From Syntrophus gentianae (GTDB lineage: Bacteria; Desulfobacterota; Syntrophia; Syntrophales; Syntrophaceae), in assembly GCF_900109885.1 (NCBI RefSeq), contig NZ_FOBS01000006.1, positions 62,001 to 126,000 on the forward strand: a DNA stretch of 64,000 nt. Reading direction: 5' to 3'. This document shows, one piece after another, positions 1-64,000 of this stretch. The position numbers and the translations under genes are program-made. Every line of letters begins with the position of its first letter. The stretch's first letter is position 1. Below the pieces are notes generated by a model, which saw nothing but the letters and a program-made list of their open reading frames with translations, ran no database searches and was not told the origin of the DNA.

Positions 1-185
1 CCTGCGGCTCTCCGACTTGCCGGGCCTTGGCTGAGGACATCATCCGAGGAATGGCCTTTGAAACGGATTGCGTGATCAAGTTGAGAGATCGCATCAAGAT
101 TCTGGCTCAGGAAATTCTCTATCTGGCGCGCATCGTCCCGCCGTCCATGGCTGCGGAGAGTTCGGAGAAAAAGGACAATATTTAA
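1..185 (+). CDS. Fe-S cluster protein, C-terminal fragment
   Basis: Only the last 60 codons lie in the window, read from base 3 to the TAA at 183-185. The fragment begins CGSPTCRALAED, a cysteine pattern typical of the 4Fe-4S domain (PF04060 type) found at the C-terminus of ferredoxin/hydrogenase-like proteins. A helical tail follows that is rich in charged residues. A DRTGG-domain gene starts 59 bases downstream. In anaerobes this pair often sits beside [FeFe]-hydrogenase or redox-sensing genes, but the rest of the locus is outside the window, so the full product cannot be named. Confidence 0.6.
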   Translation, partial: CGSPTCRALAEDIIRGMAFETDCVIKLRDRIKILAQEILYLARIVPPSMAAESSEKKDNI

Positions 186-244
186 GCCGGAACAGCGGCT
201 TGCGCAGGATGCCTGCGGCATCGAAAAAATGTGGGAGAGATAAG

Positions 245-577
245 ATGACCCTTGCCCAGTTGATTGAGAATATTCGCTTTGAAGTTGTGACAGGTGACAT
301 CAACATGGACCGGGAGATACGAACCGGTTATACGTCGGACCTTCTTTCGGACGCAATCGCAAACATCGAGGAAAACTCCGTCTGGATTACCATGCAGAGG
401 CATATCAATATCCTGGGGGTTGCCAAACTGAAGGATGTCGTCGCTGTGGTGATCCCCCGCAATCTTCAGGTAGAGCAGAGCGTCGTGGATAAGGCCCGTG
501 AGGAGGGGATTGCGATCCTGCGGGGACCTCAGACGGCCTTCGAGATTTCGGCCCTCATTTACAATGCTTTAAGATAA
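245..577 (+). CDS. DRTGG domain protein
   Basis: A 110-residue protein starting MTLAQLIENIRFEVVTGD, with a GGGAGAGATAAG ribosome-binding region just before the ATG. I chose this start over a longer reading that begins at 68, because that one overlaps the upstream Fe-S gene in another frame. Length, the G-Y-T-S-D-L-L-S-D segment near residue 28 and the alternating strand-helix pattern fit stand-alone DRTGG domains (PF07085), which are thought to be ligand-binding regulatory modules. It is probably co-transcribed with the preceding Fe-S protein. Its ligand is unknown. The assignment rests on sequence character recalled from the family. Confidence 0.7.
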   Translation: MTLAQLIENIRFEVVTGDINMDREIRTGYTSDLLSDAIANIEENSVWITMQRHINILGVAKLKDVVAVVIPRNLQVEQSVVDKAREEGIAILRGPQTAFEISALIYNALR

Positions 578-979
578 AATTCGGTTTTCTCAGCGAGAAA
601 CACCGCCGGGACCTCTTCGGTCATAATCGATCTTTCCCTCGACCAGAAGGATTGCCGCAAGGCGGTTCCAGCCGATGTTTTGAAAAAATCAAGCATAAAA
701 GCGGCCTCTCTGTCAGGTTCACGAGGACCCTGCGCTGCAAAGGGCTGCGGTCTGGACGTGCATAGGGAAATGCCGCTTTCCGGTCTTGCTGCAGGCGTCT
801 CTGCAAGCTTAAAAAAAATCACCCCTTCCACAAGGTTCTCCTCCCTTGCGTCTTCTGCTTCCAGATCCTGAAAAAATCACCTTTTTAGAGATGGTCCTTT
901 GTGCTAAGGAAAAACACCTTTTGACCCGCAAGGGTTCATAAATCGAAAACATGCCAGCCAGAAGGACAGCTCCCGATTC
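578..979. other. Intergenic stretch, no supported gene
   Basis: About 400 bases between the DRTGG gene and the phosphoesterase gene. Short open frames exist on both strands, for example minus 559-831, but none has a convincing ribosome-binding site or a recognisable protein. I see no strong hairpin followed by a T-run. A promoter for the downstream gene is presumably near the 3' end, but I cannot point to one. Confidence 0.4.
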
Positions 980-1756
980 ATGAAAGCCCTGTTTATTGCC
1001 GATGCCCATCTGAAAAACAGTCATGATGCGAATTATCAGAAACTGCTGATGTTTCTTGCATCGCTCGTCCATCCTTCCGAGGTTGAGAAGCAGCTTGATT
1101 TACAACCGACCATCCAGCAGCGGATTCCCGTAGATGATCTCTATATCGGGGGAGATTTTTTTGATTTCTGGTTTTGCCGGGGACGGGAGGTCTATCCGGA
1201 ATTTGTTCCGGTCATTTCGGCTTTGACGGCGATTCGGGATCGGGGGATTCGTGTCCATTTCGCGGAAGGCAACCACGATTTTTTTCTTGCGGATTATTTC
1301 ACCCGGATGTTGGGGATGGAAGTCTATCCTGAGTGGGGGACATTCATGCTGGATGACTGCAAAGTCCTTTTTTCCCATGGCGATACGGTGGACAGGCAGA
1401 ATGTTCAATACCTCCGGCTCAGAAAACTGTTGAGAAGCGCGTTCGTTTATCAGCTGCAGCGGCGGCTGCCCCTTTCCCTTCTCTGGAAAATAGCCGGAGC
1501 CGGCTCCGCTGCAAGCAAGGGAACAGCCCGAATTCCCGAAGAAAAACTTGCCGAGATTCTTCATGCTTTTTCCGCGGCAAAACTCCGGCGAGAGTTTGAC
1601 GCGGTCATCCTGGGGCATTGTCATCAACCGATCATGAAAGAATATTCGATCGGAAGCCGTAAAAGATATTCAATCACCCTGGGCGATTGGATTCGGCATT
1701 TTTCCTACCTGTATTATGAAGATGGCAATTTCAGGCTTTGCTTCTTCGAAGCTTAA
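980..1756 (+). CDS. UDP-2,3-diacylglucosamine pyrophosphatase-like metallophosphoesterase
   Basis: A 258-residue protein with the full set of calcineurin-type metallophosphoesterase motifs: DxH at 8-10, GDFFD at 58-62, GNHD at 97-100, HGD at 133-135 and GHCHQP at 212-217. These bind a two-metal centre. Length and motif spacing fit the LpxH family, which cleaves UDP-2,3-diacylglucosamine to lipid X in lipid A synthesis at the inner face of the cytoplasmic membrane. A related nucleotidase or phosphatase cannot be excluded. It has no lpx neighbours, and an AGAAGGA ribosome-binding site precedes the ATG by about a dozen bases. Confidence 0.75.
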   Translation: MKALFIADAHLKNSHDANYQKLLMFLASLVHPSEVEKQLDLQPTIQQRIPVDDLYIGGDFFDFWFCRGREVYPEFVPVISALTAIRDRGIRVHFAEGNHDFFLADYFTRMLGMEVYPEWGTFMLDDCKVLFSHGDTVDRQNVQYLRLRKLLRSAFVYQLQRRLPLSLLWKIAGAGSAASKGTARIPEEKLAEILHAFSAAKLRREFDAVILGHCHQPIMKEYSIGSRKRYSITLGDWIRHFSYLYYEDGNFRLCFFEA

Positions 1757-1980
1757 GGAAGGAAGAGCTAGAGGGATTATTTGCAACTAGTTGATATTAA
1801 ATGTGAATATTTTATTCTCAGGCAATAACATAATGCTGGACTTATCGTGAACGATGTGTTAGCACGCCCACTGATTTTGCCGAGGGATGCGAAACCGATG
1901 CTGGATATCAAACATCAGGAATTGAGAAAGAATCTCTCCGGCGGGTTGTACAAGAACAATACATGAAGGAGTGGAGCAAA

Positions 1981-2529
1981 TTGAATAGCCTTGTCCCGAA
2001 AAAAATATTTTTTACCAAAGGTGTGGGAACACACAAGGAAGAGCTGCACTCCTTTGAGCTGGCCCTTCGGGATGCCGGAATTGAAAAGTGTAATCTTGTT
2101 CAGGTGTCCAGTATATTGCCTCCCGGCTGTCAGGTGATTTCCCGGGGAATGGGGTTAAAAGAACTGAAACCCGGGGCTATTACCTATTGCGTTCTGAGCC
2201 GCTGCAGCAGTGATGAACCCCGGCGTCTGCTGGCCGCTTCCGTGGGCTGTGCAATTCCCACCGATCGCAATACCTATGGTTATATCAGTGAATATCACGC
2301 CTTTGGCCAGACAGGACGCCAGGCAGGCGATCATGCGGAGGACCTTGCCGCGGCCATGCTGGCCTCCACCCTCGGGATCGATTTCAATATTGATGAAAGC
2401 TGGGATGACAAAAAAGAAATCTTCAAAATCAGCGGCAAGATCGTCAGTACGAGAAACATCACGCAGTCCACTATCGTCAAGAACGGGGGCCAAACAACGG
2501 TCATCGCTGTAGCCGTCTTCCAGTTTTAG
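1981..2529 (+). CDS. pdaD: Pyruvoyl-dependent arginine decarboxylase
   Basis: This belongs to the pyruvoyl-dependent arginine decarboxylase family, which makes agmatine for polyamine synthesis. I start it at the TTG at 1981, because AAGGAG at 1966-1971 lies nine bases before it; an in-frame ATG at 1963 would overlap that site. The product is then 182 residues. The self-cleavage site is the Ser43-Ser44 pair in QVSSILPPG. Cleavage would give a small beta chain and an alpha chain whose N-terminal serine becomes the pyruvoyl group. The family is common in archaea and some anaerobic bacteria. The gene stands alone, with no polyamine genes beside it. Confidence 0.88.
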   Translation: MNSLVPKKIFFTKGVGTHKEELHSFELALRDAGIEKCNLVQVSSILPPGCQVISRGMGLKELKPGAITYCVLSRCSSDEPRRLLAASVGCAIPTDRNTYGYISEYHAFGQTGRQAGDHAEDLAAAMLASTLGIDFNIDESWDDKKEIFKISGKIVSTRNITQSTIVKNGGQTTVIAVAVFQF

Positions 2530-2761
2530 CCTTCATTGTTCAGGGGAAACCAAAAACAGAGGAAGCCTTTCCGCAGCGTGTGTCAACCAGTCGTTGCGCG
2601 ATAGCGAAAATCTCATCCGTATCCATTCCTTTCTTCGCCGGTCAGTAAATTTGCGAAGATATGAAAATCAGGAGAACCGGGGGACCCTGTGTCCTCCCCT
2701 CCCGATTCTTTCTGAAATTCTGCCAATCCAGCGGGTCTCTTTTTGTCCTGGGAATATCATC
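2530..2761. other. Intergenic stretch before the usp promoter
   Basis: No gene is supported here. An imperfect hairpin, GGGGGAC paired with GTCC-T-CCCC around 2680-2702, is the only structure I see. It has no T-run, so I do not call it a terminator. The short open frame at 2594-2794 is low complexity and has no ribosome-binding site. Confidence 0.35.
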
Positions 2762-2790
2762 TTGAATTTCATGGAGAAGAAGAGTATAAA
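2762..2790 (+). promoter_or_regulatory. Probable sigma-70 promoter of the usp pair
   Basis: TTGAAT at 2762-2767, a 17-base spacer and TATAAA at 2785-2790 give a good vegetative promoter. Transcription would start near 2797, leaving a leader of roughly 140 bases before the first usp ATG at 2938. Confidence 0.5.
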
Positions 2791-2937
2791 ATAACATAAT
2801 ATTTCAGTCCTTTATCTCAGTATGATCATAGCAATGGCTTTTGTTTGCGGCTCTCTGTGACAGTGCGGGGGACCTGTTTCAAATATTAGGAATTGGAATA
2901 AGGACACGATAACGTCATAAAAAAGGAGGAAAAGGCC

Positions 2938-3372
2938 ATGTTTGATCGCATTCTGTATCCCACTGATTTTTCCGATGTATCGATGAAAGCCGTAAATTAT
3001 GTGAAGCAGTTAAAAAAGGCAGGTACAAAAGAGGTTGTGGTTCTCCATGTGATTGACGAAAGGACACTCGTCGTTCCGGATGTATTCAGTGGCGTGGATT
3101 TTATGGCGTTGGAAAATGAACTGAGGCGGATTGCCGACGAGCAGTGTAATAAAATTGTGGAACAATTCCAGGAAGTCGGGCTGAGCGCCAAGTTCATGGT
3201 GAAAAAGGGCATTCCTTTTCTGGATATTCTCAAAACGGCCCAGGAAGAGGATGTTTCCTTGATCGTCATTGGATCGCACGGAAAGAGCAACCTGGAGGAA
3301 ATGTTGCTCGGTTCCGTGTCCGAAAAGGTCATCCGTAAAGCGGTTCGGCCGGTTTTGGTGGTAAAACGTTAG
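2938..3372 (+). CDS. Universal stress protein (UspA family), copy 1
   Basis: A 144-residue single-domain Usp protein, cytoplasmic. The nucleotide-binding signature G-2x-G-9x-G(S) is present at Gly112, Gly115 and Gly125-Ser, so it is probably an ATP-binding member. An AAGGAGGA ribosome-binding site precedes the ATG. A second copy follows 57 bases later with no terminator between, so the two are probably one transcript. Members of this family are induced in starvation and energy stress; the exact role here is unknown. The two copies are most alike at their N-terminal ten residues and in the C-terminal third. Confidence 0.88.
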   Translation: MFDRILYPTDFSDVSMKAVNYVKQLKKAGTKEVVVLHVIDERTLVVPDVFSGVDFMALENELRRIADEQCNKIVEQFQEVGLSAKFMVKKGIPFLDILKTAQEEDVSLIVIGSHGKSNLEEMLLGSVSEKVIRKAVRPVLVVKR

Positions 3373-3429
3373 GATGCGGGACGTCTTAGCAAGAAGTACA
3401 ACGTCATATAATATAAGGAGGAGAAGACC

Positions 3430-3864
3430 ATGTTTGATCGCATTCTGTATCCCACTGATTGTTCCGATGTGTCGTTGAAAGCCGTGGATTATGTAAAACA
3501 GTTAAAGGACGCTGGGGCAAAAGAGGTTGTGGTTCTGCATGTGGTTGACGAAAGGACTCTGATTGTTCCGGATATTTTCACCGGCATTGACTTTGTGGCG
3601 TTGGAAAATGAAATGAAGCGGGTTGCCGGCGAGGAGTGCAATAAAATTGTGGAACAATTAAGTGAAGTCGGGCTGAACGCCAGGTTCCTGATGAAAAAGG
3701 GCATTCCTTTTCTGGAAATTCTGGAAACGGCCCGGGAAGAAAATGTTTCCTTGATCGTCATTGGGTCGCACGGGAAGAGCAATCTGAAGGAAATGTTGCT
3801 CGGTTCCGTGTCCGAAGCGGTCATCCGTAAAGCTGTTCAACCCGTCCTGGTGATCAAACGGTAA
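3430..3864 (+). CDS. Universal stress protein (UspA family), copy 2
   Basis: A 144-residue paralogue of the preceding gene, of identical length and clearly a tandem duplicate. It begins MFDRILYPTD as copy 1 does, and keeps the G-2x-G-9x-GS nucleotide-binding signature in the C-terminal third. It has its own AAGGAGGAGAAG ribosome-binding site. Differences between copies are spread along the protein and mostly conservative, for example charged swaps around residues 62-70. This suggests both are functional and not a recent gene conversion. A strong hairpin terminator follows the stop codon and is shared with convergent glyS. Confidence 0.88.
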   Translation: MFDRILYPTDCSDVSLKAVDYVKQLKDAGAKEVVVLHVVDERTLIVPDIFTGIDFVALENEMKRVAGEECNKIVEQLSEVGLNARFLMKKGIPFLEILETAREENVSLIVIGSHGKSNLKEMLLGSVSEAVIRKAVQPVLVIKR

Positions 3865-3869
3865 GACGC

Positions 3870-3911
3870 AAGAGGGGCGCGTTGAAGGAAGATGCTCAAC
3901 GCGCCCCTCTT
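3870..3911. terminator. Bidirectional terminator between usp and glyS
   Basis: A perfect 16-base inverted repeat: arm 3870-3885 (AAGAGGGGCGCGTTGA), a ten-base loop, and arm 3896-3911. The arms end in short A and T runs on both sides. The hairpin lies between the stop codons of the convergent usp and glyS genes and can serve both. Confidence 0.85.
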
Positions 3912-3915
3912 GATT

Positions 3916-5988
3916 TCAGGCTTCCGTAACGATTTTTGAGAAATCCGCAATGCGGCGAAACATTGAAAAGAGCGCTTCCAGCAGGGAAAGCCGATTGAAG
4001 CGGATATCCTCTTCTTCTACCATGACCATTACCGATCCGAAAAACCGGTCAATCGGCTCGCGCAGGGCGGCAAGTTCCAGCAGCGCTGCGGGATAATCAT
4101 TTTGAACCAGCGCTTTGTCGACTTTGTCGCGGGTTTCAAGGAAGGTTGAATGCAGCAGGGTCTCTTCCTCCAAGCTGAAAAGGGAGGAATCGATCCGGCC
4201 GTTTCCGAAGTCCTTTTGGATGTTGCCGGCCCGTTTGAAGGCAATGGCCAGAGGTTCGTAGGCGGGGTGCGTTTTGAAGGTTTCCATGGCCGCGATCTTT
4301 TTGATGACCTGTACCAGGTCGGAGTACCCCGCCGCAAGAACGGCGCCGACCACATCCTGGGGGTGACCCTGGGAAATCAGCATATTTTCAAGCCGCCCCC
4401 GGAAGAACTCCAGAACATCCCTCCGGGTCTCTTCCGCAGAACGTTTCAGCCGATCTTGAAGGATCGCAAGACTCGAGTCCACCAGATTTTCCAGCAGCAA
4501 AGGATACTGTTTTTCCAGGATGATGTTGATGATGCCCAGGGCCTGACGGCGCAGGGCATAGGGATCCGCCGTACCCGTGGGAATCAGGCTGACGCCGAAG
4601 AACCCGACGATGGTGTCCATTTTATCCGCCATGCTGACGATGGCGCCTTCATGGCTTTGCGGAAGATCGCCGCCGGCGGTTGTCGGGAGGTAATGTTCAT
4701 AGATGGCCTTGGCCACTGTGGGATCTTCTCCCGCCAGCAGGGCGTATTCACGGCCCATGATTCCCTGGAGCTCGGAAAATTCTCCCACCATCTGGGTGTC
4801 CAGATCGGCCTTGGCCAAGAGGGCCGCGCGGTCAACCCTGTCTTTTCGGGAAGGATCGAGGCGGTCGGTAATAGTGGCCGCCAGCTTCCGGAAACGCTGG
4901 ACCTTATCGTAGGAGGTCCCCAGCAAGGTGTGAAAAACGACCTGCTTGAGTCCTTCTACCCGGTCATCGAGAGGCGTCTTCTGATCTTCTTCAAAGAAGA
5001 ACTGGGCATCGGACAATCGCGCCCGGATGACTTTCTCATTCCCCCGCATCACCACCGAGGGGTCCCGGGCAAGGGTATTGTTGATCGTAATGAAGTAGGG
5101 CAACAGCCGCTCTTCCGAATCGACGACGGGGAAATATTTCTGGTGAGACATCATGGAGGTGATCAGGACCTCTCCGGGAAGGTCGAGGTATTTCCGATCA
5201 AAGCTTCCACAGACCACCGTGGGGTACTCCACGAGATAGGTTACGGTTTCCAGAAGGTCTTCATTCTCCAGCGCCCGGCCGGATACGGCCATGGCGGCTT
5301 TGCGCGCCTCTTCGAGAATGATCCGCTTACGCTCCTCGGGATCGACGATGACAAAGTGTTCCCGGGTTCCCGCCAGGTATTCTTTCAGATTGGAAACGGG
5401 AAAAGGCTCGGGGCTCATGAACCGGTGCCCCCGGGAAAGATTGCCGCTTTCGATGTTCTCGATCCGGAAGGGGACAACGGCGCCGCCATAAAGGGCAACA
5501 ATCCAGTGGATCGGCCGGGCAAAGCGAAAATCCAGATCTCCCCACCGCATGGATTTTTTAAAGGAAAGAGAGAAAACCAGTTTGGACAGCATCTCCGGCA
5601 GCAGGGATGAGGTGTCTTTGCCGGAAAGGTGTTTGCGGATGCACAGATATTCCCCTTTGTCGGTCTCAAGGGTGCCGACTTCGGAGATATCGACGCCCTG
5701 GCCCCTGGCGAAGCCCAGGGCGGCCTTGGTGGGGTTCCCTTCCGCATCAAAGGAAACCCTTTTGGCGGGGCCGAGCTTTTCAATAACCTGGTCTTCCTGT
5801 CTTTGGGCAACATCGGCCACGGCAAGGCAAAGCCGTCGGGGGGTCCCAAAGGTCTGGATCGGCCCGTAAGGAATCCGTTCCTCGGTGAGTGCCTTGCGGA
5901 TATGCGAACTCATGTCGTTCAGCGCCTTGGGAATAAAGGCGGCAGGAACTTCCTCCGTCCCTATTTCCAGCAGCAGTTCATTGCTCAT
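3916..5988 (-). CDS. glyS: Glycyl-tRNA synthetase beta subunit
   Basis: A 690-residue protein with the family N-terminus NELLLEIGTEEVPAAFIPKA and the expected length for the beta chain of the bacterial alpha2beta2 glycyl-tRNA synthetase. The beta chain binds tRNA-Gly, and its C-terminal third corresponds to the anticodon-binding region. The alpha chain gene glyQ lies 84 bases upstream on the same strand, so the two are probably co-transcribed in the order glyQ-glyS, as in most proteobacteria. The gene ends at a terminator shared with the usp genes. A long plus-strand open frame (4150-5610) is only its antisense shadow. Confidence 0.97.
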   Translation of the reverse strand: MSNELLLEIGTEEVPAAFIPKALNDMSSHIRKALTEERIPYGPIQTFGTPRRLCLAVADVAQRQEDQVIEKLGPAKRVSFDAEGNPTKAALGFARGQGVDISEVGTLETDKGEYLCIRKHLSGKDTSSLLPEMLSKLVFSLSFKKSMRWGDLDFRFARPIHWIVALYGGAVVPFRIENIESGNLSRGHRFMSPEPFPVSNLKEYLAGTREHFVIVDPEERKRIILEEARKAAMAVSGRALENEDLLETVTYLVEYPTVVCGSFDRKYLDLPGEVLITSMMSHQKYFPVVDSEERLLPYFITINNTLARDPSVVMRGNEKVIRARLSDAQFFFEEDQKTPLDDRVEGLKQVVFHTLLGTSYDKVQRFRKLAATITDRLDPSRKDRVDRAALLAKADLDTQMVGEFSELQGIMGREYALLAGEDPTVAKAIYEHYLPTTAGGDLPQSHEGAIVSMADKMDTIVGFFGVSLIPTGTADPYALRRQALGIINIILEKQYPLLLENLVDSSLAILQDRLKRSAEETRRDVLEFFRGRLENMLISQGHPQDVVGAVLAAGYSDLVQVIKKIAAMETFKTHPAYEPLAIAFKRAGNIQKDFGNGRIDSSLFSLEEETLLHSTFLETRDKVDKALVQNDYPAALLELAALREPIDRFFGSVMVMVEEEDIRFNRLSLLEALFSMFRRIADFSKIVTEA

Positions 5989-6072
5989 CTGACTCTCCCA
6001 TCTTTCATCTTTATGGATTGCTTTTTCAAAAGGGTCCTATCGGATTTTGTTTTCTAAAATAGAGGCCGGCCG

Positions 6073-6951
6073 TCATGCCGCCGATCTGCCCAGCAGGGGA
6101 AACCCCATGCGCTCACGCTGACGGATGTATCCTTCGGCGGAAAGCCTTGCCAGATTCCGGACTCTCCCGATGTAACTGGTCCGCTCGGCCACACTGATGG
6201 CCCCCCGGGCATTGAGAAGGTTGAAGGTGTGGGAACACTTGAGGCAGTAATCGTAAGCGGGAAGGACCAGATCCTTCTCCGCCGTCCGGATGGCTTCGGC
6301 CTCATAGGAATCGAAGAGTTTCCTCAGCATGTCCACATCGGCAATTTCAAAATTATAGGTTGAGAATTCAACCTCTCCCTGATGATGGACATCTCCGTAC
6401 TTGATGTGCTCGTTCCACTGCAGATCGTAGACATTGTCGATTCCCTGGATGTACATGGCGATGCGCTCAATGCCGTAAGTCAGTTCCGCGCAGACGGGTT
6501 TCACGTCGATGCCGCCCACCTGCTGGAAATAGGTGAATTGGGAAATCTCCATACCGTCCAGCCAGACTTCCCAGCCCAGCCCCCATGCCCCCACGGTGGG
6601 GGATTCCCAGTCATCTTCAACAAAGCGGATATCGTGGTCCAGGGGATCGATGCCGAAACTCCGGAGGGAGTTCAAGTAAAGATCCTGGATGTTCAGGGGA
6701 GAGGGCTTCATGATGACCTGATACTGGTAGTAATGCTGGAGGCGGTTCGGATTTTCGCCATAACGGCCGTCCGTCGGCCGGCGCGACGGTTCCACGTAGG
6801 CGACATTCCAGGGTTCCGGTCCCAGGGCCCGCAGAAAAGTCGCGGGATTGAATGTGCCTGCGCCCACTTCGATATCATAGGGCTGTTGAACAACGCAGCC
6901 TTGATCTGCCCAGTAATGTTCGAGGGCGAAAATCAGTTCCTGAAAAGTCAC
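6073..6951 (-). CDS. glyQ: Glycyl-tRNA synthetase alpha subunit
   Basis: A 292-residue class II synthetase catalytic chain. The N-terminus [18 protein letters not shown] is followed by the conserved [17 protein letters not shown] and [19 protein letters not shown] blocks that form the glycyl-adenylate site. It pairs with the downstream glyS product in an alpha2beta2 enzyme in the cytoplasm. The length is normal. RecO is encoded just upstream on the same strand, about 100 bases away, which is a common arrangement. Confidence 0.97.
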
Positions 6952-7054
6952 CTTATGCCTCCTGTGCTTTTTTCGATATTCCCATTATATTTAAGAAGTT
7001 CCGGCAGTTACCTAGCATGATGAGGACCCTGTGTCAATACGAAAAAGAGGCCCG

Positions 7055-7834
7055 TTACACGCCCATGGACTGGATCTCGTCGAGGACCTTCAAGGATTTC
7101 AGCTCTTTTCCCAGGATATGCCCGATAAAGAGGGAGAGGAGGGCCTTGCTCTCCCGGGCCGTTTGTCCCGAGAAGAGGATCCGTTTCATTTTTCCCGTTT
7201 CGATTTCTCTTCCGAGCTGAAGGGTTTTAATGGTGCCGAGAGAAATCGGCAGGGCATCGGAAGCCGCCGATTTCGAAGAACAACTCCGGCAGTGCAGTCC
7301 GCCCTGGGCAATGCTGAACACGTAACGCTGCCGGGAATCCAGGGGCGAATTGCAGAGGATGCAGCGATCGAGAGCGGGTGCGTACCCGGAAAGTTTCAGA
7401 TGACGGATCTCGAAGAAACGCAGGAGCCTCTCCGAAGTGTCGCCTTCTTCAATGAGCGACAGGAAGGTCTGCAGAAGCTCGAACAAGTCCGGGTCCGCTT
7501 TTTCTTCGGCGGAAAAATGATCGACGAGATCGATGAGATAGGAGGCCAGGAGCGTTCTGTCCAGGGATTTGCGGATTTCAGGATATTCGTGAATCCGGGA
7601 ACAGCTTTCCAGCCATGCCAGCTGATCCCGCTGCTTCCGGTAGAAGAGCAGGGAGGAACAACAGAAGGGCTCAAGGACATTGACGAAGCGCTTTCGACTT
7701 TTCCTCGCCCCCTTGGCGATGGCGGTCAGTTTCCCGAAATGCCGGGTATGGAAGGTCACAATCAGGTCCGAATCGCCGTAGTTCAAGGCCTTCAGAACGA
7801 TTCCCTCAGTTTTGAAAGTGGCTCGCGTGTTCAT
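7055..7834 (-). CDS. recO: DNA repair protein RecO
   Basis: A 259-residue RecO, which loads RecA onto SSB-coated single-stranded DNA together with RecR. The N-terminal OB-fold region carries the usual TEGIVLKALNYGDSDLIVTF block. A zinc-binding set is visible at Cys158, Cys161, Cys182 and Cys185, so this is the zinc-containing form. The ATG lacks a clear ribosome-binding site, and the gene is 30 bases downstream of pyrC on the same strand, so translation may depend on coupling with upstream genes. The length is normal. Confidence 0.9.
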   Translation of the reverse strand: MNTRATFKTEGIVLKALNYGDSDLIVTFHTRHFGKLTAIAKGARKSRKRFVNVLEPFCCSSLLFYRKQRDQLAWLESCSRIHEYPEIRKSLDRTLLASYLIDLVDHFSAEEKADPDLFELLQTFLSLIEEGDTSERLLRFFEIRHLKLSGYAPALDRCILCNSPLDSRQRYVFSIAQGGLHCRSCSSKSAASDALPISLGTIKTLQLGREIETGKMKRILFSGQTARESKALLSLFIGHILGKELKSLKVLDEIQSMGV

Positions 7835-7864
7835 GTCTGCAATGCCGAAAAGAACGGAAAACGC

Positions 7865-9145
7865 CTAATCCTCCGAATAAACGATCCTTCCTTCCACGAG
7901 GGTCAGGACGGCTTTCCCCTTGAAGGTCCAGCCGAAAAAGGGTGTGTTCCTGCCCTGCGATTTCCAGGAAAGGGGGTCGGCGACCCATGACCTGTCGGGG
8001 TCAAGGACGGTAATGTCCGCATCGGCGCCCGGAAAGAGCGTCCCTCTCGAGATGTTGAGAATCTTTGCGGGATTGGTGCTCATTTTTCGGATCAGTTCCG
8101 GAAGGGTCAGCAGCCCGTTCTCGACGAGCCTCAGGCTCAGGGCCAGCGCGGTTTCGAGACCGGAGATGCCGCTGGCGGCGTATTCAAATTCCACCTCTTT
8201 GTCGGTGAGGGCATGGGGGGCATGATCCGTAGCGATCGCATCGATCGTGCCGTCCCGGAGTCCTTCCAGGATCGCCTCAAGATCTTCCCGGCTCCGCAAG
8301 GGGGGATTGACCTTGAAGGAGGGGTCAAAATCGCGAAGGGCTTCGTCCGTCAAAGTGAAATAGTGAGGCGTCGTTTCCGCCGTAACCCGGACGCCCCGGT
8401 TCTTGGCGTCGCGGATCATCCGAACGGCTCCCGCGGCGCTCACGTGGGCGATGTGCAGGGCCGCACCGGTAAACTCGGCAAGGAGAAGATCCCGGGCGAC
8501 CATCGCCTCCTCGGCCAGGGTGGGGATGCCGGGAAGCCCCAGTTCCGTGGAGATTCGCCCTTCGTTCATAAGCCCGCCGGCAGACAGTTGGAGATCCTCG
8601 CAATGGGAAATAATCACCCGATCCAGTGAGGAGGCGTATTCCAGGGCCCTTCTCATGAGGCCGCTGTTCGTGACGGGTTTCCCGTCATCGGAAAAGGCAA
8701 CCGCTCCGGCCTCTTTCAAATCACCGAATTCCGCGAGGACCTTTCCCTCGGACTTGCGGGAGATGGCGGCAATGGGATAAACATGGACGAGGTTGCATTC
8801 CTGCGCCCGCTTGAGAATATATTCGGTAACGGTCCGGCTGTCGTTGACGGGGTCCGTGTTCGGCATACAGGCGATCGAAGTGAACCCCCCGGCCGCTGCC
8901 GCCTGGCTTCCTGAGCGGATGGTTTCCTTGTATTCGTAACCGGGTTCCCGCAGATGGGTGTGCATGTCGACAAGACCGGGCAGAACGATTTTGCCTTCCA
9001 GGGAAAAAACCTGTGTGTCCTGTGAACTTTCGTCTATCGAATCGGCAATGGAGACGATCTTGCCCCCCTCGACTAAGAGATCCCTCCGTCCATCGAGATT
9101 CTGCGAGGGATCGACGACCCTGCCTCCTTTCAACAGCATTTTCAT
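7865..9145 (-). CDS. pyrC: Dihydroorotase
   Basis: A 426-residue dihydroorotase of the long class, which cyclises carbamoyl-aspartate to dihydroorotate in pyrimidine synthesis. The metal-ligand pattern is complete: His62 and His64 in MHTHLREPG, Asp154 in FSDDGKP, His181, His234, and catalytic Asp307 in ATDHAPH. The start overlaps the pyrB stop by four bases, so the two are translationally coupled and may form the aspartate carbamoyltransferase-dihydroorotase complex seen in several bacteria. That complex is an inference from family knowledge. Confidence 0.96.
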
Positions 9146-10065
9146 TCAACGGCTCCTGTCAGCAGATAAAGAAGGGCCATCCGGACGGCGACCCCGTTGG
9201 TGACCTGTTCGAGAATGACGGAGTGGGTTCCATCGGCGATTTCGGGAGAGATCTCCACACCGCGGTTGACCGGACCCGGATGCATCACCAGGACATCCTC
9301 CTTGGCCTTTTTGAGATTCTCCCTGTTCAGGCAGTAAAAAGCGGAATATTCCCGAAGGGAAGGGAAGATGTTCAGCTGCTCCCGCTCCGTCTGAATTCGA
9401 AGCATCATGACCACATCCGCATTCTGAAGGGCCTCCTCCAGATGAAAGGATACCTTGACCCCGAGTTTCCGGATATCCCGGGGAATCATGGTGGCGGGAC
9501 CGGCTACGGTCAGATGCGCCCCCATTTTATTCAATCCGTAGATGTTGGAACGGGCGACGCGGCTGTGCGCGATGTCGCCGACGATGGTAACGTTCAACCC
9601 GGCCAGGGTCCCCTTGCGGTTTCGAATCGTCATCATGTCCAAAAGCGCCTGGGTCGGATGCTCATGGGCGCCGTCGCCGGCATTGATGATGGATTGCCTG
9701 ACCAGCCGGGCCAGCATATGCGGTGCTCCGGCGCAACTGTGGCGGATCACGATCACGTCCGGATTCATGGCTTCCAGATTCCGGGCCGTGTCCGCCAGGG
9801 TTTCCCCTTTGACCAGGCTGCTTGTTGACCCCGAGATATTGATGGTGTCGGCGCTCAGGCGTTTGCCGGCAATCTCGAAAGAGGTCCGGGTCCGGGTGCT
9901 GGCCTCGACAAAAAAATTGATCACCGTTTTGCCCCGGAGGGTCGGCACCTTTTTGATGTCCCGCATGGACACCTCAAGAAAAGACTCCGCCGTGTCGAGG
10001 ATCAATGTAATTTCCTCTGCGGAAAGGTCCTTAATACCTAGAACATCCTTGTGTTCCCACTTCAT
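9142..10065 (-). CDS. pyrB: Aspartate carbamoyltransferase catalytic subunit
   Basis: A 307-residue catalytic chain that makes carbamoyl-aspartate, the committed step of pyrimidine synthesis. The carbamoyl-phosphate loop STRTR is at 56-60 and HPTQA is at 136-140. No pyrI regulatory-chain gene is nearby. The gene lies between pyrR and pyrC on the same strand in the order pyrR-pyrB-pyrC, as in Gram-positive bacteria and some deltaproteobacteria. Confidence 0.96.
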
Positions 10066-10118
10066 TGTATATAACCCCTGGAAAAATAGACGGGCGGATT
10101 TTTTCTTCCGGCTGATTC

Positions 10119-10658
10119 TTAGTTGCTGTCCTCGACGACCACTTCATCACAACCGTCCGTTTCAATCAGGTTGACGCTGATGTCTTCCCAGAGAAACGAA
10201 GGAAGATTGGCGCCGACAAAATCGGCGCGTATCGGCAGTTCCCGATGCCCCCGGTCGATCAGGACGGCTAGCTGAATCGATTGAGGGCGTCCAAAATCTA
10301 TGAGAGCGTCCATCGCTGCCCGGATCGTTCTCCCGGTAAAGAGGACATCATCGACGAGAATGGCTTTCTTTTTATCCAGACAGAAAGGGATTTCTGTCTT
10401 TTTTATCTTGGGTTTCTTATGGGCGGAAAGAACATCGTCGCGATAGAGCGTAATATCGAGAATCCCCGAAGGAACGTCCACCCCTTCAATTTCGAGGATC
10501 TTTTTCTTGAGCCGCTCCGAGAGGAAAACACCGCCTGTCCGAATGCCCACAAGAACCAGATCTTTGACCCCTTTGTTTTTTTCCAGGATTTCATAGGCAA
10601 TTCGAGTCAACGATCGGTCGATCTCCGCTGCGTCCATGACCAGTTTTTTGGGCATCAC
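10119..10658 (-). CDS. pyrR: PyrR bifunctional pyr regulator / uracil phosphoribosyltransferase
   Basis: A 178-179 residue PyrR. The PRPP-binding motif [12 protein letters not shown] is at 100-111. The start may be GTG at 10658 or the adjacent ATG at 10655; both share the AAAGGAATATGGA region. PyrR proteins bind UMP-controlled sites in pyr mRNA leaders and also have weak uracil phosphoribosyltransferase activity. Upstream there is a leader of about 190 bases containing an intrinsic terminator, which fits a PyrR-regulated attenuator. I could not match the classical PyrR binding-loop consensus by eye. Confidence 0.93.
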
Positions 10659-10757
10659 TCCATATTCCTTTCCTGGATTTTTTTTACAGTATGTTCAGAA
10701 AGATGAAGATCGGAATTCCCGCGGCATTTACGGAACTCCGGCTGTTTGACAAAAAAA

Positions 10758-10782
10758 AACCTTCCCGTAATTTGAGAAGGTT
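10758..10782 (-). terminator. Intrinsic terminator in the pyr leader (attenuator)
   Basis: On the minus strand AACCTTC (10782-10776) pairs with GAAGGTT (10764-10758) across an 11-base loop and runs into a tract of nine T residues. It lies about 100 bases before pyrR, downstream of a good promoter and with no gene before it. Its only sensible role is conditional termination of the pyr transcript. A small competing hairpin, CAAGG-N5-CCTTG, sits at 10816-10830. Confidence 0.75.
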
Positions 10783-10859
10783 GGTCCTGTCATGTCATGT
10801 CAAAACTGATGTATCCAAGGTCATTCCTTGCCCCACACTTGTCTTTCCTGTTAAAATTG

Positions 10860-10888
10860 TTTCTAGTAGAATATTTTGTTTCTGTCAA
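10860..10888 (-). promoter_or_regulatory. Sigma-70 promoter of the pyr operon
   Basis: On the minus strand a perfect TTGACA (10888-10883), a 17-base spacer and TAGAAA (10865-10860). Transcription would start near 10853, about 70 bases before the leader terminator. No other gene is read from it before pyrR. Confidence 0.55.
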
Positions 10889-11017
10889 GCTGCAATCGAT
10901 TTGGAAGAGCCAAGGCCGCCGCGTCCGGAGTTTGTGCAACAGCGGGACAGGCCGAGGGAAAAATCTTTCCTTTAATCTTCAATGATGTTATAGGCACAGC
11001 ACCTGGAGGGAAAGTGG

Positions 11018-12280
11018 ATGGCTGTTGAATACGAACCTCAGGTTTTTTTGTTTTTGAGCCAGATCCTGAGGAAAAAAATTCTCGATACAAAAGGACAGCC
11101 GCTGGGCCGGATCCTGGATGTGGTCGTCCCTCTAGGGGAATCTTATCCCTCTGTAACCGGCATCCTGGTGAAACCGGACCGTCTTAAGGCCCCGGTGATC
11201 ATGTCCTGGCCGAATCTGGTCGAAACGAACGGCTGTTTTGTGGTCGATTCCCGGGAACCGGAGCCTTTTCGGGAAGGCGGCACGGAGGCCGAGGAGATAT
11301 GGCTGAAAGACAGCCTCCTGGATAAGCAGATTGTTGACACCAATGGCGCCAAGGTTCGGCGGGTCAATGATCTCCAGTTTCTCAAGGCCCGGGGGAGTCT
11401 TTATCTGATTCATGTGGACGTGGGGTTCCGGGGTCTCATGCGGCGGGTTGGCCTGGAGAAGGCAACGGATTTTCTCTTGAAAGGCCTTTTTGAATACGAA
11501 CTCCCCGATCAGTTCATCTCCTGGCGGTTTGTCCAGCCCCTTTTCTCTCCTGATCTGGTGCGTCTGGACGTTTCAGAAAGCGGAATAGCCCAACTTCATC
11601 CGGCAGATATCGCAGATATTATAGAAGAACTGGATATCCGTCAGAGAACGGCCGTCTTCAAGTCGCTGGATGTGGAAACGGCGGCGGAAACGCTCGAAGA
11701 AACGGACCCCAAAATTCAGGTCAGCCTGATCGAGAATATGGAAGCCGCCCAGGCGAGCGATATCATCGAAGAAATGTCTCTAAGCGATGCTGCGGATCTG
11801 TTGGCAGATCTGCCCAGGCACAAAGCGGAAGGTATTCTCAAAGAAATGGAGCAGGACATTGCCGAGGATGTCAAGGAGCTTCTTGCCCACCCCGAGGAGA
11901 CGGCGGGAGGACTCATGACCACGGCTTACCTGAGTTTCCTGCCCTCTACAACGGTGCTGGAGGCCTTGCAGGTAATCCGCCGGGAGGCTGAAGACCTCGA
12001 CTTTGTGTACTATCTTTATGTGACCGATGAAGAGGAGCATCTTCTGGGGATGTTGAGCCTGAGAGAATTGCTGGTCGCCTCGCCGGAAACCCTGCTTTCC
12101 GATCTGATGTTCCGGCGGGTTGTCACGGTCGAGCTTGATGAAGACAAAGATTCGATTGCCAGTGATTTTGCCAAGTACGGTATTATGGCCATCCCGGTGG
12201 TGGATGATCAGAAGAAACTGCAGGGGGTCATCATGTTTAAGAACCTGCTCGATGTCGTGGCGCCGGAATTGGGGAGATAA
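11018..12280 (+). CDS. PRC-barrel / MgtE-N / CBS-pair protein
   Basis: A 420-residue soluble protein with no membrane segment. Two PRC-barrel-like modules (about 12-90 and 93-170) are followed by an MgtE N-terminal-type helical domain (about 185-290, with repeated HPADIADIIEELD and DAADLLADLP units) and a CBS pair (about 290-415). In MgtE channels these last two domains sense Mg2+ and gate the pore, but no pore is present here. An NRAMP-family carrier gene starts 28 bases downstream. I infer that this protein senses intracellular divalent metal and controls that carrier. The pairing is recurrent in bacteria as far as I recall. Confidence 0.82.
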   Translation: MAVEYEPQVFLFLSQILRKKILDTKGQPLGRILDVVVPLGESYPSVTGILVKPDRLKAPVIMSWPNLVETNGCFVVDSREPEPFREGGTEAEEIWLKDSLLDKQIVDTNGAKVRRVNDLQFLKARGSLYLIHVDVGFRGLMRRVGLEKATDFLLKGLFEYELPDQFISWRFVQPLFSPDLVRLDVSESGIAQLHPADIADIIEELDIRQRTAVFKSLDVETAAETLEETDPKIQVSLIENMEAAQASDIIEEMSLSDAADLLADLPRHKAEGILKEMEQDIAEDVKELLAHPEETAGGLMTTAYLSFLPSTTVLEALQVIRREAEDLDFVYYLYVTDEEEHLLGMLSLRELLVASPETLLSDLMFRRVVTVELDEDKDSIASDFAKYGIMAIPVVDDQKKLQGVIMFKNLLDVVAPELGR

Positions 12281-12307
12281 GGCTATGAAAGACGATGGTG
12301 GCCATTT

Positions 12308-13588
12308 ATGCCGGGGAGAAATTTTTTGGCCGCAATTCAAAATAGATTCTCTTTCCTGTCCTCAAAGAAATTCTGGAGATCTCTCGGGATTCTGCTGGCC
12401 TTTGTCGGACCGGGGATTATTACCTCCAACGTCGATAACGATGCCGGTGGAATAACGACCTATTCCCTGGCCGGAGCGAATTATGGCCTGTCCCTTCTGT
12501 GGCTCCTGATTCCCATTACGGCGGCTCTGGTCATCATTCAGGAAATGGGCGCCCGGATGGGCGTTGTTTCCGGAAAGGGCCTGTCGGATCTCATTCGGGA
12601 GCGATTCGGTGCCCGGATCACCTTCTACCTCATGATCGTCCTTTTCCTGACCAACCTGGGCAATACGGTTGCCGAGTTTGCCGGATTGGCGGCCAGCATG
12701 GAGATCTTCGGCTTGAGCAAATATCTCTCTGTGCCCTTTGGCGCCAGTTTCGTGTGGTGGCTGGTGGTAAAGGGCAGTTACAAGTCCGTGGAAAAAGTCT
12801 TCCTGACCGCCTGTGTCTTTTATTTTTCCTATATTCTTTCCGGCTTCATGGGAAACCCCGACTGGGGAGAGATCCGGCGAGCGACCCTGACGCCCACCCT
12901 GCGGTTTGACGCCGGTTATCTGACCATGGCGGTCGGTCTCGTGGGAACGACCATCGCACCCTGGATGCAGTTTTACCTTCAATCTTCCGTCGTCGACAAG
13001 GGAATGAAGATTGAAGACTACCCCTATGCCCGTCTGGATGTGGTCGTTGGCTCCGTGATGGTCAACGTGGTGGCGTTTTTTATCATCATGCTTTGTGCCA
13101 TTACGCTTTATCAGGGGGGAATCCGGATTGAAACCGCCCGGGATGCGGCCCTGGCCTTGAAACCGGTGGCGGGAACTTACTGCTCGGGCTTGTTTGCCTT
13201 TGGCCTTTTGAATGCCTCGCTCTTCGCCGCATCCATTCTGCCGCTGTCCACGGCTTATACGATCTGCGAAGCCTTTGGCTGGGAATCCAGTCTGAACCGG
13301 AAGTTTCTTGAGGCGCCCCAGTTTTACGGGCTCTATTCCATCATGATCATTCTGGGGGCGGGGATTATTCTGCTGCCGAACGTTCCGCTGATCCCCATCA
13401 TGTATTATTCTCAGGTGATCAATGGACTCCTGCTTCCCGCCATTCTCATCTTCATGCTCCTGCTCGTTAACGACAAGAAAATCATGGGAAAGCACACCAA
13501 TGGCCGCCTTATGAATCTGCTTTCCTGGGTGACCGTTGCCGTGTTGATTTTTCTGTCCCTGGCTACGGTGGCGGCAACCATCCTTTAG
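12308..13588 (+). CDS. NRAMP-family divalent metal transporter, atypical metal site
   Basis: A 426-residue membrane protein with about 11 transmembrane helices. TM1 carries GPGIITSNVDNDAGG (D43-N44-D45-A46) where classical NRAMP proteins have DPGN. TM6 carries GTTIAPWMQF (213-222), where the metal-coordinating Met is replaced by Ala217 and the His by Trp219. Loss of the soft methionine ligand is a feature of the Mg2+-transporting branch of the family. The neighbouring MgtE-N/CBS protein supports Mg2+ or another hard cation as substrate, though this is inference. Most database labels would say Mn2+/Fe2+ transporter. Confidence 0.82.
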   Translation: MPGRNFLAAIQNRFSFLSSKKFWRSLGILLAFVGPGIITSNVDNDAGGITTYSLAGANYGLSLLWLLIPITAALVIIQEMGARMGVVSGKGLSDLIRERFGARITFYLMIVLFLTNLGNTVAEFAGLAASMEIFGLSKYLSVPFGASFVWWLVVKGSYKSVEKVFLTACVFYFSYILSGFMGNPDWGEIRRATLTPTLRFDAGYLTMAVGLVGTTIAPWMQFYLQSSVVDKGMKIEDYPYARLDVVVGSVMVNVVAFFIIMLCAITLYQGGIRIETARDAALALKPVAGTYCSGLFAFGLLNASLFAASILPLSTAYTICEAFGWESSLNRKFLEAPQFYGLYSIMIILGAGIILLPNVPLIPIMYYSQVINGLLLPAILIFMLLLVNDKKIMGKHTNGRLMNLLSWVTVAVLIFLSLATVAATIL

Positions 13589-13667
13589 TACCAAGTCGCC
13601 TTCATTCGGCTAACTGCGTTGGCTTCGTCGTCAGTTCCTCGACGTTATCATCTATACGACTGCGTCG

Positions 13668-13688
13668 CCTCCTCCTTAATGGAGGAGG
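13668..13688. repeat. Perfect hairpin over the lepB stop codon
   Basis: CCTCCTCC (13668-13675), a five-base loop containing the lepB stop, and GGAGGAGG (13681-13688). There is no T-run, so it may be an mRNA 3' stabiliser more than a terminator. Just beside it (about 13589-13667) is a non-coding segment rich in short CGAC/GTCG palindromes. Confidence 0.5.
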
Positions 13689-14287
13689 TTGCCAAACCGC
13701 TCCCAGCGCACGTTATGATCTTCCCGGTTCCATGACCAGTAAATCACGATGGCTTTTCCCAGGACATCCTTGCGATCGACAAATCCCCAGAAACGGCTGT
13801 CATAGCTCTGGTCTCGATTATCCCCCATGACAAAGAGGGAGGAAGGAGGAACGGTAACGGGTCCGAAATTATCCCGGGGCTGAACGGAGCCTGGAATATT
13901 GAAGTTATCGACATAGACCCCTTTATTGTCCTTGTAAAGCTTGCCGTTGAGGTAAATCTTCTTGTTGCGGATCTCCACGGTATCGCCGCTGGTGGCGATC
14001 ACCCGCTTGATGAAATCCTTGCTCCGGTCTTCCGGATAAATGAAAACCACGATGTCCCCTTTCCGGGGTTCCTTGATGGGAATCAAGGTGTTGCGGAAGT
14101 AAGGCATTTTGATTCCGTAGATGAATTTGTTGACGAGGATATGGTCGCCGATCAGAAGGGTCGGCTTCATCGATCCGGAAGGGATTTTGTAGGCCTGAAT
14201 CACGAAGGTCCGGATAAAAAACGCGATGATCAGCGCGATGACAATGGCCTCGATATATTCCCGAAACTTTGATTTCCTGTTTGCCAT
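13676..14287 (-). CDS. lepB: Signal peptidase I
   Basis: A 203-residue type I signal peptidase that removes signal peptides on the outer face of the inner membrane. I start it at the ATG at 14287 (MANRKSKFREY), because AAGGA lies eight bases upstream; a TTG at 14302 would overlap that site. One N-terminal membrane helix (about 13-31) is followed by the catalytic serine in PSGSMKPT (Ser39) and the lysine in FIKRVIA (Lys93), then the family box GDNRDQSYDSRFWG. It closes a sec/queuosine gene block, so export and processing genes are together. Confidence 0.95.
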   Translation of the reverse strand: MANRKSKFREYIEAIVIALIIAFFIRTFVIQAYKIPSGSMKPTLLIGDHILVNKFIYGIKMPYFRNTLIPIKEPRKGDIVVFIYPEDRSKDFIKRVIATSGDTVEIRNKKIYLNGKLYKDNKGVYVDNFNIPGSVQPRDNFGPVTVPPSSLFVMGDNRDQSYDSRFWGFVDRKDVLGKAIVIYWSWNREDHNVRWERFGNLLH

Positions 14288-14306
14288 AGAGATATCCTTC
14301 AAATTT

Positions 14307-14819
14307 CTACGAGTAAATGCTCATCAGGGTCAGAACCACCATCGCCAGGGCGAGACTTCCCTTTGCCAGGGTTCCTGCCGAGCGTCCCAGAAGGGCGCTG
14401 TTCGTCTTTCGCAGGGATGGTCTCAAGTGCATCTGGCGGATCAGCTCCATCAGCAGAATTCCCACGAATCCCCCCAGGTAGATCCCGGCCACAATGCCCA
14501 GACCCAATAGCCAGGGCGTCAGCAGGAGCGCGCCGGCAATGCTGCCGAGGATCGAAGCCCCGAAGACTATTTTTGAGACGGAGAACCGGGAGACGCCGGT
14601 CACACTGAGGATCAATTCCAGGCCCTCGGCCAGAAGGGCAAGGACAAGCAGGGAAATCAGCAGGGAGCTCCCGATGCTGGAAAAACCGGAAACCGAGGCA
14701 TAAACCAGGGTATCGAGAAAGATGAGCACTGTTCCCGGCAGGCCGAAAAGGTTGATGTACAGGCCGACAAAAAGAAAAACGATGAAAAGGGTCAATCCGG
14801 CGATCTCAAGAGAAGCCAA
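14307..14819 (-). CDS. DUF456 family membrane protein
   Basis: A 170-residue hydrophobic protein with about four or five membrane segments, glycine-rich in its middle, matching the DUF456 family. Function is unknown. The only good start is a TTG at 14819, two bases before the secF stop codon, with TAGGA acting as ribosome-binding site; translation is probably coupled to secF. It lies between secF and lepB, so it may be a minor membrane-biogenesis factor, but nothing in the sequence shows this. Confidence 0.75.
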   Translation of the reverse strand: MASLEIAGLTLFIVFLFVGLYINLFGLPGTVLIFLDTLVYASVSGFSSIGSSLLISLLVLALLAEGLELILSVTGVSRFSVSKIVFGASILGSIAGALLLTPWLLGLGIVAGIYLGGFVGILLMELIRQMHLRPSLRKTNSALLGRSAGTLAKGSLALAMVVLTLMSIYS

Positions 14820-14821
14820 TC

Positions 14822-15733
14822 CTATTTTGTCCCCTTCATCCGGGAGGGCCGGATCTTTTCAAAGACCAGCACGATGGGGCTGGCAATAAAAACGGTCGAG
14901 TAAACGCCGGCAACGCAGCCTACCAGCAGTGCGAAGGCAAAATCATGGATGACGCCTCCCCCGAAGAAGAACAGCACCAGAAGGACGATCAGGACCGTGA
15001 AAGAGGTCAGAATCGTTCGGCTCAGCGTTTGATTCACACTCAGGTTGATGACGTCCACCAGGGACATCCTCATATTTTTCCGGGTATTTTCGCGGATACG
15101 GTCAAAGATGACGATGGTGTCATTGATGGAATAACCGATAATCGTCAGCAGCGCCGCGACGATATTCAGATCGAATTCCTTGTTTAAAAGGGAGAGAGTC
15201 CCGATGGTAACCATGACATCGTGAACGAGGGCGATGATCCCGCCCAGGGCATAGCGGAATTCGAAGCGGAAGCCCACATAAACGAGAATGCCGATCCAGG
15301 AGAATACGATGGCCAGCAGGGCCTTTCGGGTCAGATCCCGGCCGACTTTGGGGCCAACGGATTCCAGCCTGCGAATTTCACTGGCGCCTTGGCCATAGGC
15401 CGCTCGGAGGGCGTTTTCGACCTGTCCGGAGAGCCCCTTGAGATCCACATTCGTCGCTGCTGTTCTCACGACCATTTCCTTCGGTCCGAACTGCTGGATA
15501 ATGCTGTTTTCCAGGCCGATGGATTTGAAGACCTGCCGGAGTTTTTCCACGGAGGTTTCCCCGCTGAACCGGATCTGGATCAGGGTTCCCCCCGCGAAAT
15601 CGATGCCGAAATTAAGCCCGCCATGCCAGAAAATGGAACCAATCCCGATCAGGATATAGACGATAGAGGCCGTGACGGCCATTTTCATCATGGCGACGAA
15701 ATTAAAATGGGTTTCCGATTTAATGATTTCCAT
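14822..15733 (-). CDS. secF: Protein translocase subunit SecF
   Basis: A 303-residue SecF with six predicted membrane helices and one periplasmic domain after the first. The family blocks GIDFAGGTLIQIRF near the N-terminus and GYSINDTIVIFDRIREN in the middle are present. With SecD it uses the proton gradient to pull preproteins through SecYEG. It lies 38 bases after secD on the same strand and is normal in length. Confidence 0.96.
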   Translation of the reverse strand: MEIIKSETHFNFVAMMKMAVTASIVYILIGIGSIFWHGGLNFGIDFAGGTLIQIRFSGETSVEKLRQVFKSIGLENSIIQQFGPKEMVVRTAATNVDLKGLSGQVENALRAAYGQGASEIRRLESVGPKVGRDLTRKALLAIVFSWIGILVYVGFRFEFRYALGGIIALVHDVMVTIGTLSLLNKEFDLNIVAALLTIIGYSINDTIVIFDRIRENTRKNMRMSLVDVINLSVNQTLSRTILTSFTVLIVLLVLFFFGGGVIHDFAFALLVGCVAGVYSTVFIASPIVLVFEKIRPSRMKGTK

Positions 15734-15771
15734 GAAGATCTCCTCGAAGGTTCAAATTCCAGTCCCCGGTG

Positions 15772-17373
15772 TTATATGCTGATGGACGAAATCTTTCGGT
15801 TCCAGATGAAGTAATCAAAGATGACTCTCGTAACAACGATTGCGGTGAACATGCTGACGATGATTCCGATGGTCAGGGTGACGGCGAACCCCTTGATCGG
15901 GCCGGTTCCGAAGCCGAAGAGGAAGAGGGCGGCCACCAGGGTCGTCACATTGGAATCCAGAATCGTAAGGAAAGCCTTGTTATAGCCCGCTTCAATGGCG
16001 GCGCGGGGTGTTTTACCCGCCCGGATCTCTTCACGGGTCCTTTCGAAAATCAGCACATTGGCATCCACCGCCATACCGATCGTGAGCACGATGCCGGCAA
16101 TGCCGGGCAGGGTCAGGGTGGCCTTGAAGGCGACCATGGCGGCTATGAGAAGGAGAAGATTGAGGACCAGGGCGATGTCCGCCACGATGCCGGACAGTTT
16201 GTAATAGAAAATCATGAAGACAATCACCAGGATGCCGGAGATGATGCTCGACCAGATGCCCATGTCAATGGAATCCTGACCCAGGGAAGGCCCTACGGTT
16301 CTTTCCTCCAGGATCTTGACCGGGGCGGGCAAGGCGCCGGCACGGAGCACGATGGCTAGATCGCGGGCTTCCTCCATGGTGAAGGAACCGGTGATCTGCG
16401 CCTGTCCCCCGGAAATCTTTTCCTGAATAACGGGTGCGGAATGGACAATCCCGTCGAGAACAATGGCCAGGCGTTTCTTGACATTTTCCCCGGTGATCCG
16501 CTCAAAATCGGCCGCCCCGCGGGCGTTGAACTTTAAGGCGACGTGTGGTTCGCCGAAACGGTCGCTGATCTTGACCTGTGCGTTTTCCAGGGCATCACCG
16601 GTAATCATGGCCTTGTTCTTCAAAAGATAGGGCGTTTCCGCCCGCCGCCCCGATGTCGGGTCGATATTCATGCCGTAGGCGATGACGTCGCCCTCCGGCA
16701 CATTGCCCTTGAGGGCTTCTTCGAGGCTGTGTTCCTCGTCAACAAGCTTGAATTCCAGAAGCGCCGTCTTGCCGATCAGGTTTTTGGCCCGGGCGGGATC
16801 TTTGATCCCGGGGAGTTGAATGAGGATGCGATCCTTTCCCTGGGGAACGATCTCCGGTTCGGAAATGCCGAACTGGTCGACCCGGTTGCGGATGGTCTCC
16901 AGGCTCTGCTCGATGGCCAGCTTACGGATTTCTTCTTTTCGCTTCTCCTTCATCCCCAGGGACAACCGCTCGACTCCCTCCACAGTTTCCGAAGAGACAA
17001 CGGCCAGATCGGGATAGGAGTCCTTGATACTTTTCTCAAAGGCCATTCGCGATGCACTGTCGGGCAACTCCACGGCAATGGTCTGGCCGTTGATCCGCTC
17101 CAGACGCCGGAAGCGGATGCGCTTATCCATGAGCGATTCCTTCAGATCGACCGACATTCTTTCCAGGGTTGCTTCGATGGCCTTGTCTGCTTCCACTTCC
17201 AGGACAAGATGCATTCCGCCCTGGAGATCGAGTCCCAGGTGAACCTTATCCTTGGGGAGTTTCTGTTCCCAGAATTCCGGGAGATCGGACGTCAGGGTGG
17301 GAACCAGATAGAAGACAGCGACCAGGACCACGGCAAGGGTGATAATACTTCGAACTTTTAAACTTCCGAACAT
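15772..17373 (-). CDS. secD: Protein translocase subunit SecD
   Basis: A 533-residue SecD with a first membrane helix, then HLGLDLQGGMHLVLEVE, a large periplasmic P1 region, and five membrane helices in the last 180 residues, including AVDANVLIFERTREEI. It forms the SecDF complex with the next gene. The order yajC-secD-secF, with tgt and queA upstream, is the widely conserved arrangement in proteobacteria. Confidence 0.97.
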   Translation of the reverse strand: MFGSLKVRSIITLAVVLVAVFYLVPTLTSDLPEFWEQKLPKDKVHLGLDLQGGMHLVLEVEADKAIEATLERMSVDLKESLMDKRIRFRRLERINGQTIAVELPDSASRMAFEKSIKDSYPDLAVVSSETVEGVERLSLGMKEKRKEEIRKLAIEQSLETIRNRVDQFGISEPEIVPQGKDRILIQLPGIKDPARAKNLIGKTALLEFKLVDEEHSLEEALKGNVPEGDVIAYGMNIDPTSGRRAETPYLLKNKAMITGDALENAQVKISDRFGEPHVALKFNARGAADFERITGENVKKRLAIVLDGIVHSAPVIQEKISGGQAQITGSFTMEEARDLAIVLRAGALPAPVKILEERTVGPSLGQDSIDMGIWSSIISGILVIVFMIFYYKLSGIVADIALVLNLLLLIAAMVAFKATLTLPGIAGIVLTIGMAVDANVLIFERTREEIRAGKTPRAAIEAGYNKAFLTILDSNVTTLVAALFLFGFGTGPIKGFAVTLTIGIIVSMFTAIVVTRVIFDYFIWNRKISSISI

Positions 17374-17391
17374 AGGCTTCCCCTTTTTCGA

Positions 17392-17730
17392 CTATTCCTT
17401 TCCGGCCTTTTCCCCGGATTTTTCAAGGACGGCCGCGATAAAGCTTCTTGAAACCTTGATGCGCACCTTATCGGCAACTTCCAGGGTCACAACATCACCG
17501 GTCATGGCGGCGATTTTTCCGTGAATGCCGCCCGACGTCACCACGACATCGCCGTGGGTCAGATTGGCCAGCATTTCCTTGAGTTCTTTCTGTTTCTTCT
17601 GTTGCGGCCGGATCAGCAGGAAATAAAAAATGCCGAAAATAACGGCCATCATGATCAGGAAAGAGACATCCCCGCCTCCCCCTGCACCTCCACCGGGGAA
17701 TCCCCCCATGGCATGAGCTAAGTTTGTCAA
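17392..17730 (-). CDS. yajC: Preprotein translocase accessory protein YajC
   Basis: A 112-residue YajC with one N-terminal membrane helix (about 22-40) and the typical IRPQQKKQKEL and LTHGDVVVTSGGIHGKI blocks. YajC associates with SecDF. The N-terminus has an unusual glycine-rich segment (GGFPGGGAGGGGD), a common variation. It is 18 bases before secD and co-directional with tgt upstream. Confidence 0.95.
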   Translation of the reverse strand: MTNLAHAMGGFPGGGAGGGGDVSFLIMMAVIFGIFYFLLIRPQQKKQKELKEMLANLTHGDVVVTSGGIHGKIAAMTGDVVTLEVADKVRIKVSRSFIAAVLEKSGEKAGKE

Positions 17731-17776
17731 CGCGTTATCCTCCTTCGATTTGTTCCCATAATGAAATCTATAGGGA

Positions 17777-20031
<2,255 letters not shown>

Positions 20032-20155
20032 CGCCTGAAGGGCCTGTCCTGATCCTGATGTTCAAAGGAGCGGCAAGTTCCCTGTTATTCAGGTGCTGCC
20101 GCCGATGTTGCGGTCCTGATAATCAGATATATCAGGTAAAGTCAATGATCTAATT

Positions 20156-20341
20156 TCAACTTCTGCCGAAGTAGACCAGGAGAAGGCCGACCAGCATGGC
20201 AATCAGTCCCATGAACTGCAGGGTGGAATCCGGCAGGGCAAGGAGCCGGGAGAGGTAGGCTTTGAGTTTTCCGGGAAAGGCAACGTAGGGCAGGCCTTCG
20301 AAAATAAAAACCATTCCCAGAACGCAGAGAAAAAATTTCAT
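20156..20341 (-). CDS. DUF2065 family small membrane protein
   Basis: A 61-residue protein with two membrane helices separated by a short charged loop, beginning MKFFLCVLGMVFIFEGLPY and ending LVYFGRS. It matches the DUF2065 family (YjeT type), which has no known function. It starts seven bases after the mazG stop, so it is in the same transcript. Confidence 0.75.
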   Translation of the reverse strand: MKFFLCVLGMVFIFEGLPYVAFPGKLKAYLSRLLALPDSTLQFMGLIAMLVGLLLVYFGRS

Positions 20342-20348
20342 GAGGGGA

Positions 20349-21149
20349 TTATTCCTTTAATGTGAATTTGGCTTCGTTCCATAAACGATCCATCTCTTCC
20401 AGGGTCGCCTCTTCGGGGGATATCCCTCGTTCCTTCAGCTTTTCCTCGATATAGAAAAATCGGGAGCTGAATTTGAGAATCGTCTGGGCTAGGGTCTGTT
20501 CCGCGTCCATGGGAAAAAAACGGCAGAGATTCACCAGCGAAAAGAAAAGGTCTCCCGTTTCTTCCTCGATGTGCCTCTGTTGGCCGGTTTGAATCGCCGC
20601 TTTCAGTTCGGAAAGCTCTTCTTCGATTTTGGCGAGGACTTCCTCGGCATCGGGCCAGTCGAAGCCCACTTTCGCCGCCAGGGCTGATATCTTCTGGGCC
20701 CGCATCAGGGCGGGCATGGAACGGGGAACTTTATCCAGCAGGCTCGAATGCTTCTCGTACTTTTTCTCTTCGGTTCTCTTGATCTCTTCCCAGTTGGCCT
20801 TGATATCGGCGACGCTCTTCACCTCCCGATCGCCGAAAACGTGTGGATGGCGACGGATCATCTTGGCCCCGATTTCATCGAGCACCTCGTCGATGCAGAA
20901 TTCGCCGTTTTCCTCGGCAATCTGCGCCAGAAAGAGAATCTGAAAGAGCAGATCGCCCAGTTCTTCCCTCAATGCCGCCGGCGATCCGGAAGCAACGGCA
21001 TCGAGCACCTCGTAGGACTCGTCCAGGAGATACCGGCCGATGTCCTCCTTCGTCTGTTGCCGGTCCCAGAGGCATCCCTCCGGCGAGCGGAGACGGCGCA
21101 GAATGTTCCGAAGGTTTGTAAAACGCTGTTCCAGGGAAAAATCTTCCAA
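20349..21149 (-). CDS. mazG: Nucleoside triphosphate pyrophosphohydrolase MazG
   Basis: A 266-residue protein with two MazG domains. Each has the acidic metal-binding helix pattern, EELGDLLFQILFLAQIAEE in the first half and EETGDLFFSLVNLCRF in the second. MazG hydrolyses NTPs to NMP and pyrophosphate, cleans up aberrant nucleotides and lowers ppGpp in some bacteria. It is the first gene of the minus-strand run that continues through queA, tgt and the sec genes. Confidence 0.94.
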   Translation of the reverse strand: MEDFSLEQRFTNLRNILRRLRSPEGCLWDRQQTKEDIGRYLLDESYEVLDAVASGSPAALREELGDLLFQILFLAQIAEENGEFCIDEVLDEIGAKMIRRHPHVFGDREVKSVADIKANWEEIKRTEEKKYEKHSSLLDKVPRSMPALMRAQKISALAAKVGFDWPDAEEVLAKIEEELSELKAAIQTGQQRHIEEETGDLFFSLVNLCRFFPMDAEQTLAQTILKFSSRFFYIEEKLKERGISPEEATLEEMDRLWNEAKFTLKE

Positions 21150-21385
21150 AATTATCTTCCTCTCTTATCTCGTTCCCGGATGATTTCTTCTCGATCCTCA
21201 GCCATAGCCGACTCCTCGAGATAATCGCCATGAAAAGATGGTTGGTATCACCGCCTTTTGGGCAATCTATTATAAGGCCGGAAAGCAGTCAAGGCTTTCA
21301 GGTCAATCCTTTTGAATTTTGAATTTTATGGTAAATGCCACGATAAATAGCTATAATGTTTCAATGTTGGAGGGAGTATTCCAGA

Positions 21386-24229
21386 ATGAAAGATGAAGAA
21401 AAGACCAGAGAGCAACTCATGAATGAGCTGGCAACAATACGCCTGCGAGTCGCTGAACTGGAAAAATCAGGAATCGAACGCAAAGGGGTGGAAAATGCGC
21501 TCAAGGAAAGTGAGGAACGCTTAAAAAGGCTGTATCAGGAAAGCCCGATCCCTTCCTTTACCTGGCAGAAACGGGGAGACGATTTCATTCTGATCGATTT
21601 TAACCATGCCGCAACTCAAATCACCCGCGGTAATGTCGGCCATTATATAGGCAGCAGCGCGAGGGAGATGTATCAAAATAGACAGCATATCCTCAGCGAC
21701 ATGGAGCTTTGTTACAAGCATCGATCCGTTTTGAGAAGGGAAATCGTTTCTTCCAATTTCGCCCCCGGCAGGTCCCTTTCCGTGCATTATGGGTTCATTC
21801 CCCCTGACTTGATTATCATCCATACGGAAGACATCACCGAGCGCAAGCAGGCGGAGGACGGCCTGCGCTGGAAGACTGCCCTGCTTGAAGCGCAGATGAA
21901 CACCTCCATCGACGGCATCCTGGTGGTGAATGGGAACCAGAAACGGATTCTGATCAACAGACGTCTTATCGACCTGTGGAATATCCCTCAGGGGATTCTG
22001 AATGATGAGGATGATAAAGCGCTGCTGGATTATGTCGTAAGCCTGGTCCAGTATCCGGAGAAATTTTTGGAAAAGGTGGTGTACCTTTACGATCACCCTG
22101 ACGAGACCAGCCGGGACGAAATTGAGTTCAAAAGCGGGATGGTTCTGGACCGATATTCGGCTCCCGTTCTGGACCAGAATGGATACCACTTCGGGCGGAT
22201 CTGGACCTTCCGCGACGTTACGGAACGTAAGCGGTCAGAGGAGGCGCTGAGACAGTCCGAGGGGCTGTATCGGGCGATCTTCGAGAATACAGGGGCGGCA
22301 ACCGTCGTTCTGGAGAAAGATACAACCATTGGTCTCGTCAATACGGAGTATGAAAAATTGTCCGGCTATCAAAGAGAAGAAATCGAAGGGAAAAAACGCT
22401 GGACGGAATTTGTGGCTCCGGAGGATCTGGAAAGGCTGTTGACAAAGCCCGACCAGTGCGGAAGGGATGCAGGCGTCACCCCGAAACGCGATGAATTCCA
22501 ATTTCTTGATCGATACGGTAACATAAAAAATGTCGCCCTTTGTTTTGATCGGATTCCCAGTACGAAGAAAACCATCGCGTCTCTGCTGGATATTTCAGAC
22601 CGGAAGCGGGCTGAAGAGACACTGCGGGAATCGCAGCGGGCTTTGGCGGACATTATCGAATTCTTTCCCGATGCAACGATGATCATTGATAAGAAAGGAA
22701 GGATCACCGCCTGGAACCGGGCCATGGAAGCCCTGACCAGTATCAAGGCGGAGGACATGCTCGGCAAGGGAAACTATGAATACGCCATCCCGTTTTATGG
22801 CTGCCGCAGACCGATCCTTATTGATCATGTCCTGAATCCGGGCCGGAACGAAAATTTAGAGAAGCTCTATGCGAGTTTTCAGACGCAAAGAGGCCTTCTT
22901 TGGGGGGAAGGCTTTGCCACAAATCTGTCCTCAGGCAATCGCTATTTCTCGGCGACGGCAGTCGCGCTGCACGACTCTCGGGGAAAAACCGTTGCTGCCA
23001 TAGAGTGCATCCGTGACATGACGGAACACAAGAAGATAGAGGCCCGTCTGCATCGTGCGGAAAAGATGGAGGCCCTGGGAACACTTGCTGGAGGTGTGGC
23101 CCATGACCTCAATAATATCCTGGGGGTGCTGGTCGGATACGCGGAACTGTTGGTGGCGAAACTGCCCGAAAGCAGTCCTCTGACGAAGTTTGCGGGGCAT
23201 ATTCTGCAATCCAGCGAAAAGGGGGCGGCGATCATTCAGGACCTGTTGACCCTGGCAAGGCGAGGCGTGTCCGTTTCGGAAGTTGTCAACCTCAACAAAG
23301 TGATTGCCGGTTATCTCAAGTCTCCCGAGTATGAGAAACTGAAATCCTATCATGGGGATGTCGCTGTCCGCCAGGATCTCGCAACGGATCTTTACAACAT
23401 CAAAGGCTCACCTGTCCACCTGGGCAAGACGGTCATGAATCTCATTTCCAATGCGGTGGAAGCCATTCCCTGCCTGGGCGCCGTAACGATTCGGACGGAG
23501 AACCGATACGTGGATTACGCAATCAGCGGTTATGATGATGTGCAGGAGGGAAATTATGTTGTTTTATCCGTTTCCGATACGGGCAGCGGCATAGCGGCAA
23601 GCGATGTGGGAAAGATCTTTGAGCCTTTCTATACGAAGAAAACGATGGGAAGAAGCGGGACGGGCCTGGGATTGGCTGTTGTCTGGGGGACCGTGAAAGA
23701 TCATCATGGATATATTGAAGTAAAAAGCGATGAGGGAGCGGGGACCACCTTCACCCTTTATTTTCCGGTCACGCGTGAGGAATTGATCCGGGAGCGAGAG
23801 AAGGCGGATATTGACTCATATCTGGGACGGGGGGAGTCGATTCTTGTCGTCGACGATATGGAATTTCAGAGAGAACTTGCCGTAACCATGTTAAATAAGT
23901 TAAATTACAAGGTTAGTGCGGTTTCCGGCGGGGAAGAGGCCGTTTCCTATCTCAGAAACCATCAGGCCGATCTCCTGCTGCTGGATATGATTATGGATCC
24001 CGGAATTGACGGACTGGAGACTTTTAGAAGAGTACGGGAAATCAAACCTGATCAGAAGGCGATTATCGTGAGTGGTTTTGCAGAAACGGAGCGGGTCAGA
24101 ATGGCTCAGGAGCTTGGAGCGGGGGAGTACGTGAGGAAACCCTACAACTTGGAAAAAATCGGCCTGGCGATACGCAATGAGCTGGACCGGAAATCAGGGA
24201 GGAATACTTCTCCGATACAGAATACCTGA
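21386..24229 (+). CDS. Multi-PAS hybrid histidine kinase with receiver domain
   Basis: A 947-residue hybrid sensor kinase with no membrane segments, so a cytoplasmic sensor. I start it at the ATG at 21386, with GGAGGG upstream. An N-terminal coiled coil is followed by about four PAS modules (to near residue 540), a HisKA domain with phospho-acceptor His573 in GGVAHDLNNILG, an HATPase domain ending near 800, and a receiver whose phospho-acceptor is likely Asp867 in LLLLDMIMDP. No output domain and no separate response regulator gene lie next to it, so phosphotransfer probably goes to a distant partner. Ligands of the PAS domains are unknown. Confidence 0.92.
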   Translation: MKDEEKTREQLMNELATIRLRVAELEKSGIERKGVENALKESEERLKRLYQESPIPSFTWQKRGDDFILIDFNHAATQITRGNVGHYIGSSAREMYQNRQHILSDMELCYKHRSVLRREIVSSNFAPGRSLSVHYGFIPPDLIIIHTEDITERKQAEDGLRWKTALLEAQMNTSIDGILVVNGNQKRILINRRLIDLWNIPQGILNDEDDKALLDYVVSLVQYPEKFLEKVVYLYDHPDETSRDEIEFKSGMVLDRYSAPVLDQNGYHFGRIWTFRDVTERKRSEEALRQSEGLYRAIFENTGAATVVLEKDTTIGLVNTEYEKLSGYQREEIEGKKRWTEFVAPEDLERLLTKPDQCGRDAGVTPKRDEFQFLDRYGNIKNVALCFDRIPSTKKTIASLLDISDRKRAEETLRESQRALADIIEFFPDATMIIDKKGRITAWNRAMEALTSIKAEDMLGKGNYEYAIPFYGCRRPILIDHVLNPGRNENLEKLYASFQTQRGLLWGEGFATNLSSGNRYFSATAVALHDSRGKTVAAIECIRDMTEHKKIEARLHRAEKMEALGTLAGGVAHDLNNILGVLVGYAELLVAKLPESSPLTKFAGHILQSSEKGAAIIQDLLTLARRGVSVSEVVNLNKVIAGYLKSPEYEKLKSYHGDVAVRQDLATDLYNIKGSPVHLGKTVMNLISNAVEAIPCLGAVTIRTENRYVDYAISGYDDVQEGNYVVLSVSDTGSGIAASDVGKIFEPFYTKKTMGRSGTGLGLAVVWGTVKDHHGYIEVKSDEGAGTTFTLYFPVTREELIREREKADIDSYLGRGESILVVDDMEFQRELAVTMLNKLNYKVSAVSGGEEAVSYLRNHQADLLLLDMIMDPGIDGLETFRRVREIKPDQKAIIVSGFAETERVRMAQELGAGEYVRKPYNLEKIGLAIRNELDRKSGRNTSPIQNT

Positions 24230-24328
24230 AGCGAGTTCCAATTCCAGATCAAAGAGAACGGCAAGCCGAGGGAGAAGAGGCGGACTTCGCCGAGAAGACG
24301 ATCAGGCCGCCAATGTCCGGGGCGCTTG

Positions 24329-25102
24329 TCATCCTGCTGCGATCCTTTTTACGCAATTCAATAAGGCTGTCATCGTGGGGCCCGCCTGATCATGGAGGAC
24401 CATATCGGCCATGGTGTCGCACGGTGTGGAATCGCGGTTGATGATGACCAGCCGGGCGCCGTTTCTCTTGGCTGTCACCGGCATAGATGCGGCAGGCTGA
24501 ACGACGAGGGAAGATCCGATGACGATAAACAGATCACAGGCCGAGGAGCGCTCGTAAGCCTCCTGGGTCTCTTTGACCGGCATGGCCTGACCGAAGGAGA
24601 TGGTTTCCGGTTTCAAAGGGCCGCCGCAGACGTCGCAGTAAGGCGCCTGCCTCTCTTCTTTCAATCGTTCCTGAACCTTTTCCCGGTTGAACTTTTTCCC
24701 GCAATTCAGGCAGGATACAGACATGGCCGTCCCGTGAAGCTCGATGACCCTCTCCGGAGAACTTCCCGCCCGCACGTGGAGATTGTCGATGTTCTGGGTA
24801 ATGACGCAATCCAGTTTCCCCATTTTTTCCAGTTCGGCAATGGCGATGTGGGCGGCATTGGGTTGCGCCTTCTTCATCGGTTCATACATTTCCGTGGCCA
24901 TCTGCCAGTATTTCCAGCGGGAGATCTCCGAAGCGATAAAGTTATCGAAATAGAAATCTTCCGGATTGTACTTGTCCCAGACACCTCCGGGGCTGCGAAA
25001 ATCGGGAATTCCCGATTCCGTACTGAGACCTGCGCCCGTGAAGATCACGACGGTCTTCGCTTCGGCAATCCACTGGGCAATACGTTCTATCTGTTTATCC
25101 AT
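24329..25102 (-). CDS. NAD-dependent protein deacylase (sirtuin, SIR2 family)
   Basis: A 257-residue sirtuin. The NAD-binding GAGLSTESGIPDFRS segment is at 23-37, TQNIDNLH at 102-109, catalytic His123 in ELHGT, and the zinc cysteines are 131, 134, 156 and 159. It removes acyl groups from lysines using NAD. In other bacteria sirtuins reactivate acylated AMP-forming CoA ligases. Here the next gene, read away from it, is a benzoate-CoA ligase, so control of that enzyme by acylation is a reasonable inference. The tyrosine/arginine pair that marks desuccinylase sirtuins is not evident. Confidence 0.93.
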   Translation of the reverse strand: MDKQIERIAQWIAEAKTVVIFTGAGLSTESGIPDFRSPGGVWDKYNPEDFYFDNFIASEISRWKYWQMATEMYEPMKKAQPNAAHIAIAELEKMGKLDCVITQNIDNLHVRAGSSPERVIELHGTAMSVSCLNCGKKFNREKVQERLKEERQAPYCDVCGGPLKPETISFGQAMPVKETQEAYERSSACDLFIVIGSSLVVQPAASMPVTAKRNGARLVIINRDSTPCDTMADMVLHDQAGPTMTALLNCVKRIAAG

Positions 25103-25499
25103 AGCTCCTTCCCCGTTGAACGATCCGGATTGATCAGGAGGTTATCTCCGATGCAGAAACCGGCGGCCAGTCCCATCGGTATTCCAATGGGCCTGGAATG
25201 CTCAAAATAGAGATGATCGATATTTCCTGTCAGCGACCTAGCATCTTTATGGGGGCCGAAAAGAAAAGGCAAGAAAAATGTTCCGGTCAGGGGATCTCCG
25301 GCAAATTTCCATCCGCAGCCATATTCATGAGATCCATGCGCCCCTGGGCTCTATTTCAGAATTTCATCACCCGTCGACCCATTTTATTGAATTTTATAAT
25401 GAATTCATCTCATTGCCCTTGGATTCCTGACGATTGCCGGTTCCAACAACCTTGTCCGGTTCTTTTTCAATACCAGAGCGCTTTCTGAGCGAAAAGATT
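25103..25499. other. Divergent intergenic region, sirtuin to benzoate-CoA ligase
   Basis: About 400 bases with no supported gene. The short open frames at minus 25087-25272 and plus 25198-25488 have no ribosome-binding site and no family resemblance. I see no terminator. Promoters for both genes must be here or just downstream. Confidence 0.35.
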
Positions 25500-25501
25500 T
25501 C

Positions 25502-25540
25502 TTGCATAAAATGTCACGATGATATAATTACATTGTAACT
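25502..25540 (+). promoter_or_regulatory. Promoter and leader motif of benzoate-CoA ligase 1
   Basis: A perfect TATAAT at 25523-25528 is preceded by TTGCAT at 25502-25507 with a short 15-base spacer, so it is sigma-70-like. There is no -24/-12 element at the position seen in the second ligase gene. ATTACATTGTAACT at 25527-25540, containing the palindrome TTACA-T-TGTAA, is repeated almost exactly before the second ligase at the same distance from the ATG. Confidence 0.5.
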
Positions 25541-25562
25541 TTTATTCAAAGGAGGAGGAAGT

Positions 25563-27125
25563 ATGGCAAAGTTATATCCGGAGGAATTTTACAACTCAGC
25601 AGATTGGTTCGTAGACAGGCACATACGGGAAGGCCGTGGCGAGAACATTTGTGCGTACACGGACAAGGGCAACTACACCTATCGCGACATTCAGAAAATG
25701 TCCAACAAGATGGCCAACATGTTCAAAGGAATGGATATTCGGATGGGCGACCGAATCATCATGCTGGTTCTCGACACGCCCTGGTTTTATTCAACCTTCT
25801 GGGGGGCTGTGAGGATGGGGGCTGTTCCTGTTCCTGCCAGCACCATGCTCACCTCTGCCGATTATGAATATTACCTGAACGACAGTCAGGCGAGGACGCT
25901 GGTTGTTTCGTCAAGACTTCTCCCTGTCGTTAACGAGATTGAAGAACTCCGTTTCCTGCAGGACATCATTGTTGTCGATGATGACGGCGTTTTTTCCTCA
26001 CCGTTCAAACAGATGTATAATGCAGCATCGGATGAATTTAATACCGTGTTTACTGCGGCAGACGATGTCGCTTTCTGGCTCTACACCTCCGGCACCACCG
26101 GCGGCCCGAAGGGAGCGGTTCATTCCCAGTCTGATATGCAGTACAGTGCAGAGCACTATGGACAAGATATTCTCCACATTACGGAAAAGGATATCTGCTA
26201 CTCGGCAGCAAGACTCTTTTTCGCTTACGGCCTCGGCAATGCCATGTTCTTCCCCATGTCGGTAGGCGCGGCGACTGTCTTGAACCCGGATCCTCCTGCT
26301 CCGGCGCATGTCTTCCGCCTGATCAGCCAGTACAAGGCAACCTTGTTCTTCGGCGTTCCGACGCTCTTCGGTCAGATGCTGATCGCCCAGGAAAAACTGG
26401 ACAAGGAAAATCCGGGGGCTCCCCACGCCTTGGCAACGCTTCGTGCCTGCCCGTCCGCCGGTGAGGCGCTTCCTCCCGATCTGTACCACAAGTACAAGGC
26501 CCGCTATGGCGTGGAAATCCTTGACGGTCCGGGTTCGACGGAAATGCTCCATATCTATCTGTCCAACCGGATCGGCGCCATCAAACCGGGTTCCAGCGGA
26601 CAGCCTGTGGCCGGTTACGAAGAGAAGATCATGGACGACGAGGGGAAAAATGAACTGCCTGTCGGTGAAGTCGGCAATCTCTGGATCAAGGGGAGAAGCT
26701 CCCTGCGTTATTACTGGAGAAAGAGAGACAAGACGGCCAATACCGTCATCGGCGAGTGGATCAACTCGGGCGACAAGTATTACAAAGATGAAGAAGGCTT
26801 CTTCTTCCCCTCAGGCCGGGCCGATGATATGTTGAAAGTCGGTGGGATCTGGGTGTCTCCGCTGGAAGTGGAAAACTGCCTGAGAGAAAATGCCGCCGTT
26901 ATGGAATGCGCCGTTGTCGGTGCCATGGATGACGAGAATCTGGTGAAGCCGAAGGCCTTCGTTGTCCTTAATCAAGGGTTTGCGCCTTCCCCGGAACTTG
27001 AAAAGGAACTGAAAACCTGGGTCCTCGATCGGCTCGCCAAGTTCAAGTATCCCCGGTGGGTCGTATTCATCGATTCGCTTCCCAAGACAGCAACCGGGAA
27101 GATTCAGCGATTCAAGCTGCGCTAG
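25563..27125 (+). CDS. Benzoate-CoA ligase, copy 1
   Basis: A 520-residue AMP-forming acyl-CoA synthetase of the benzoate-CoA ligase family. The ATP-binding loop YTSGTTGGPKGAVHS is near 173-187 and the adenylation lysine is Lys513 in PKTATGKIQ. It converts benzoate (or a related ring acid) to the CoA thioester in the cytoplasm, the entry step of anaerobic aromatic degradation, and may run in reverse when the organism makes benzoate. A strong AAAGGAGGAGGAAG site precedes the ATG. A near copy is encoded convergently 390 bases downstream. A perfect terminator follows. Confidence 0.92.
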   Translation: MAKLYPEEFYNSADWFVDRHIREGRGENICAYTDKGNYTYRDIQKMSNKMANMFKGMDIRMGDRIIMLVLDTPWFYSTFWGAVRMGAVPVPASTMLTSADYEYYLNDSQARTLVVSSRLLPVVNEIEELRFLQDIIVVDDDGVFSSPFKQMYNAASDEFNTVFTAADDVAFWLYTSGTTGGPKGAVHSQSDMQYSAEHYGQDILHITEKDICYSAARLFFAYGLGNAMFFPMSVGAATVLNPDPPAPAHVFRLISQYKATLFFGVPTLFGQMLIAQEKLDKENPGAPHALATLRACPSAGEALPPDLYHKYKARYGVEILDGPGSTEMLHIYLSNRIGAIKPGSSGQPVAGYEEKIMDDEGKNELPVGEVGNLWIKGRSSLRYYWRKRDKTANTVIGEWINSGDKYYKDEEGFFFPSGRADDMLKVGGIWVSPLEVENCLRENAAVMECAVVGAMDDENLVKPKAFVVLNQGFAPSPELEKELKTWVLDRLAKFKYPRWVVFIDSLPKTATGKIQRFKLR

Positions 27126-27216
27126 GATCGGTATCTGAACCTGTAAGGGATCTATTTCAGGGGGGGGTGAGCAGGAGATCCATATCAACCCTTGAGTAAA
27201 AAGATCACAAAATTGG

Positions 27217-27255
27217 AAGGGCCGCCTTTTTGCTAAAGGCGGCCCTTCTTTATTT
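27217..27255 (+). terminator. Terminator of benzoate-CoA ligase 1
   Basis: A perfect 13-base stem (AAGGGCCGCCTTT at 27217-27229 with 27235-27247), a five-base loop and a T-rich tail. Confidence 0.88.
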
Positions 27256-27514
27256 TGCCCGGAATGGTGCATTCGACCCGGTGCAGGTCCATCCGTCCAT
27301 TGAAATTGCAGCAATCAACGGGAATTGTAATGTTACAAAAGGAACCCAGTGCGAGGAGGCAGCAGGGAACAAAGTTGTAAATCCATGGACAAGGACCGGA
27401 CAGCAGACATACCCGGGCGGGGCGATCGTGCCTGAAACCGGGAAATATATTGTGTGTCCGGGACCAGCTGTATCCGCTGGTCCCAGACTTGCCGGTTATT
27501 CCTTTTATGACAGA
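27256..27514. other. Spacer between convergent ligase genes, with hairpin
   Basis: No supported gene; a 145-codon open frame on the plus strand (27230-27667) starts inside a terminator and runs antisense into the second ligase. A perfect nine-base hairpin, GGGACCAGC (27460-27468) with GCTGGTCCC (27476-27484), lies 31 bases past the stop of the second ligase and may help end its transcript, although no T-run follows. Confidence 0.45.
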
Positions 27515-29089
27515 TTAACGAAGCTTGAATCGCTGAATCTTGCCGGTTGCCGTCTTGGGAAGCTCATCCATGAAGACGATCCAGCGGGGATATTTGAATT
27601 TGGCAAGCCGATCGAGGACCCAGGTTTTCAGTTCCTTTTCAAGTTCCTGCGAGGGTGCAAACCCTGATTTGAGGACCACGAAGGCCTTCGGCTTCACCAG
27701 ATTCTTGTCGTCTTCCGCCCCGATGACCGCGCACTCCATAACGGCGGCATGTTCGCGCAGACAGTTTTCCACTTCCAGCGGAGACACCCAGATTCCGCCG
27801 ACTTTCAGCATATCGTCGGCCCGGCCTGACGGCCAGAAGTATCCATCCGCATCCTTGTAATACTTATCGCCGGTGTTGATCCATTCGCCTCTGACCGTGC
27901 CGGCTGTTTTCTCTCTCTTTCTCCAGTAGTAACGGAGGGAGCTAGCGCCTTTTGCCCAGAGGGTTCCGATCTCGCCGACCGACAGTTCATTGCCGTCATC
28001 ATCGACAACTTTCACTTCATAACCGGGGACAGGCTTTCCGCTGGAGCCCGGCTTGACATCACCGATTCGATTGGACACGTAGATGTGGAGCATTTCCGTC
28101 GATCCCGGTCCATCGAGAATCTCAACGCCGAAACGCTCATTGAACTTGTAGTAAAGGTCGGGGGGAAGGGCCTCGCCGGCGGAGGGGCAGGCCCGCAGTG
28201 TTGAAAGCTCATGGGGTGCCTTGGGATCAGGTGTTGCCCCGCTCTCCTTGTCCTGCTTTACTTTGTATTCCAGCATCTGTCCGAAAAGGGTTGGAACGCC
28301 GAAGAACAGGGTCGCCTTGTAGCCACTGATCAGCCGAAAGGCATGGGCCGGTGTGGGGGGATCGGGGTTGAGGATGGTGCCTGCGCCGACAGCCATTGGG
28401 AAGAACATGGCGTTGCCGATACCGTAAGCGAAAAAGAGTCTGGCTGCCGAGTAGCAGATATCCTTTTCGGTAATCTGAATGATTTCCTTCCCATAATGAT
28501 CCGCACTGTACTGCATGTCGGACTGGGAGTGAACCGCCCCTTTCGGGCCACCGGTGGTCCCGGAGGTGTAAAGCCAGAAAGCGATATCGTCCTTTGTCGT
28601 AAACACGGTTTGAAATTCATCGGCTGCTGCTGCATACATCTGCTTGTAGGGAACGGAAAACTCGCCGTCATCATTGACAACGATGATATCTCGGAGAAAA
28701 CGGAGTTCCTCGATGCCCTCAATAACGGGGAGAAGTCTTGACGAAACAACAAGCGTTCTTGCCTGGCTGTCGTTGAGGTAATATTCATAGTCATCAGACG
28801 TAAGCATGGTATTGGAAGGAACGGGGACAGCCCCCATCTTTACCGCGCCCCAAAAGGTGGAATAGAACCAGGGCGTATCCAGAACGATCATGATGATCCG
28901 GTCACCCATCCGAATATCCAGATTTTTGAACATGTTGGCCATCTTGTTCGCCATTTTCTGGATGTCGCGATAGGTGTAGTTGCCCTTATCGGTGTAGGCG
29001 CATATATTATCACCGCGCCCTTCTCTGACGTGTCTGTCTACGAACCAATCTGCTGAATTGTAAAATTCTTCCGGGTATAACTTTGCCAT
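27515..29089 (-). CDS. Benzoate-CoA ligase, copy 2 (sigma-54 controlled)
   Basis: A 524-residue paralogue of the ligase at 25563, sharing the N-terminus MAKLYPEEFYNSADWFVD and nearly all motifs; the adenylation lysine is about Lys517. A four-residue expansion occurs near residue 280, where this copy has KVKQDKESGATPDPKAPHE. I start it at the ATG at 29089, with AAGGAGGAATC directly upstream; a start nine codons earlier has no such site. A -24/-12 promoter lies 60 bases upstream and a sigma-54 activator gene follows beyond it. So this copy is probably inducible, while copy 1 has a sigma-70-like promoter. Confidence 0.92.
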   Translation of the reverse strand: MAKLYPEEFYNSADWFVDRHVREGRGDNICAYTDKGNYTYRDIQKMANKMANMFKNLDIRMGDRIIMIVLDTPWFYSTFWGAVKMGAVPVPSNTMLTSDDYEYYLNDSQARTLVVSSRLLPVIEGIEELRFLRDIIVVNDDGEFSVPYKQMYAAAADEFQTVFTTKDDIAFWLYTSGTTGGPKGAVHSQSDMQYSADHYGKEIIQITEKDICYSAARLFFAYGIGNAMFFPMAVGAGTILNPDPPTPAHAFRLISGYKATLFFGVPTLFGQMLEYKVKQDKESGATPDPKAPHELSTLRACPSAGEALPPDLYYKFNERFGVEILDGPGSTEMLHIYVSNRIGDVKPGSSGKPVPGYEVKVVDDDGNELSVGEIGTLWAKGASSLRYYWRKREKTAGTVRGEWINTGDKYYKDADGYFWPSGRADDMLKVGGIWVSPLEVENCLREHAAVMECAVIGAEDDKNLVKPKAFVVLKSGFAPSQELEKELKTWVLDRLAKFKYPRWIVFMDELPKTATGKIQRFKLR

Positions 29090-29110
29090 GATTCCTCCTT
29101 GTTCTATATT

Positions 29111-29124
29111 AGTCACAATGTAAT
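29111..29124 (-). promoter_or_regulatory. Leader motif shared with benzoate-CoA ligase 1
   Basis: On the minus strand ATTACATTGTGACT, 21 bases before the ATG. The same motif with one base changed lies 22 bases before the ATG of copy 1. It may be a duplicated remnant or an operator. Confidence 0.45.
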
Positions 29125-29149
29125 CACGTTAGCGACAGCTTTCCGCTAC

Positions 29150-29166
29150 AGCAATAATGCTGCCAG
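29150..29166 (-). promoter_or_regulatory. Sigma-54 (-24/-12) promoter of benzoate-CoA ligase 2
   Basis: On the minus strand CTGGCAG-CATTA-TTGCT. GG and GC are exactly 12 bases apart, as the -24/-12 consensus TGGCAC-N5-TTGC requires; one base of the -24 box differs (G for C). Start of transcription is predicted near 29139, giving a 50-base leader to the ATG at 29089. The gene immediately upstream encodes a sigma-54 activator. Confidence 0.75.
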
Positions 29167-29274
29167 AACCTGCAAAAGACTGGAGGTAGCCATAAATGGG
29201 GCGTTGAGAAGTAAAAAGATTCAAAAGGGGCGAAAAAAAGCCGTCACCAATAGTTTAATGAAAAAGGGGATTAA

Positions 29275-29286
29275 GGCTGATCAGCC
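29275..29286. promoter_or_regulatory. Candidate activator site, 12-base palindrome
   Basis: GGCTGATCAGCC is a perfect palindrome centred about 140 bases upstream of the predicted sigma-54 start. That distance suits an enhancer for the activator encoded at 29545-31332. No second copy was noticed in the region. Confidence 0.4.
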
Positions 29287-29428
29287 GTCATTGGGGAACG
29301 ATGTAGTGAGGGTCTGCCCGGTGGATGGGGATAAAAATGGACACCGGATCAGCGAAAGATTTGTCTGGAAGATCTATTGATCGGGCATTTGCTGCAAAGC
29401 AGGGAAAAGATTAAACTATAGCACTAAG

Positions 29429-29472
29429 GTTTCCAATAGGGGGAAATGAGGTTGGAAACATAGATTTCCAAA
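29429..29472. repeat. Cluster of TTTCCA inverted repeats
   Basis: GTTTCCAA (29429-29436) and TTGGAAAC (29452-29459) form an eight-base inverted repeat with a 15-base gap. TTTCCAA recurs at about 29465-29471, making a second inverted pair with the middle arm. The cluster lies about 300 bases upstream of the sigma-54 promoter, and could be a regulator-binding array. Confidence 0.45.
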
Positions 29473-29501
29473 ATGGGGCGAAAGCCCGGAAGCATAAGTT
29501 T

Positions 29502-29527
29502 CCGGTGGAATCTTTTGCTTCCACCGG
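29502..29527 (-). terminator. Hairpin after the sigma-54 activator gene
   Basis: CCGGTGGAA (29502-29510) pairs perfectly with TTCCACCGG (29519-29527) across eight bases. It lies 18 bases beyond the activator stop codon. There is no long T-run on either strand, so termination is probable but not certain. Confidence 0.45.
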
Positions 29528-29544
29528 CCGTTCCGGAAGGGGAG

Positions 29545-31332
29545 TCACTGGAGGGAATATTTTTTTATTTTTTTCAGAACCGCCGTGTGGGAGATCCCCA
29601 GCATCCGGCCGATCTGCCGAGAATTCCTGAAATTTTTTAATGCCTTGGATAGCATGTCTTTTTCGACGCTTTCCATGACTTCTTTGAGGGTTGAAAAGAC
29701 TTCCTCCGGTGCGTCTTTCCCGGATTCGACAGGTTCGCCGGCTGGAGTCTGCGAGGGATTGTTCTGCCCCATTTCAGGGAAATCGGCGTCAATGAGGTTT
29801 CCCGGGCAGGTCACAACCAGCCGTTCAATCATGTTTTTCAATTCCCGGACATTGCCCGGCCAGTTGTAATTGCTGAACTTCTGCAGCAAAGCGGGAGCCA
29901 GGAATTTTCCGCCGCCATATTTATCGTTGTATCGGTTCAGAAAATAATCCACCAGCAGGGGGATGTCCTCTTCCCGCTCCCGAAGGGGGGGAAGGGTGAT
30001 CGGTACGACGTTCAGACGGTAGAACAAATCCTCCCGGAACTTCCGTTCTGCAACCAGATTGCTCAGTTCCCTGTTGCTGGCGGCAATCAGTCGGACGTTC
30101 ACCCTGATGACTTTCGTTCCCCCCAGCCGGAGAAAGGCCCGATCCTGGATGACCTGGAGAAACTTGACCTGGAGATCCAGAGGCAGATCTTCGATTTCAT
30201 CGAGGAAAAGCGTACCGTCCGCAGCCAGTTCGAAGATTCCGGGTTTACCTTCCTTGTTCGCCCCGGTAAAGGCGCCCCGATTGTAGCCAAAGAGTTCGGA
30301 TTCCAGGAGGTGCTGCGGGATCGCGCCGCAATTGACCTTGATGAATGCCCCCGGCCGTTTGCTCCAGAGGTGGATCAATTTGGCAAGCACCTCTTTGCCG
30401 ACGCCCGATTCTCCCTGAATGAGAACGGTCGCCTCGCTGCCGGCAACCCTTCTGGACAGTTCGAGAATCTCAACCATGGCCGGATTGGCGGTGATCATTC
30501 CATTGGAGCGCCACTCGTCCTCAAGCATCCGGTTGACCTCCGTCTGCAGGCGGTTGCTCAATTCCCGTGATTGGGCCAGCTCCTCCTGCAAGGAGCGGAT
30601 CTCAGACATGTCTCTTGCGTTGGTTACCAATCGCAGAATATTGCCTGCTTCATCAAACACGGGGGTCGCGGTGACCATGACTTCCTTGCCGGTTCGGGTT
30701 TTCTGAATGCCAGTGACAATTTTTTTCCTCTTCCGAGCCAGGCTTTCAATGGACTGAGAGAAAAAATGGCCGTTCTCATAAAGGGATTCCATCTTGTGCC
30801 CGATGAAATGCTCCTGGGTGAGTCCGGTGATCCGCAACAGGGCTTCATTGATTTTCAGAACGTTGCCCTCCCCGTCGGTGATGAGGATCCCATCATGGGA
30901 GGAGGCGATAATGTCTTCCAATTCCTTGTTCAATTTCTCTTGAGATTGTAATTCCGCCTTGATCTTATCCAGTTCCGTCACATCCCTTATCAGGAAGAGC
31001 GTTCCGTCCGCAAAATCGCTTCCCAATCCGGAGAAAGACCGTACGACGAAGCTCCTGTTGTGGCAGGTGAACCGTTGGTCCTGGGGATTGTTCTTAGATT
31101 TTAGAAAAGCCGACAGCTCAGCGGCTCCCGGGATGGACTGCAGAGGTGTTCCGATGACCCGCGCATCGACTTCGAGCATCTTTTGAGCGGCGGTATTGCA
31201 CGCAATGACCATCTCCTCATGGTCGACGGCAAGGATTCCCTCGCTTATGCGCTCAAGAACAAGAGGGGGCAGTTCTTCCATTTTTAGGGATTTCCCACTC
31301 CAGCAGGATATATCGGGTAAGTAAATCATCAA
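29545..31332 (-). CDS. Sigma-54-dependent activator with two PAS domains
   Basis: A 595-residue enhancer-binding protein. Two PAS modules (about 20-120 and 137-245) precede a coiled linker and the AAA+ domain, with Walker A GESGVGKE at 307-314 and the sigma-54-contacting GAFTGA at 353-358. The C-terminus (about 560-595) is a Fis-type helix-turn-helix, NSRQIGRMLGISHTAV. It has no receiver domain, so it probably senses a small molecule or redox state through PAS. The start may instead be Met18. The gene directly precedes benzoate-CoA ligase 2 and its -24/-12 promoter, so it most likely activates that gene. Confidence 0.93.
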   Translation of the reverse strand: MMIYLPDISCWSGKSLKMEELPPLVLERISEGILAVDHEEMVIACNTAAQKMLEVDARVIGTPLQSIPGAAELSAFLKSKNNPQDQRFTCHNRSFVVRSFSGLGSDFADGTLFLIRDVTELDKIKAELQSQEKLNKELEDIIASSHDGILITDGEGNVLKINEALLRITGLTQEHFIGHKMESLYENGHFFSQSIESLARKRKKIVTGIQKTRTGKEVMVTATPVFDEAGNILRLVTNARDMSEIRSLQEELAQSRELSNRLQTEVNRMLEDEWRSNGMITANPAMVEILELSRRVAGSEATVLIQGESGVGKEVLAKLIHLWSKRPGAFIKVNCGAIPQHLLESELFGYNRGAFTGANKEGKPGIFELAADGTLFLDEIEDLPLDLQVKFLQVIQDRAFLRLGGTKVIRVNVRLIAASNRELSNLVAERKFREDLFYRLNVVPITLPPLREREEDIPLLVDYFLNRYNDKYGGGKFLAPALLQKFSNYNWPGNVRELKNMIERLVVTCPGNLIDADFPEMGQNNPSQTPAGEPVESGKDAPEEVFSTLKEVMESVEKDMLSKALKNFRNSRQIGRMLGISHTAVLKKIKKYSLQ

Positions 31333-31618
31333 TTACGTTTTTGAACCTTCCTGAAATTACGGAACTCCTCAGTCTCGGGGGCTTCATTGAACCTCCGCTC
31401 CTGCTTTAGGCCTGCATTGCTGGATGCGATGCCTCGCACTTCTCGATCCTGCGTTCCCGAAGGCGACGGACAGGATCTGTTCGTCCTGTATAGTATTGAC
31501 CGGTCTTTCTGTCAAGAATTCAAGCCCTGCTCTACGCCTGCGTTATGATGCCCTTTTTATGCTCTTCTTTAAGAATGACCTCTTGCTGAATTTCAGCCAT
31601 ATCGTAATGAGGTTTTTC
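31333..31618. other. Intergenic stretch before the Phe-leader promoter
   Basis: About 290 bases with no supported gene. The plus-strand open frame at 31424-31705 has no ribosome-binding site and no recognisable sequence. I see no hairpin with a T-run. Promoters of the divergent activator gene should be at its left side. Confidence 0.35.
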
Positions 31619-31646
31619 TTGACATGGCAGGAGGAAATGATAAAAG
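31619..31646 (+). promoter_or_regulatory. Promoter of the Phe-leader transcript
   Basis: A perfect TTGACA at 31619-31624, a 16-base spacer and TAAAAG at 31641-31646. Transcription would begin near 31653, about 18 bases before the leader peptide start codon. Confidence 0.55.
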
Positions 31647-31670
31647 AGCCTGATCAATTGAGGTTACTCC

Positions 31671-31751
31671 GTGAAATACATAGAATCCATACTCTTTTTC
31701 TTTAGCTTCTTCAGCTTTTTTAGCAGTGGGGATTATCCGGCCCCGAGCTGA
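31671..31751 (+). CDS. Phenylalanine-rich leader peptide (pheL-like)
   Basis: A 26-residue reading frame starting GTG at 31671 with GAGG seven bases before it, ending TGA at 31749-31751. Residues 9-17 read FFFSFFSFF: seven phenylalanines in nine codons, out of 26 codons in all. The order promoter, short peptide with a Phe run, terminator, gene is that of the enterobacterial pheA attenuator, whose leader peptide is also Phe-rich. The run is also pyrimidine-rich DNA, so chance must be considered, but start signal, position and following terminator all fit. It is too short for ordinary gene finders. Confidence 0.65.
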   Translation: MKYIESILFFFSFFSFFSSGDYPAPS

Positions 31752-31776
31752 TTGGTTAAAGAACCGAACTAAGAAG

Positions 31777-31807
31777 CCGCGGGCAGCAAACCCCGCGGTT
31801 TTTTTTT
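31777..31807 (+). terminator. Attenuator terminator before acyl-CoA synthetase 1
   Basis: CCGCGGG (31777-31783) pairs with CCCGCGG (31792-31798), followed by nine T residues. It lies 25 bases after the leader peptide stop and 45 bases before the synthetase start. A small upstream hairpin (GGTT-AAAG-AACC, 31754-31765) and a GCCC tract near 31740 could take part in alternative pairing. Confidence 0.85.
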
Positions 31808-31851
31808 GGAAAAAATCGGAGAATCAAGGGAGGTCAAAGGGAGGAGAAAAG

Positions 31852-33930
31852 ATGTTTGATGCATTGTTCAATCCAAAATCGGTTGCTATCCTGGGCGCTT
31901 CAGAAAGAGAATTCAATATCGGAAACCGCGTCGTAAAGAATCTTGTGGAATACGGCTACACGGGGGCCATTTATCCCATCAATGCCAAAGTGGATGCCCT
32001 TTACGGGCAGAAGACCTACACCTCGATCCTTGACGTCCCCACGGATGTCGATGTGGTCCACGTGGCCATCGCGGCCCGTCATGTACCGCAGGCAATCGAT
32101 GATTGCGGAAAAAAGAATGTTAAATATCTGATTATGAACGGCGGCGGATTTTCCGAGATCGGCCCCGTCGGCGCGGCCATCGAGGCGGATTGCATGGCCC
32201 GGGCAAAGAAGCACGGCATCCGGATCTTCGGGCCCAACTGCCAGGGGGTCATCAATACCGATCCGGCGGTGAAGGCCTACTGCAATTTCACCTTCACCTT
32301 CCCGAAGCCGGGACATGTGTCGATTCTCAGCCTGAGCGGCGGGATGGCCTCACTGCTTCACCAGGCCATTTTCGACATGGGAATCGGAACCCGGCTGTAT
32401 GCGACCAATGGAAATGCCTGCGACATCTCCATTCCGGAACTTCTGGAATATTATGGCAATGATGAGAAAACGCGCGTCATACTCCTTTACGTGGAGGGAA
32501 TCCGCGACCCGAAAGAGTTCCTGCGGGTCGCCCGGAAGGTGGCCGCCAAGAAGCCGATCCTGGTCATGAAGGCCGGCCGGACGATGGAAGGGGCCAAGGC
32601 GGCTGCTTCGCACACGGGCGGTCTTGCCAAAGAGGATCTCAGCGCGGATCTCATCTTTGAAAAGGCGGGGATGATCGTTTTCGACGATGAGGAGAAGCTT
32701 TGCCAGGCCGCCGCCGTTTTTGCCTCTCAGCCGGTGCCGCGTGGCGGCCGGGTGGGCATGATCTGCAATACCGGCGGACCCGCGGTGATTGCCACCGATG
32801 TGCTGGTTCAGAACGGCCTGACCATTCCGACCCTGTCGGATAAAGCACAGGCAATTCTAAAGGAATCCCTCTTTCCCGAGGCCTCCATCCGCAATCCCGT
32901 GGATGTCCTTGCCACGGGCACCGGCAAGCATTTCCGGATCACCCTCGACACGCTGATGGACGATGACGGGATCGACAGCATCCTCATCCACTTCGTCACG
33001 CCCCCCTTCGTCAATACCAACGAAATCGCCCAGGAAATCGTGGAAGTCAACCGGCAGAAACGGAAGCCCATCATCTGCAACTTCATGACCGACAAGGGGC
33101 AATGGCAGGAGACGCTCCGCATTCTGACCGAAGGCGAGGTCGTCTGCTACGATTTCCCGAGCACCTGCGGGCAGGCCTTGGCCGCTCTGACGAAATACGG
33201 AGAGACACGCAACCGAAAGGAAAGTAAGGTCAAGACCTTTACCGATGTGGACCGGCAGAAGGCCGAGACAATCCTTGAAGGGGTCAACGCCTCCGGACGG
33301 AAACTCCTCAACGCCGATGAGGTTTATGGAGTCCTCTCCGCCTACGGAATTCCCGTCGCCCCCTGGCGAACGGCGGGCAGCCCGGACGAAGCCGCTCGGC
33401 ATGCCACGGAAATTGGCTTCCCCGTGGCCTTAAAGGCGGATGCTCCGACGATTGCCCACAAAACGGATCTGGGCGGCGTTGTCCTCAACCTGGGCGATGA
33501 ACAAGCGATTCGGGAAGAGGCGCAGAAGATGGCCGTAAATCTCTCCGGCCATGATCTCAAATTCCTGGTTCAGAAATATCTGCCCGGCGGAAAGGAAATC
33601 ATCGTCGGGTCCAAGGCGGACGATGATGCGGGTCATCTTGTCATGGCCGGACTTGGCGGCGTTTATGTGGACATTTTCAAGGACATCAATTTCAAACTGG
33701 CCCCGGTAACTTGTACCGAGGCGGAAGATATGCTCTCCTCCCTCAAGGCTGCCCCCCTTCTTGGAGAGGTGAGGGGTGACAAGGCCATCAATCGGGAGGC
33801 CGTCATCGAAATCATTCAACGGGTATCCCAGCTCGTGGCAGATCTGCCCGCCATTCAGGAAATGGACCTCAATCCCGTCCTGGCCACCGACGCGGGTTCC
33901 GTGGTTGTGGATGCGGTGATCCATCTGTAA
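31852..33930 (+). CDS. ADP-forming acyl-CoA synthetase, copy 1 (fused alpha-beta)
   Basis: A 692-residue NDP-forming acyl-CoA synthetase: CoA-binding domain (about 1-130), succinyl-CoA-ligase-like domains with the phospho-acceptor His254 in ASHTGGLAKED, and a C-terminal ATP-grasp domain (about 470-692). It interconverts an acid, CoA and ATP with acyl-CoA, ADP and phosphate in the cytoplasm. I start it at the ATG at 31852, with GGGAGGAG upstream; earlier in-frame starts lie inside the attenuator. Substrate cannot be read from the sequence. Its Phe-type leader suggests an aryl acid such as phenylacetate, used for phenylalanine synthesis. That link is inference. Confidence 0.88.
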   Translation: MFDALFNPKSVAILGASEREFNIGNRVVKNLVEYGYTGAIYPINAKVDALYGQKTYTSILDVPTDVDVVHVAIAARHVPQAIDDCGKKNVKYLIMNGGGFSEIGPVGAAIEADCMARAKKHGIRIFGPNCQGVINTDPAVKAYCNFTFTFPKPGHVSILSLSGGMASLLHQAIFDMGIGTRLYATNGNACDISIPELLEYYGNDEKTRVILLYVEGIRDPKEFLRVARKVAAKKPILVMKAGRTMEGAKAAASHTGGLAKEDLSADLIFEKAGMIVFDDEEKLCQAAAVFASQPVPRGGRVGMICNTGGPAVIATDVLVQNGLTIPTLSDKAQAILKESLFPEASIRNPVDVLATGTGKHFRITLDTLMDDDGIDSILIHFVTPPFVNTNEIAQEIVEVNRQKRKPIICNFMTDKGQWQETLRILTEGEVVCYDFPSTCGQALAALTKYGETRNRKESKVKTFTDVDRQKAETILEGVNASGRKLLNADEVYGVLSAYGIPVAPWRTAGSPDEAARHATEIGFPVALKADAPTIAHKTDLGGVVLNLGDEQAIREEAQKMAVNLSGHDLKFLVQKYLPGGKEIIVGSKADDDAGHLVMAGLGGVYVDIFKDINFKLAPVTCTEAEDMLSSLKAAPLLGEVRGDKAINREAVIEIIQRVSQLVADLPAIQEMDLNPVLATDAGSVVVDAVIHL

Positions 33931-33965
33931 GCTTTTTTTAAACTCAGTTACTGAAGCTCCACCAG

Positions 33966-34032
33966 AAAGGGGCGGCATTTTCCATCGCTGAAAAGGGAAA
34001 TGCCGCCCCTTTCTTTTTTTCAGCGATGGAAA
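33966..34032 (+). terminator. Terminator with an overlapping second inverted repeat
   Basis: A perfect 15-base stem, 33966-33980 with 33998-34012, is followed by a T-rich run to 34020. Its loop and the last bases of its left arm (33979-33993) are also perfectly complementary over 15 bases to 34018-34032, beyond the T-run. Two nested, partly exclusive foldings are thus possible. Confidence 0.85.
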
Positions 34033-34131
34033 TATTGTCAGCAAGGCGCATTGACTTACAAGTCCCCTCTGTATTAAACAGCCCCTGCGTGAGGTTAAAT
34101 TTCTACTGTACTAATGGAGGTATTTTGTACC

Positions 34132-36237
34132 ATGGAAAGGCTTTTCTATCCGCGATCAATCGTCATTATCGGCCTGTCAGCAAAACCCACCAACATCTCC
34201 AGGATGGTTCTGGAGAATCTCCTGCGCTGGGGCTACCGGGGACGGATTTTCGGGGTGAATCCCCATATTGATGAACTGAATGTCAGCGGCGTCAAGATGT
34301 ACCGGGATGTTGAAGACCTGCCGGAAATTCCGGATCTCGCAGTATGTCTTCTGCCTGCCCGTTTTGTCCCCGAGGTGGCTGAAAAATGCGGAAAACTGGG
34401 AATATCGAGAATGGCCGTCCTGTCGGGAGGCTTTTCCGAATTCGGCGGAGCGGGGAAGCAGCTCTCCGGCCTTCTTCTCCAGAACGCCCGGAAGTATCAT
34501 ATCCGGTTTGTGGGCCCAAACGCCCTTGCGATGGCCAATACGGCAAATGGCCTCTGCCTTCCCTTCATCCCGATTTTCCCGCCGGTCAAGGGCGGCATGT
34601 CCATCATCACCCAGAGCGGCGGGGTCGGGCTCATGCTCTGGAACCTCCTTGCCGACGAAAACGTGGGCATGGCGAAGTTCGTCAGCATTGGAAACAAACT
34701 CGACCTCGATGAAACCGACTTTCTGGAATACCTGGACTCGGACCCTGAAACAACGATCATCTGCATGTACCTGGAAAGCATGAGCAGCGGCAAACGCCTG
34801 ATCCAGGCGGCAAAAAAATGCAGAAAACCGATCGTTGCCTACAAGTCGAACACGACCTCAGCGGGCGGCAGGGCGGCATTGAGCCATACCGCTTCCCTCA
34901 GCAGCGACGAGGATATTATCGATGCAGCCTTTGAGGAAGCGGGGATCATTCGAATCCAGAATTACGGGGATCTGGTGGCCGTCGCCAAGGTTTTTGAGCT
35001 TCCTCCCATGCACGGAAACCGGATCATGGTCATGAGCCCGGCCGGCGGATTTGCTGTCATCGGCGCGGATCTTTGTGAAAAGGCTGGATTCGAATTCGCC
35101 GATCCCGGTGAAGACTTTTATAAGAGCCTGAACAGGTTTGCCAACGCGGGGGTCATCAAGTTTTCCAATCCCCTTGATATGGGCGATATTTACGATCCGC
35201 ATATGGCCGCCCACGTCGCTTACGAGGTCATGCACAATGAAAATGTGGATGGCGCCATCTATATCGGTCAGAGGCCCAAAATGCCCGAGGGAAATAACGT
35301 TTTCCGTGAGTTGTTCCTGACGGATCTGTCGAAGGAGACCTACGGCTCCATGCTCTCTTCAGGTAAACCTCTCGGGGTATGCCTCTATGGCCTTTCCGGA
35401 TACATGCACCGGGTAAAGAAATATACGAGTTTCCCGATCTTCAACAACCCCGAGGAAATGGTGCGGGCCTTCGCCTTTCAGAAAGACTGGCATGCGCGAA
35501 GGCGCACGGATCAGGAGATCCTGCCGGAGAACGTCTATTTCAAAAAGGAAAATCTGCAAAGCTGGCTGGACGCTTCCGGAGAGGTGGTCGGCGAAGAGGC
35601 GCTGGAGCTGCTCTCTTTAACTGGCATTCCCGCAGCCGTCTCGGGCATTGCAAGGGATGAGGAAGAGGCGGTGAAACTGGCCCAGGCGATGGGATATCCG
35701 GTGGTGATGAAGGTCGTTTCGCCCGATGCCCTCCACAAGACCGATGCCGGTGGGGTTGCCGTGGGGATCGGAGATGCCGATGCCGTCCGGAGGTGTTTTG
35801 CCCGGATCCGCCGGAATCTTGAGGCCTATAAGGAGGGCGCCCGCTTTGAGGGAGTCCGGATACAGAAGATGGCCGGTGAGGGGCACGACATGTTCATCGG
35901 CGGCAAATTCGATCCATCCTTCGGCCCGGCGGTCGTTTTCGGCTTCGGGGGCATCTACGTCGAGGTTTTCAAAGACGTCCAGACCTGCCTTTGCCCGGCC
36001 TCCGCCCCCCTGGTCAGGAAAAAGATCGAAGCCCTCCAATCCTATGCCATCCTGAAAGGCACCAGGGGAGGGAAACCGGCGGATATCGAAGGCTATGCCG
36101 ATGCCATTGTCCGCCTGTCATGGCTGCTCACAGAGTATCCGGAGATCCGGGAGGTAGACATCAATCCCTTACGGCTCTTCAAGGACGGATCGGGCCTCTG
36201 CGCCCTGGATGCACGGATGGCAATAGCGAAAGGGTAG
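34132..36237 (+). CDS. ADP-forming acyl-CoA synthetase, copy 2 (fused alpha-beta)
   Basis: A 701-residue protein of the same family and domain order as the gene at 31852, but clearly diverged. The phospho-acceptor histidine is His252 in LSHTASLSSDED and the ATP-grasp domain fills the C-terminal third. I start it at the ATG at 34132, after GGAGG at 34116-34120; the ATG at 34114 would overlap that site. A strong terminator separates it from copy 1, so it may have its own promoter in the intervening 200 bases. Substrate unknown; candidates are acetate, branched-chain or aryl acids. The stop lies ten bases from the convergent flavoprotein gene. Confidence 0.88.
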   Translation: MERLFYPRSIVIIGLSAKPTNISRMVLENLLRWGYRGRIFGVNPHIDELNVSGVKMYRDVEDLPEIPDLAVCLLPARFVPEVAEKCGKLGISRMAVLSGGFSEFGGAGKQLSGLLLQNARKYHIRFVGPNALAMANTANGLCLPFIPIFPPVKGGMSIITQSGGVGLMLWNLLADENVGMAKFVSIGNKLDLDETDFLEYLDSDPETTIICMYLESMSSGKRLIQAAKKCRKPIVAYKSNTTSAGGRAALSHTASLSSDEDIIDAAFEEAGIIRIQNYGDLVAVAKVFELPPMHGNRIMVMSPAGGFAVIGADLCEKAGFEFADPGEDFYKSLNRFANAGVIKFSNPLDMGDIYDPHMAAHVAYEVMHNENVDGAIYIGQRPKMPEGNNVFRELFLTDLSKETYGSMLSSGKPLGVCLYGLSGYMHRVKKYTSFPIFNNPEEMVRAFAFQKDWHARRRTDQEILPENVYFKKENLQSWLDASGEVVGEEALELLSLTGIPAAVSGIARDEEEAVKLAQAMGYPVVMKVVSPDALHKTDAGGVAVGIGDADAVRRCFARIRRNLEAYKEGARFEGVRIQKMAGEGHDMFIGGKFDPSFGPAVVFGFGGIYVEVFKDVQTCLCPASAPLVRKKIEALQSYAILKGTRGGKPADIEGYADAIVRLSWLLTEYPEIREVDINPLRLFKDGSGLCALDARMAIAKG

Positions 36238-36258
36238 CCTTTTCCTGCTATCCCTTTT
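36228..36258. terminator. Hairpin at the convergent gene ends
   Basis: AAAGGG-TAGC pairs with GCTA-T-CCCTTT (one bulged base) across an eight-base loop and runs into TTTTT on the plus strand. It covers the stop codons of both the acyl-CoA synthetase and the convergent flavoprotein. Confidence 0.5.
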
Positions 36259-36967
36259 TGCTCAGTTGTGCCCGGCACCAGTCCTCGTACTTGGCTGCTA
36301 CCTGGAGATAACGTTCAACGTCGAGGGGTGGGGTGTTGAGTTCCCGGAGAAGAACCTCGGGGATGCTTCCCGTTCCAGCCAGGACTTTGCCGGCTTCTTC
36401 GAGGAGGGCCAGATGCCGGTCCAGCAATTCCGGCTCCATCTGCAGGGCGATCGATCCGGGGATGCAGATTTCTCCGACGGGCTTGGAGCTGAAGTTGGCC
36501 GCCTCCGCCCGGAAGGTGGCGATGAGGGCAGCGAAGACGTCCGGTTCCGGGAAGGCGGAAGTGGACAGCAGCAGAAACTTTGCGGGCATGCGCCAGTTGA
36601 AGGGATGGCGGACCCTTCCTGTGTCATCCCTCACCAGGAAGGGCTGCAGACAGGCAAGGCAGCGGTCCATGGCCGTCTTCAACTGGGCGGACATGGTGTC
36701 CACATACAGGGGCGTTGCCATGACCAGCAGGTCGGAAGCCTTGAGGGCTTCGTAGATCGGGCTCATGTCATCCTGAAGGACGCATATGCCTGGGGTCTTG
36801 TGCATGCAGGACAGGCAGCCCGTGCAGGGGGAGATGGACATCCTGCGGAGTTCAAAGGTTTTTAATCCGGCGCTTGCTTTTAAGAGTCCCCTGGTGAGGG
36901 CATCCAGCATCTTTCCGGTAACGCCCTTCTGACCTCTTGCACTTCCATTCAAGATAAGTCCCCGCAT
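36248..36967 (-). CDS. Iron-sulfur flavoprotein (NADPH-dependent FMN reductase family)
   Basis: A 239-residue flavodoxin-fold protein. The FMN-binding N-terminus GLILNGSARGQKG is followed by a compact cysteine motif, CTGCLSCMHKTPGIC (about 48-62), typical of iron-sulfur flavoproteins of anaerobes that bind a 4Fe-4S cluster and FMN. Such proteins reduce oxygen, peroxide or quinones, or act as electron carriers. It ends a minus-strand run with the cupin and 4Fe-4S protein upstream, which suggests a redox-protection role; no direct evidence for a substrate. Confidence 0.82.
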   Translation of the reverse strand: MRGLILNGSARGQKGVTGKMLDALTRGLLKASAGLKTFELRRMSISPCTGCLSCMHKTPGICVLQDDMSPIYEALKASDLLVMATPLYVDTMSAQLKTAMDRCLACLQPFLVRDDTGRVRHPFNWRMPAKFLLLSTSAFPEPDVFAALIATFRAEAANFSSKPVGEICIPGSIALQMEPELLDRHLALLEEAGKVLAGTGSIPEVLLRELNTPPLDVERYLQVAAKYEDWCRAQLSKKG

Positions 36968-36987
36968 TTTTCCTCCTGTACGTTCAA

Positions 36988-37734
36988 TTATTCTTGTTGC
37001 GGCTCCGTTTTCTCCGTCCGCCGGGAAAGAGCCTCTTCACATTCCTTTTTCAAAAAGTCCGGTACGTTTTCCCGAAGGGCCGTTTTCAACAGGTCTTCTG
37101 CCCAGGGTGCACGGATATCGGCCAGGGAGCGGATCGCCAGCGCCGCCTTGTGCGTTGGAGGAGGATAGACCACGGTCACCCGTTTTTCTTCGGGATAGAA
37201 ATAGCGGATGTATCCCCGGCGGACCGGTTTTCCGTAGACATGGATCGTGATGCTGTATCCCTGTGCCAGATTGCCGAGGCGGTGGATCCCCGCATCCAGC
37301 GGGAGGATGGGCGTTGTATCACCGGGATTGAGCACCGTTGGCGAATGGGGGCGGAGATCAGCGAAGGCCTCCCGGCTCCCGTCGTCGAGACGCGAATATT
37401 TGATTTCGTCAATCGTCCCGGAAAGGGTGGCCACCACGCCCCAGGAACCGTGGTCGTGAACGGTATCCACTCTCCCTGGCTCCCAGATGTAAGCCAGCAT
37501 GGAAAATTCCGGATCGGCGCCCCAGGCGATGGTCACTTCATTGGGCCAGATAGAGGGTCGCTGATTGGCCCGCCAGGTTTGATCGAGGAGAAGACGGGCC
37601 ATGTTTTCCCGGAACCAGTCGACCGAGATCGTCAAGCGGGAAAGGAGGGCGCGGCCCCGGCGGATTTTCTCCGCCGTTGATGGCTCCTCCCTTAAAAGCG
37701 TCGTCAAGGACTCCACAAATTCGTTCAGCTCCAT
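36988..37734 (-). CDS. Cysteine dioxygenase-like cupin protein
   Basis: A 248-residue cupin of the cysteine dioxygenase type. The iron-binding triad is visible as His93 and His95 in VHDHGSWGV and His151 in GIHRLGN. I start it at the ATG at 37734, directly after AGGAGGAGC; a longer frame adds 61 low-complexity residues. True cysteine dioxygenases need molecular oxygen, which is odd in a strict anaerobe. It may oxidise thiols during oxygen exposure or have another reaction. Neighbours on the same strand are an Fe-S flavoprotein and a 4Fe-4S protein, both of redox type. Confidence 0.72.
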   Translation of the reverse strand: MELNEFVESLTTLLREEPSTAEKIRRGRALLSRLTISVDWFRENMARLLLDQTWRANQRPSIWPNEVTIAWGADPEFSMLAYIWEPGRVDTVHDHGSWGVVATLSGTIDEIKYSRLDDGSREAFADLRPHSPTVLNPGDTTPILPLDAGIHRLGNLAQGYSITIHVYGKPVRRGYIRYFYPEEKRVTVVYPPPTHKAALAIRSLADIRAPWAEDLLKTALRENVPDFLKKECEEALSRRTEKTEPQQE

Positions 37735-37768
37735 GGCTTCTGCTCCTCCTCCTTGGTGCTTCCTCGCT

Positions 37769-38632
37769 TTATCCTTGCTGCTTTTTCCCGTCCGATGGGA
37801 CTTCCGGGAGACTGCCCCACTTGCGGATGTGGGCCCAGGAGGCGTAGGCGGGATCGTCGGGATTGGCGGCCAGCGCCTTCGCTTCTTCCAGGTATTTACG
37901 CTGAAGCTCTTTTCCACCGTAAAGGCGGCGATCCTCTCCGATGGGGCAGACCTTGGTGCAGATCCCGCAAGGGTAACACCGCCGCCGCACCAGCTCCTCG
38001 TGCATCTCCAGGCAGGCAGCCTTGTCGTAGTCCCCGATCACCTGATCCTTCCGCATGACCAGGGCCTGTTTCGGGCAGCATTTGGCGCAGGCCCCGCACT
38101 TGATGCAGAGTTCTTCCGTCAGCAGCGGATCTCCGGGCAACTCTGCGGCGGTCAAGACCGAGACAAAACGTACGCGGGGGCCGAAGGCTTGGGTCAGCAG
38201 GCAATGGCTGACGCCGATCGTGCCCAATCCTGCGTATTTCGCCGCCATGACGTGGCTGAAAGCGGCAAAGGGGGCGCTCCGCAGCGCCTTGAGGTTGGCG
38301 TAGGTATCGCGGCAGAAAAAGGAGGAGGCGTAACCCTTCCCGTTGAGAAAATTGGCCAGCTCATAGGCCAGCGTGTCGAGCTTGTGATTCACGACGGTGT
38401 ACATCTCCTTGTGGAGCACCGAGGGCGTTGTTTCCACGATCGGCAGCAGCATCGGCAGCCCCATCACGATCACCGTGCGGGAAAAGGGCCAGAGCGCCCG
38501 CGGACGGAACTCGGGCGGCACCTCGCCGAACGCATCCCAGCGCTCCACCGGGGCGAATCCCACGAGTTCCACGTCCCGCTCCCGGCAGAAGCGGAGCACT
38601 TCCTCTTTGAGGTTCTGTTTCTTCGATTCCAT
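37769..38632 (-). CDS. 4Fe-4S protein, epoxyqueuosine-reductase-like
   Basis: A 287-residue protein resembling QueG. Two ferredoxin motifs are present, CIKCGACAKCCPKQA (about 176-190) and CYPCGICTKVCPIGED (about 219-234), after an N-terminal domain of the corrinoid-binding epoxyqueuosine reductase type. It lacks the C-terminal HEAT-like tRNA-binding region of full-length QueG, so tRNA work is doubtful. Its start overlaps the stop of the upstream toxin gene by one base. A general corrinoid or redox role is possible. Confidence 0.75.
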   Translation of the reverse strand: MESKKQNLKEEVLRFCRERDVELVGFAPVERWDAFGEVPPEFRPRALWPFSRTVIVMGLPMLLPIVETTPSVLHKEMYTVVNHKLDTLAYELANFLNGKGYASSFFCRDTYANLKALRSAPFAAFSHVMAAKYAGLGTIGVSHCLLTQAFGPRVRFVSVLTAAELPGDPLLTEELCIKCGACAKCCPKQALVMRKDQVIGDYDKAACLEMHEELVRRRCYPCGICTKVCPIGEDRRLYGGKELQRKYLEEAKALAANPDDPAYASWAHIRKWGSLPEVPSDGKKQQG

Positions 38633-38919
38633 CAGGTGGGCCTTTCCTGATCCACTTCATCATGACTGCCGATGTCAAGGAGGATGATCTCTTGGTCCGT
38701 AATCAGGAGGATCAGGGTCATGCGGTAATTGTGCGTGAGACTGACGGCATGGCAACCCTCCAGTTTTCCGCTCAAGGCGTGCAACTCCAGAGAAAGCTGA
38801 AAAGGATCCTCTTGAAGGTCGTTGAGCACCTTGGTAAAGTGTGGTTTTAAATCGGGATGCTTCTTAAAAAACTTCCTGGCCTGACGGAGAAACTGCTTTG
38901 GCGTGACGATTGAATACAT
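38632..38919 (-). CDS. RelE/YafQ-family toxin
   Basis: A 95-residue RelE/ParE-fold protein. The core FRKQARKFFKKHPDL-like N-terminus, DPFQLSLELHALSGKLEGCHAVSLTHNYRMTL middle and LLDIGSHDEV end match YafQ/RelE mRNA endonucleases, which cleave mRNA at the ribosome. Its ATG overlaps the antitoxin stop codon by one base (TAATG), the normal coupled arrangement. Its own stop overlaps the ATG of the downstream Fe-S protein by one base, so that protein is drawn into the same operon, which is unusual. Confidence 0.82.
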   Translation of the reverse strand: MYSIVTPKQFLRQARKFFKKHPDLKPHFTKVLNDLQEDPFQLSLELHALSGKLEGCHAVSLTHNYRMTLILLITDQEIILLDIGSHDEVDQERPT

Positions 38920-39191
38920 TATTCATCCTCGTCTTCGTCAAGAGCCTTCAGCAGCTCTTCGGCACTCTTGAATTGCTGCACCCTTCCTCCTCGGACATCT
39001 TCCAATGCTGCACGGACACGGGCATGGTATGCCTCTCTTTCCGCTGCTACCAGCTCCTGATAACGCTCTTCTGAGAGAACGACATACTGTGGCTGGTCAT
39101 TTCGGATCACATGGAGATCTCCTCTTTCGAGAAGATCATCCACAGCTGCGATCCCACGTCGTTTGATCTCCCGGGCAGGTATGACATTCAT
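38919..39191 (-). CDS. Antitoxin (Phd/YefM or RelB-like)
   Basis: A 90-residue antitoxin encoded just before its toxin. The N-terminus MNVIPAREIKRRGIAAVDDLLERGDLHVIRN and the YVVLSEERYQEL segment are of the prevent-host-death type; the C-terminus is strongly acidic (LDEDEDE), as expected for the toxin-binding tail. It probably represses its own operon. Two direct repeats of GATACTTAA lie directly upstream (39206 and 39218) and are the likely operator. Confidence 0.8.
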   Translation of the reverse strand: MNVIPAREIKRRGIAAVDDLLERGDLHVIRNDQPQYVVLSEERYQELVAAEREAYHARVRAALEDVRGGRVQQFKSAEELLKALDEDEDE

Positions 39192-39205
39192 AAAACACTC
39201 CTGTA

Positions 39206-39229
39206 GATACTTAATTCGATACTTAAATT
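39206..39229. repeat. Direct repeats at the antitoxin promoter
   Basis: GATACTTAA occurs at 39206-39214 and again at 39218-39226, 12 bases apart, followed by AT-rich DNA. It sits 15 bases before the antitoxin start, where an autorepressor would bind. Confidence 0.55.
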
Positions 39230-39323
39230 AATATATGAAACGGTGCTGATTATCAACTGAAATTTGCATCGCCACGGCAGTTCTTGCTTGATGTACTTGT
39301 GGGGATTGTCCCTCTTTTCTCCT

Positions 39324-40385
39324 TCAGTGTTTCAAGGTGGCGAGACAGCGGGCGGCCAGGTCTTGCAGGCAGGGCAGGGAGGAGACGCGGGAGGCGGCGT
39401 CCAGAAGATTGCGGAGGCCATTGGGAATGTGGGCCAGGAAGGCGGCCTTGCCTTTCCGGAGTCCCAGGAAGCCGTAAGCGCCCAGGGCCTGCATCAGTCG
39501 CTGGGCCGAGCCCTCGTAAAAGAGGGTTACGAAATCCTCCCAGGGAATGTCCCGGGGAGACAGGCTATAGTAGAGCTCAAGAAGCTCCAGGCGCTCATCG
39601 GGAGTCAGGGATACATAAGGGTCATAAAGAAGCGACCCCAGGTCGTAAAAGGGTGATCCCTTCCGCATTCCCTGAAAATCGATGAGTACCGGCGCAAGTT
39701 CATGAATCATGATGTTCTGGGACTGGAGATCACGGTGGATCAGACCTTCACCGGAAAGCATGAGGCGACGGGCGAGTGCCGCCCCTTCCTCTTCCAGGGC
39801 GCCCTCCTCCTCCGGCGAGAGGGAAATCCCACAGACGGGGCCTACGAACTCTTCCAGGAAATACTTGCGTTCCCAGCGATAAAGGGACATGTCATAGCCG
39901 TTCATCATTTCGGGAGGTTGAACGCCGCCGTCATCCTGGAAGTACCGGTGCAGACGGTTGGCATGCATCAGGGTCCGCATATAAAAGCCACGGCGGGTTA
40001 TCCATTGTTCGTTGCGATAGCTCCACAGATCTTCACGGCCCAGATCTTCCATCACCACAAAACAGTCCTTCGGATCATGGGCCAGAATCGTCGGTGCGGC
40101 GACCCTCAGCGCCAGGAGAAAGTCCGCAATTTCGGCATAAACGGTGTCTTCCCTGTTGTCCTGGTTGTAGTGCATGACGATAACCGAATATTCTCCTCCC
40201 ACCTCCATGGGGGCGACTCGAGATTCGCATTCAATTCTGCAGGAGAGGCGGTAAAACATTCGATCTGAACCGCCCCTGGCAATCGGGGTCAGCTGCAGCG
40301 GCGTTTCCGGCGGGAGAGCAAGCGTCCGGAGGGCGAAGTCGGCTATCCGGCGATGAAGGTCCGTATCGGCACCCGGTATATTCAT
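39324..40385 (-). CDS. Sugar kinase of the aminoglycoside-phosphotransferase fold (AmgK-like)
   Basis: A 353-residue APH-fold kinase. The N-lobe carries IARGGSDRMFYRL, and the C-lobe has the catalytic HRDLQSQNIMIH and metal-binding LIDFQGMRKGSP. Family and context (a MurU-like nucleotidyltransferase 57 bases upstream on the same strand) suggest an AmgK-type kinase that phosphorylates MurNAc or GlcNAc at C1. That would let cell-wall sugars be rebuilt into UDP-sugars without de novo synthesis. The order differs from Pseudomonas, where only two genes form the pair. Confidence 0.78.
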   Translation of the reverse strand: MNIPGADTDLHRRIADFALRTLALPPETPLQLTPIARGGSDRMFYRLSCRIECESRVAPMEVGGEYSVIVMHYNQDNREDTVYAEIADFLLALRVAAPTILAHDPKDCFVVMEDLGREDLWSYRNEQWITRRGFYMRTLMHANRLHRYFQDDGGVQPPEMMNGYDMSLYRWERKYFLEEFVGPVCGISLSPEEEGALEEEGAALARRLMLSGEGLIHRDLQSQNIMIHELAPVLIDFQGMRKGSPFYDLGSLLYDPYVSLTPDERLELLELYYSLSPRDIPWEDFVTLFYEGSAQRLMQALGAYGFLGLRKGKAAFLAHIPNGLRNLLDAASRVSSLPCLQDLAARCLATLKH

Positions 40386-40442
40386 AAAGTCTCCTTGATG
40401 TTATTGTTCCTTTTGTATGGGCATCTTTTTACGAAGATTCTT

Positions 40443-41171
40443 CTAGATTTCATTTCCAGGGTGGTTGATCTCTCCGTAGGCCTCCAGGGAGCCTATATCA
40501 TGCCAGATACCTTCGTCAAGGACCACGCCCCCCACCGATCCGGGAGATTCTCGCAGCATGTCGACCAGGACCGGGACGAGGGAAACGGGATCACCGGATT
40601 TCATCCGCCGGAGAAAGGTCCTTTCCACCAGATAAATCCCGGAAAAGAGACAGCGGCGGGTTCCGGGATTGCCGAGCAGAAAGCGCATGTCGCAGATCTC
40701 ATCGCGTTCGTTGAGGCAGACATTGGCCGGCTCTCCCGTACTGCGCAGGGCCAGGGTGACTTCCCGACCCTGGGTTCTGTGGGCCGCAATCAATCGCTCC
40801 AGGGGCAGATCCGTCAGGATGTCACCATTGTACACCAGCACCCGGTCGTCTTCAATCAGGAGATCTTCGATATTCTTGAGCCCGCCGCCGGTATCCAGAA
40901 GAAGGGGCTCAAAGCGGAAGGAAATGGGAATGCCGCGCCACATCCTGTCGGGAAAGGCCTCCTGATAGCGGTCGGCACAGTGGTGGGTGTTGATGATAAA
41001 GCGCCGGATGCCGACGGAGCGGAGGTGATCCAGGGCATAGGTAATCAGGGGACGACCCCGGACCGGCAGCAGAGGCTTGGGGCAGGTTTCCGTCAGGGGG
41101 CGGAGGCGGAATCCCAGTCCCGCACCCAGGACGAAGGCCGTTTTAACAAAGGGGGAATCGGAAGGATTCAT
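40443..41171 (-). CDS. Sugar-1-phosphate nucleotidyltransferase (MurU-like)
   Basis: A 242-residue nucleotidyltransferase with the N-terminal signature VLGAGLGFRLRPLTETCPKPLLPV and the metal-binding NGDIL segment near residue 118. Length and lack of a C-terminal acyltransferase domain fit MurU, which turns MurNAc-1-phosphate into UDP-MurNAc. A GDP- or other NDP-sugar enzyme is the main alternative. It sits between an AmpG-like permease gene and an AmgK-like kinase gene, which favours the cell-wall recycling role. Confidence 0.75.
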   Translation of the reverse strand: MNPSDSPFVKTAFVLGAGLGFRLRPLTETCPKPLLPVRGRPLITYALDHLRSVGIRRFIINTHHCADRYQEAFPDRMWRGIPISFRFEPLLLDTGGGLKNIEDLLIEDDRVLVYNGDILTDLPLERLIAAHRTQGREVTLALRSTGEPANVCLNERDEICDMRFLLGNPGTRRCLFSGIYLVERTFLRRMKSGDPVSLVPVLVDMLRESPGSVGGVVLDEGIWHDIGSLEAYGEINHPGNEI

Positions 41172-41236
41172 TTCGGGCAGCTTCTTTCGTTTTCAAAATT
41201 TCGCCCGTTCATTCCTGTTGCGGGCATTCGAAGGGT

Positions 41237-42529
41237 TCAAACCTTTCGCCCGTATGCCGGATCGATCTTCACCAGGGCCGCGACGATAAAACCGGGGATC
41301 GTCGAGAGGGCAATCCACAGGAAGAAGTGGGGATAGCCGAGCAGCTCCTGCAGCCAGCCGCTGGTCATGCCGGGGATCATCATCCCCAGGGCCATGATCC
41401 CCGTGCCGAGGGCGTAGTGCACCGTCTTGTAAGGGCCTTCGGCAACCATGATCATGAAGAGGGAATAGGCCGTGAAGCCGAACCCGTAACCGAACTGCTC
41501 CACCGCGACGGCGGCGTTGATGATCAGCAGGTTTTCCGGCTGGGCCTGGGAGAGATAGACGAAGACGAGCACGGGCAGATGCATGATCAGCACCATGGGC
41601 CAGAGCCAGAACTTCAAGCCCTGGCGGGAGATGACGTACCCCCCCAGGAGTCCTCCCAGCATTACGGCTGCCGCGCCGACGGTCCCGTAAACGATCCCCA
41701 CTTCGCCCGTCGTCAGTCCCAGCCCGCCTCGCGCGCGGGGGTCCAGGAGGAAGGGGGCGACCATCTTGATCAGTTGCGCTTCGGCAAAGCGGTAGAAGAG
41801 GAAAAAGGCGACAATGACAAAAATTTCCTTCCTCCGGAAAAAAAGGGCGAAAATATGCAGGATGTCCGCCGTCACGTGGGCAGAATCCGCTGTGCGGGGA
41901 GCGGGCGCGTCCGTTGGCGGATAGGGCAGGACAAGGGCGGAATAGAGGGCGAAGGCCAGAAAGATGGCGGCCCCCAGGAAGAAGGTGACCGACCAGGCCG
42001 TCGTCACGCTGAAGCCGCTGGATTGCAGGTGGCCGGCAAAGACGACGAGGATGCCCTTGGCGGCGATGACGGCGATGCGGTAGAAAAGGGTGCGTACGCC
42101 CACGAAGGCCGCCTGCTGGTACTGCTCCAGCCCGAGCATATAGAAGCCGTCCGCGGCGATGTCGTGGGTGGCCGAACTGAAGGCCATAATCCAGAAAATG
42201 GCCAGGGAATAGCGGAAAAAGGCGGAGGCGGGAAGTGTCAGGGCGATGCAGGCCAGCGAAGCCCCTATGAGAAGTTGCATGAGGACGATCCAGAACCGCT
42301 TGGTTCGGATCATGTCCACAAGGGGGCTCCACAGGGGTTTCATGACCCAGGGCAGATAGAGCCAACTCGTGTAAAGGGCGATGTCCGTATTGGAAATTCC
42401 GAGGTTCTTGTAAAGGATCACCGAGACCGTCGTGACCAGGATGTAAGGGATGCCTTCCGCCAAATAGAGCGTCGGCACCCAGGCCCAGGGATTGCGGCGG
42501 GCGGGTCTGGCGCGGTTGGCGATTCTCAT
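41237..42529 (-). CDS. AmpG-like muropeptide permease (MFS)
   Basis: A 430-residue major-facilitator transporter with 12 predicted helices. The N-terminus, with LAEGIPYILVTTVSVILYKNLGIS and the motif-A-like PLWSPLVDMIRTKR loop, matches the AmpG branch, which imports GlcNAc-anhydro-muropeptides into the cytoplasm. It is followed by recycling kinase and nucleotidyltransferase genes and preceded, 22 bases away, by a SpoIID-type gene. Substrate is inferred from family and context. Confidence 0.78.
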   Translation of the reverse strand: MRIANRARPARRNPWAWVPTLYLAEGIPYILVTTVSVILYKNLGISNTDIALYTSWLYLPWVMKPLWSPLVDMIRTKRFWIVLMQLLIGASLACIALTLPASAFFRYSLAIFWIMAFSSATHDIAADGFYMLGLEQYQQAAFVGVRTLFYRIAVIAAKGILVVFAGHLQSSGFSVTTAWSVTFFLGAAIFLAFALYSALVLPYPPTDAPAPRTADSAHVTADILHIFALFFRRKEIFVIVAFFLFYRFAEAQLIKMVAPFLLDPRARGGLGLTTGEVGIVYGTVGAAAVMLGGLLGGYVISRQGLKFWLWPMVLIMHLPVLVFVYLSQAQPENLLIINAAVAVEQFGYGFGFTAYSLFMIMVAEGPYKTVHYALGTGIMALGMMIPGMTSGWLQELLGYPHFFLWIALSTIPGFIVAALVKIDPAYGRKV

Positions 42530-42551
42530 GAACGGCGATCCTTCCTTGGTT

Positions 42552-43880
42552 TCAATACAGCTTTTTCAGGGATGCGCCCCGGAAATAGTGCTTCAGGATG
42601 ACTTCCGCCGAAATTCCCTGCGACGCCATGACGGCCGCCCCGATCTGGCAGAGGCCGACGCCGTGCCCCCAGCCGCCGCCATGGAGGACAAACCGGCAGT
42701 CCGTCCCGGAGGGGTCTCGCTGGGCCTCTACCACGAAAGCGCTGCTGTAGAGATGGCTGCGGGAGAGCCATCGGCGGATTTCCAGTTCCTTGCCGACCAC
42801 GATGGATGTCTTCGTCCCGACGATCTTCAGGCGGACAATCCTTCCCGACGGTCCCCGTTCCAGGGGAATCAAATCCTGAACCCGGCCGAAGTCGATCCCC
42901 GATTTTTCCTTCAGGATCTCCCCAAGTTCGTCCTGGTCATAGGCGACCTGCCAGCGGAAGAAGTCCTTCGTCTCCTGATCGAAGGAGGGCAGGATCTCCG
43001 CGAGGAGCTTTTCGTCCCGGGTATTGCACCAAGCCTCGGGAGAAGAGAGGAGCCAGCGCTGCGCCGCCTCCTCGTCAAGGATCGGGGGAGAATCAACGGC
43101 GGCATCGGCGACGCTGGTCAGGTAGGGGTGTGGAATCTCTTCCCATGTGTTTTCAAAGGTTTCCGTCCGACCCCCGCAGCACTTGTAATAGCGGGCGTCG
43201 CACACGGCATCCCCGTAAACGAGGAACACCCCCCGCGTGATGTTGATGGCGGCCGCCGTGCGCTCCGGGATGCTGCGGGTCAGTCCCTGGTAACGCTGGC
43301 AATGATCGTCGGCACATACGTCGAACATCTGGTGTTCCTCCCGCCCGTACCAGACAATATGTTCATTCCCGGACGAGGAGGGAGGTGAAGTCCGGGAAGG
43401 GGCCGGTCCCCGTTTCAGCATGGTGACCAGCCAGCTTCGGGAGATGACCGCATGGGCCTTCAGCAGGGCCATGGGCGCCGAAGCGCTCATTTCGGAAGAG
43501 ATGACGCTGGAAAGATAATCCTCCAGGGCGATGTCATTGATGGCCGTGAGCGTGCCGTCGCCCAGGGCCAGTATCCGGAGGTTGCCGGCGAAGGTCTGGG
43601 CCTCCTGCCTCTCCCAATGGAAGGCAACGCCGATGGTGACGTCCTGAAGTGAAAAGGTGGCTTGATCCTCGGAGAGAAGGCTCAGCGAAGACCGGGTGAC
43701 AATCCCTCCACCCTTGGCGGCGGTTAAGAGAATCTCGCCTCCCAGACTGTGGATCGAGAAATTCCCGGAAAAATGCTGCCCTGGATATTGCGGACTGCGG
43801 AAATTCCCATTCAGACAGCCGGAGATTCCCGCTTTCCCTTCCATAATACCGACACGAAGCCGGGGTTCCTTTGTGATCAT
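42552..43880 (-). CDS. SpoIID/LytB-domain protein
   Basis: A 442-residue SpoIID/LytB protein, from the ATG at 43880 (MITKEPRLRVGIMEG); a start 22 codons earlier is possible but less typical. The domain core LEDYLSSVISSEMSASAPMALLKAHAVISRSW carries the invariant glutamate, and the C-terminus has WGHGVGLCQIGAAVMA. SpoIID proteins are lytic transglycosylases acting on peptidoglycan that lacks stem peptides. I see no clear signal peptide, which is odd for a wall enzyme. It heads the recycling gene run. Confidence 0.83.
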   Translation of the reverse strand: MITKEPRLRVGIMEGKAGISGCLNGNFRSPQYPGQHFSGNFSIHSLGGEILLTAAKGGGIVTRSSLSLLSEDQATFSLQDVTIGVAFHWERQEAQTFAGNLRILALGDGTLTAINDIALEDYLSSVISSEMSASAPMALLKAHAVISRSWLVTMLKRGPAPSRTSPPSSSGNEHIVWYGREEHQMFDVCADDHCQRYQGLTRSIPERTAAAINITRGVFLVYGDAVCDARYYKCCGGRTETFENTWEEIPHPYLTSVADAAVDSPPILDEEAAQRWLLSSPEAWCNTRDEKLLAEILPSFDQETKDFFRWQVAYDQDELGEILKEKSGIDFGRVQDLIPLERGPSGRIVRLKIVGTKTSIVVGKELEIRRWLSRSHLYSSAFVVEAQRDPSGTDCRFVLHGGGWGHGVGLCQIGAAVMASQGISAEVILKHYFRGASLKKLY

Positions 43881-44242
43881 GGGATTCTGTCCTGAGAATG
43901 GAGTTGGAAGACATTCAATGACTCTCTCGTGGGATATCAGAAACAAGGCGGTTATGCAATGAATTGTCCTCTGTCTTTACTCATTACGAGAAATGATCCA
44001 TTGGTACAAATGTCAGAGGATTCTCTGAAAAGGATCATTCTGTTGCTAATTATACCTCATGGTGCTATGAATTTTCCCACTGTGCGACAGGGTTTCTGAT
44101 GTCTGCTGACTCTACAATACAATGTCTCCTCGCCGCGCACCCTTTTTTCCCATATCACCGATGAATCCGAATCAATAGGACCACCATCACGGGTTGATCC
44201 TTCACATGACTTGCTACACTGCAGAGGAAATGGAGGTGGGTA

Positions 44243-47032
44243 TTGGACAGAGAGCAACGTCAGAAAAAACTTCAGCAACTTTCTCCTGATAAGATCGTCT
44301 GGCTTGCGTCACGGTGCGCCCTTCGGGCTTTGCCATCTTTAAAAATCCTGAAACAAGGGCAGTCATTAACGTCGGAAGCTACTAAAATAGTGTTCACTGT
44401 CCTCCGCTCGGTCAATGCTGCATTGGCATTGATCAAGCGGGATCATTTGGTTACTGCCGTCCATGCCGCCGATACCGCGGCATATTCCAATGCGGCATAT
44501 GCCTCTGCCCGCGTCGCCCATGACGCCGATGGCGCATATGCTGCCGCACGTGCTGCTGCTGCCGCCGATGCGGCGGCATATGCCGCTGTTCGTGCCGCCG
44601 ATGCCGCCGATGCCGCCGCCAATGTCTTCCGTGCCGCCGATGCCGCTGCTGATGCCGCCGATGCCGCCGCTGACGCCGTTGCCAATGCTGCCGCTTATGC
44701 TGCCTATGCAACCGCTACTGCCGCCCATGCCACCGATGCCGCGGCATATGCCGCGGCTCGTGCCGCCGCCGATGCCGCAGATACCGCCGCCGATGCAGCT
44801 GTCAACGCCGACATGATTGTTTTTACTAATGACAAGGTAAAGCTAGGTGTGCAATGGCTTGGTTTATGGCTGAGCCCTCCCCCGGGATATTGGGATAATT
44901 TGTTTCAAGAATTCTTGTCGGATCTCCGTCAACTGGGGCTTGGCTACTGGGCCGACGAATGTCAAAACTGGTTCCATGGCCGTTTTGATTGGGAAAAACT
45001 GGAACGTTGCCTCTTCATGCCCTCATCAACCATCGAGGCGGGGGTTGAGGCCATGTTGGCCTACCTTCAAGCAGAAACGCTGGTCCGCATGAACGAGGCC
45101 CGGGTGGTTTTTCTCGGCGAGGGGGAGGCCGGGAAAACCTCGTTGATCCGCTGTCTCTTCGATGAGGAAATCCGCGGGGACGAGCCCGCCACGCCCCGCA
45201 TCGATGTCCGCCAGCGGTCGGAACGGATCGACGGGAACATGACCCACATCCATTACTGGGATTTTGGCGGTCAGGTCATCATGCATGCCACCCACCAGTT
45301 CTTTCTCCGGGAAAAATCCGTCTATGTGGTGGTTCTCGATATCCGCCGCTGCGACAGCCTGGAATACTGGCTGGACCATGTGCGGGTCTTTGCGGCGAAT
45401 GCCCCGACGCTCATCGTCCTCAACAAGGTCGATCGTGTTTTATCCGGCATGGCGACCCGTCCTTCCTTTGACCTCAAGGCCATTCGCCGGCGCTATCCCT
45501 TCGTCGTGGATCAACTGCTGCTCGTCTCCTGTGCGACAAAGGACGGAATCAAAGAATTCCTGGAGGCGCTGCAGAGTTATATTGCAGGAAGCCACATCCT
45601 CAAGGCAGATATGCCCGAGCCGTGGTTTCTGGTCAAAGAAGAGCTGACCCGGCAGAACCAGGACTTCATAACCCGGGAGCAATTTTCTCAGATCTGCCAT
45701 TCGCAAAATGTAGAGAACGATCATGTCGCTTCCACACTGAATGTGTTGGATAAGCTTGGTGTTGCCATCCATTTCCCGACTTTGCCGGTTCAGGATGTGG
45801 TGCTCAACCCGCAGTGGATTACCAAGGCCATCTACTTCATTATCCTGGCGAACGAACGGAAACACCTCAATGGAAAACTCGATGTAGGGATCATCCGGGA
45901 TCTCTTTTCCAGTGCCAGTCCGGAGGAGTTAGATATCGAAGTTCCCGAGGACAAATACGCCTTTCTCCTCGATCTGATGACTGAGTTCAAACTTGCCTTC
46001 CGGAGTCGGGAAAGGGACGGGCTTTATCTCGTGCCCATGCTGGCGCAAACAGATGAGCCCCTCCATAATGTCCCGCGTGAAGGGGGCTTGAAGTTTGTTT
46101 TTTCCCTTCCTTTTCTGCCACCAGCCCTTTTCTATCGCTTTATCGCCGAATCGGGCAAAGACTTGGACGATGAGAGAATCTGGAGGACTGGGGCGATCCT
46201 GATCCAGGGGAATACCCGGGCACTTGTCGAGTACAGTGACTATCAGCGTACCATTTCTTTGATCGTTCACGGACCGGATGCCGGTAACTATCTGACAACC
46301 TTGCGGCAGCGGCTGATGATGATGCTGGGGAAAAACTATCGGGAGCTTGAATACGATCTCCATGCGATCACTCCTCAGGGCGAGCGAATCAACTGGCTTG
46401 ACGCCATCCAACGGTTTGAGCGGGAAGGTGAAAATGCGAGAATCTATACGGATCGTAACAGTTATTCCTTAAAAGATCTGTTAATGATTATCCTGGGACA
46501 GCTGAACAATCTTCAATATGTTGTCAATGTTGTCAACACGGAATTTTCAATAGTGAGGATGATGCAAATGTCGAAGGGGGATATAAATGTCAATGTAAGT
46601 CCGGCTTTCCATGTGGATCCGGAAATCAACCCGACAATCAACCCATCGTTCGAACAGAATCCAACCATTTCCGTTTCGGTAACTCAGAGTGTTGAATTTT
46701 CTACTGTGAATGAATTGAAAAGTGATCTTCAGCGGATGAAGGAGATCCTTGAGGACTTTCAAGAAGATGAACCCGGACAAGCCACCCAATATGAGAAGCA
46801 ACTGAGATCCCTTATCCGGGATATCGACCGGATTGAAAAGGATATCGACGATCTGAAGGCACAAGCCGATTCCAATGAATCGGAGAAAAGGACGCTTTTG
46901 ACGCGCATCAAAGATAGATGGGAGGAATTCGCCGAAAAGGCCAAGCAGTGTTATTATGTGACCGGGATGGTTGAAAAAGCTGCCAAAGCCGCAGGATGGT
47001 TAGATAAGATCGATTGGAATAACCTGCTGTAG
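44243..47032 (+). CDS. Roco-type GTPase with long alanine-rich repeat
   Basis: A 929-residue protein starting TTG at 44243, right after GGAGGTGGG. Residues 72-190 are an alanine-rich repeat (AADAADAA, AAYAAARAA units). A Ras-of-complex GTPase follows: P-loop GEGEAGKTS at 292-300, DFGGQ at 340-344, NKVD at 394-397. A COR-like region extends to about 770. The tail has a short strand-rich stretch of repeated asparagine and proline (VNVSPAFHVDPEINPTINPSF) and then a coiled coil. There are no membrane segments. Roco proteins are GTP switches; in bacteria many appear in conflict or signalling loci. An M28 peptidase gene starts 22 bases later. Its role is unknown. Confidence 0.85.
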   Translation: MDREQRQKKLQQLSPDKIVWLASRCALRALPSLKILKQGQSLTSEATKIVFTVLRSVNAALALIKRDHLVTAVHAADTAAYSNAAYASARVAHDADGAYAAARAAAAADAAAYAAVRAADAADAAANVFRAADAAADAADAAADAVANAAAYAAYATATAAHATDAAAYAAARAAADAADTAADAAVNADMIVFTNDKVKLGVQWLGLWLSPPPGYWDNLFQEFLSDLRQLGLGYWADECQNWFHGRFDWEKLERCLFMPSSTIEAGVEAMLAYLQAETLVRMNEARVVFLGEGEAGKTSLIRCLFDEEIRGDEPATPRIDVRQRSERIDGNMTHIHYWDFGGQVIMHATHQFFLREKSVYVVVLDIRRCDSLEYWLDHVRVFAANAPTLIVLNKVDRVLSGMATRPSFDLKAIRRRYPFVVDQLLLVSCATKDGIKEFLEALQSYIAGSHILKADMPEPWFLVKEELTRQNQDFITREQFSQICHSQNVENDHVASTLNVLDKLGVAIHFPTLPVQDVVLNPQWITKAIYFIILANERKHLNGKLDVGIIRDLFSSASPEELDIEVPEDKYAFLLDLMTEFKLAFRSRERDGLYLVPMLAQTDEPLHNVPREGGLKFVFSLPFLPPALFYRFIAESGKDLDDERIWRTGAILIQGNTRALVEYSDYQRTISLIVHGPDAGNYLTTLRQRLMMMLGKNYRELEYDLHAITPQGERINWLDAIQRFEREGENARIYTDRNSYSLKDLLMIILGQLNNLQYVVNVVNTEFSIVRMMQMSKGDINVNVSPAFHVDPEINPTINPSFEQNPTISVSVTQSVEFSTVNELKSDLQRMKEILEDFQEDEPGQATQYEKQLRSLIRDIDRIEKDIDDLKAQADSNESEKRTLLTRIKDRWEEFAEKAKQCYYVTGMVEKAAKAAGWLDKIDWNNLL
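44456..44812 (+). repeat. GCC/GAT tandem-like coding repeat
   Basis: About 357 bases made largely of GCC, GCT, GCG and GAT/TAT codons in irregular tandem, encoding the alanine-rich part of the GTPase. Five other open frames fall through it only because of base composition. The repeats are imperfect, so this is not a young microsatellite. Confidence 0.8.
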
Positions 47033-47054
47033 CAAAGTTTTCGGTGAATCAGGA

Positions 47055-47939
47055 ATGGACATGCCGAAAGGACCCGATCGTTTTCAAAAGCAGATCGTGA
47101 TTGAGAATCTCCATAAGCATGTGGAGTATCTCTCGGTGAAGATCGGGGATCGGCATCTCTGGAAAGGGGACTCCCTGGACAGAACGGCCGAATACATCGA
47201 GTCGGCCGTTTCCGGTTATGGATATGCGGTGGAGCGCCAGTCCTATTCAAGTTACGGCAAAACCGTTTCCAACCTGATTGTCGAAAAAAGGGGAGAATCC
47301 GAAGGGGTTGTGATTGTCGGCGCCCATTATGATTCGGTTCCCGGAACACCGGGTGCGGATGACAATGCATCGTCCGTAGCGGGCCTTCTGGAACTGGCAA
47401 GATTGTGCAAAGAAAGTCCAAGCCGAAAAACCCTTGTTTTTGCCGCCTTTGTCAACGAAGAGCCTCCCTCCTTCGGGTCAAGGAATATGGGGAGTATGGT
47501 CTATGCAAAACACTTGAAAGACAATAACATTTCTATCGATGTGATGATCTCTCTGGAGATGATCGGTTTTTTCAGTGAAGAGGTCGTTCAAGGGTATCCG
47601 CTTCCGGGGATGGACGTGTTCTATCCAAAAAAGGGGAATTTCATCGGCATTGTGGGAAATTTTCCGTCATCCCGATATGTATTTCTTCTCAAAAGAGGAA
47701 TAAGGAAACACTCGAACATGATTGCAAAGTCCCTAACGGCGCCGGAATTTTTCGGAGGCATCAACCTTTCCGATCACTACTCGTTCTGGCAGCACGGCTA
47801 TCGAGCCGTCATGATCACGGATACCTCTTTTTATAGGAACAGGAATTACCATCAGGAGACAGATACGATTGATACGCTCAACTTTGAGCGGATGGCCGAG
47901 CTGGTCAAGGGATTGTATTTTACGCTCCGGGAATTTTAA
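47055..47939 (+). CDS. M28-family zinc metallopeptidase
   Basis: A 294-residue M28 peptidase, or 292 if it starts at the ATG at 47061, which has a better-spaced AGGA. Zinc ligands and catalytic residues are visible: His91 in GAHYDS, Asp103 in GADDNAS, Glu135/Glu136 in NEEPP, and His266 in YHQETDT. M28 enzymes are usually aminopeptidases or glutamate-carboxypeptidase-like. No signal peptide or membrane helix is evident, so it is cytoplasmic. It follows the alanine-repeat GTPase gene by 22 bases and is surely co-transcribed; together they look like a module. Its target is unknown. Confidence 0.85.
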   Translation: MDMPKGPDRFQKQIVIENLHKHVEYLSVKIGDRHLWKGDSLDRTAEYIESAVSGYGYAVERQSYSSYGKTVSNLIVEKRGESEGVVIVGAHYDSVPGTPGADDNASSVAGLLELARLCKESPSRKTLVFAAFVNEEPPSFGSRNMGSMVYAKHLKDNNISIDVMISLEMIGFFSEEVVQGYPLPGMDVFYPKKGNFIGIVGNFPSSRYVFLLKRGIRKHSNMIAKSLTAPEFFGGINLSDHYSFWQHGYRAVMITDTSFYRNRNYHQETDTIDTLNFERMAELVKGLYFTLREF

Positions 47940-48092
47940 TGATCGGGCTGAATGCCGCCTGCGATCACATAAAAGTGATTCTCCCCTTTCAAAACATCCA
48001 GCGGGTATAATCTTTAATTTACAATCAACTTTATTACGGACAACTAATAAAATTACACCAAATCCTTAGCATAAAATACGGATTTTCAGGTA

Positions 48093-48122
48093 TTGACCCA
48101 TTGGCAAACTGTAATCTATTGT
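48093..48122 (+). promoter_or_regulatory. Probable promoter of the riboswitch transcript
   Basis: TTGACC at 48093-48098, an 18-base spacer and TATTGT at 48117-48122. It lies about 65 bases before the aptamer. The rest of the intergenic region (47940-48092) holds no gene that I can support. Confidence 0.4.
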
Positions 48123-48187
48123 AATGTAAAATCCGCGTAATTTTTCATGCTGGCATTGTTCAATGCAGAGAATTTGAAAAAGAAGTA

Positions 48188-48267
48188 TCCTGAAAAAGCC
48201 AACCCGTCGATATCACGGGACGGAAAGCAACGGGTCTTCAAAGATGAGACAGCCGGGCCGCCAGGAG
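48188..48267 (+). promoter_or_regulatory. GEMM-class cyclic dinucleotide riboswitch aptamer
   Basis: The RNA shows the class I GEMM pattern: an outer stem TCCTG (48188-48192) with CAGGA (48262-48266), the AAAGCCAACCC start, a hairpin closed by CCCGT/ACGGG, the conserved GGACGGAAAGCAACGGGTCT block, and AGACAGCCGGGCCGCC. In the usual alignment (AAAGNCA) the ligand-specificity base N is C here, where G marks cyclic di-GMP and A marks cyclic GMP-AMP members. This should be checked. The switch precedes a terminator and a PEP-CTERM gene. Confidence 0.8.
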
Positions 48268-48299
48268 AGATGGAGATGTCCATCCTTGGCGGTTTTTTT
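48258..48299 (+). terminator. Riboswitch expression-platform terminator
   Basis: CCGCCAGG (48258-48265), plus an inner GATGGA/TCCATC helix, pairs with CCTTGGCGG (48284-48292, one bulge) and is followed by seven T residues. The left arm overlaps the 3' strand of the aptamer outer stem. Ligand binding should therefore block the terminator and turn the gene on. Confidence 0.82.
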
Positions 48300-48433
48300 G
48301 TGGGGACTTATTTTGGGGAATTCATCCAAGGGATGAAAAAGGCAGAAAGGAGGTGTTCCACCGCAGCGTAAAAGAGGAAATTGGGTTACGATAGATAAAG
48401 GAGTATGGAATTTATTCAAAAAGGGGGGACTAT

Positions 48434-49042
48434 ATGATGATGTATCATTCTCGGTGTATACCAAGGGCATTAAAGTTAACCGGATATTGTCTTCTTATTC
48501 CTCTTCTCGCTCTTTTCCTGGCAGTACATCCTGCATCTGCTACCATTATCAATTCCGGAGATATCATGGGGCTGAAAACCTTTCAGGATCAAAACACCGG
48601 CCACATCTGGCTTGATCTTGACAACTTTTTCAACAAGACCTTTAATGACATGAAGGCCACGGCTGTGGCGGCCGGTTTCACCGTTGCGAATAAGAGCGAC
48701 GTGAGCCAGCTTCTCTCGAGCCTGCCTGATCCGAACGTGAATTGGACTTCCTATACGGCGATCATGGGAGAGGCTCCTAACCGCGCTCTCATCTGGGGCG
48801 CCTACGACCAGACTCCGGGAGATAATAGCCACGATTGGGCCTATTCATGGAGCGATTCTGATTCTTGGAGTTATCAGCCTAACGCTTATGCCAATAACGT
48901 GGTGCCAAACGGGGGAAGCCGGGATGCCGACATGAATCTGTGGGCGTACCGTGGGGGGGCGGTTGTTCCGCTACCTGCGAGCTTCCTCCTTCTCGGACCC
49001 GGCCTGGCCGCAGTCGCTGTTTTAAGAAGGAAAATGAAGTAG
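48434..49042 (+). CDS. Exported PEP-CTERM protein
   Basis: A 202-residue secreted protein. A signal peptide covers about residues 1-36 (hydrophobic LIPLLALFLAVHPASA, cleavage after ASA). The C-terminus has the sorting tag VPLPAS (178-183), a hydrophobic helix and the basic RRK tail, as in PEP-CTERM/exosortase substrates of deltaproteobacteria. The middle is rich in Trp, Ser, Asp and Asn and has no recognised catalytic motif. A ribosome-binding site, GGGGGGACT, precedes the ATG triplet. It is controlled by the upstream riboswitch, so it is probably a surface or biofilm component under second-messenger control. Confidence 0.85.
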   Translation: MMMYHSRCIPRALKLTGYCLLIPLLALFLAVHPASATIINSGDIMGLKTFQDQNTGHIWLDLDNFFNKTFNDMKATAVAAGFTVANKSDVSQLLSSLPDPNVNWTSYTAIMGEAPNRALIWGAYDQTPGDNSHDWAYSWSDSDSWSYQPNAYANNVVPNGGSRDADMNLWAYRGGAVVPLPASFLLLGPGLAAVAVLRRKMK

Positions 49043-49068
49043 TAAACAAACCATTTCTGCAGGTATCG

Positions 49069-49099
49069 AGGCAGGGTCGAAAGGCTCTGCCTTTTTTTG
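49069..49099 (+). terminator. Terminator of the PEP-CTERM gene
   Basis: AGGCAG (49069-49074) pairs with CTGCCT (49087-49092), followed by a T-run. Confidence 0.75.
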
Positions 49100-49198
49100 A
49101 TCCCCCAGGGGACCTTTTCGTTGTCAAGTTTTCGGTACAGGACGATCTACTGCGAATGACCTCAATATCTGCAGTTGGCTGTTGATTCTGCCTGGTGA

Positions 49199-49204
49199 TA
49201 TAAT
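49199..49204 (+). promoter_or_regulatory. -10 element before the MAT gene
   Basis: A perfect TATAAT; TTGGCT lies 18 bases upstream as a weak -35. Transcription would begin near 49211, leaving about 60 bases to the ATG at 49270. I see no SAM riboswitch motif in between. Confidence 0.4.
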
Positions 49205-49269
49205 TTTTAAATTGAAGATCCTGCTAAATTTATTTAGAATTTGACAACGGAAAAAGGGGGATACGACTC

Positions 49270-50472
49270 ATGATACTGGTAGAAGGATTTCGAGGCAAAT
49301 CTGTAACCGAGCATATTGTTGAAATTGTGGAACGGAAAGGCAAAGGCCATCCCGACACTATGTGCGATTCCATCATGGAGGCGATTTCCGTCTCACTGTC
49401 CCAGGAATACATCAAAGCCTTCGGAACGGTGCTCCATCACAACATAGACAAGGGGCTGCTGTCTGCAGGGGGCGTGGAAAAAAACTTCGGCGGCGGCCGG
49501 GTGATCAAACCCATGGAACTGATCATCGGAGACCGGGCGACGCCCTGCTTTGCCGGCCGGGAAATTCCGGTGGTCGATATTGCCGTCGACAGTGCCAAGA
49601 AATGGATTCGGAGTAACCTGAGGTTTATAGACCCTGATGCCCATGTGAAATACCGGGTCGTCCTTCTGCCCGGTTCCGAGGAACTCACGGATATCTTTTC
49701 CAGGCCCGGCAAGGTCATGGCGGCCAATGATACCTCTGCAGCGGTCGGGTATTATCCCTTGAGTCCTACCGAAAAAGTCGTCCTCGGCCTTGAGAATCAC
49801 CTGAATTCGACTGAGTTTAAGAAAATGTACCCTGAAACAGGCGAAGACATCAAGGTGATGGGGCTGCGAAATCGGGACATTTTGGACCTGACCGTCGCCA
49901 TGCCGCTGCTTGCCTCTTACATCCCTTCCGAAAAGGCTTATTTTGAGAGGAAGGATGTCATCCATCGGGAAATGGAGGAAATGCTCAGCGCAACCGAGGG
50001 ATTTAAAAAGATTAAGATCCATTACAATAACCTTGATGAGCGGGGCAGGGGGCTTGGGGGAATTTATCTGAGCCTCCTCGGGACATCGGCCGAGGATGCG
50101 GATTCGGGGCAGGTGGGGCGCGGAAACAGGGTGAATGGACTCATTTCGGTAAATCGACCTCTGGGGACGGAGGCTGCGGCAGGGAAAAATCCCGTAAGCC
50201 ATGTCGGCAAGATCTACAATTTCCTGGCCCATAAGATCGCCAGGGAGATATACGAAAACATCGAAGGGATTAAAGAAGTCTATGTCCTGCTTTTAAGCAG
50301 GATCGGCGCTCCCATCGATAACCCGCAAATGGCGACGGCCCAGGTTCTTCTTGAGAGGGGACGGGGGATCAGGGAAGTCGCAAAAAGAGCCGAAGAAATT
50401 TTCGAAAAGGAATTTTCGGAAATAAACCGATTCTGCGAGGAATTGAGCGCAGGGAGATACCCGGTCTGTTGA
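49270..50472 (+). CDS. Archaeal-type S-adenosylmethionine synthetase
   Basis: A 400-residue methionine adenosyltransferase of the archaeal class (PF01941), not the bacterial MetK. Family blocks include ERKGKGHPDTMCDSI near the N-terminus, a glycine-rich loop GGGRVIKPMELIIGD near 74-88, and GNRVNGLISVNRPLGTEAAAGKNPVSHVGKIYN in the C-terminal third. It makes S-adenosylmethionine from methionine and ATP. The start ATG follows AAAAAGGGGGA. The gene stands alone with its own TATAAT. Presence of this class in a deltaproteobacterium suggests transfer from archaea or an old alternative to MetK. Confidence 0.92.
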   Translation: MILVEGFRGKSVTEHIVEIVERKGKGHPDTMCDSIMEAISVSLSQEYIKAFGTVLHHNIDKGLLSAGGVEKNFGGGRVIKPMELIIGDRATPCFAGREIPVVDIAVDSAKKWIRSNLRFIDPDAHVKYRVVLLPGSEELTDIFSRPGKVMAANDTSAAVGYYPLSPTEKVVLGLENHLNSTEFKKMYPETGEDIKVMGLRNRDILDLTVAMPLLASYIPSEKAYFERKDVIHREMEEMLSATEGFKKIKIHYNNLDERGRGLGGIYLSLLGTSAEDADSGQVGRGNRVNGLISVNRPLGTEAAAGKNPVSHVGKIYNFLAHKIAREIYENIEGIKEVYVLLLSRIGAPIDNPQMATAQVLLERGRGIREVAKRAEEIFEKEFSEINRFCEELSAGRYPVC

Positions 50473-50497
50473 AATTTCCTGAACAGTTCGTGGCGGG

Positions 50498-51046
50498 TCA
50501 ATCCGTCCGGATAAAAGGATGACGGTGCAGGTCTTCCCTGTTCCACAGCGAAAGACCTGCCCATGACCCGACGGTTTCAATGACGATAATCGCATCCGGA
50601 TCGTCAAAGGCAATATGCCCCGGTGTTCCCGCCTTTTCGAGGGCGTCCAGAAGAAAGGCATCGAGAAAGCGCTCTTCGTCCATGCTGGACAGCTTGCCTT
50701 TAAACCCCCGCCTCCTCATTCTCACGTGAAAACTCCGACCGGCCAGTTCCGGGACCCACTTGAGGACCGCTTCTTTTGCCCGTTCCTCAAAGGCTTCAGG
50801 CGACTGGAAGGTGAAGGTGGTGGTCACCGGAATCAGCCGTGAAAGGAACCTCCACGATGCGGGGTCCTTCTCCAACCCTTCCTGAAGTCGCTGGAGTAGC
50901 ATCGGCATGTCGTCGGCTTTCAGGAGTAGCACGTTGAGAAAGGATGTCTTCGTAAGAAGCCCGAAACCGCTGAGCTTATCGAAGGCCTCCTTCCAGCCGT
51001 GCTCATAGACGTTGACGACGGCGTTCCATTCCGGCATAGCATTCAC
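50498..51046 (-). CDS. THUMP-domain protein
   Basis: A 182-residue protein similar to the stand-alone THUMP proteins of COG1818. THUMP is an RNA-binding domain that delivers modification enzymes to tRNA; here the core is around RSFHVRMRRRGFKGKLSSMDEERFLDAFLLDAL (about 104-136). The N-terminal half is not recognised. It starts one base after the stop of a ribosome-hibernation/cold-shock fusion gene, so the two are coupled and both RNA-related. No methyltransferase domain is attached. Confidence 0.65.
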   Translation of the reverse strand: MNAMPEWNAVVNVYEHGWKEAFDKLSGFGLLTKTSFLNVLLLKADDMPMLLQRLQEGLEKDPASWRFLSRLIPVTTTFTFQSPEAFEERAKEAVLKWVPELAGRSFHVRMRRRGFKGKLSSMDEERFLDAFLLDALEKAGTPGHIAFDDPDAIIVIETVGSWAGLSLWNREDLHRHPFIRTD

Positions 51047-51577
51047 CTAAAGCACGATTACGGAGCTTGCCTGCGGTCCCTTGTCTCCCATCTCTTCTGT
51101 ATAGCTGACTTCCATTCCCACGGCGAGCTTTTCAAAATCCTTGTTCACCACGCTGTTTTGATGAAAATAGACATCGTATCCTTCCGGAGAGACGAGGAAT
51201 CCATATCCCTGATCCGGGAAAATGACACCGATGCGGCCCCGCGGCTGCTTTTCATGACTCTTGACATCGCCTCGCTGCTCGCGGGAGAAATCTTCCAGCA
51301 TCCGTTGGGCTGCGTCGAAGGCATCCCGCATTGCCACGAAGAGGTCCTCGTTCTGTTCCCGCTTGGTCACGACTTCCCCGCCGGGGACGGTCATGACGAC
51401 GTGCACACTGTACAACTTCCCCGCGTGGGGATGCTTTTTCGGCTCATCCACGACGACCCGGCAGCGCATAATCTGGTTATAAAACCTGTCAAGGTTGTTG
51501 GCCCGTGTCGTGATTTCGTCCCTCATTTCTTCGCTGAGTTCAACGCCGTGTCCTGTAATCTGTAATGGAATGATCAT
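51047..51577 (-). CDS. HPF/RaiA ribosome-hibernation protein fused to a cold-shock domain
   Basis: A 176-residue two-domain protein. Residues 1-100 are an S30AE (HPF/RaiA) domain that binds the 30S subunit and inactivates ribosomes in stationary phase. Residues 112-176 are a cold-shock OB fold, with RNA-binding motifs GYGFL and DVYFHQ (about 124-141). Usual HPF short forms lack the second domain and long forms have a different C-terminus, so this is an unusual fusion, though known in some lineages. The THUMP gene follows directly. Confidence 0.85.
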   Translation of the reverse strand: MIIPLQITGHGVELSEEMRDEITTRANNLDRFYNQIMRCRVVVDEPKKHPHAGKLYSVHVVMTVPGGEVVTKREQNEDLFVAMRDAFDAAQRMLEDFSREQRGDVKSHEKQPRGRIGVIFPDQGYGFLVSPEGYDVYFHQNSVVNKDFEKLAVGMEVSYTEEMGDKGPQASSVIVL

Positions 51578-51728
51578 CGTCTCCCTCCTTGATTCTGATT
51601 ACGAACCTTAAAGTTTTTTCCAATTTCGTTGCCAAAGATACCGACGATAAAATCGCTGGACTCTCTTCCGATATTCATTCCCTCCTTTACCGTTCAACGG
51701 GTTTCCGAATCCGGAAAATGCAGTGCCA

Positions 51729-52760
51729 CTAGGGCATTCCAACGCCGGCGATTGCTTCTCCGCACTTTGCGCATTGCGCGTTTTTCATCCTGATAGCGCC
51801 TAAAGAAAAACCGACTCTCTCGATCAGCAGTTCCCCACAGGAAGGACAATAGGTATTTTCACCTCCCTCACCCGGAACATTGCCCTCGTAAACGTACTTC
51901 AACCCGGCTTGCAATCCGATCTCCCTCGCTCGTCTCAAGGTCTTGACCGGTGTCCGGGGTTGATCCAGCAGCTTGTAGGTCGGATAAAACTGGGTCACAT
52001 GCCACGGCATGGCGTCATCGACGGATTTTATAAATCCGGCGACTTCCTTCAGGAAATCCTCGGAATCGTTATGCGTGGGGATCAGGAGCGTTGTCAGCTC
52101 CACCCAGACGCCCAGTTCCTTCATGAGCTTGATGGTTTCCAGGACGGGCTGCTGTTTCGCCCCGCAGATCTTTTTATAAAAGGCATCATCGCCCTTGAGA
52201 TCGATGTTGTTGCCATCGAGATAAGGGGCGATGAGCCGGGTCGCCTCCGGTGATGTATAGCCATTGCTCACAAACACGTTTTGAATTCCCTTTTCCTTCG
52301 CCAGTCTCGCACAATCGTAGGCAAACTCAAAAAAGATCGTGGGTTCGGTATAGGTGTAGGATATGCTGCGACAGCCCGCCCTTTCCGCTTCCCTCACAAC
52401 CTCTTCCGGGGTTGTCTCTTCTCCGGGGATGCCCGGGTGTTCCTTGGGATACTGGGAAATTTCGCTGTTCTGACAGTGCAGGCACCGGAAGTTGCAGCCG
52501 ACCGTTGCGATGGAGTAGGACCTGGAGCCCGGATGAAAGTGAAAGAGGGGTTTTTTCTCGATGGGGTCTATATTCCTGGCGATGAGCTTTCCGTAAACGA
52601 GAGTATAGAGCGTGCCGTCACGATTTTCCCTGACCGCGCAGATTCCTCTTTTGCCGGGCGCGATTTGACAGCGGTGGCTGCAGAGGCAGCACTGTACCTT
52701 GCCATCGCCGATTTTTTCATAAAGTAACGCTTCTCTTGCGGCTTTCGGAATTATTTCCAT
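51729..52760 (-). CDS. amrS: AmmeMemoRadiSam-system radical SAM protein AmrS
   Basis: A 343-residue radical SAM enzyme of the AmrS type. I start it at the ATG at 52760, directly after GGAGGGCCAAG; the longer frame has no such site. The SAM-cluster motif is Cys89-x3-Cys93-x2-Cys96 in VGCNFRCLHC. Additional cysteine pairs near the N-terminus (24, 27, 31, 41) and a C-terminal zinc ribbon (CPSC and CAKC) are present. The reaction is unknown. Partner genes for the AmmeMemoRadiSam system (Memo-like, AMMECR1-like) are not seen in this window. Confidence 0.88.
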   Translation of the reverse strand: MEIIPKAAREALLYEKIGDGKVQCCLCSHRCQIAPGKRGICAVRENRDGTLYTLVYGKLIARNIDPIEKKPLFHFHPGSRSYSIATVGCNFRCLHCQNSEISQYPKEHPGIPGEETTPEEVVREAERAGCRSISYTYTEPTIFFEFAYDCARLAKEKGIQNVFVSNGYTSPEATRLIAPYLDGNNIDLKGDDAFYKKICGAKQQPVLETIKLMKELGVWVELTTLLIPTHNDSEDFLKEVAGFIKSVDDAMPWHVTQFYPTYKLLDQPRTPVKTLRRAREIGLQAGLKYVYEGNVPGEGGENTYCPSCGELLIERVGFSLGAIRMKNAQCAKCGEAIAGVGMP

Positions 52761-52794
52761 CTTGGCCCTCCATCTTTTCTCGATTTTGGCAGGG

Positions 52795-54162
52795 TTAACC
52801 TTCATGACATGAGGATTCTTTCCGAATTCTCATGCCGATGGCGCGGGCGGCAAGGATCCCGCTGGCGGAAGCCTGAAGCAGTCCCCGGGAGACGCCTGCT
52901 CCGTCACCGACAACAAACAGGTTGGGAATCCTGGTTTCCATTTCCGGGGAAACATCGATCCGGTTGGAATAAAATTTCACTTCGACGCCATAGAGGAGGG
53001 TATGGCGGGAGTACACCCCTGGTGCAAGCTTATTCAGTGCCTGAAGCATCTCCAGAATATTGACCAGGAGCCGGTAAGGAAGAACGAAGCTCAGGTCACC
53101 GGGCGTGGCATTGGAAAGGGTCGGGCGGGTAAGGCAGCGGGCAATGCGCCCCGGTGTGCTGCGCCGGCCGGAAAGGAGATCTCCGAGCCTCTGCACGATC
53201 ACCCCTTTTCCCAGGAGATTGGCCAGCCTGGCGATATAGCGGCCATAGCCGATGGGATCGTCGAAGGGTTCCGTGAAGATGCTGCTCACGAGAATGGCGA
53301 AATTCGTGTTTTCGCTTTTTGCCGCCGTATGACTGTGGCCGTTCACCGCGGCGACGTTGTCAAACTCTTCGCACACGACTTCCCCGTAGGGGTTCATGCA
53401 GAACGTGCGGACCTTGTCATCGAAGGTCTTCGAGTAATGGATGAGCTTCGACTCATAGATGGCGTCGGTTATATCCTTGAGGACAATGGCCGGCAATTCC
53501 ACCCGGACCCCGATATCCACCGGGCTTGCCTTGCTCTTCAGCCCCAGGAGCTCCGCCTGCCTTTTCATCCATCGCGAACCTGCACGCCCTGGAGCCGCAA
53601 GGACATATCGGCTGTATATCCTTTGTCCATCGGCAAGTTCCACGCCCTGAATCTTCCCTGCTTCCGTCAGGAGTTTATCGACGGGCGTATTTGTACGAAT
53701 CTCCACGCGACCGGCAAGGGACTGCTGCAGATTCTGCAGAACAACGGAACAGTTTTCCGTACCGATATGCCGTACGCGCATGGGGACCAGTTCAAGATCG
53801 GCAATCCGCGCCCGGTCGGCAAGCTCTTCCACAGCGGCAGAGGTCTCCCCGTACAATCGAGCTGGGGCTCCATGGGCCACATAAATTTCATCCGTCCGGG
53901 AAAGAAGCTCCAGGAGTTCCTTTCTGCCGATGTAATCGCTCAGGAATCCCCCGACCTCGGTTGAGAGGGTTAATTTTCCGTCGCTGTAAGCCCCCGCTCC
54001 TCCCCAGCCGCAGAGCATATCCTGGGAACTTCCACGAGTCCGTTCGCTCAGATCCCTGCCCTGTTCGATCAGGAGGACCGGGGAAACTCCCAGGTCCGCG
54101 AGCGTCAATGCCGAAAAAATACCGCCGGGTCCGGCTCCAATTATGATCACCGCATATTCCAT
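52795..54162 (-). CDS. FAD-dependent dehydrogenase (COG2509 type)
   Basis: A 455-residue flavoprotein. The Rossmann FAD-binding motif IIGAGPGGIFSALTLADLG is at the N-terminus, from the ATG at 54162 (MEYAVII). A conserved WGGAGAYSDGKLTLS segment follows near residue 55 and the C-terminal NLFVVGDGAGVSRGLLQASASG completes the FAD site. The COG2509 family is found widely in anaerobes and its substrate is not known. It lies 34 bases upstream of amrS on the same strand, so the two may be expressed together. Confidence 0.85.
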   Translation of the reverse strand: MEYAVIIIGAGPGGIFSALTLADLGVSPVLLIEQGRDLSERTRGSSQDMLCGWGGAGAYSDGKLTLSTEVGGFLSDYIGRKELLELLSRTDEIYVAHGAPARLYGETSAAVEELADRARIADLELVPMRVRHIGTENCSVVLQNLQQSLAGRVEIRTNTPVDKLLTEAGKIQGVELADGQRIYSRYVLAAPGRAGSRWMKRQAELLGLKSKASPVDIGVRVELPAIVLKDITDAIYESKLIHYSKTFDDKVRTFCMNPYGEVVCEEFDNVAAVNGHSHTAAKSENTNFAILVSSIFTEPFDDPIGYGRYIARLANLLGKGVIVQRLGDLLSGRRSTPGRIARCLTRPTLSNATPGDLSFVLPYRLLVNILEMLQALNKLAPGVYSRHTLLYGVEVKFYSNRIDVSPEMETRIPNLFVVGDGAGVSRGLLQASASGILAARAIGMRIRKESSCHEG

Positions 54163-54452
54163 GGCAATCCTTTCGCAACGCACCCCATTCTATGAGATAA
54201 ATATCCGCTATCACGAAAATATTGTCAATAGTAATGGAACGTAGGTTTTCCGTAAACTTTTTCAGGAAAGGCCGCCTCTTTTCCCTGCGAATGCCTCATT
54301 TTTTTGCGGAAATTCCACTTATTGCCAGAAAATTTTCTTGTGCGACTGTGCTTTATGTAATAATGAGCGAAATACATTATATATTCTCGCTGGATTGTCG
54401 TCATGACGCAACTTTTTAAAGAGAGAATTCGGAGGCAGGAGATAAAACAGAT
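54163..54452. other. Divergent intergenic region
   Basis: Holds start signals for the FAD dehydrogenase (left) and the ferredoxin-nitroreductase (right). An AT-rich block near 54350-54395 is the probable promoter zone, and an AGCGA/TCGCT inverted repeat with a 16-base gap sits there. No gene or terminator is evident. Confidence 0.3.
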
Positions 54453-55280
54453 ATGAACGACCTTTTTGAAATTGATGTCCAGAAGTGCAAGCGCGACGGA
54501 ACCTGTGCCGCGGTCTGTCCATTGAAACTGATCACTTTGAGAGAAGAAGACAAGCTGCCCGTCCCGATTGAGCGGGCGGAAAAACAGTGCGTCCGCTGCG
54601 GTCATTGTGTCGCCGTTTGCCCCTTTGGAGCTTTGTCTTTGAAGGTCATGAAGCCTGAAGACTGCCTTCCCGTTGACCGGAAGTTGCTGCCCTCTGCGGA
54701 GCAGGCCCGGCATTTCCTCATGGCCCGGCGCTCGGTCCGCGTCTACAAACAACAGCCGGTGGATCGGGAAACAATAGCCGCCATGATCGATACGGCTCGT
54801 TACGCCCCTTCGGCGGTAAATATACAGCCGGTCAAGTGGCTGGTCATTGAAAGTGCCGAAGAGGTCAACCGTCTGGCCGGCCTGGTCATTGACTGGATGC
54901 GGCAGGTGATGATAGAGGACCCGGAACTGGCGAAAAGCCTCAACATGAAACGGTTTGTTGCCGATTGGGATAGTGGAGAGGATCGAATCTGCCGGGGAGC
55001 GCCCCATGTTCTTGTAGCTCACGCCGACGGGGCAATTGCCGTTGCCCAATCGTCCTGCACCATCGCCTTGACCTATCTGGAACTTGCCGCCTTTTCAAAA
55101 GGTCTGGGCGCCTGCTGGGCGGGATTCTTCACGAGAGCCGCCAACCTGTATCCACCCATGATGGAAGCGCTTTCGCTGCCTGAGCGGCATCAGGTCTTCG
55201 GGGCCATGCTTGTCGGTTATCCGAAGTACCGTTATTCCCGTATCCCGTTGAGGAAAAAGGCGTCGATCACCTGGAGGTAA
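54453..55280 (+). CDS. Ferredoxin-nitroreductase fusion protein
   Basis: A 275-residue protein with a two-cluster ferredoxin head (cysteines 12, 18, 22 and 46, 49, 52, 56) and a nitroreductase domain (about 85-275). The first cluster motif has an unusual spacing, C-x5-C-x3-C. The flavin-binding start of the second domain is MARRSVRVYKQQPVDRET. Such fusions take electrons from reduced ferredoxin to reduce nitro compounds, quinones or similar substrates; the physiological substrate is unknown. The next gene, 46 bases downstream on the same strand, is a cysteine desulfurase. Confidence 0.87.
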   Translation: MNDLFEIDVQKCKRDGTCAAVCPLKLITLREEDKLPVPIERAEKQCVRCGHCVAVCPFGALSLKVMKPEDCLPVDRKLLPSAEQARHFLMARRSVRVYKQQPVDRETIAAMIDTARYAPSAVNIQPVKWLVIESAEEVNRLAGLVIDWMRQVMIEDPELAKSLNMKRFVADWDSGEDRICRGAPHVLVAHADGAIAVAQSSCTIALTYLELAAFSKGLGACWAGFFTRAANLYPPMMEALSLPERHQVFGAMLVGYPKYRYSRIPLRKKASITWR

Positions 55281-55326
55281 TCCATACGAACGCCAGGGAG
55301 CCCGATAAAGTTCAAGGGAGATCACA

Positions 55327-56532
55327 ATGGTATATCTGGATAACGCGTCAACAACATACCCCAAGCCTGAAAAGGTCTATGCGGAAACGGATCGTTGTTT
55401 CCGGGAATACTGCGCCAACCCGGGTCGGGGCGCCCATGCCATGTCGCGTACGGCGGCACAGGGGGTTGCAGAGACAAGGGCCGCTCTCGCACGGTTTTTT
55501 AATTTCGATCCTCCCGAACGAATCGTCTTTACGAAAAATGCAACAGAGGCGCTCAATGTCGCCATCAAGGGAAGCCTGCATCAGGGAGATCATGTCATTG
55601 CCACGATGCTGGAGCACAATTCGGTCGTCCGGCCATTGAAGCAGCTTGAAAAGGAGCGTGGCATCGAGATTACTTTCCTCAAAGGAAATGCCCATGGCGA
55701 GGTTGCGCCAAGCGCCGTTGCAGCCCACATCCGCAGCAATACCCGCCTGATCGTCTGCACCCTTTCCTCCAATACCAACGGCATCATCATGCCGATTGCC
55801 GAAATAGGGGCCATTGCCCATCGACATGGGATTTCCTTTCTCGTTGACGGATCGCAGGGCGCAGGGTCGGTCGATCTTGACTGCAAGGCGATGAAGATAA
55901 CCCTGCTGGCCTTTCCGGGGCACAAGGGCCTTTTGGGTCCCCAGGGGACAGGCGGTCTCTGTGTTTCGGCTGGGATTGAACTTTCATCGCTGCTCCAGGG
56001 CGGAACCGGGAGCGAATCAGAAAATCCCTATCAGCCGCATGCCTTCCCGGAGGCTCTGGAAAGCGGCACCCTCAACACACCGGGGATCATCGGGCTTGGG
56101 GCAGGGATTGAATTTATCCGCCGGAGGGGGCGGCAGAATATCGAGGATCACAAACAGCGGCTAATCGCCTATCTCCATGAGGCTTTGGCAGCGCAGCCGA
56201 AAATCCGCATCTACAGTCGAAGCGATTCCGGAAAGAATTCAGGCATTCTGGCGATCAATATCGGGGGAGTGCCATCGCTTTCAGTGAGCAGGATCCTCGA
56301 TGAGAGATACGAAATCGCCACCAGGGCGGGACTGCACTGTGCGCCCTTTGCCCATGAGGTTTTGGGATATACCGTCGAGAGGGGCATCCTCCGGTTGAGC
56401 GTAAGCTGCTTCAACACTTTGGATGAAATGGATTATGCAGTCCATGCCCTGAGGGAAATCACTGAAAGATCGACGGGGAAACGTCGTACGCTGAGGAAGC
56501 AGACCTGCATGGACATGGTGTGTACGGCATGA
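55327..56532 (+). CDS. Cysteine desulfurase / selenocysteine lyase
   Basis: A 401-residue group II (SufS-like) PLP enzyme. The Schiff-base lysine is Lys200 in FPGHKGLLGPQG, and the sulfur-accepting cysteine is Cys338 in RAGLHCAPFAHEVLG. It frees sulfur from cysteine, or selenium from selenocysteine, for cofactor or Fe-S synthesis. No suf or isc scaffold gene is beside it. A MoaD-like carrier and an E1-like activating enzyme lie 1.5 kb downstream, so delivery of sulfur to that system is possible. The C-terminal 12 residues add a cysteine (KQTCMDMVC), which is unusual. Confidence 0.9.
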   Translation: MVYLDNASTTYPKPEKVYAETDRCFREYCANPGRGAHAMSRTAAQGVAETRAALARFFNFDPPERIVFTKNATEALNVAIKGSLHQGDHVIATMLEHNSVVRPLKQLEKERGIEITFLKGNAHGEVAPSAVAAHIRSNTRLIVCTLSSNTNGIIMPIAEIGAIAHRHGISFLVDGSQGAGSVDLDCKAMKITLLAFPGHKGLLGPQGTGGLCVSAGIELSSLLQGGTGSESENPYQPHAFPEALESGTLNTPGIIGLGAGIEFIRRRGRQNIEDHKQRLIAYLHEALAAQPKIRIYSRSDSGKNSGILAINIGGVPSLSVSRILDERYEIATRAGLHCAPFAHEVLGYTVERGILRLSVSCFNTLDEMDYAVHALREITERSTGKRRTLRKQTCMDMVCTA

Positions 56533-56602
56533 TATTGGAAAACGGTAATGAGATACCCACCGTCCAGGTCGGGTGCAGGACATACATTTGAGAGGACAGG
56601 GA

Positions 56603-57307
56603 ATGCGCGCTCACGTTCTTCAGCATGTTCCATTCGAGGGACTCGGCAGCATCGAAACGTGGTTGAAAACGGCCGGTTATGAAATAACGAAAACGCCTTT
56701 CTTTCAAGCGGCATCCCTGCCGAATCCGGATGACATCGATTTCCTGATTATCATGGGCGGTCCGATGAGCGTAAACGATGAGGACGAGTATCCCTGGCTC
56801 CTCAAGGAGAAACGGTTCATCCGCCGCTGTATCGAGGAAGGGAAATCCGTTCTGGGAATTTGTCTGGGGGCTCAACTCATTACGAGCGCTCTGGGTGCCA
56901 GGATATACAAGAACTCCGCCAAGGAGATCGGCTGGTTTCCCATAAAGGCCGTCCCATCGATTGAAGGCGCTGTTTTCCGCTTTCCGCCTGTCACAGAGGT
57001 TTTCCACTGGCATGGCGAGACCTTCGATCTTCCGAGCGGCGCGATTCTCCTGGCGAGGAGTGAAGGGTGTGAAAACCAGGCATTCCAGCTTGGCCGGTCC
57101 GTTATCGGTCTTCAGTTTCACCTGGAGACCACGCCTGAGTCGGCGCGGCAGATCGTCGAGCATTGCCGAAATGAGCTGATCCCAGCGGCATATGTACAGT
57201 CCGAAGACGCAATCCTTGCCGCATCTCCTGAAAAATACGGAGCCATCAACAACCTGATGTCCAGGTTGCTCTCCTTTCTGCAAAATTCAAATCGACAGCC
57301 TTCCTGA
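56603..57307 (+). CDS. Class I glutamine amidotransferase
   Basis: A 234-residue GATase-1 protein, from the ATG at 56603, after GAGAGGACAGGGA. The nucleophile is Cys87 in LGICLGAQL, and the HQLET-like GLQFHLETTPES segment holds the catalytic His and Glu. It resembles the GMP-synthase-like amidotransferases (GuaA N-terminal type) that act alone. The acceptor substrate is unknown, and no synthase partner lies next to it. Confidence 0.85.
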   Translation: MRAHVLQHVPFEGLGSIETWLKTAGYEITKTPFFQAASLPNPDDIDFLIIMGGPMSVNDEDEYPWLLKEKRFIRRCIEEGKSVLGICLGAQLITSALGARIYKNSAKEIGWFPIKAVPSIEGAVFRFPPVTEVFHWHGETFDLPSGAILLARSEGCENQAFQLGRSVIGLQFHLETTPESARQIVEHCRNELIPAAYVQSEDAILAASPEKYGAINNLMSRLLSFLQNSNRQPS

Positions 57308-57465
57308 GAGAATCTTCTGTGCCACGAGATTCTTGATATTGAGAAATAAATGTCTAAATCGGCCAGCGGATTTATGCCTTATTTCTTGAAAAATTTTTTT
57401 TAAATCATTAATATTAAACAAAGATTTATATAACCCAGGAGAATCGTCTGCATCTGCAACTGACC

Positions 57466-58056
57466 ATGAGCCTTTCCCGGATCGGGAAATTCTCCGAGAT
57501 CTTCCAGAAAGGGTTCGCGTTTCAGACCCGGGTGGGGATCAGTATCGGAAGTTTTCTTCGCGATGATCTGGCTCTGAGCCCGTCATACATAAAGGAGAAA
57601 ATTGCCACCATTTTTCTGGACGGCAAAGCCGTGGACTCTCTGGAAACGGCCCTTCTCCGGGAGGGATCGACCCTGGCCCTGTCCTCCGCCATGCCGGGAT
57701 TGGCGGGGGCCACCCTGCGCCGGGACGGTCCCTATGCCACCCTCAGGGCTTCGATCACCTACCGGGAAAACGCCGGAAATGCAGCCGTTGAGGAGGGAAG
57801 AATAACCGTCAAACTCTTCAATCTCCTGATCGCGGAGCTTGGTCCGTTGTTCCTGGAAAAAGGGATCATTCTCGATTCTTCGGAACTACGGGACTTCTTT
57901 TACAGGCAGGGAAGCGGTTTCCGGCAAGGATGCGAACGAATCCTGCTGGATGGAAAGGCCATGGATGAGGAATTCTCGTTATTGGAACCCCTTTCAACGG
58001 AAAACAGGGATGTGGTATTAAGAGTCCTTATGGAATCACCTCTTTTGAACCCTTGA
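57466..58056 (+). CDS. Conserved-looking protein of unknown function before MoaD-like gene
   Basis: A 196-residue protein that I do not recognise. It has no membrane helix, no cysteine cluster and no known motif; the middle has the repeated ALSSAMPGLAGATLRRDGPY segment. The ATG at 57466 has no nearby ribosome-binding site. AGGAG at 57437-57441 lies six bases before an in-frame CTG at 57448, so a rare CTG start with six extra residues is possible. It ends 14 bases before the MoaD-like ATG and is evidently in the same operon, so it may be a partner or target of that sulfur-carrier system. Confidence 0.6.
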   Translation: MSLSRIGKFSEIFQKGFAFQTRVGISIGSFLRDDLALSPSYIKEKIATIFLDGKAVDSLETALLREGSTLALSSAMPGLAGATLRRDGPYATLRASITYRENAGNAAVEEGRITVKLFNLLIAELGPLFLEKGIILDSSELRDFFYRQGSGFRQGCERILLDGKAMDEEFSLLEPLSTENRDVVLRVLMESPLLNP

Positions 58057-58070
58057 TCTCTTTGATCCTT

Positions 58071-58295
58071 ATGCAAATTACCATCAAGCTTTTCGCCACT
58101 TTGCGCAAAGGGCGGTTTGAGGAAAAAAGCGTGGAGCTTTCTCCCGGAACGACCGTCGGCGGGGTCATTCGGGCACTGGAGCTTCCGGAGAAAGAGGTGA
58201 CCCTGATCTTCATCAACGGACGTCATGCCGACCTGACGACGATCCTTTCCGCCGGAGATACCCTTGCCCTTTTCCCGCCGGTCGGGGGCGGATGA
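58071..58295 (+). CDS. MoaD/ThiS-like sulfur-carrier protein
   Basis: A 74-residue beta-grasp carrier ending FPPVGGG. The C-terminal Gly-Gly is where an E1-like enzyme adenylates it and where sulfur is attached as thiocarboxylate. Upstream methionines exist, but MQITIKLFATLRKG is the family start. The stop overlaps the following E1-like gene by four bases (ATGA), so the two are coupled. Whether it serves molybdopterin/tungstopterin, thiamine or another pathway is not shown. Confidence 0.85.
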   Translation: MQITIKLFATLRKGRFEEKSVELSPGTTVGGVIRALELPEKEVTLIFINGRHADLTTILSAGDTLALFPPVGGG

Positions 58296-59116
58296 TGAGG
58301 ATGGATCTGACAGATTTTCTCCGCAGCCGGGCCGTCGACGGGTTTATCCCCTGGGCTGCCCAGCGCAAGGCCGCCGCGGCCTTCGATCTCACGGAGAGAG
58401 AGGTCGAAGAGACCGCCCTCAATCTGAATCTCCTTCCCCTTCGTTATCGGCGCAACCAGCAGACGATTTCAACGGCTCAGCAGCTTCGGCTCTTTTCCAG
58501 CCGCGTGGCGATCATCGGCTGCGGCGGTCTGGGAGGATATGTGCTGGAAATTCTGGCCCGCCTGGGCATCGGGACGCTCAAGGCCGTCGACCCGGATGTC
58601 TTTGAGGAACACAACCTGAATCGTCAGATCTTGTGCACCTTTTCCAGCCTGGGCTTTCCCAAGGTGGAAGCGGCGGCGAGAAGACTCGAAGAGATCAATC
58701 CCGTCGTTCGCCTTCTTCCCGTGCAGAAGAAGCTGGACCGGATCAATGGCCGCGAGATTCTCCGGGATATGGATGTGGTCGTGGACGGTCTGGATAGTGT
58801 CCCCTCGAGAATGATCCTGGCGGATCTCTGTCGGGAACTCTCTCTTCCTTTGGTTCATGGCTCGATCGGAGGCTGGTACGGGCAGATCACAACGCAGTTG
58901 GCGGGCGACGATACCGTGCGAAAGATATACGGCGCCACGGACGGTCAACAGGGTGTGGAACAGACCCTGGGAAATCCTTCCTTTTCGCCGGCTGCCATTG
59001 CGGCCCTGCAGGCAGCCGAAGTCTGCAAGATCCTGCTTAAAGAGGGGACTCTCCTTCGTAACCGCATTCTCTTTGTCAACCTGCTTGATATGGAGATGGT
59101 GAAAAACGAACTGTAA
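58292..59116 (+). CDS. HesA/MoeB/ThiF-family E1-like adenylating enzyme
   Basis: A 274-residue E1-like enzyme that adenylates the C-terminal glycine of the carrier encoded just before it. The nucleotide-binding loop GCGGLGG is at 76-82, with Asp100 and the conserved NLNRQ (108-112). The two CxxC pairs that bind zinc in typical MoeB/ThiF are missing, so this is a zinc-free member. An extra N-terminal region of about 65 residues, with a helix-rich sequence, precedes the fold. It may act with the 196-residue protein upstream. Confidence 0.87.
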   Translation: MMRMDLTDFLRSRAVDGFIPWAAQRKAAAAFDLTEREVEETALNLNLLPLRYRRNQQTISTAQQLRLFSSRVAIIGCGGLGGYVLEILARLGIGTLKAVDPDVFEEHNLNRQILCTFSSLGFPKVEAAARRLEEINPVVRLLPVQKKLDRINGREILRDMDVVVDGLDSVPSRMILADLCRELSLPLVHGSIGGWYGQITTQLAGDDTVRKIYGATDGQQGVEQTLGNPSFSPAAIAALQAAEVCKILLKEGTLLRNRILFVNLLDMEMVKNEL

Positions 59117-59163
59117 TTCGGGTCAGGACTTGATACTTTAATAATCCATTTGAAGGTGCATTG

Positions 59164-60441
59164 ATGAAACAAGCCAGATCAATTTCTCCGGCATTCTGCC
59201 TTCGTGACACGCCTTTCGGTCCGGTGGCGGTTCTCTGGTCGGTTTACAGAAATGAGCCGAAAATCTGCCGGGTCCTCTTATCTCATCCGGAGAATCCGGC
59301 AGGAGATTCCGTGAAGAAAATCTTTCCGGATTCCGAACTTGCTTCCAGTTCAACCATGAACCCTGTTCTTGATCAAATCGAGGCCTTCCTGAGCGGCGAG
59401 GATGTCCGGTTTTCTATTGATAGACTTTGCCTCGATCTCTGTTCCGCTTTTCAACGGAGCGTCCTGCTGGCCGACTATGCGATCCCCCGGGGTCTGGTCA
59501 GTACCTACAAGCTCATTGCGAAACACCTGGCAAACCCGAAGGGCGCCCGTGCCGTGGGAACCGCCCTGGCGAACAATCCCTTTCCTCTGATCATCCCCTG
59601 TCATAGGGTGCTCCGCTCCGACGGCGGACTGGGAGGCTTTCAGTACGGCCTGAAGATGAAGAGGGCGTTGCTGGAGATGGAGGGGATTGCCTTTCGGGAC
59701 GAAGAACATGTGGTAATGCAGGATTTCTTTTATGGGGATCAAAGCGGAAAGGCCGAAAGGAAGGAGCAGCGCGGAAAGCAATCCATGGACGAGATGCTGA
59801 ATGCCCAACAACAGCACTGGGAAAATACCCTTTCCGAAACAGAGGAAATGTTCGGTGCGGAACCCAGTGAGCCGGCGAGGGTTGCCGCGGAACTGTTTCA
59901 AAAGGAGGGGAAGAAGAGAATCCTCGAACTGGGCGGGGGGCAGGGCCGGGACACCCTGTTCTTTGCAGGTAAGGGATTCTCCGTGGATGTCCTGGATTAT
60001 ACGGAGCAGTCTTTGACAACCATTGTAAAAAAGGCTCGGCAGTCGGGTCTGTCCGATCGGGTGGCGGCCATCCGGCACGATGTCCGCAAGCCCCTTCCTT
60101 TTAGAGACGAGACCTTCGATGCCTGCTATTCGCACATGCTGTACTGCATGGCACTGACGACGGCTGAACTCGAACAGCTGTCCAGCGAAATCCACCGGGT
60201 CCTGCGTCCCGATGGATTGAATCTCTACACCGTTCGTTCCACCGGCGATGCCCATTATGGGGCCGGCGTTTCCCGCGGTGAGGATCTATACGAAGTCGCT
60301 GGATTTATCGTCCATTTCTTCAACAGGGAAAAAATCAAACAATTAGCCAAAGGCTATGATTTGATCGGCATCGAAGCATTCGAGGAAGGCCCCCTTCCCC
60401 GAAAACTGTTCCGGGTCACTATGAGGAAAAGAGTAAAATAA
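59164..60441 (+). CDS. Ogt-type DNA alkyltransferase fused to a SAM methyltransferase
   Basis: A 425-residue two-domain protein. Residues 1-180 are a methylated-DNA-protein cysteine methyltransferase, with active-site Cys146 in IPCHRVL and the AVGTALANNPFPL segment just before it. Residues 205-425 are a class I methyltransferase, with motif I LELGGGQGRD at 254-263. I start at the ATG at 59164, with GAAGGTG before it. Alkyltransferase domains act once and remove O6-methyl from guanine. Adding a methyltransferase to the same chain is unusual and its substrate is unknown. Confidence 0.88.
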   Translation: MKQARSISPAFCLRDTPFGPVAVLWSVYRNEPKICRVLLSHPENPAGDSVKKIFPDSELASSSTMNPVLDQIEAFLSGEDVRFSIDRLCLDLCSAFQRSVLLADYAIPRGLVSTYKLIAKHLANPKGARAVGTALANNPFPLIIPCHRVLRSDGGLGGFQYGLKMKRALLEMEGIAFRDEEHVVMQDFFYGDQSGKAERKEQRGKQSMDEMLNAQQQHWENTLSETEEMFGAEPSEPARVAAELFQKEGKKRILELGGGQGRDTLFFAGKGFSVDVLDYTEQSLTTIVKKARQSGLSDRVAAIRHDVRKPLPFRDETFDACYSHMLYCMALTTAELEQLSSEIHRVLRPDGLNLYTVRSTGDAHYGAGVSRGEDLYEVAGFIVHFFNREKIKQLAKGYDLIGIEAFEEGPLPRKLFRVTMRKRVK

Positions 60442-60450
60442 CCTTATGGA

Positions 60451-60670
60451 TTACAACCCGATTCCCCTCATGGTAAATTCAACAAGGGAATTTATGTTCT
60501 CTTCCTGCGGCCTGTCAGAAAGACCCCAGGCCCGTAAGGGAAGATACAGGATGATATATTCAATCATGCAGGCGGCGAAATCCACATCATAAATAATAAA
60601 TACCTCTCCTGTCATTTGATGATCGACGATAGGAACTCTTTTCTCCTGGAAGAGGGTATAGGGAGGCCTT
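60451..60670 (-). pseudogene. Remnant of a TetR-family regulator (C-terminal part)
   Basis: Reading the minus strand up to the TAA at 60453-60451 gives a tail that ends ENINSLVEFTMRGIGL, with FAACMIEYIILYLP and RAWGLSDRP before it. This looks like the last helices of a TetR/AcrR ligand domain, whose family ends in a similar FTMRGIG-like helix. The frame is closed upstream by a TAG near 60670, with no DNA-binding half. It is therefore a likely decayed regulator of the enoyl-CoA hydratase operon. Frameshifts or a chance resemblance remain possible. Confidence 0.4.
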
Positions 60671-60823
60671 CGCTAATGTCAATGGAAAACTGCCCGTAAT
60701 ATGGAGTGGCGAATAAACCTGAAGGCACAAGAGATATGACGCGGCGCTTGCGGGAGAAGGCTGGGAAATACTCATGACCGTTGTCTTGGCATTTGACAAA
60801 GGTGTCTCGGTGTTAAAGATGGG

Positions 60824-61588
60824 CTAACTGAATTTCGAGTAGTCCGGCGAACGGCGCTCAAAGAAAGCCGCAAAGGCCTCCTTGGCTTCCGGCGCCTCGA
60901 ACATGATCCTGAGGTGTTTAATTTCTTCCCTGATCTGTGCCGTCACTGCATCATTGTCGCGCGCCTTCATAAGACTTTTCGTAATGCGAAGCGACGAAGG
61001 CGGTAAAGCGACGAGCTTGGCGGCTTGCGCATAAGTATAGGACAGAAGATCCGCAGAAGGCAGAACTTTATTGACCAATCCCATGTTGAAGGCGTCGATT
61101 GCGGAAAAGGGTTCTCCTAAAAGCAACAGTTCCGCAGCGCGCTGATAACCGACAATTTGCGGCATCAATCGAGTGGACGCAAACTCCGGGCAAAGCCCCA
61201 GCTTAACGAAAGGCAGCGAAAACTTGGCATTGTCCGCCGCATAGATTAGATCGCAGTGCAACAGCATGGTTGTACCGATGCCGACAGCCGTACCTGCCAC
61301 GGCGGCGATTACCGGTTTGGCGGCCAGACTGAGATTGCGGATAAATTGGGTCACCGGCCTTCCTTCAATATCCTCCGTCGTGTTGATGAAGTCTTCTATG
61401 TCGTTGCCTGCGGTAAATATGTCCGGCTTGCCGCGGAACAGTAGAACGCGGACCGACTTGTCGCTTTCTCCATCCCTGACGGCGTCTGCAAGCATCTGAT
61501 ACATGGCAGACGTGATCGAATTTTTCTTTTCCGGCCGGTTAAATTCAATGATCAAGATCCCGTCTTGCTTTTCCGTTATAATTTCCAT
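60824..61588 (-). CDS. Enoyl-CoA hydratase/isomerase family protein
   Basis: A 254-residue crotonase-fold protein. The N-terminal DGILIIEFNRPEKKNSI, the oxyanion-hole segment VAGTAVGIGTTMLLHCDLIYAA (about 96-117) and KLGLCPEFASTRLMPQIVG match the family. The glutamate pattern of classical enoyl-CoA hydratases is not kept exactly: the first acid (PE) is missing and one Glu is present in CPEF. It is more likely an enoyl-CoA isomerase or a related enzyme of ring or fatty-acid breakdown. A small ferredoxin gene lies two bases upstream. Confidence 0.83.
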   Translation of the reverse strand: MEIITEKQDGILIIEFNRPEKKNSITSAMYQMLADAVRDGESDKSVRVLLFRGKPDIFTAGNDIEDFINTTEDIEGRPVTQFIRNLSLAAKPVIAAVAGTAVGIGTTMLLHCDLIYAADNAKFSLPFVKLGLCPEFASTRLMPQIVGYQRAAELLLLGEPFSAIDAFNMGLVNKVLPSADLLSYTYAQAAKLVALPPSSLRITKSLMKARDNDAVTAQIREEIKHLRIMFEAPEAKEAFAAFFERRSPDYSKFS

Positions 61589-61590
61589 TT

Positions 61591-61764
61591 CTATTCACCG
61601 GGTACGATTGCATCAACCGGGCATTGTTCGGCACAGGTTCCACAGTCGGTACAGAGGTTGGGATCGATAACATACTTACGATCTTCCTCGCTGATCGCTC
61701 CGACGGGGCATACATCCGGACATGAACCACAGGACAGACATTCATCTGTAATCACATATGCCAT
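61591..61764 (-). CDS. Small 2[4Fe-4S] ferredoxin
   Basis: A 57-residue ferredoxin, too short for ordinary cut-offs. It begins MAYVITDECLSCGSCPDVCP, and the second cluster motif CTDCGTCAEQCP follows a short linker. Both motifs have the pattern C-x2-C-x2-C-x3-CP. AAAGGGGAC precedes the ATG. It is two bases upstream of the enoyl-CoA hydratase gene, so both are translated from one mRNA. It carries low-potential electrons in the cytoplasm. Confidence 0.9.
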   Translation of the reverse strand: MAYVITDECLSCGSCPDVCPVGAISEEDRKYVIDPNLCTDCGTCAEQCPVDAIVPGE

Positions 61765-62160
61765 AATTATTGTCCCCTTTATTATTTTTTATGAGGTAGG
61801 GCCTTTGTAAGGTAAAAAGCTTTTTATGGGTTTATTTTAGGTCCTGCTTCATTGGTAAATAGATAGGTTTTTATTGACTGAAAGCAATTTCCGAGCCCTC
61901 AGAAAAAAGAAGCCAAAACCATCAAAGAGGTCAGATCATTCCAAATAAGAGACAAGGAAAACAACCTTGGGGAAAATCATTGGAAATGGCAGCGAATATT
62001 CTTGTAATATATTAAGCTAAATATATTATTAATATGACTAATATAAGCAAAACTTATTGTATTGATACGAGAATATCGAAAAAATTTTTTGGTGCCAAAC
62101 TTGCTTAGTTATATTTTAGCTTTAATATGGGGAGAATCATTCAAACAAAGGAGGGTTATC
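61765..62160. promoter_or_regulatory. AT-rich divergent regulatory region with palindrome
   Basis: No gene is supported. TAATATATT (62005-62013) and AATATATTA (62020-62028) form a nine-base inverted repeat with a six-base gap, within very AT-rich DNA upstream of the CoA ligase. It could be a regulator operator for either divergent gene. Further TAATAT copies follow up to about 62045. Confidence 0.4.
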
Positions 62161-63741
62161 ATGGGAAAAGAAAAGACGTTTAATACGATTCCAACTTTGA
62201 TCAACCGTAATTTGATGCTGTACCCAAATCGTGTGGCGATCAAAGAAGTGGAGGGCAACCGGGAGTACACTTACGCGGACGTAAAGGATCGGGCGAACAG
62301 GATGGGGAATGCCCTGTATGCGCTCGGATTGAAAAAGGGGGAACGGGTCGCCATTTTGAGTCAGAACAGTGTGGAGTACACAGAAGCATCCTTCTACGTA
62401 CCCAATGCCGGCTTCATCTTCGTGGTCTGCAATTTTCGACTGGCTGCCCCGGAAATGCTTGCCGTTCTTTCTGATTCAGAGCCGACGGCGGTGATCGTCC
62501 AGGATCAGTTCGTCGGAATGGCCCAGCAGCTCAAAGATTCCGTTCCTTCGGCCAAACATTTCATCTATTTCGGTGCCCCCGACAAGAAACCCGAGGGCTG
62601 GCTTGATTTCGAGGATATGATCCAGAAGGCTTCCCCGGCTGAACTGGCCGTAGAAGTCTTTGAAGATGAAATTGCCATGCTCATGTACACGAGCGGCACC
62701 ACGGGGCTTCCCAAGGGGGTCATGCAGACCCACGCGAATTTCGTTCATGCCGGGCGCGTCTGTTCCAGACTCAACTTCCTGGATATGGACAGCCATGTCT
62801 TTATCATTTGCCCCCTGTATCACATTACGGCGCACTACACCCTGTTCGGGGCTTTTTATGTATCGGCCCCGGCTTATGTCTTTACGAAGTGGGACGTAGA
62901 CCTCTTCCTGTCGTCCACGGAAAAGTTCAAACTGACGGGCGGCATGCTTGCCACGCCGATGGTCATGATGATCCTGGATTCTCCGAATTACAAGAAATAC
63001 GACGTCTCCAGCTGGAAGCACATCTGGTTTGCCGGCGCAGGGATCATCCCCGCGGTTTACAAGAAATTCATTGATGCCTATGGAAATATTCTCGGCGAGC
63101 ACCATGGGACGACGGAAACCACAGGTGTCACCACCAATCTGAGTCCTCGGGACATCCAGGACGCCTTTGATAGAGGCGACAACAACATCCTTGAATCCTG
63201 CGGAAGGGCAAGCTACGACATGGAATGCCTTATCGTGGATGAAAACGGCAAGCCGGTTCCTCTAGGCGGGGTGGGTGAACTGATTGTCCGGGGTCCTGGT
63301 ACGACACTCGGCTACTGGAGAAAGGAACAGGAAACCAAGAAGGCATTCCGGGGTGAGTGGTTTTATACGGAAGATGTCTGCTCGATCGATTCCTTTGGCT
63401 ACATCCGCATTATCGACCGCCTGAAAGACATGATCATCACCGGCGGCGAGAATGTGTATCCTGCAGAGATCGAGAAGGTACTGCATTCAAATCCGGCGAT
63501 CAAGGAATCCTGTGTCATCGGCACCCCGCACCCGACCTGGGGCGAAGCTGTTACGGCGGTCTGTGTTCTCAATGAAGGGGCCACGATTACTCCGGCTGAG
63601 GTGACGGAATACTGTAAGGGTAAAATCGCAGGGTACAAGGTACCGAGGGTTGTCCATTTCGTGCCGGCGCTGCCTCGCAATGCTGCAGGAAAGATCCTGA
63701 AGAGAGACCTGCGTGAGCAGTTCGGCGGCGGAGCAAAATAG
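62161..63741 (+). CDS. AMP-forming acyl-CoA synthetase
   Basis: A 526-residue ANL-family ligase that uses ATP to make an acyl-CoA, releasing AMP and pyrophosphate. The start at 62161 follows AAAGGAGGGTTATC. The ATP loop LMYTSGTTGLPKGVMQTH is near 175-192, and the adenylation lysine is about Lys511 in NAAGKILKRDLRE. Sequence resembles medium/long-chain and crotonobetaine-type ligases. The substrate is not evident. A probable acetate-transporter-family gene follows 53 bases downstream, and an enoyl-CoA hydratase is divergent, so fatty-acid or ring-acid metabolism is the context. Confidence 0.88.
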   Translation: MGKEKTFNTIPTLINRNLMLYPNRVAIKEVEGNREYTYADVKDRANRMGNALYALGLKKGERVAILSQNSVEYTEASFYVPNAGFIFVVCNFRLAAPEMLAVLSDSEPTAVIVQDQFVGMAQQLKDSVPSAKHFIYFGAPDKKPEGWLDFEDMIQKASPAELAVEVFEDEIAMLMYTSGTTGLPKGVMQTHANFVHAGRVCSRLNFLDMDSHVFIICPLYHITAHYTLFGAFYVSAPAYVFTKWDVDLFLSSTEKFKLTGGMLATPMVMMILDSPNYKKYDVSSWKHIWFAGAGIIPAVYKKFIDAYGNILGEHHGTTETTGVTTNLSPRDIQDAFDRGDNNILESCGRASYDMECLIVDENGKPVPLGGVGELIVRGPGTTLGYWRKEQETKKAFRGEWFYTEDVCSIDSFGYIRIIDRLKDMIITGGENVYPAEIEKVLHSNPAIKESCVIGTPHPTWGEAVTAVCVLNEGATITPAEVTEYCKGKIAGYKVPRVVHFVPALPRNAAGKILKRDLREQFGGGAK

Positions 63742-63794
63742 GCTGAATACAAAGTAAAATGAACTGGTATATAACATAATAAGGAGGGAATATT

Positions 63795-64000
63795 ATGTCA
63801 GATCAGCATGGTGCAGGATGGGCTAATCCAATGCCTGCCGGGTTAACAGCTTTGGCTATTGCAGTCTTTATTTTCTATGCGGTGTTAACCGGAAAAGTAA
63901 ACGCAGCAGATGCCAGGGGCGTTGCGGGTATATGGTTGATAGGTGGTTTCTTCGTGCAAGTGATTGTCGGGGTTATAGAGTTGAGACTGGGCAGTTCTTC
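63795..64000 (+). CDS. Acetate uptake transporter family protein (GPR1/FUN34/SatP), N-terminal part
   Basis: The first 68 codons of a gene cut by the window end. The N-terminus MSDQHGAGWANPMPAGLTALAIAVFIFYAVLTG includes the NPxPxGL motif of the acetate/succinate transporter family, and two membrane helices are visible so far. AAGGAGGGAAT precedes the ATG. It lies 53 bases after the CoA ligase gene, so it may move the acid that the ligase activates, or export acetate. The rest of the gene is not in the window. Confidence 0.78.
   Translation, partial: MSDQHGAGWANPMPAGLTALAIAVFIFYAVLTGKVNAADARGVAGIWLIGGFFVQVIVGVIELRLGSS

Follow-up and report, generated by a model that had tools for sequence, protein, structure and literature searches.

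In the benzoate-degrading bacterium Syntrophus gentianae, the gene of an ADP(NDP)-forming acyl-CoA synthetase (ACD) is preceded by what we are highly confident is a complete ribosome-mediated transcription attenuator sensing phenylalanine, at which termination is predicted to be conditional. The element lies on the plus strand of the window, the 64-kb stretch of DNA analyzed here, and, judged from its sequence, combines a leader ORF rich in one amino acid, an intrinsic terminator and an antiterminator that excludes that terminator. An earlier note on this DNA had described a Phe attenuator arranged like that of pheA before an ADP-forming acyl-CoA synthetase, a reading that both the sequence and the orthologous leaders support. 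Each of the parts it had listed (promoter, GTG-started frame of 26 codons with seven Phe in nine, 7-bp hairpin with nine T residues, and the ATG of ACD) was recovered at the positions given below.

The 5' end of the element is marked by a sigma-70-like promoter, TTGACA-N16-TAAAAG (31619-31646, with TTGACA at 31619-31624 and TAAAAG at 31641-31646), and a Shine-Dalgarno-like GAGG (31660-31663) lies 5' of the GTG at 31671. The predicted leader ORF (31671-31751, TGA at 31749-31751) has the translation MKYIESILFFFSFFSFFSSGDYPAPS and would encode the leader peptide VKYIESILFFFSFFSFFSSGDYPAPS, in which residues 9, 10, 11, 13, 14, 16 and 17 are Phe; the putative regulatory codons are TTT TTC TTT AGC TTC TTC AGC TTT TTT (31695-31721). 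Nowhere else in the six frames of the window do nine consecutive codons include seven or more Phe, and the same count in 60 base shuffles of the window had a mean of 0. Downstream, three hairpins share the leader RNA: a 1:2 hairpin, or anti-antiterminator, joining Phe-codon RNA to the stop-codon region in the minimum-energy fold (31698-31763); a 2:3 antiterminator (31740-31784); and a 3:4 intrinsic terminator (31777-31807), whose 7-bp GC core CCGCGGG/CCCGCGG (31777-31798) and nine T residues (31799-31807) lie between the leader ORF and ACD. Overall, the leader RNA has a folding energy of -50.5 kcal/mol, compared to -37.4 +/- 3.4 kcal/mol for dinucleotide shuffles (3.8 SD better).

The regulated gene (31852-33930, plus strand) encodes a protein of 692 amino acids with the Pfam domains CoA_binding_2, Succ_CoA_lig and ATP-grasp_5, the motifs SHTGG and HKTDLGGV, and therein the ACD domain set and catalytic His loop. 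It shares the domain set, SHTGG and HK[ST]DxGG with known NDP-forming acyl-CoA synthetases (4-hydroxybutyrate-CoA ligase and archaeal ACD), but scores below the cut-offs of all characterized equivalogs (4-hydroxybutyrate, 3-hydroxypropionate and acetate) and differs from them in that its orthologues are linked to 2-hydroxyacyl-CoA dehydratases; its best relative of solved structure is 8wzu. A second, distant ACD paralogue (34114-36237, plus strand, 30% identical) begins 183 bases downstream and is possibly co-transcribed with the first; it was not found downstream of the 92%-identical ACD of Syntrophus sp. PtaU1.Bin005.

The leader is conserved within the genus. Two ACD orthologues were found there, in PtaU1.Bin005 and in Syntrophus sp. 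PtaB.Bin001 (82% identical), with the leaders VNYTESISSFLFFICFFTFSFSFSGGHILSPS (8 Phe) and MKFTKSVSIFFFFSFFSHGDIVRPS (7 Phe); in both, Phe codons and stop are conserved, as are antiterminator and terminator. The comparison that the earlier note had proposed as a check, retention of Phe codons along with the terminator, thus came out positive in both available orthologues. Alignment gaps within the coding part have lengths divisible by three, and the stop context and hairpins are nearly invariant, in a region followed by a diverged stretch between the terminator and the ACD start. A fourth Syntrophus genome has no orthologues of ACD, nor of the thiolase or dehydratase genes described next.

Searching the window's own genome with the leader returned a second copy (72% identity; MQNLFSASAFVFFSFFSFSFKGRHTPLS*, 8 Phe) before a thiolase/DUF35 gene pair, and scanning 155 Syntrophales genomes with a covariance model built from four leaders added two in PtaB.Bin001: MQDQLFGSAFFGFFFSFTRRHTPLS before the thiolase, and MQSSLSFSVFFSFIFTGGHMPPS before a four-gene operon of the dehydratase/benzoyl-CoA-reductase family. 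The additional Phe-leader loci, all near copies, therefore comprise thiolase/DUF35 in two species and the dehydratase-family operon in one. In all six Syntrophus Phe leaders TTGACA lies 52-60 bases 5' of the leader start, and a scan of 17 Syntrophus stretches for Phe-rich short ORFs with a terminator gave nothing beyond the leaders reported here. The next covariance matches, in PtaU1.Bin005, PtaB.Bin001 and the fourth Syntrophus genome, were Leu leaders of leuA and not Phe leaders; a weak match in the window's genome (locus C18) is a hairpin with no amino-acid run, and four others (L105, L167, L168 and L176) were discarded as lacking such a run.

On the 5' side of the leader-thiolase lie genes for a 3-hydroxyacyl-CoA dehydrogenase, an enoyl-CoA hydratase and an FAD oxidase of GlcD type, the last accompanied in PtaB.Bin001 by an Fe-S subunit; the GlcD-like genes are not orthologous between the two species, and no acyl-CoA dehydrogenase was found among the genes just upstream. 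The dehydratase operon occurs in all three leader-bearing species (beta subunit 83% and 78% identical) and not in the fourth; in PtaU1.Bin005 it is interrupted by a contig end. Its superfamily is clear in PtaB.Bin001, where no subunit reaches the cut-off of any subfamily equivalog, and by sequence the operon is not separable from class I benzoyl-CoA reductase. No Phe leader was found on the dehydratase operon of the window's species, nor upstream of the 53%- and 47%-identical dehydratase genes of other genera.

Folded with the 3' arm of the terminator not yet transcribed, the antiterminator pairs as GCCC-CG-(A)-GCU-(GA)-UUGGUU ... AACUAA-(GA)-AGC-CG-(C)-GGGC with an energy of about -19 kcal/mol, consuming the whole terminator 5' arm. 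Its energy ranges from -19 to -23 kcal/mol in three ACD leaders and from -14 to -15 kcal/mol in two thiolase leaders, and in the thiolase and dehydratase leaders the inner stem is disrupted. Once a ribosome sits at the stop codon, the best pre-terminator structure is worth about -2.8 kcal/mol, against about -19 kcal/mol for the terminator alone. In untranslated RNA the fold forms the 1:2 hairpin, which favors the terminator; its UCAGCUU/GAGCUGA pairing is also predicted by the four-leader consensus.

In the six Syntrophus leaders, 85.7% of antiterminator cells are paired, compared to 35-52% when the pairing is slid. As these leaders alone contain no compensatory change in the antiterminator, and pair counts alone are no proof, the test was repeated on 25 Desulfobacterota leaders. 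Here 84% of antiterminator cells are paired, 16 of them compensatory, while sliding reduced pairing to 37-46% and none of 500 shuffles was equally good; the terminator, which has an arm in common with the antiterminator, is paired in 99.6% of cells, with 23 compensatory. That one arm pairs in both ways is what argues most strongly for structures that exclude each other. The note had called for folding to look for such hairpins, and the two indeed compete for the terminator 5' arm; its impression that antiterminator pairing was weak is overturned by the fold energy and the covariation. Short ORFs and terminators are common, and a Phe-rich frame could in principle sit beside an ordinary terminator by chance, with no attenuation at all; yet shuffles contained zero such Phe runs, the leader is kept in orthologues, and both hairpins covary across the 25 leaders, making coincidence extremely improbable.

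The three folding situations described above (terminator 3' arm not yet made, ribosome at the stop codon, untranslated RNA) correspond to those of the classical attenuation mechanism. When Phe is plentiful, the ribosome would cross the Phe codons to UGA and cover GAGCUGA, so that no antiterminator forms and the terminator ends transcription near 31807. Under Phe shortage the ribosome would stall on the Phe codons and open the 1:2 hairpin, 31740-31784 would fold as the antiterminator, and ACD would be transcribed; with no translation, the 1:2 hairpin would again favor termination. The signal sensed would be charged tRNA-Phe, and the target an ACD used in Phe formation.

Phe attenuators are already known, and pheA is listed among attenuated operons (PMC1183508). 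The E. coli pheA leader (pheL; Rfam RF01859, Phe_leader) resembles the window leader in its Phe-run peptide, a stop codon within the antiterminator partner, three hairpins in competition (1:2, 2:3 and 3:4) and a U-run terminator. However, the window leader belongs to a different sequence family, scoring 19.6 bits against RF01859 (gathering cut-off 55), and its target is an ADP-forming acyl-CoA synthetase and not chorismate mutase/prephenate dehydratase. Rfam matched the window leader to His_leader and Phe_leader below threshold only, and at gathering found no leader family in seven leader-bearing loci. The placement on an ADP-forming acyl-CoA synthetase, in Phe- and Tyr-specific versions, appears to be new: our search of the open-access literature found no report of a Phe or Tyr attenuator on such a gene.

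The attenuator belongs to a larger class. The leader covariance model also matches leaders with Leu runs that precede leuA in Syntrophus and many other Syntrophales genomes; these are alike in covariance model and terminator style, differ in their Leu codons and standard leucine-biosynthesis target, and serve as a useful positive control for the model. When 395 Desulfobacterota genomes were scanned with a model built from the six Phe leaders, the matches included Trp leaders on trp genes and aromatic leaders upstream of DAHP synthase, ADTH synthase, aroC and a gene of the MBL fold, with gene names assigned by sequence likeness. The DAHP synthase, ADTH synthase, aroC and trp leaders have the 3' architecture and antiterminator of the window leader, but established aromatic-pathway targets, and several mix Tyr, Phe and Trp, whereas ACD leaders are Phe-run (in Syntrophus and one paralogue elsewhere) or mostly Tyr-run. 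As the class otherwise sits mostly on biosynthetic genes of the amino acid that it senses, its logic is mostly biosynthetic, and ACD is most simply seen as an enzyme that helps to make Phe or Tyr out of an aryl-CoA or an aryl acid.

The link between ACD and aromatic attenuators is, on sequence evidence, not local to Syntrophus. In family f74, Tyr-run leaders (MKHNQLSQANFYYFYYNEGRNLPAY and MKHNQFMQVYYYYYYYYTKGRNLPAY) precede two ACD orthologues, which start about 300 bases farther downstream. A second ACD occurs in one of these genomes; it shares 68% identity with the first and is preceded by MPFVASGRTTFALFIFFGFFSCIDPP*, a strong antiterminator and a terminator, so that one paralogue is predicted to be Tyr-attenuated and the other Phe-attenuated; a DAHP synthase leader of the same family is mixed Tyr/Trp/Phe (MISDLRKSAAGYWYFYWRNAHPGRFLS). 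Among 22 genomes with a close ACD orthologue (21 loci inspected, dehydratase calls made by sequence likeness and HMM-checked in two loci), ACD directly follows a 2-hydroxyacyl-CoA dehydratase subunit or activase in 18 and has aromatic leaders instead in three. In the tree, ACDs with leaders group in a single clade (100/99), which is nested among dehydratase-linked ACDs.

The same genomic contexts could be read as catabolic: a genuine attenuator would use Phe starvation as a general signal for genes of breakdown or salvage, acting on 2-hydroxyacids or aryl-propionates. Beta-oxidation is the usual role of HBDH, enoyl-CoA hydratase and thiolase genes, benzoate-CoA ligases adjoin the leader-ACD locus, and in most relatives ACD lies in seemingly degradative operons with TRAP transporters. 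The biosynthetic placement of the rest of the class speaks against this, as do ACD leaders specific for Phe or for Tyr, a specificity that a general starvation signal would not need, and we consider a catabolic purpose unlikely. We judge it probable that the element is an attenuator and that its target serves, in a general sense, to form Phe; that ACD acts on aryl-CoA compounds toward Phe is, as we infer it, somewhat favored.

The earlier note had gone further and proposed phenylacetate activation for Phe synthesis. Its direction, toward Phe, is strengthened by the Phe and Tyr leaders on ACDs elsewhere. As to the substrate, ACD would activate phenylacetate (4-hydroxyphenylacetate in species with Tyr leaders) with ATP, and a ferredoxin-dependent 2-oxoacid oxidoreductase would carboxylate the CoA ester to the aryl-pyruvate, as in methanogens. 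Phe- and Tyr-specific leaders on ACD paralogues would suit aryl-acid salvage, one phylum member has a PaaK-type ligase and IorA after its ACD cluster, and synthesis of aromatic amino acids from aryl acids is reported for M. maripaludis, as cited in PMC4162585. The methanogen IorAB route would likewise make Phe or Tyr from aryl-CoA esters. However, the best IorA (TIGR03336) scores are 60-62 bits in the window's genome and PtaU1.Bin005 and 40 in PtaB.Bin001, compared to a cut-off of 650.9; only the fourth Syntrophus genome, which has no leader-ACD, exceeds it (656 bits). With IorA below cut-off in the three leader-bearing species, phenylacetate with IorAB is less favored. Aryl-pyruvates can also be handled by a VOR-type enzyme that does not belong to the IorA family (PMC13285125), so the IorA result leaves room for this route. 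Phenylacetate would also leave the Phe leaders on the thiolase/DUF35 pair and the dehydratase-family operon unexplained, and the dehydratase linkage of ACD in 18 of 22 genomes argues against it. Phenylacetate as substrate has accordingly lost ground and strikes us as an unlikely reading.

For the preferred reading, an aryl-CoA role of ACD toward Phe, we offer tentatively, as the likeliest, one chemistry with inferred steps and direction: benzoyl-CoA and acetyl-CoA would be joined by thiolase/DUF35 into 3-oxo-3-phenylpropionyl-CoA, which would pass through the 3-hydroxy compound to cinnamoyl-CoA; a dehydratase-family enzyme working in the hydration direction would give phenyllactyl-CoA, ACD would release phenyllactate with formation of ATP, and a GlcD-type oxidase would yield phenylpyruvate and hence Phe. 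Taken together, the genes behind the Phe element and their neighbors would supply these steps. A benzoyl-CoA route is also consistent with the linkage of ACD to dehydratases and with the finding of no acyl-CoA dehydrogenase next to the thiolase. Against this chemistry stand the leaderless dehydratase operon of the window's species, the absence of a leader-type thiolase from PtaU1.Bin005, the lack of orthology between the GlcD-like genes next to the leader-thiolases of the two species, and the chance that the dehydratase-family operon is a reductase.

The window's genome has an ordinary prephenate dehydratase beside DAHP synthase, so an aryl-CoA route is not needed for Phe and would be an extra one, which would be sensible for an organism rich in benzoyl-CoA. 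In its fullest form, which we hold as speculative and rather doubtful, some Syntrophus would possess a shikimate-independent Phe route from benzoyl-CoA and acetyl-CoA, running beta-oxidation and 2-hydroxyacyl-CoA dehydratase in reverse, gaining ATP at an ADP-forming phenyllactyl-CoA synthetase and controlled by copies of one Phe attenuator, with a Tyr version for 4-hydroxyphenyl compounds in related bacteria.

The genes that a cell relies on to synthesize an amino acid are revealed by the attenuators that sense it. Phe and Tyr attenuators on ACD in two lineages, together with the Phe element on the thiolase and the dehydratase-family operon, hint at an unrecognized aryl-CoA route by which anaerobes living on aromatic acids would form aromatic amino acids, and they supply a ready regulon with named candidate enzymes. 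More broadly, the attenuator class, with its Leu, aromatic and Trp leaders and common antiterminator, may serve as a guide to amino-acid pathways throughout Desulfobacterota.

Leader peptides of the same attenuator class as the Phe leaders were found in stretches from related genomes (L-numbers; coordinates are positions within each stretch). A Leu-run leader (e.g. MSDIARNQNLALNILPLLLGLALLRLLL...) and terminator lie upstream of leuA-leuC(-leuD) in L089-L102 (Syntrophales family f15) and in L140, L141, L142 and L143 (Syntrophus), and are clearly leucine attenuators; the Syntrophus genomes with this leader include the fourth one, which lacks an orthologue of leader-ACD (the Phe-leader acyl-CoA synthetase gene). 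A mixed Tyr/Trp/Phe leader, MISDLRKSAAGYWYFYWRNAHPGRFLS (L187 6636-6723, minus strand), is followed by a tandem pair of terminator-like hairpins and by DAHP synthase-aroB-aroD-aroE-aroA. In other Desulfobacterota, aromatic leaders (MTANQSRAYLYYYYYYTKRRGLLMD; ...SGLFFYFRRWTVPMG) immediately precede a gene for a metallo-hydrolase-like MBL-fold protein (L164, L170 and L171, around 1400-1600), which would put this puzzling target under Tyr/Phe control, and Trp-rich leaders (MGKNQWAIWGWWWWNNQGGEVCP; ...LLFICWCWQAYTNEF...) occur in L162 and L174, the gene behind the latter appearing to be trpE.

Among genes associated with Phe leaders, the first activase of the dehydratase/benzoyl-CoA-reductase-family operon (L086 4011-4811, minus strand) differs from its partner (488-1411) in its nucleotide-binding motifs, which are unusual (DVGDLYSK, GKCAGGSGRLLLIMA); the two may thus form a heterodimeric activase like that of benzoyl-CoA reductases. 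Upstream of the Phe-leader thiolase, GlcD-like FAD oxidases occupy equivalent positions in two species (L049 11068-12645 and L133 3373-4752, both minus strand) but are only 37% identical and therefore not orthologues; a 2-hydroxyacid oxidase was possibly recruited independently in each.

In the window, leader-ACD has as neighbours a convergent pair of benzoate-CoA ligase paralogues that closely resemble each other, together with a divergently oriented PAS/sigma-54 activator (25563-29116 and 29545-31332); Syntrophus sp. PtaU1.Bin005 carries a similar set at this position (L051). ACD orthologues elsewhere (L054, L055, L213-L218) sit in a recurrent cluster, found also in a euryarchaeal MAG, with an ACT-domain protein, a ketopantoate-reductase-like protein, dehydratase activase and alpha subunit, AMP-forming ligase, thiolase and, often, a TRAP transporter. 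This cluster looks like an undescribed 2-hydroxyacid pathway.
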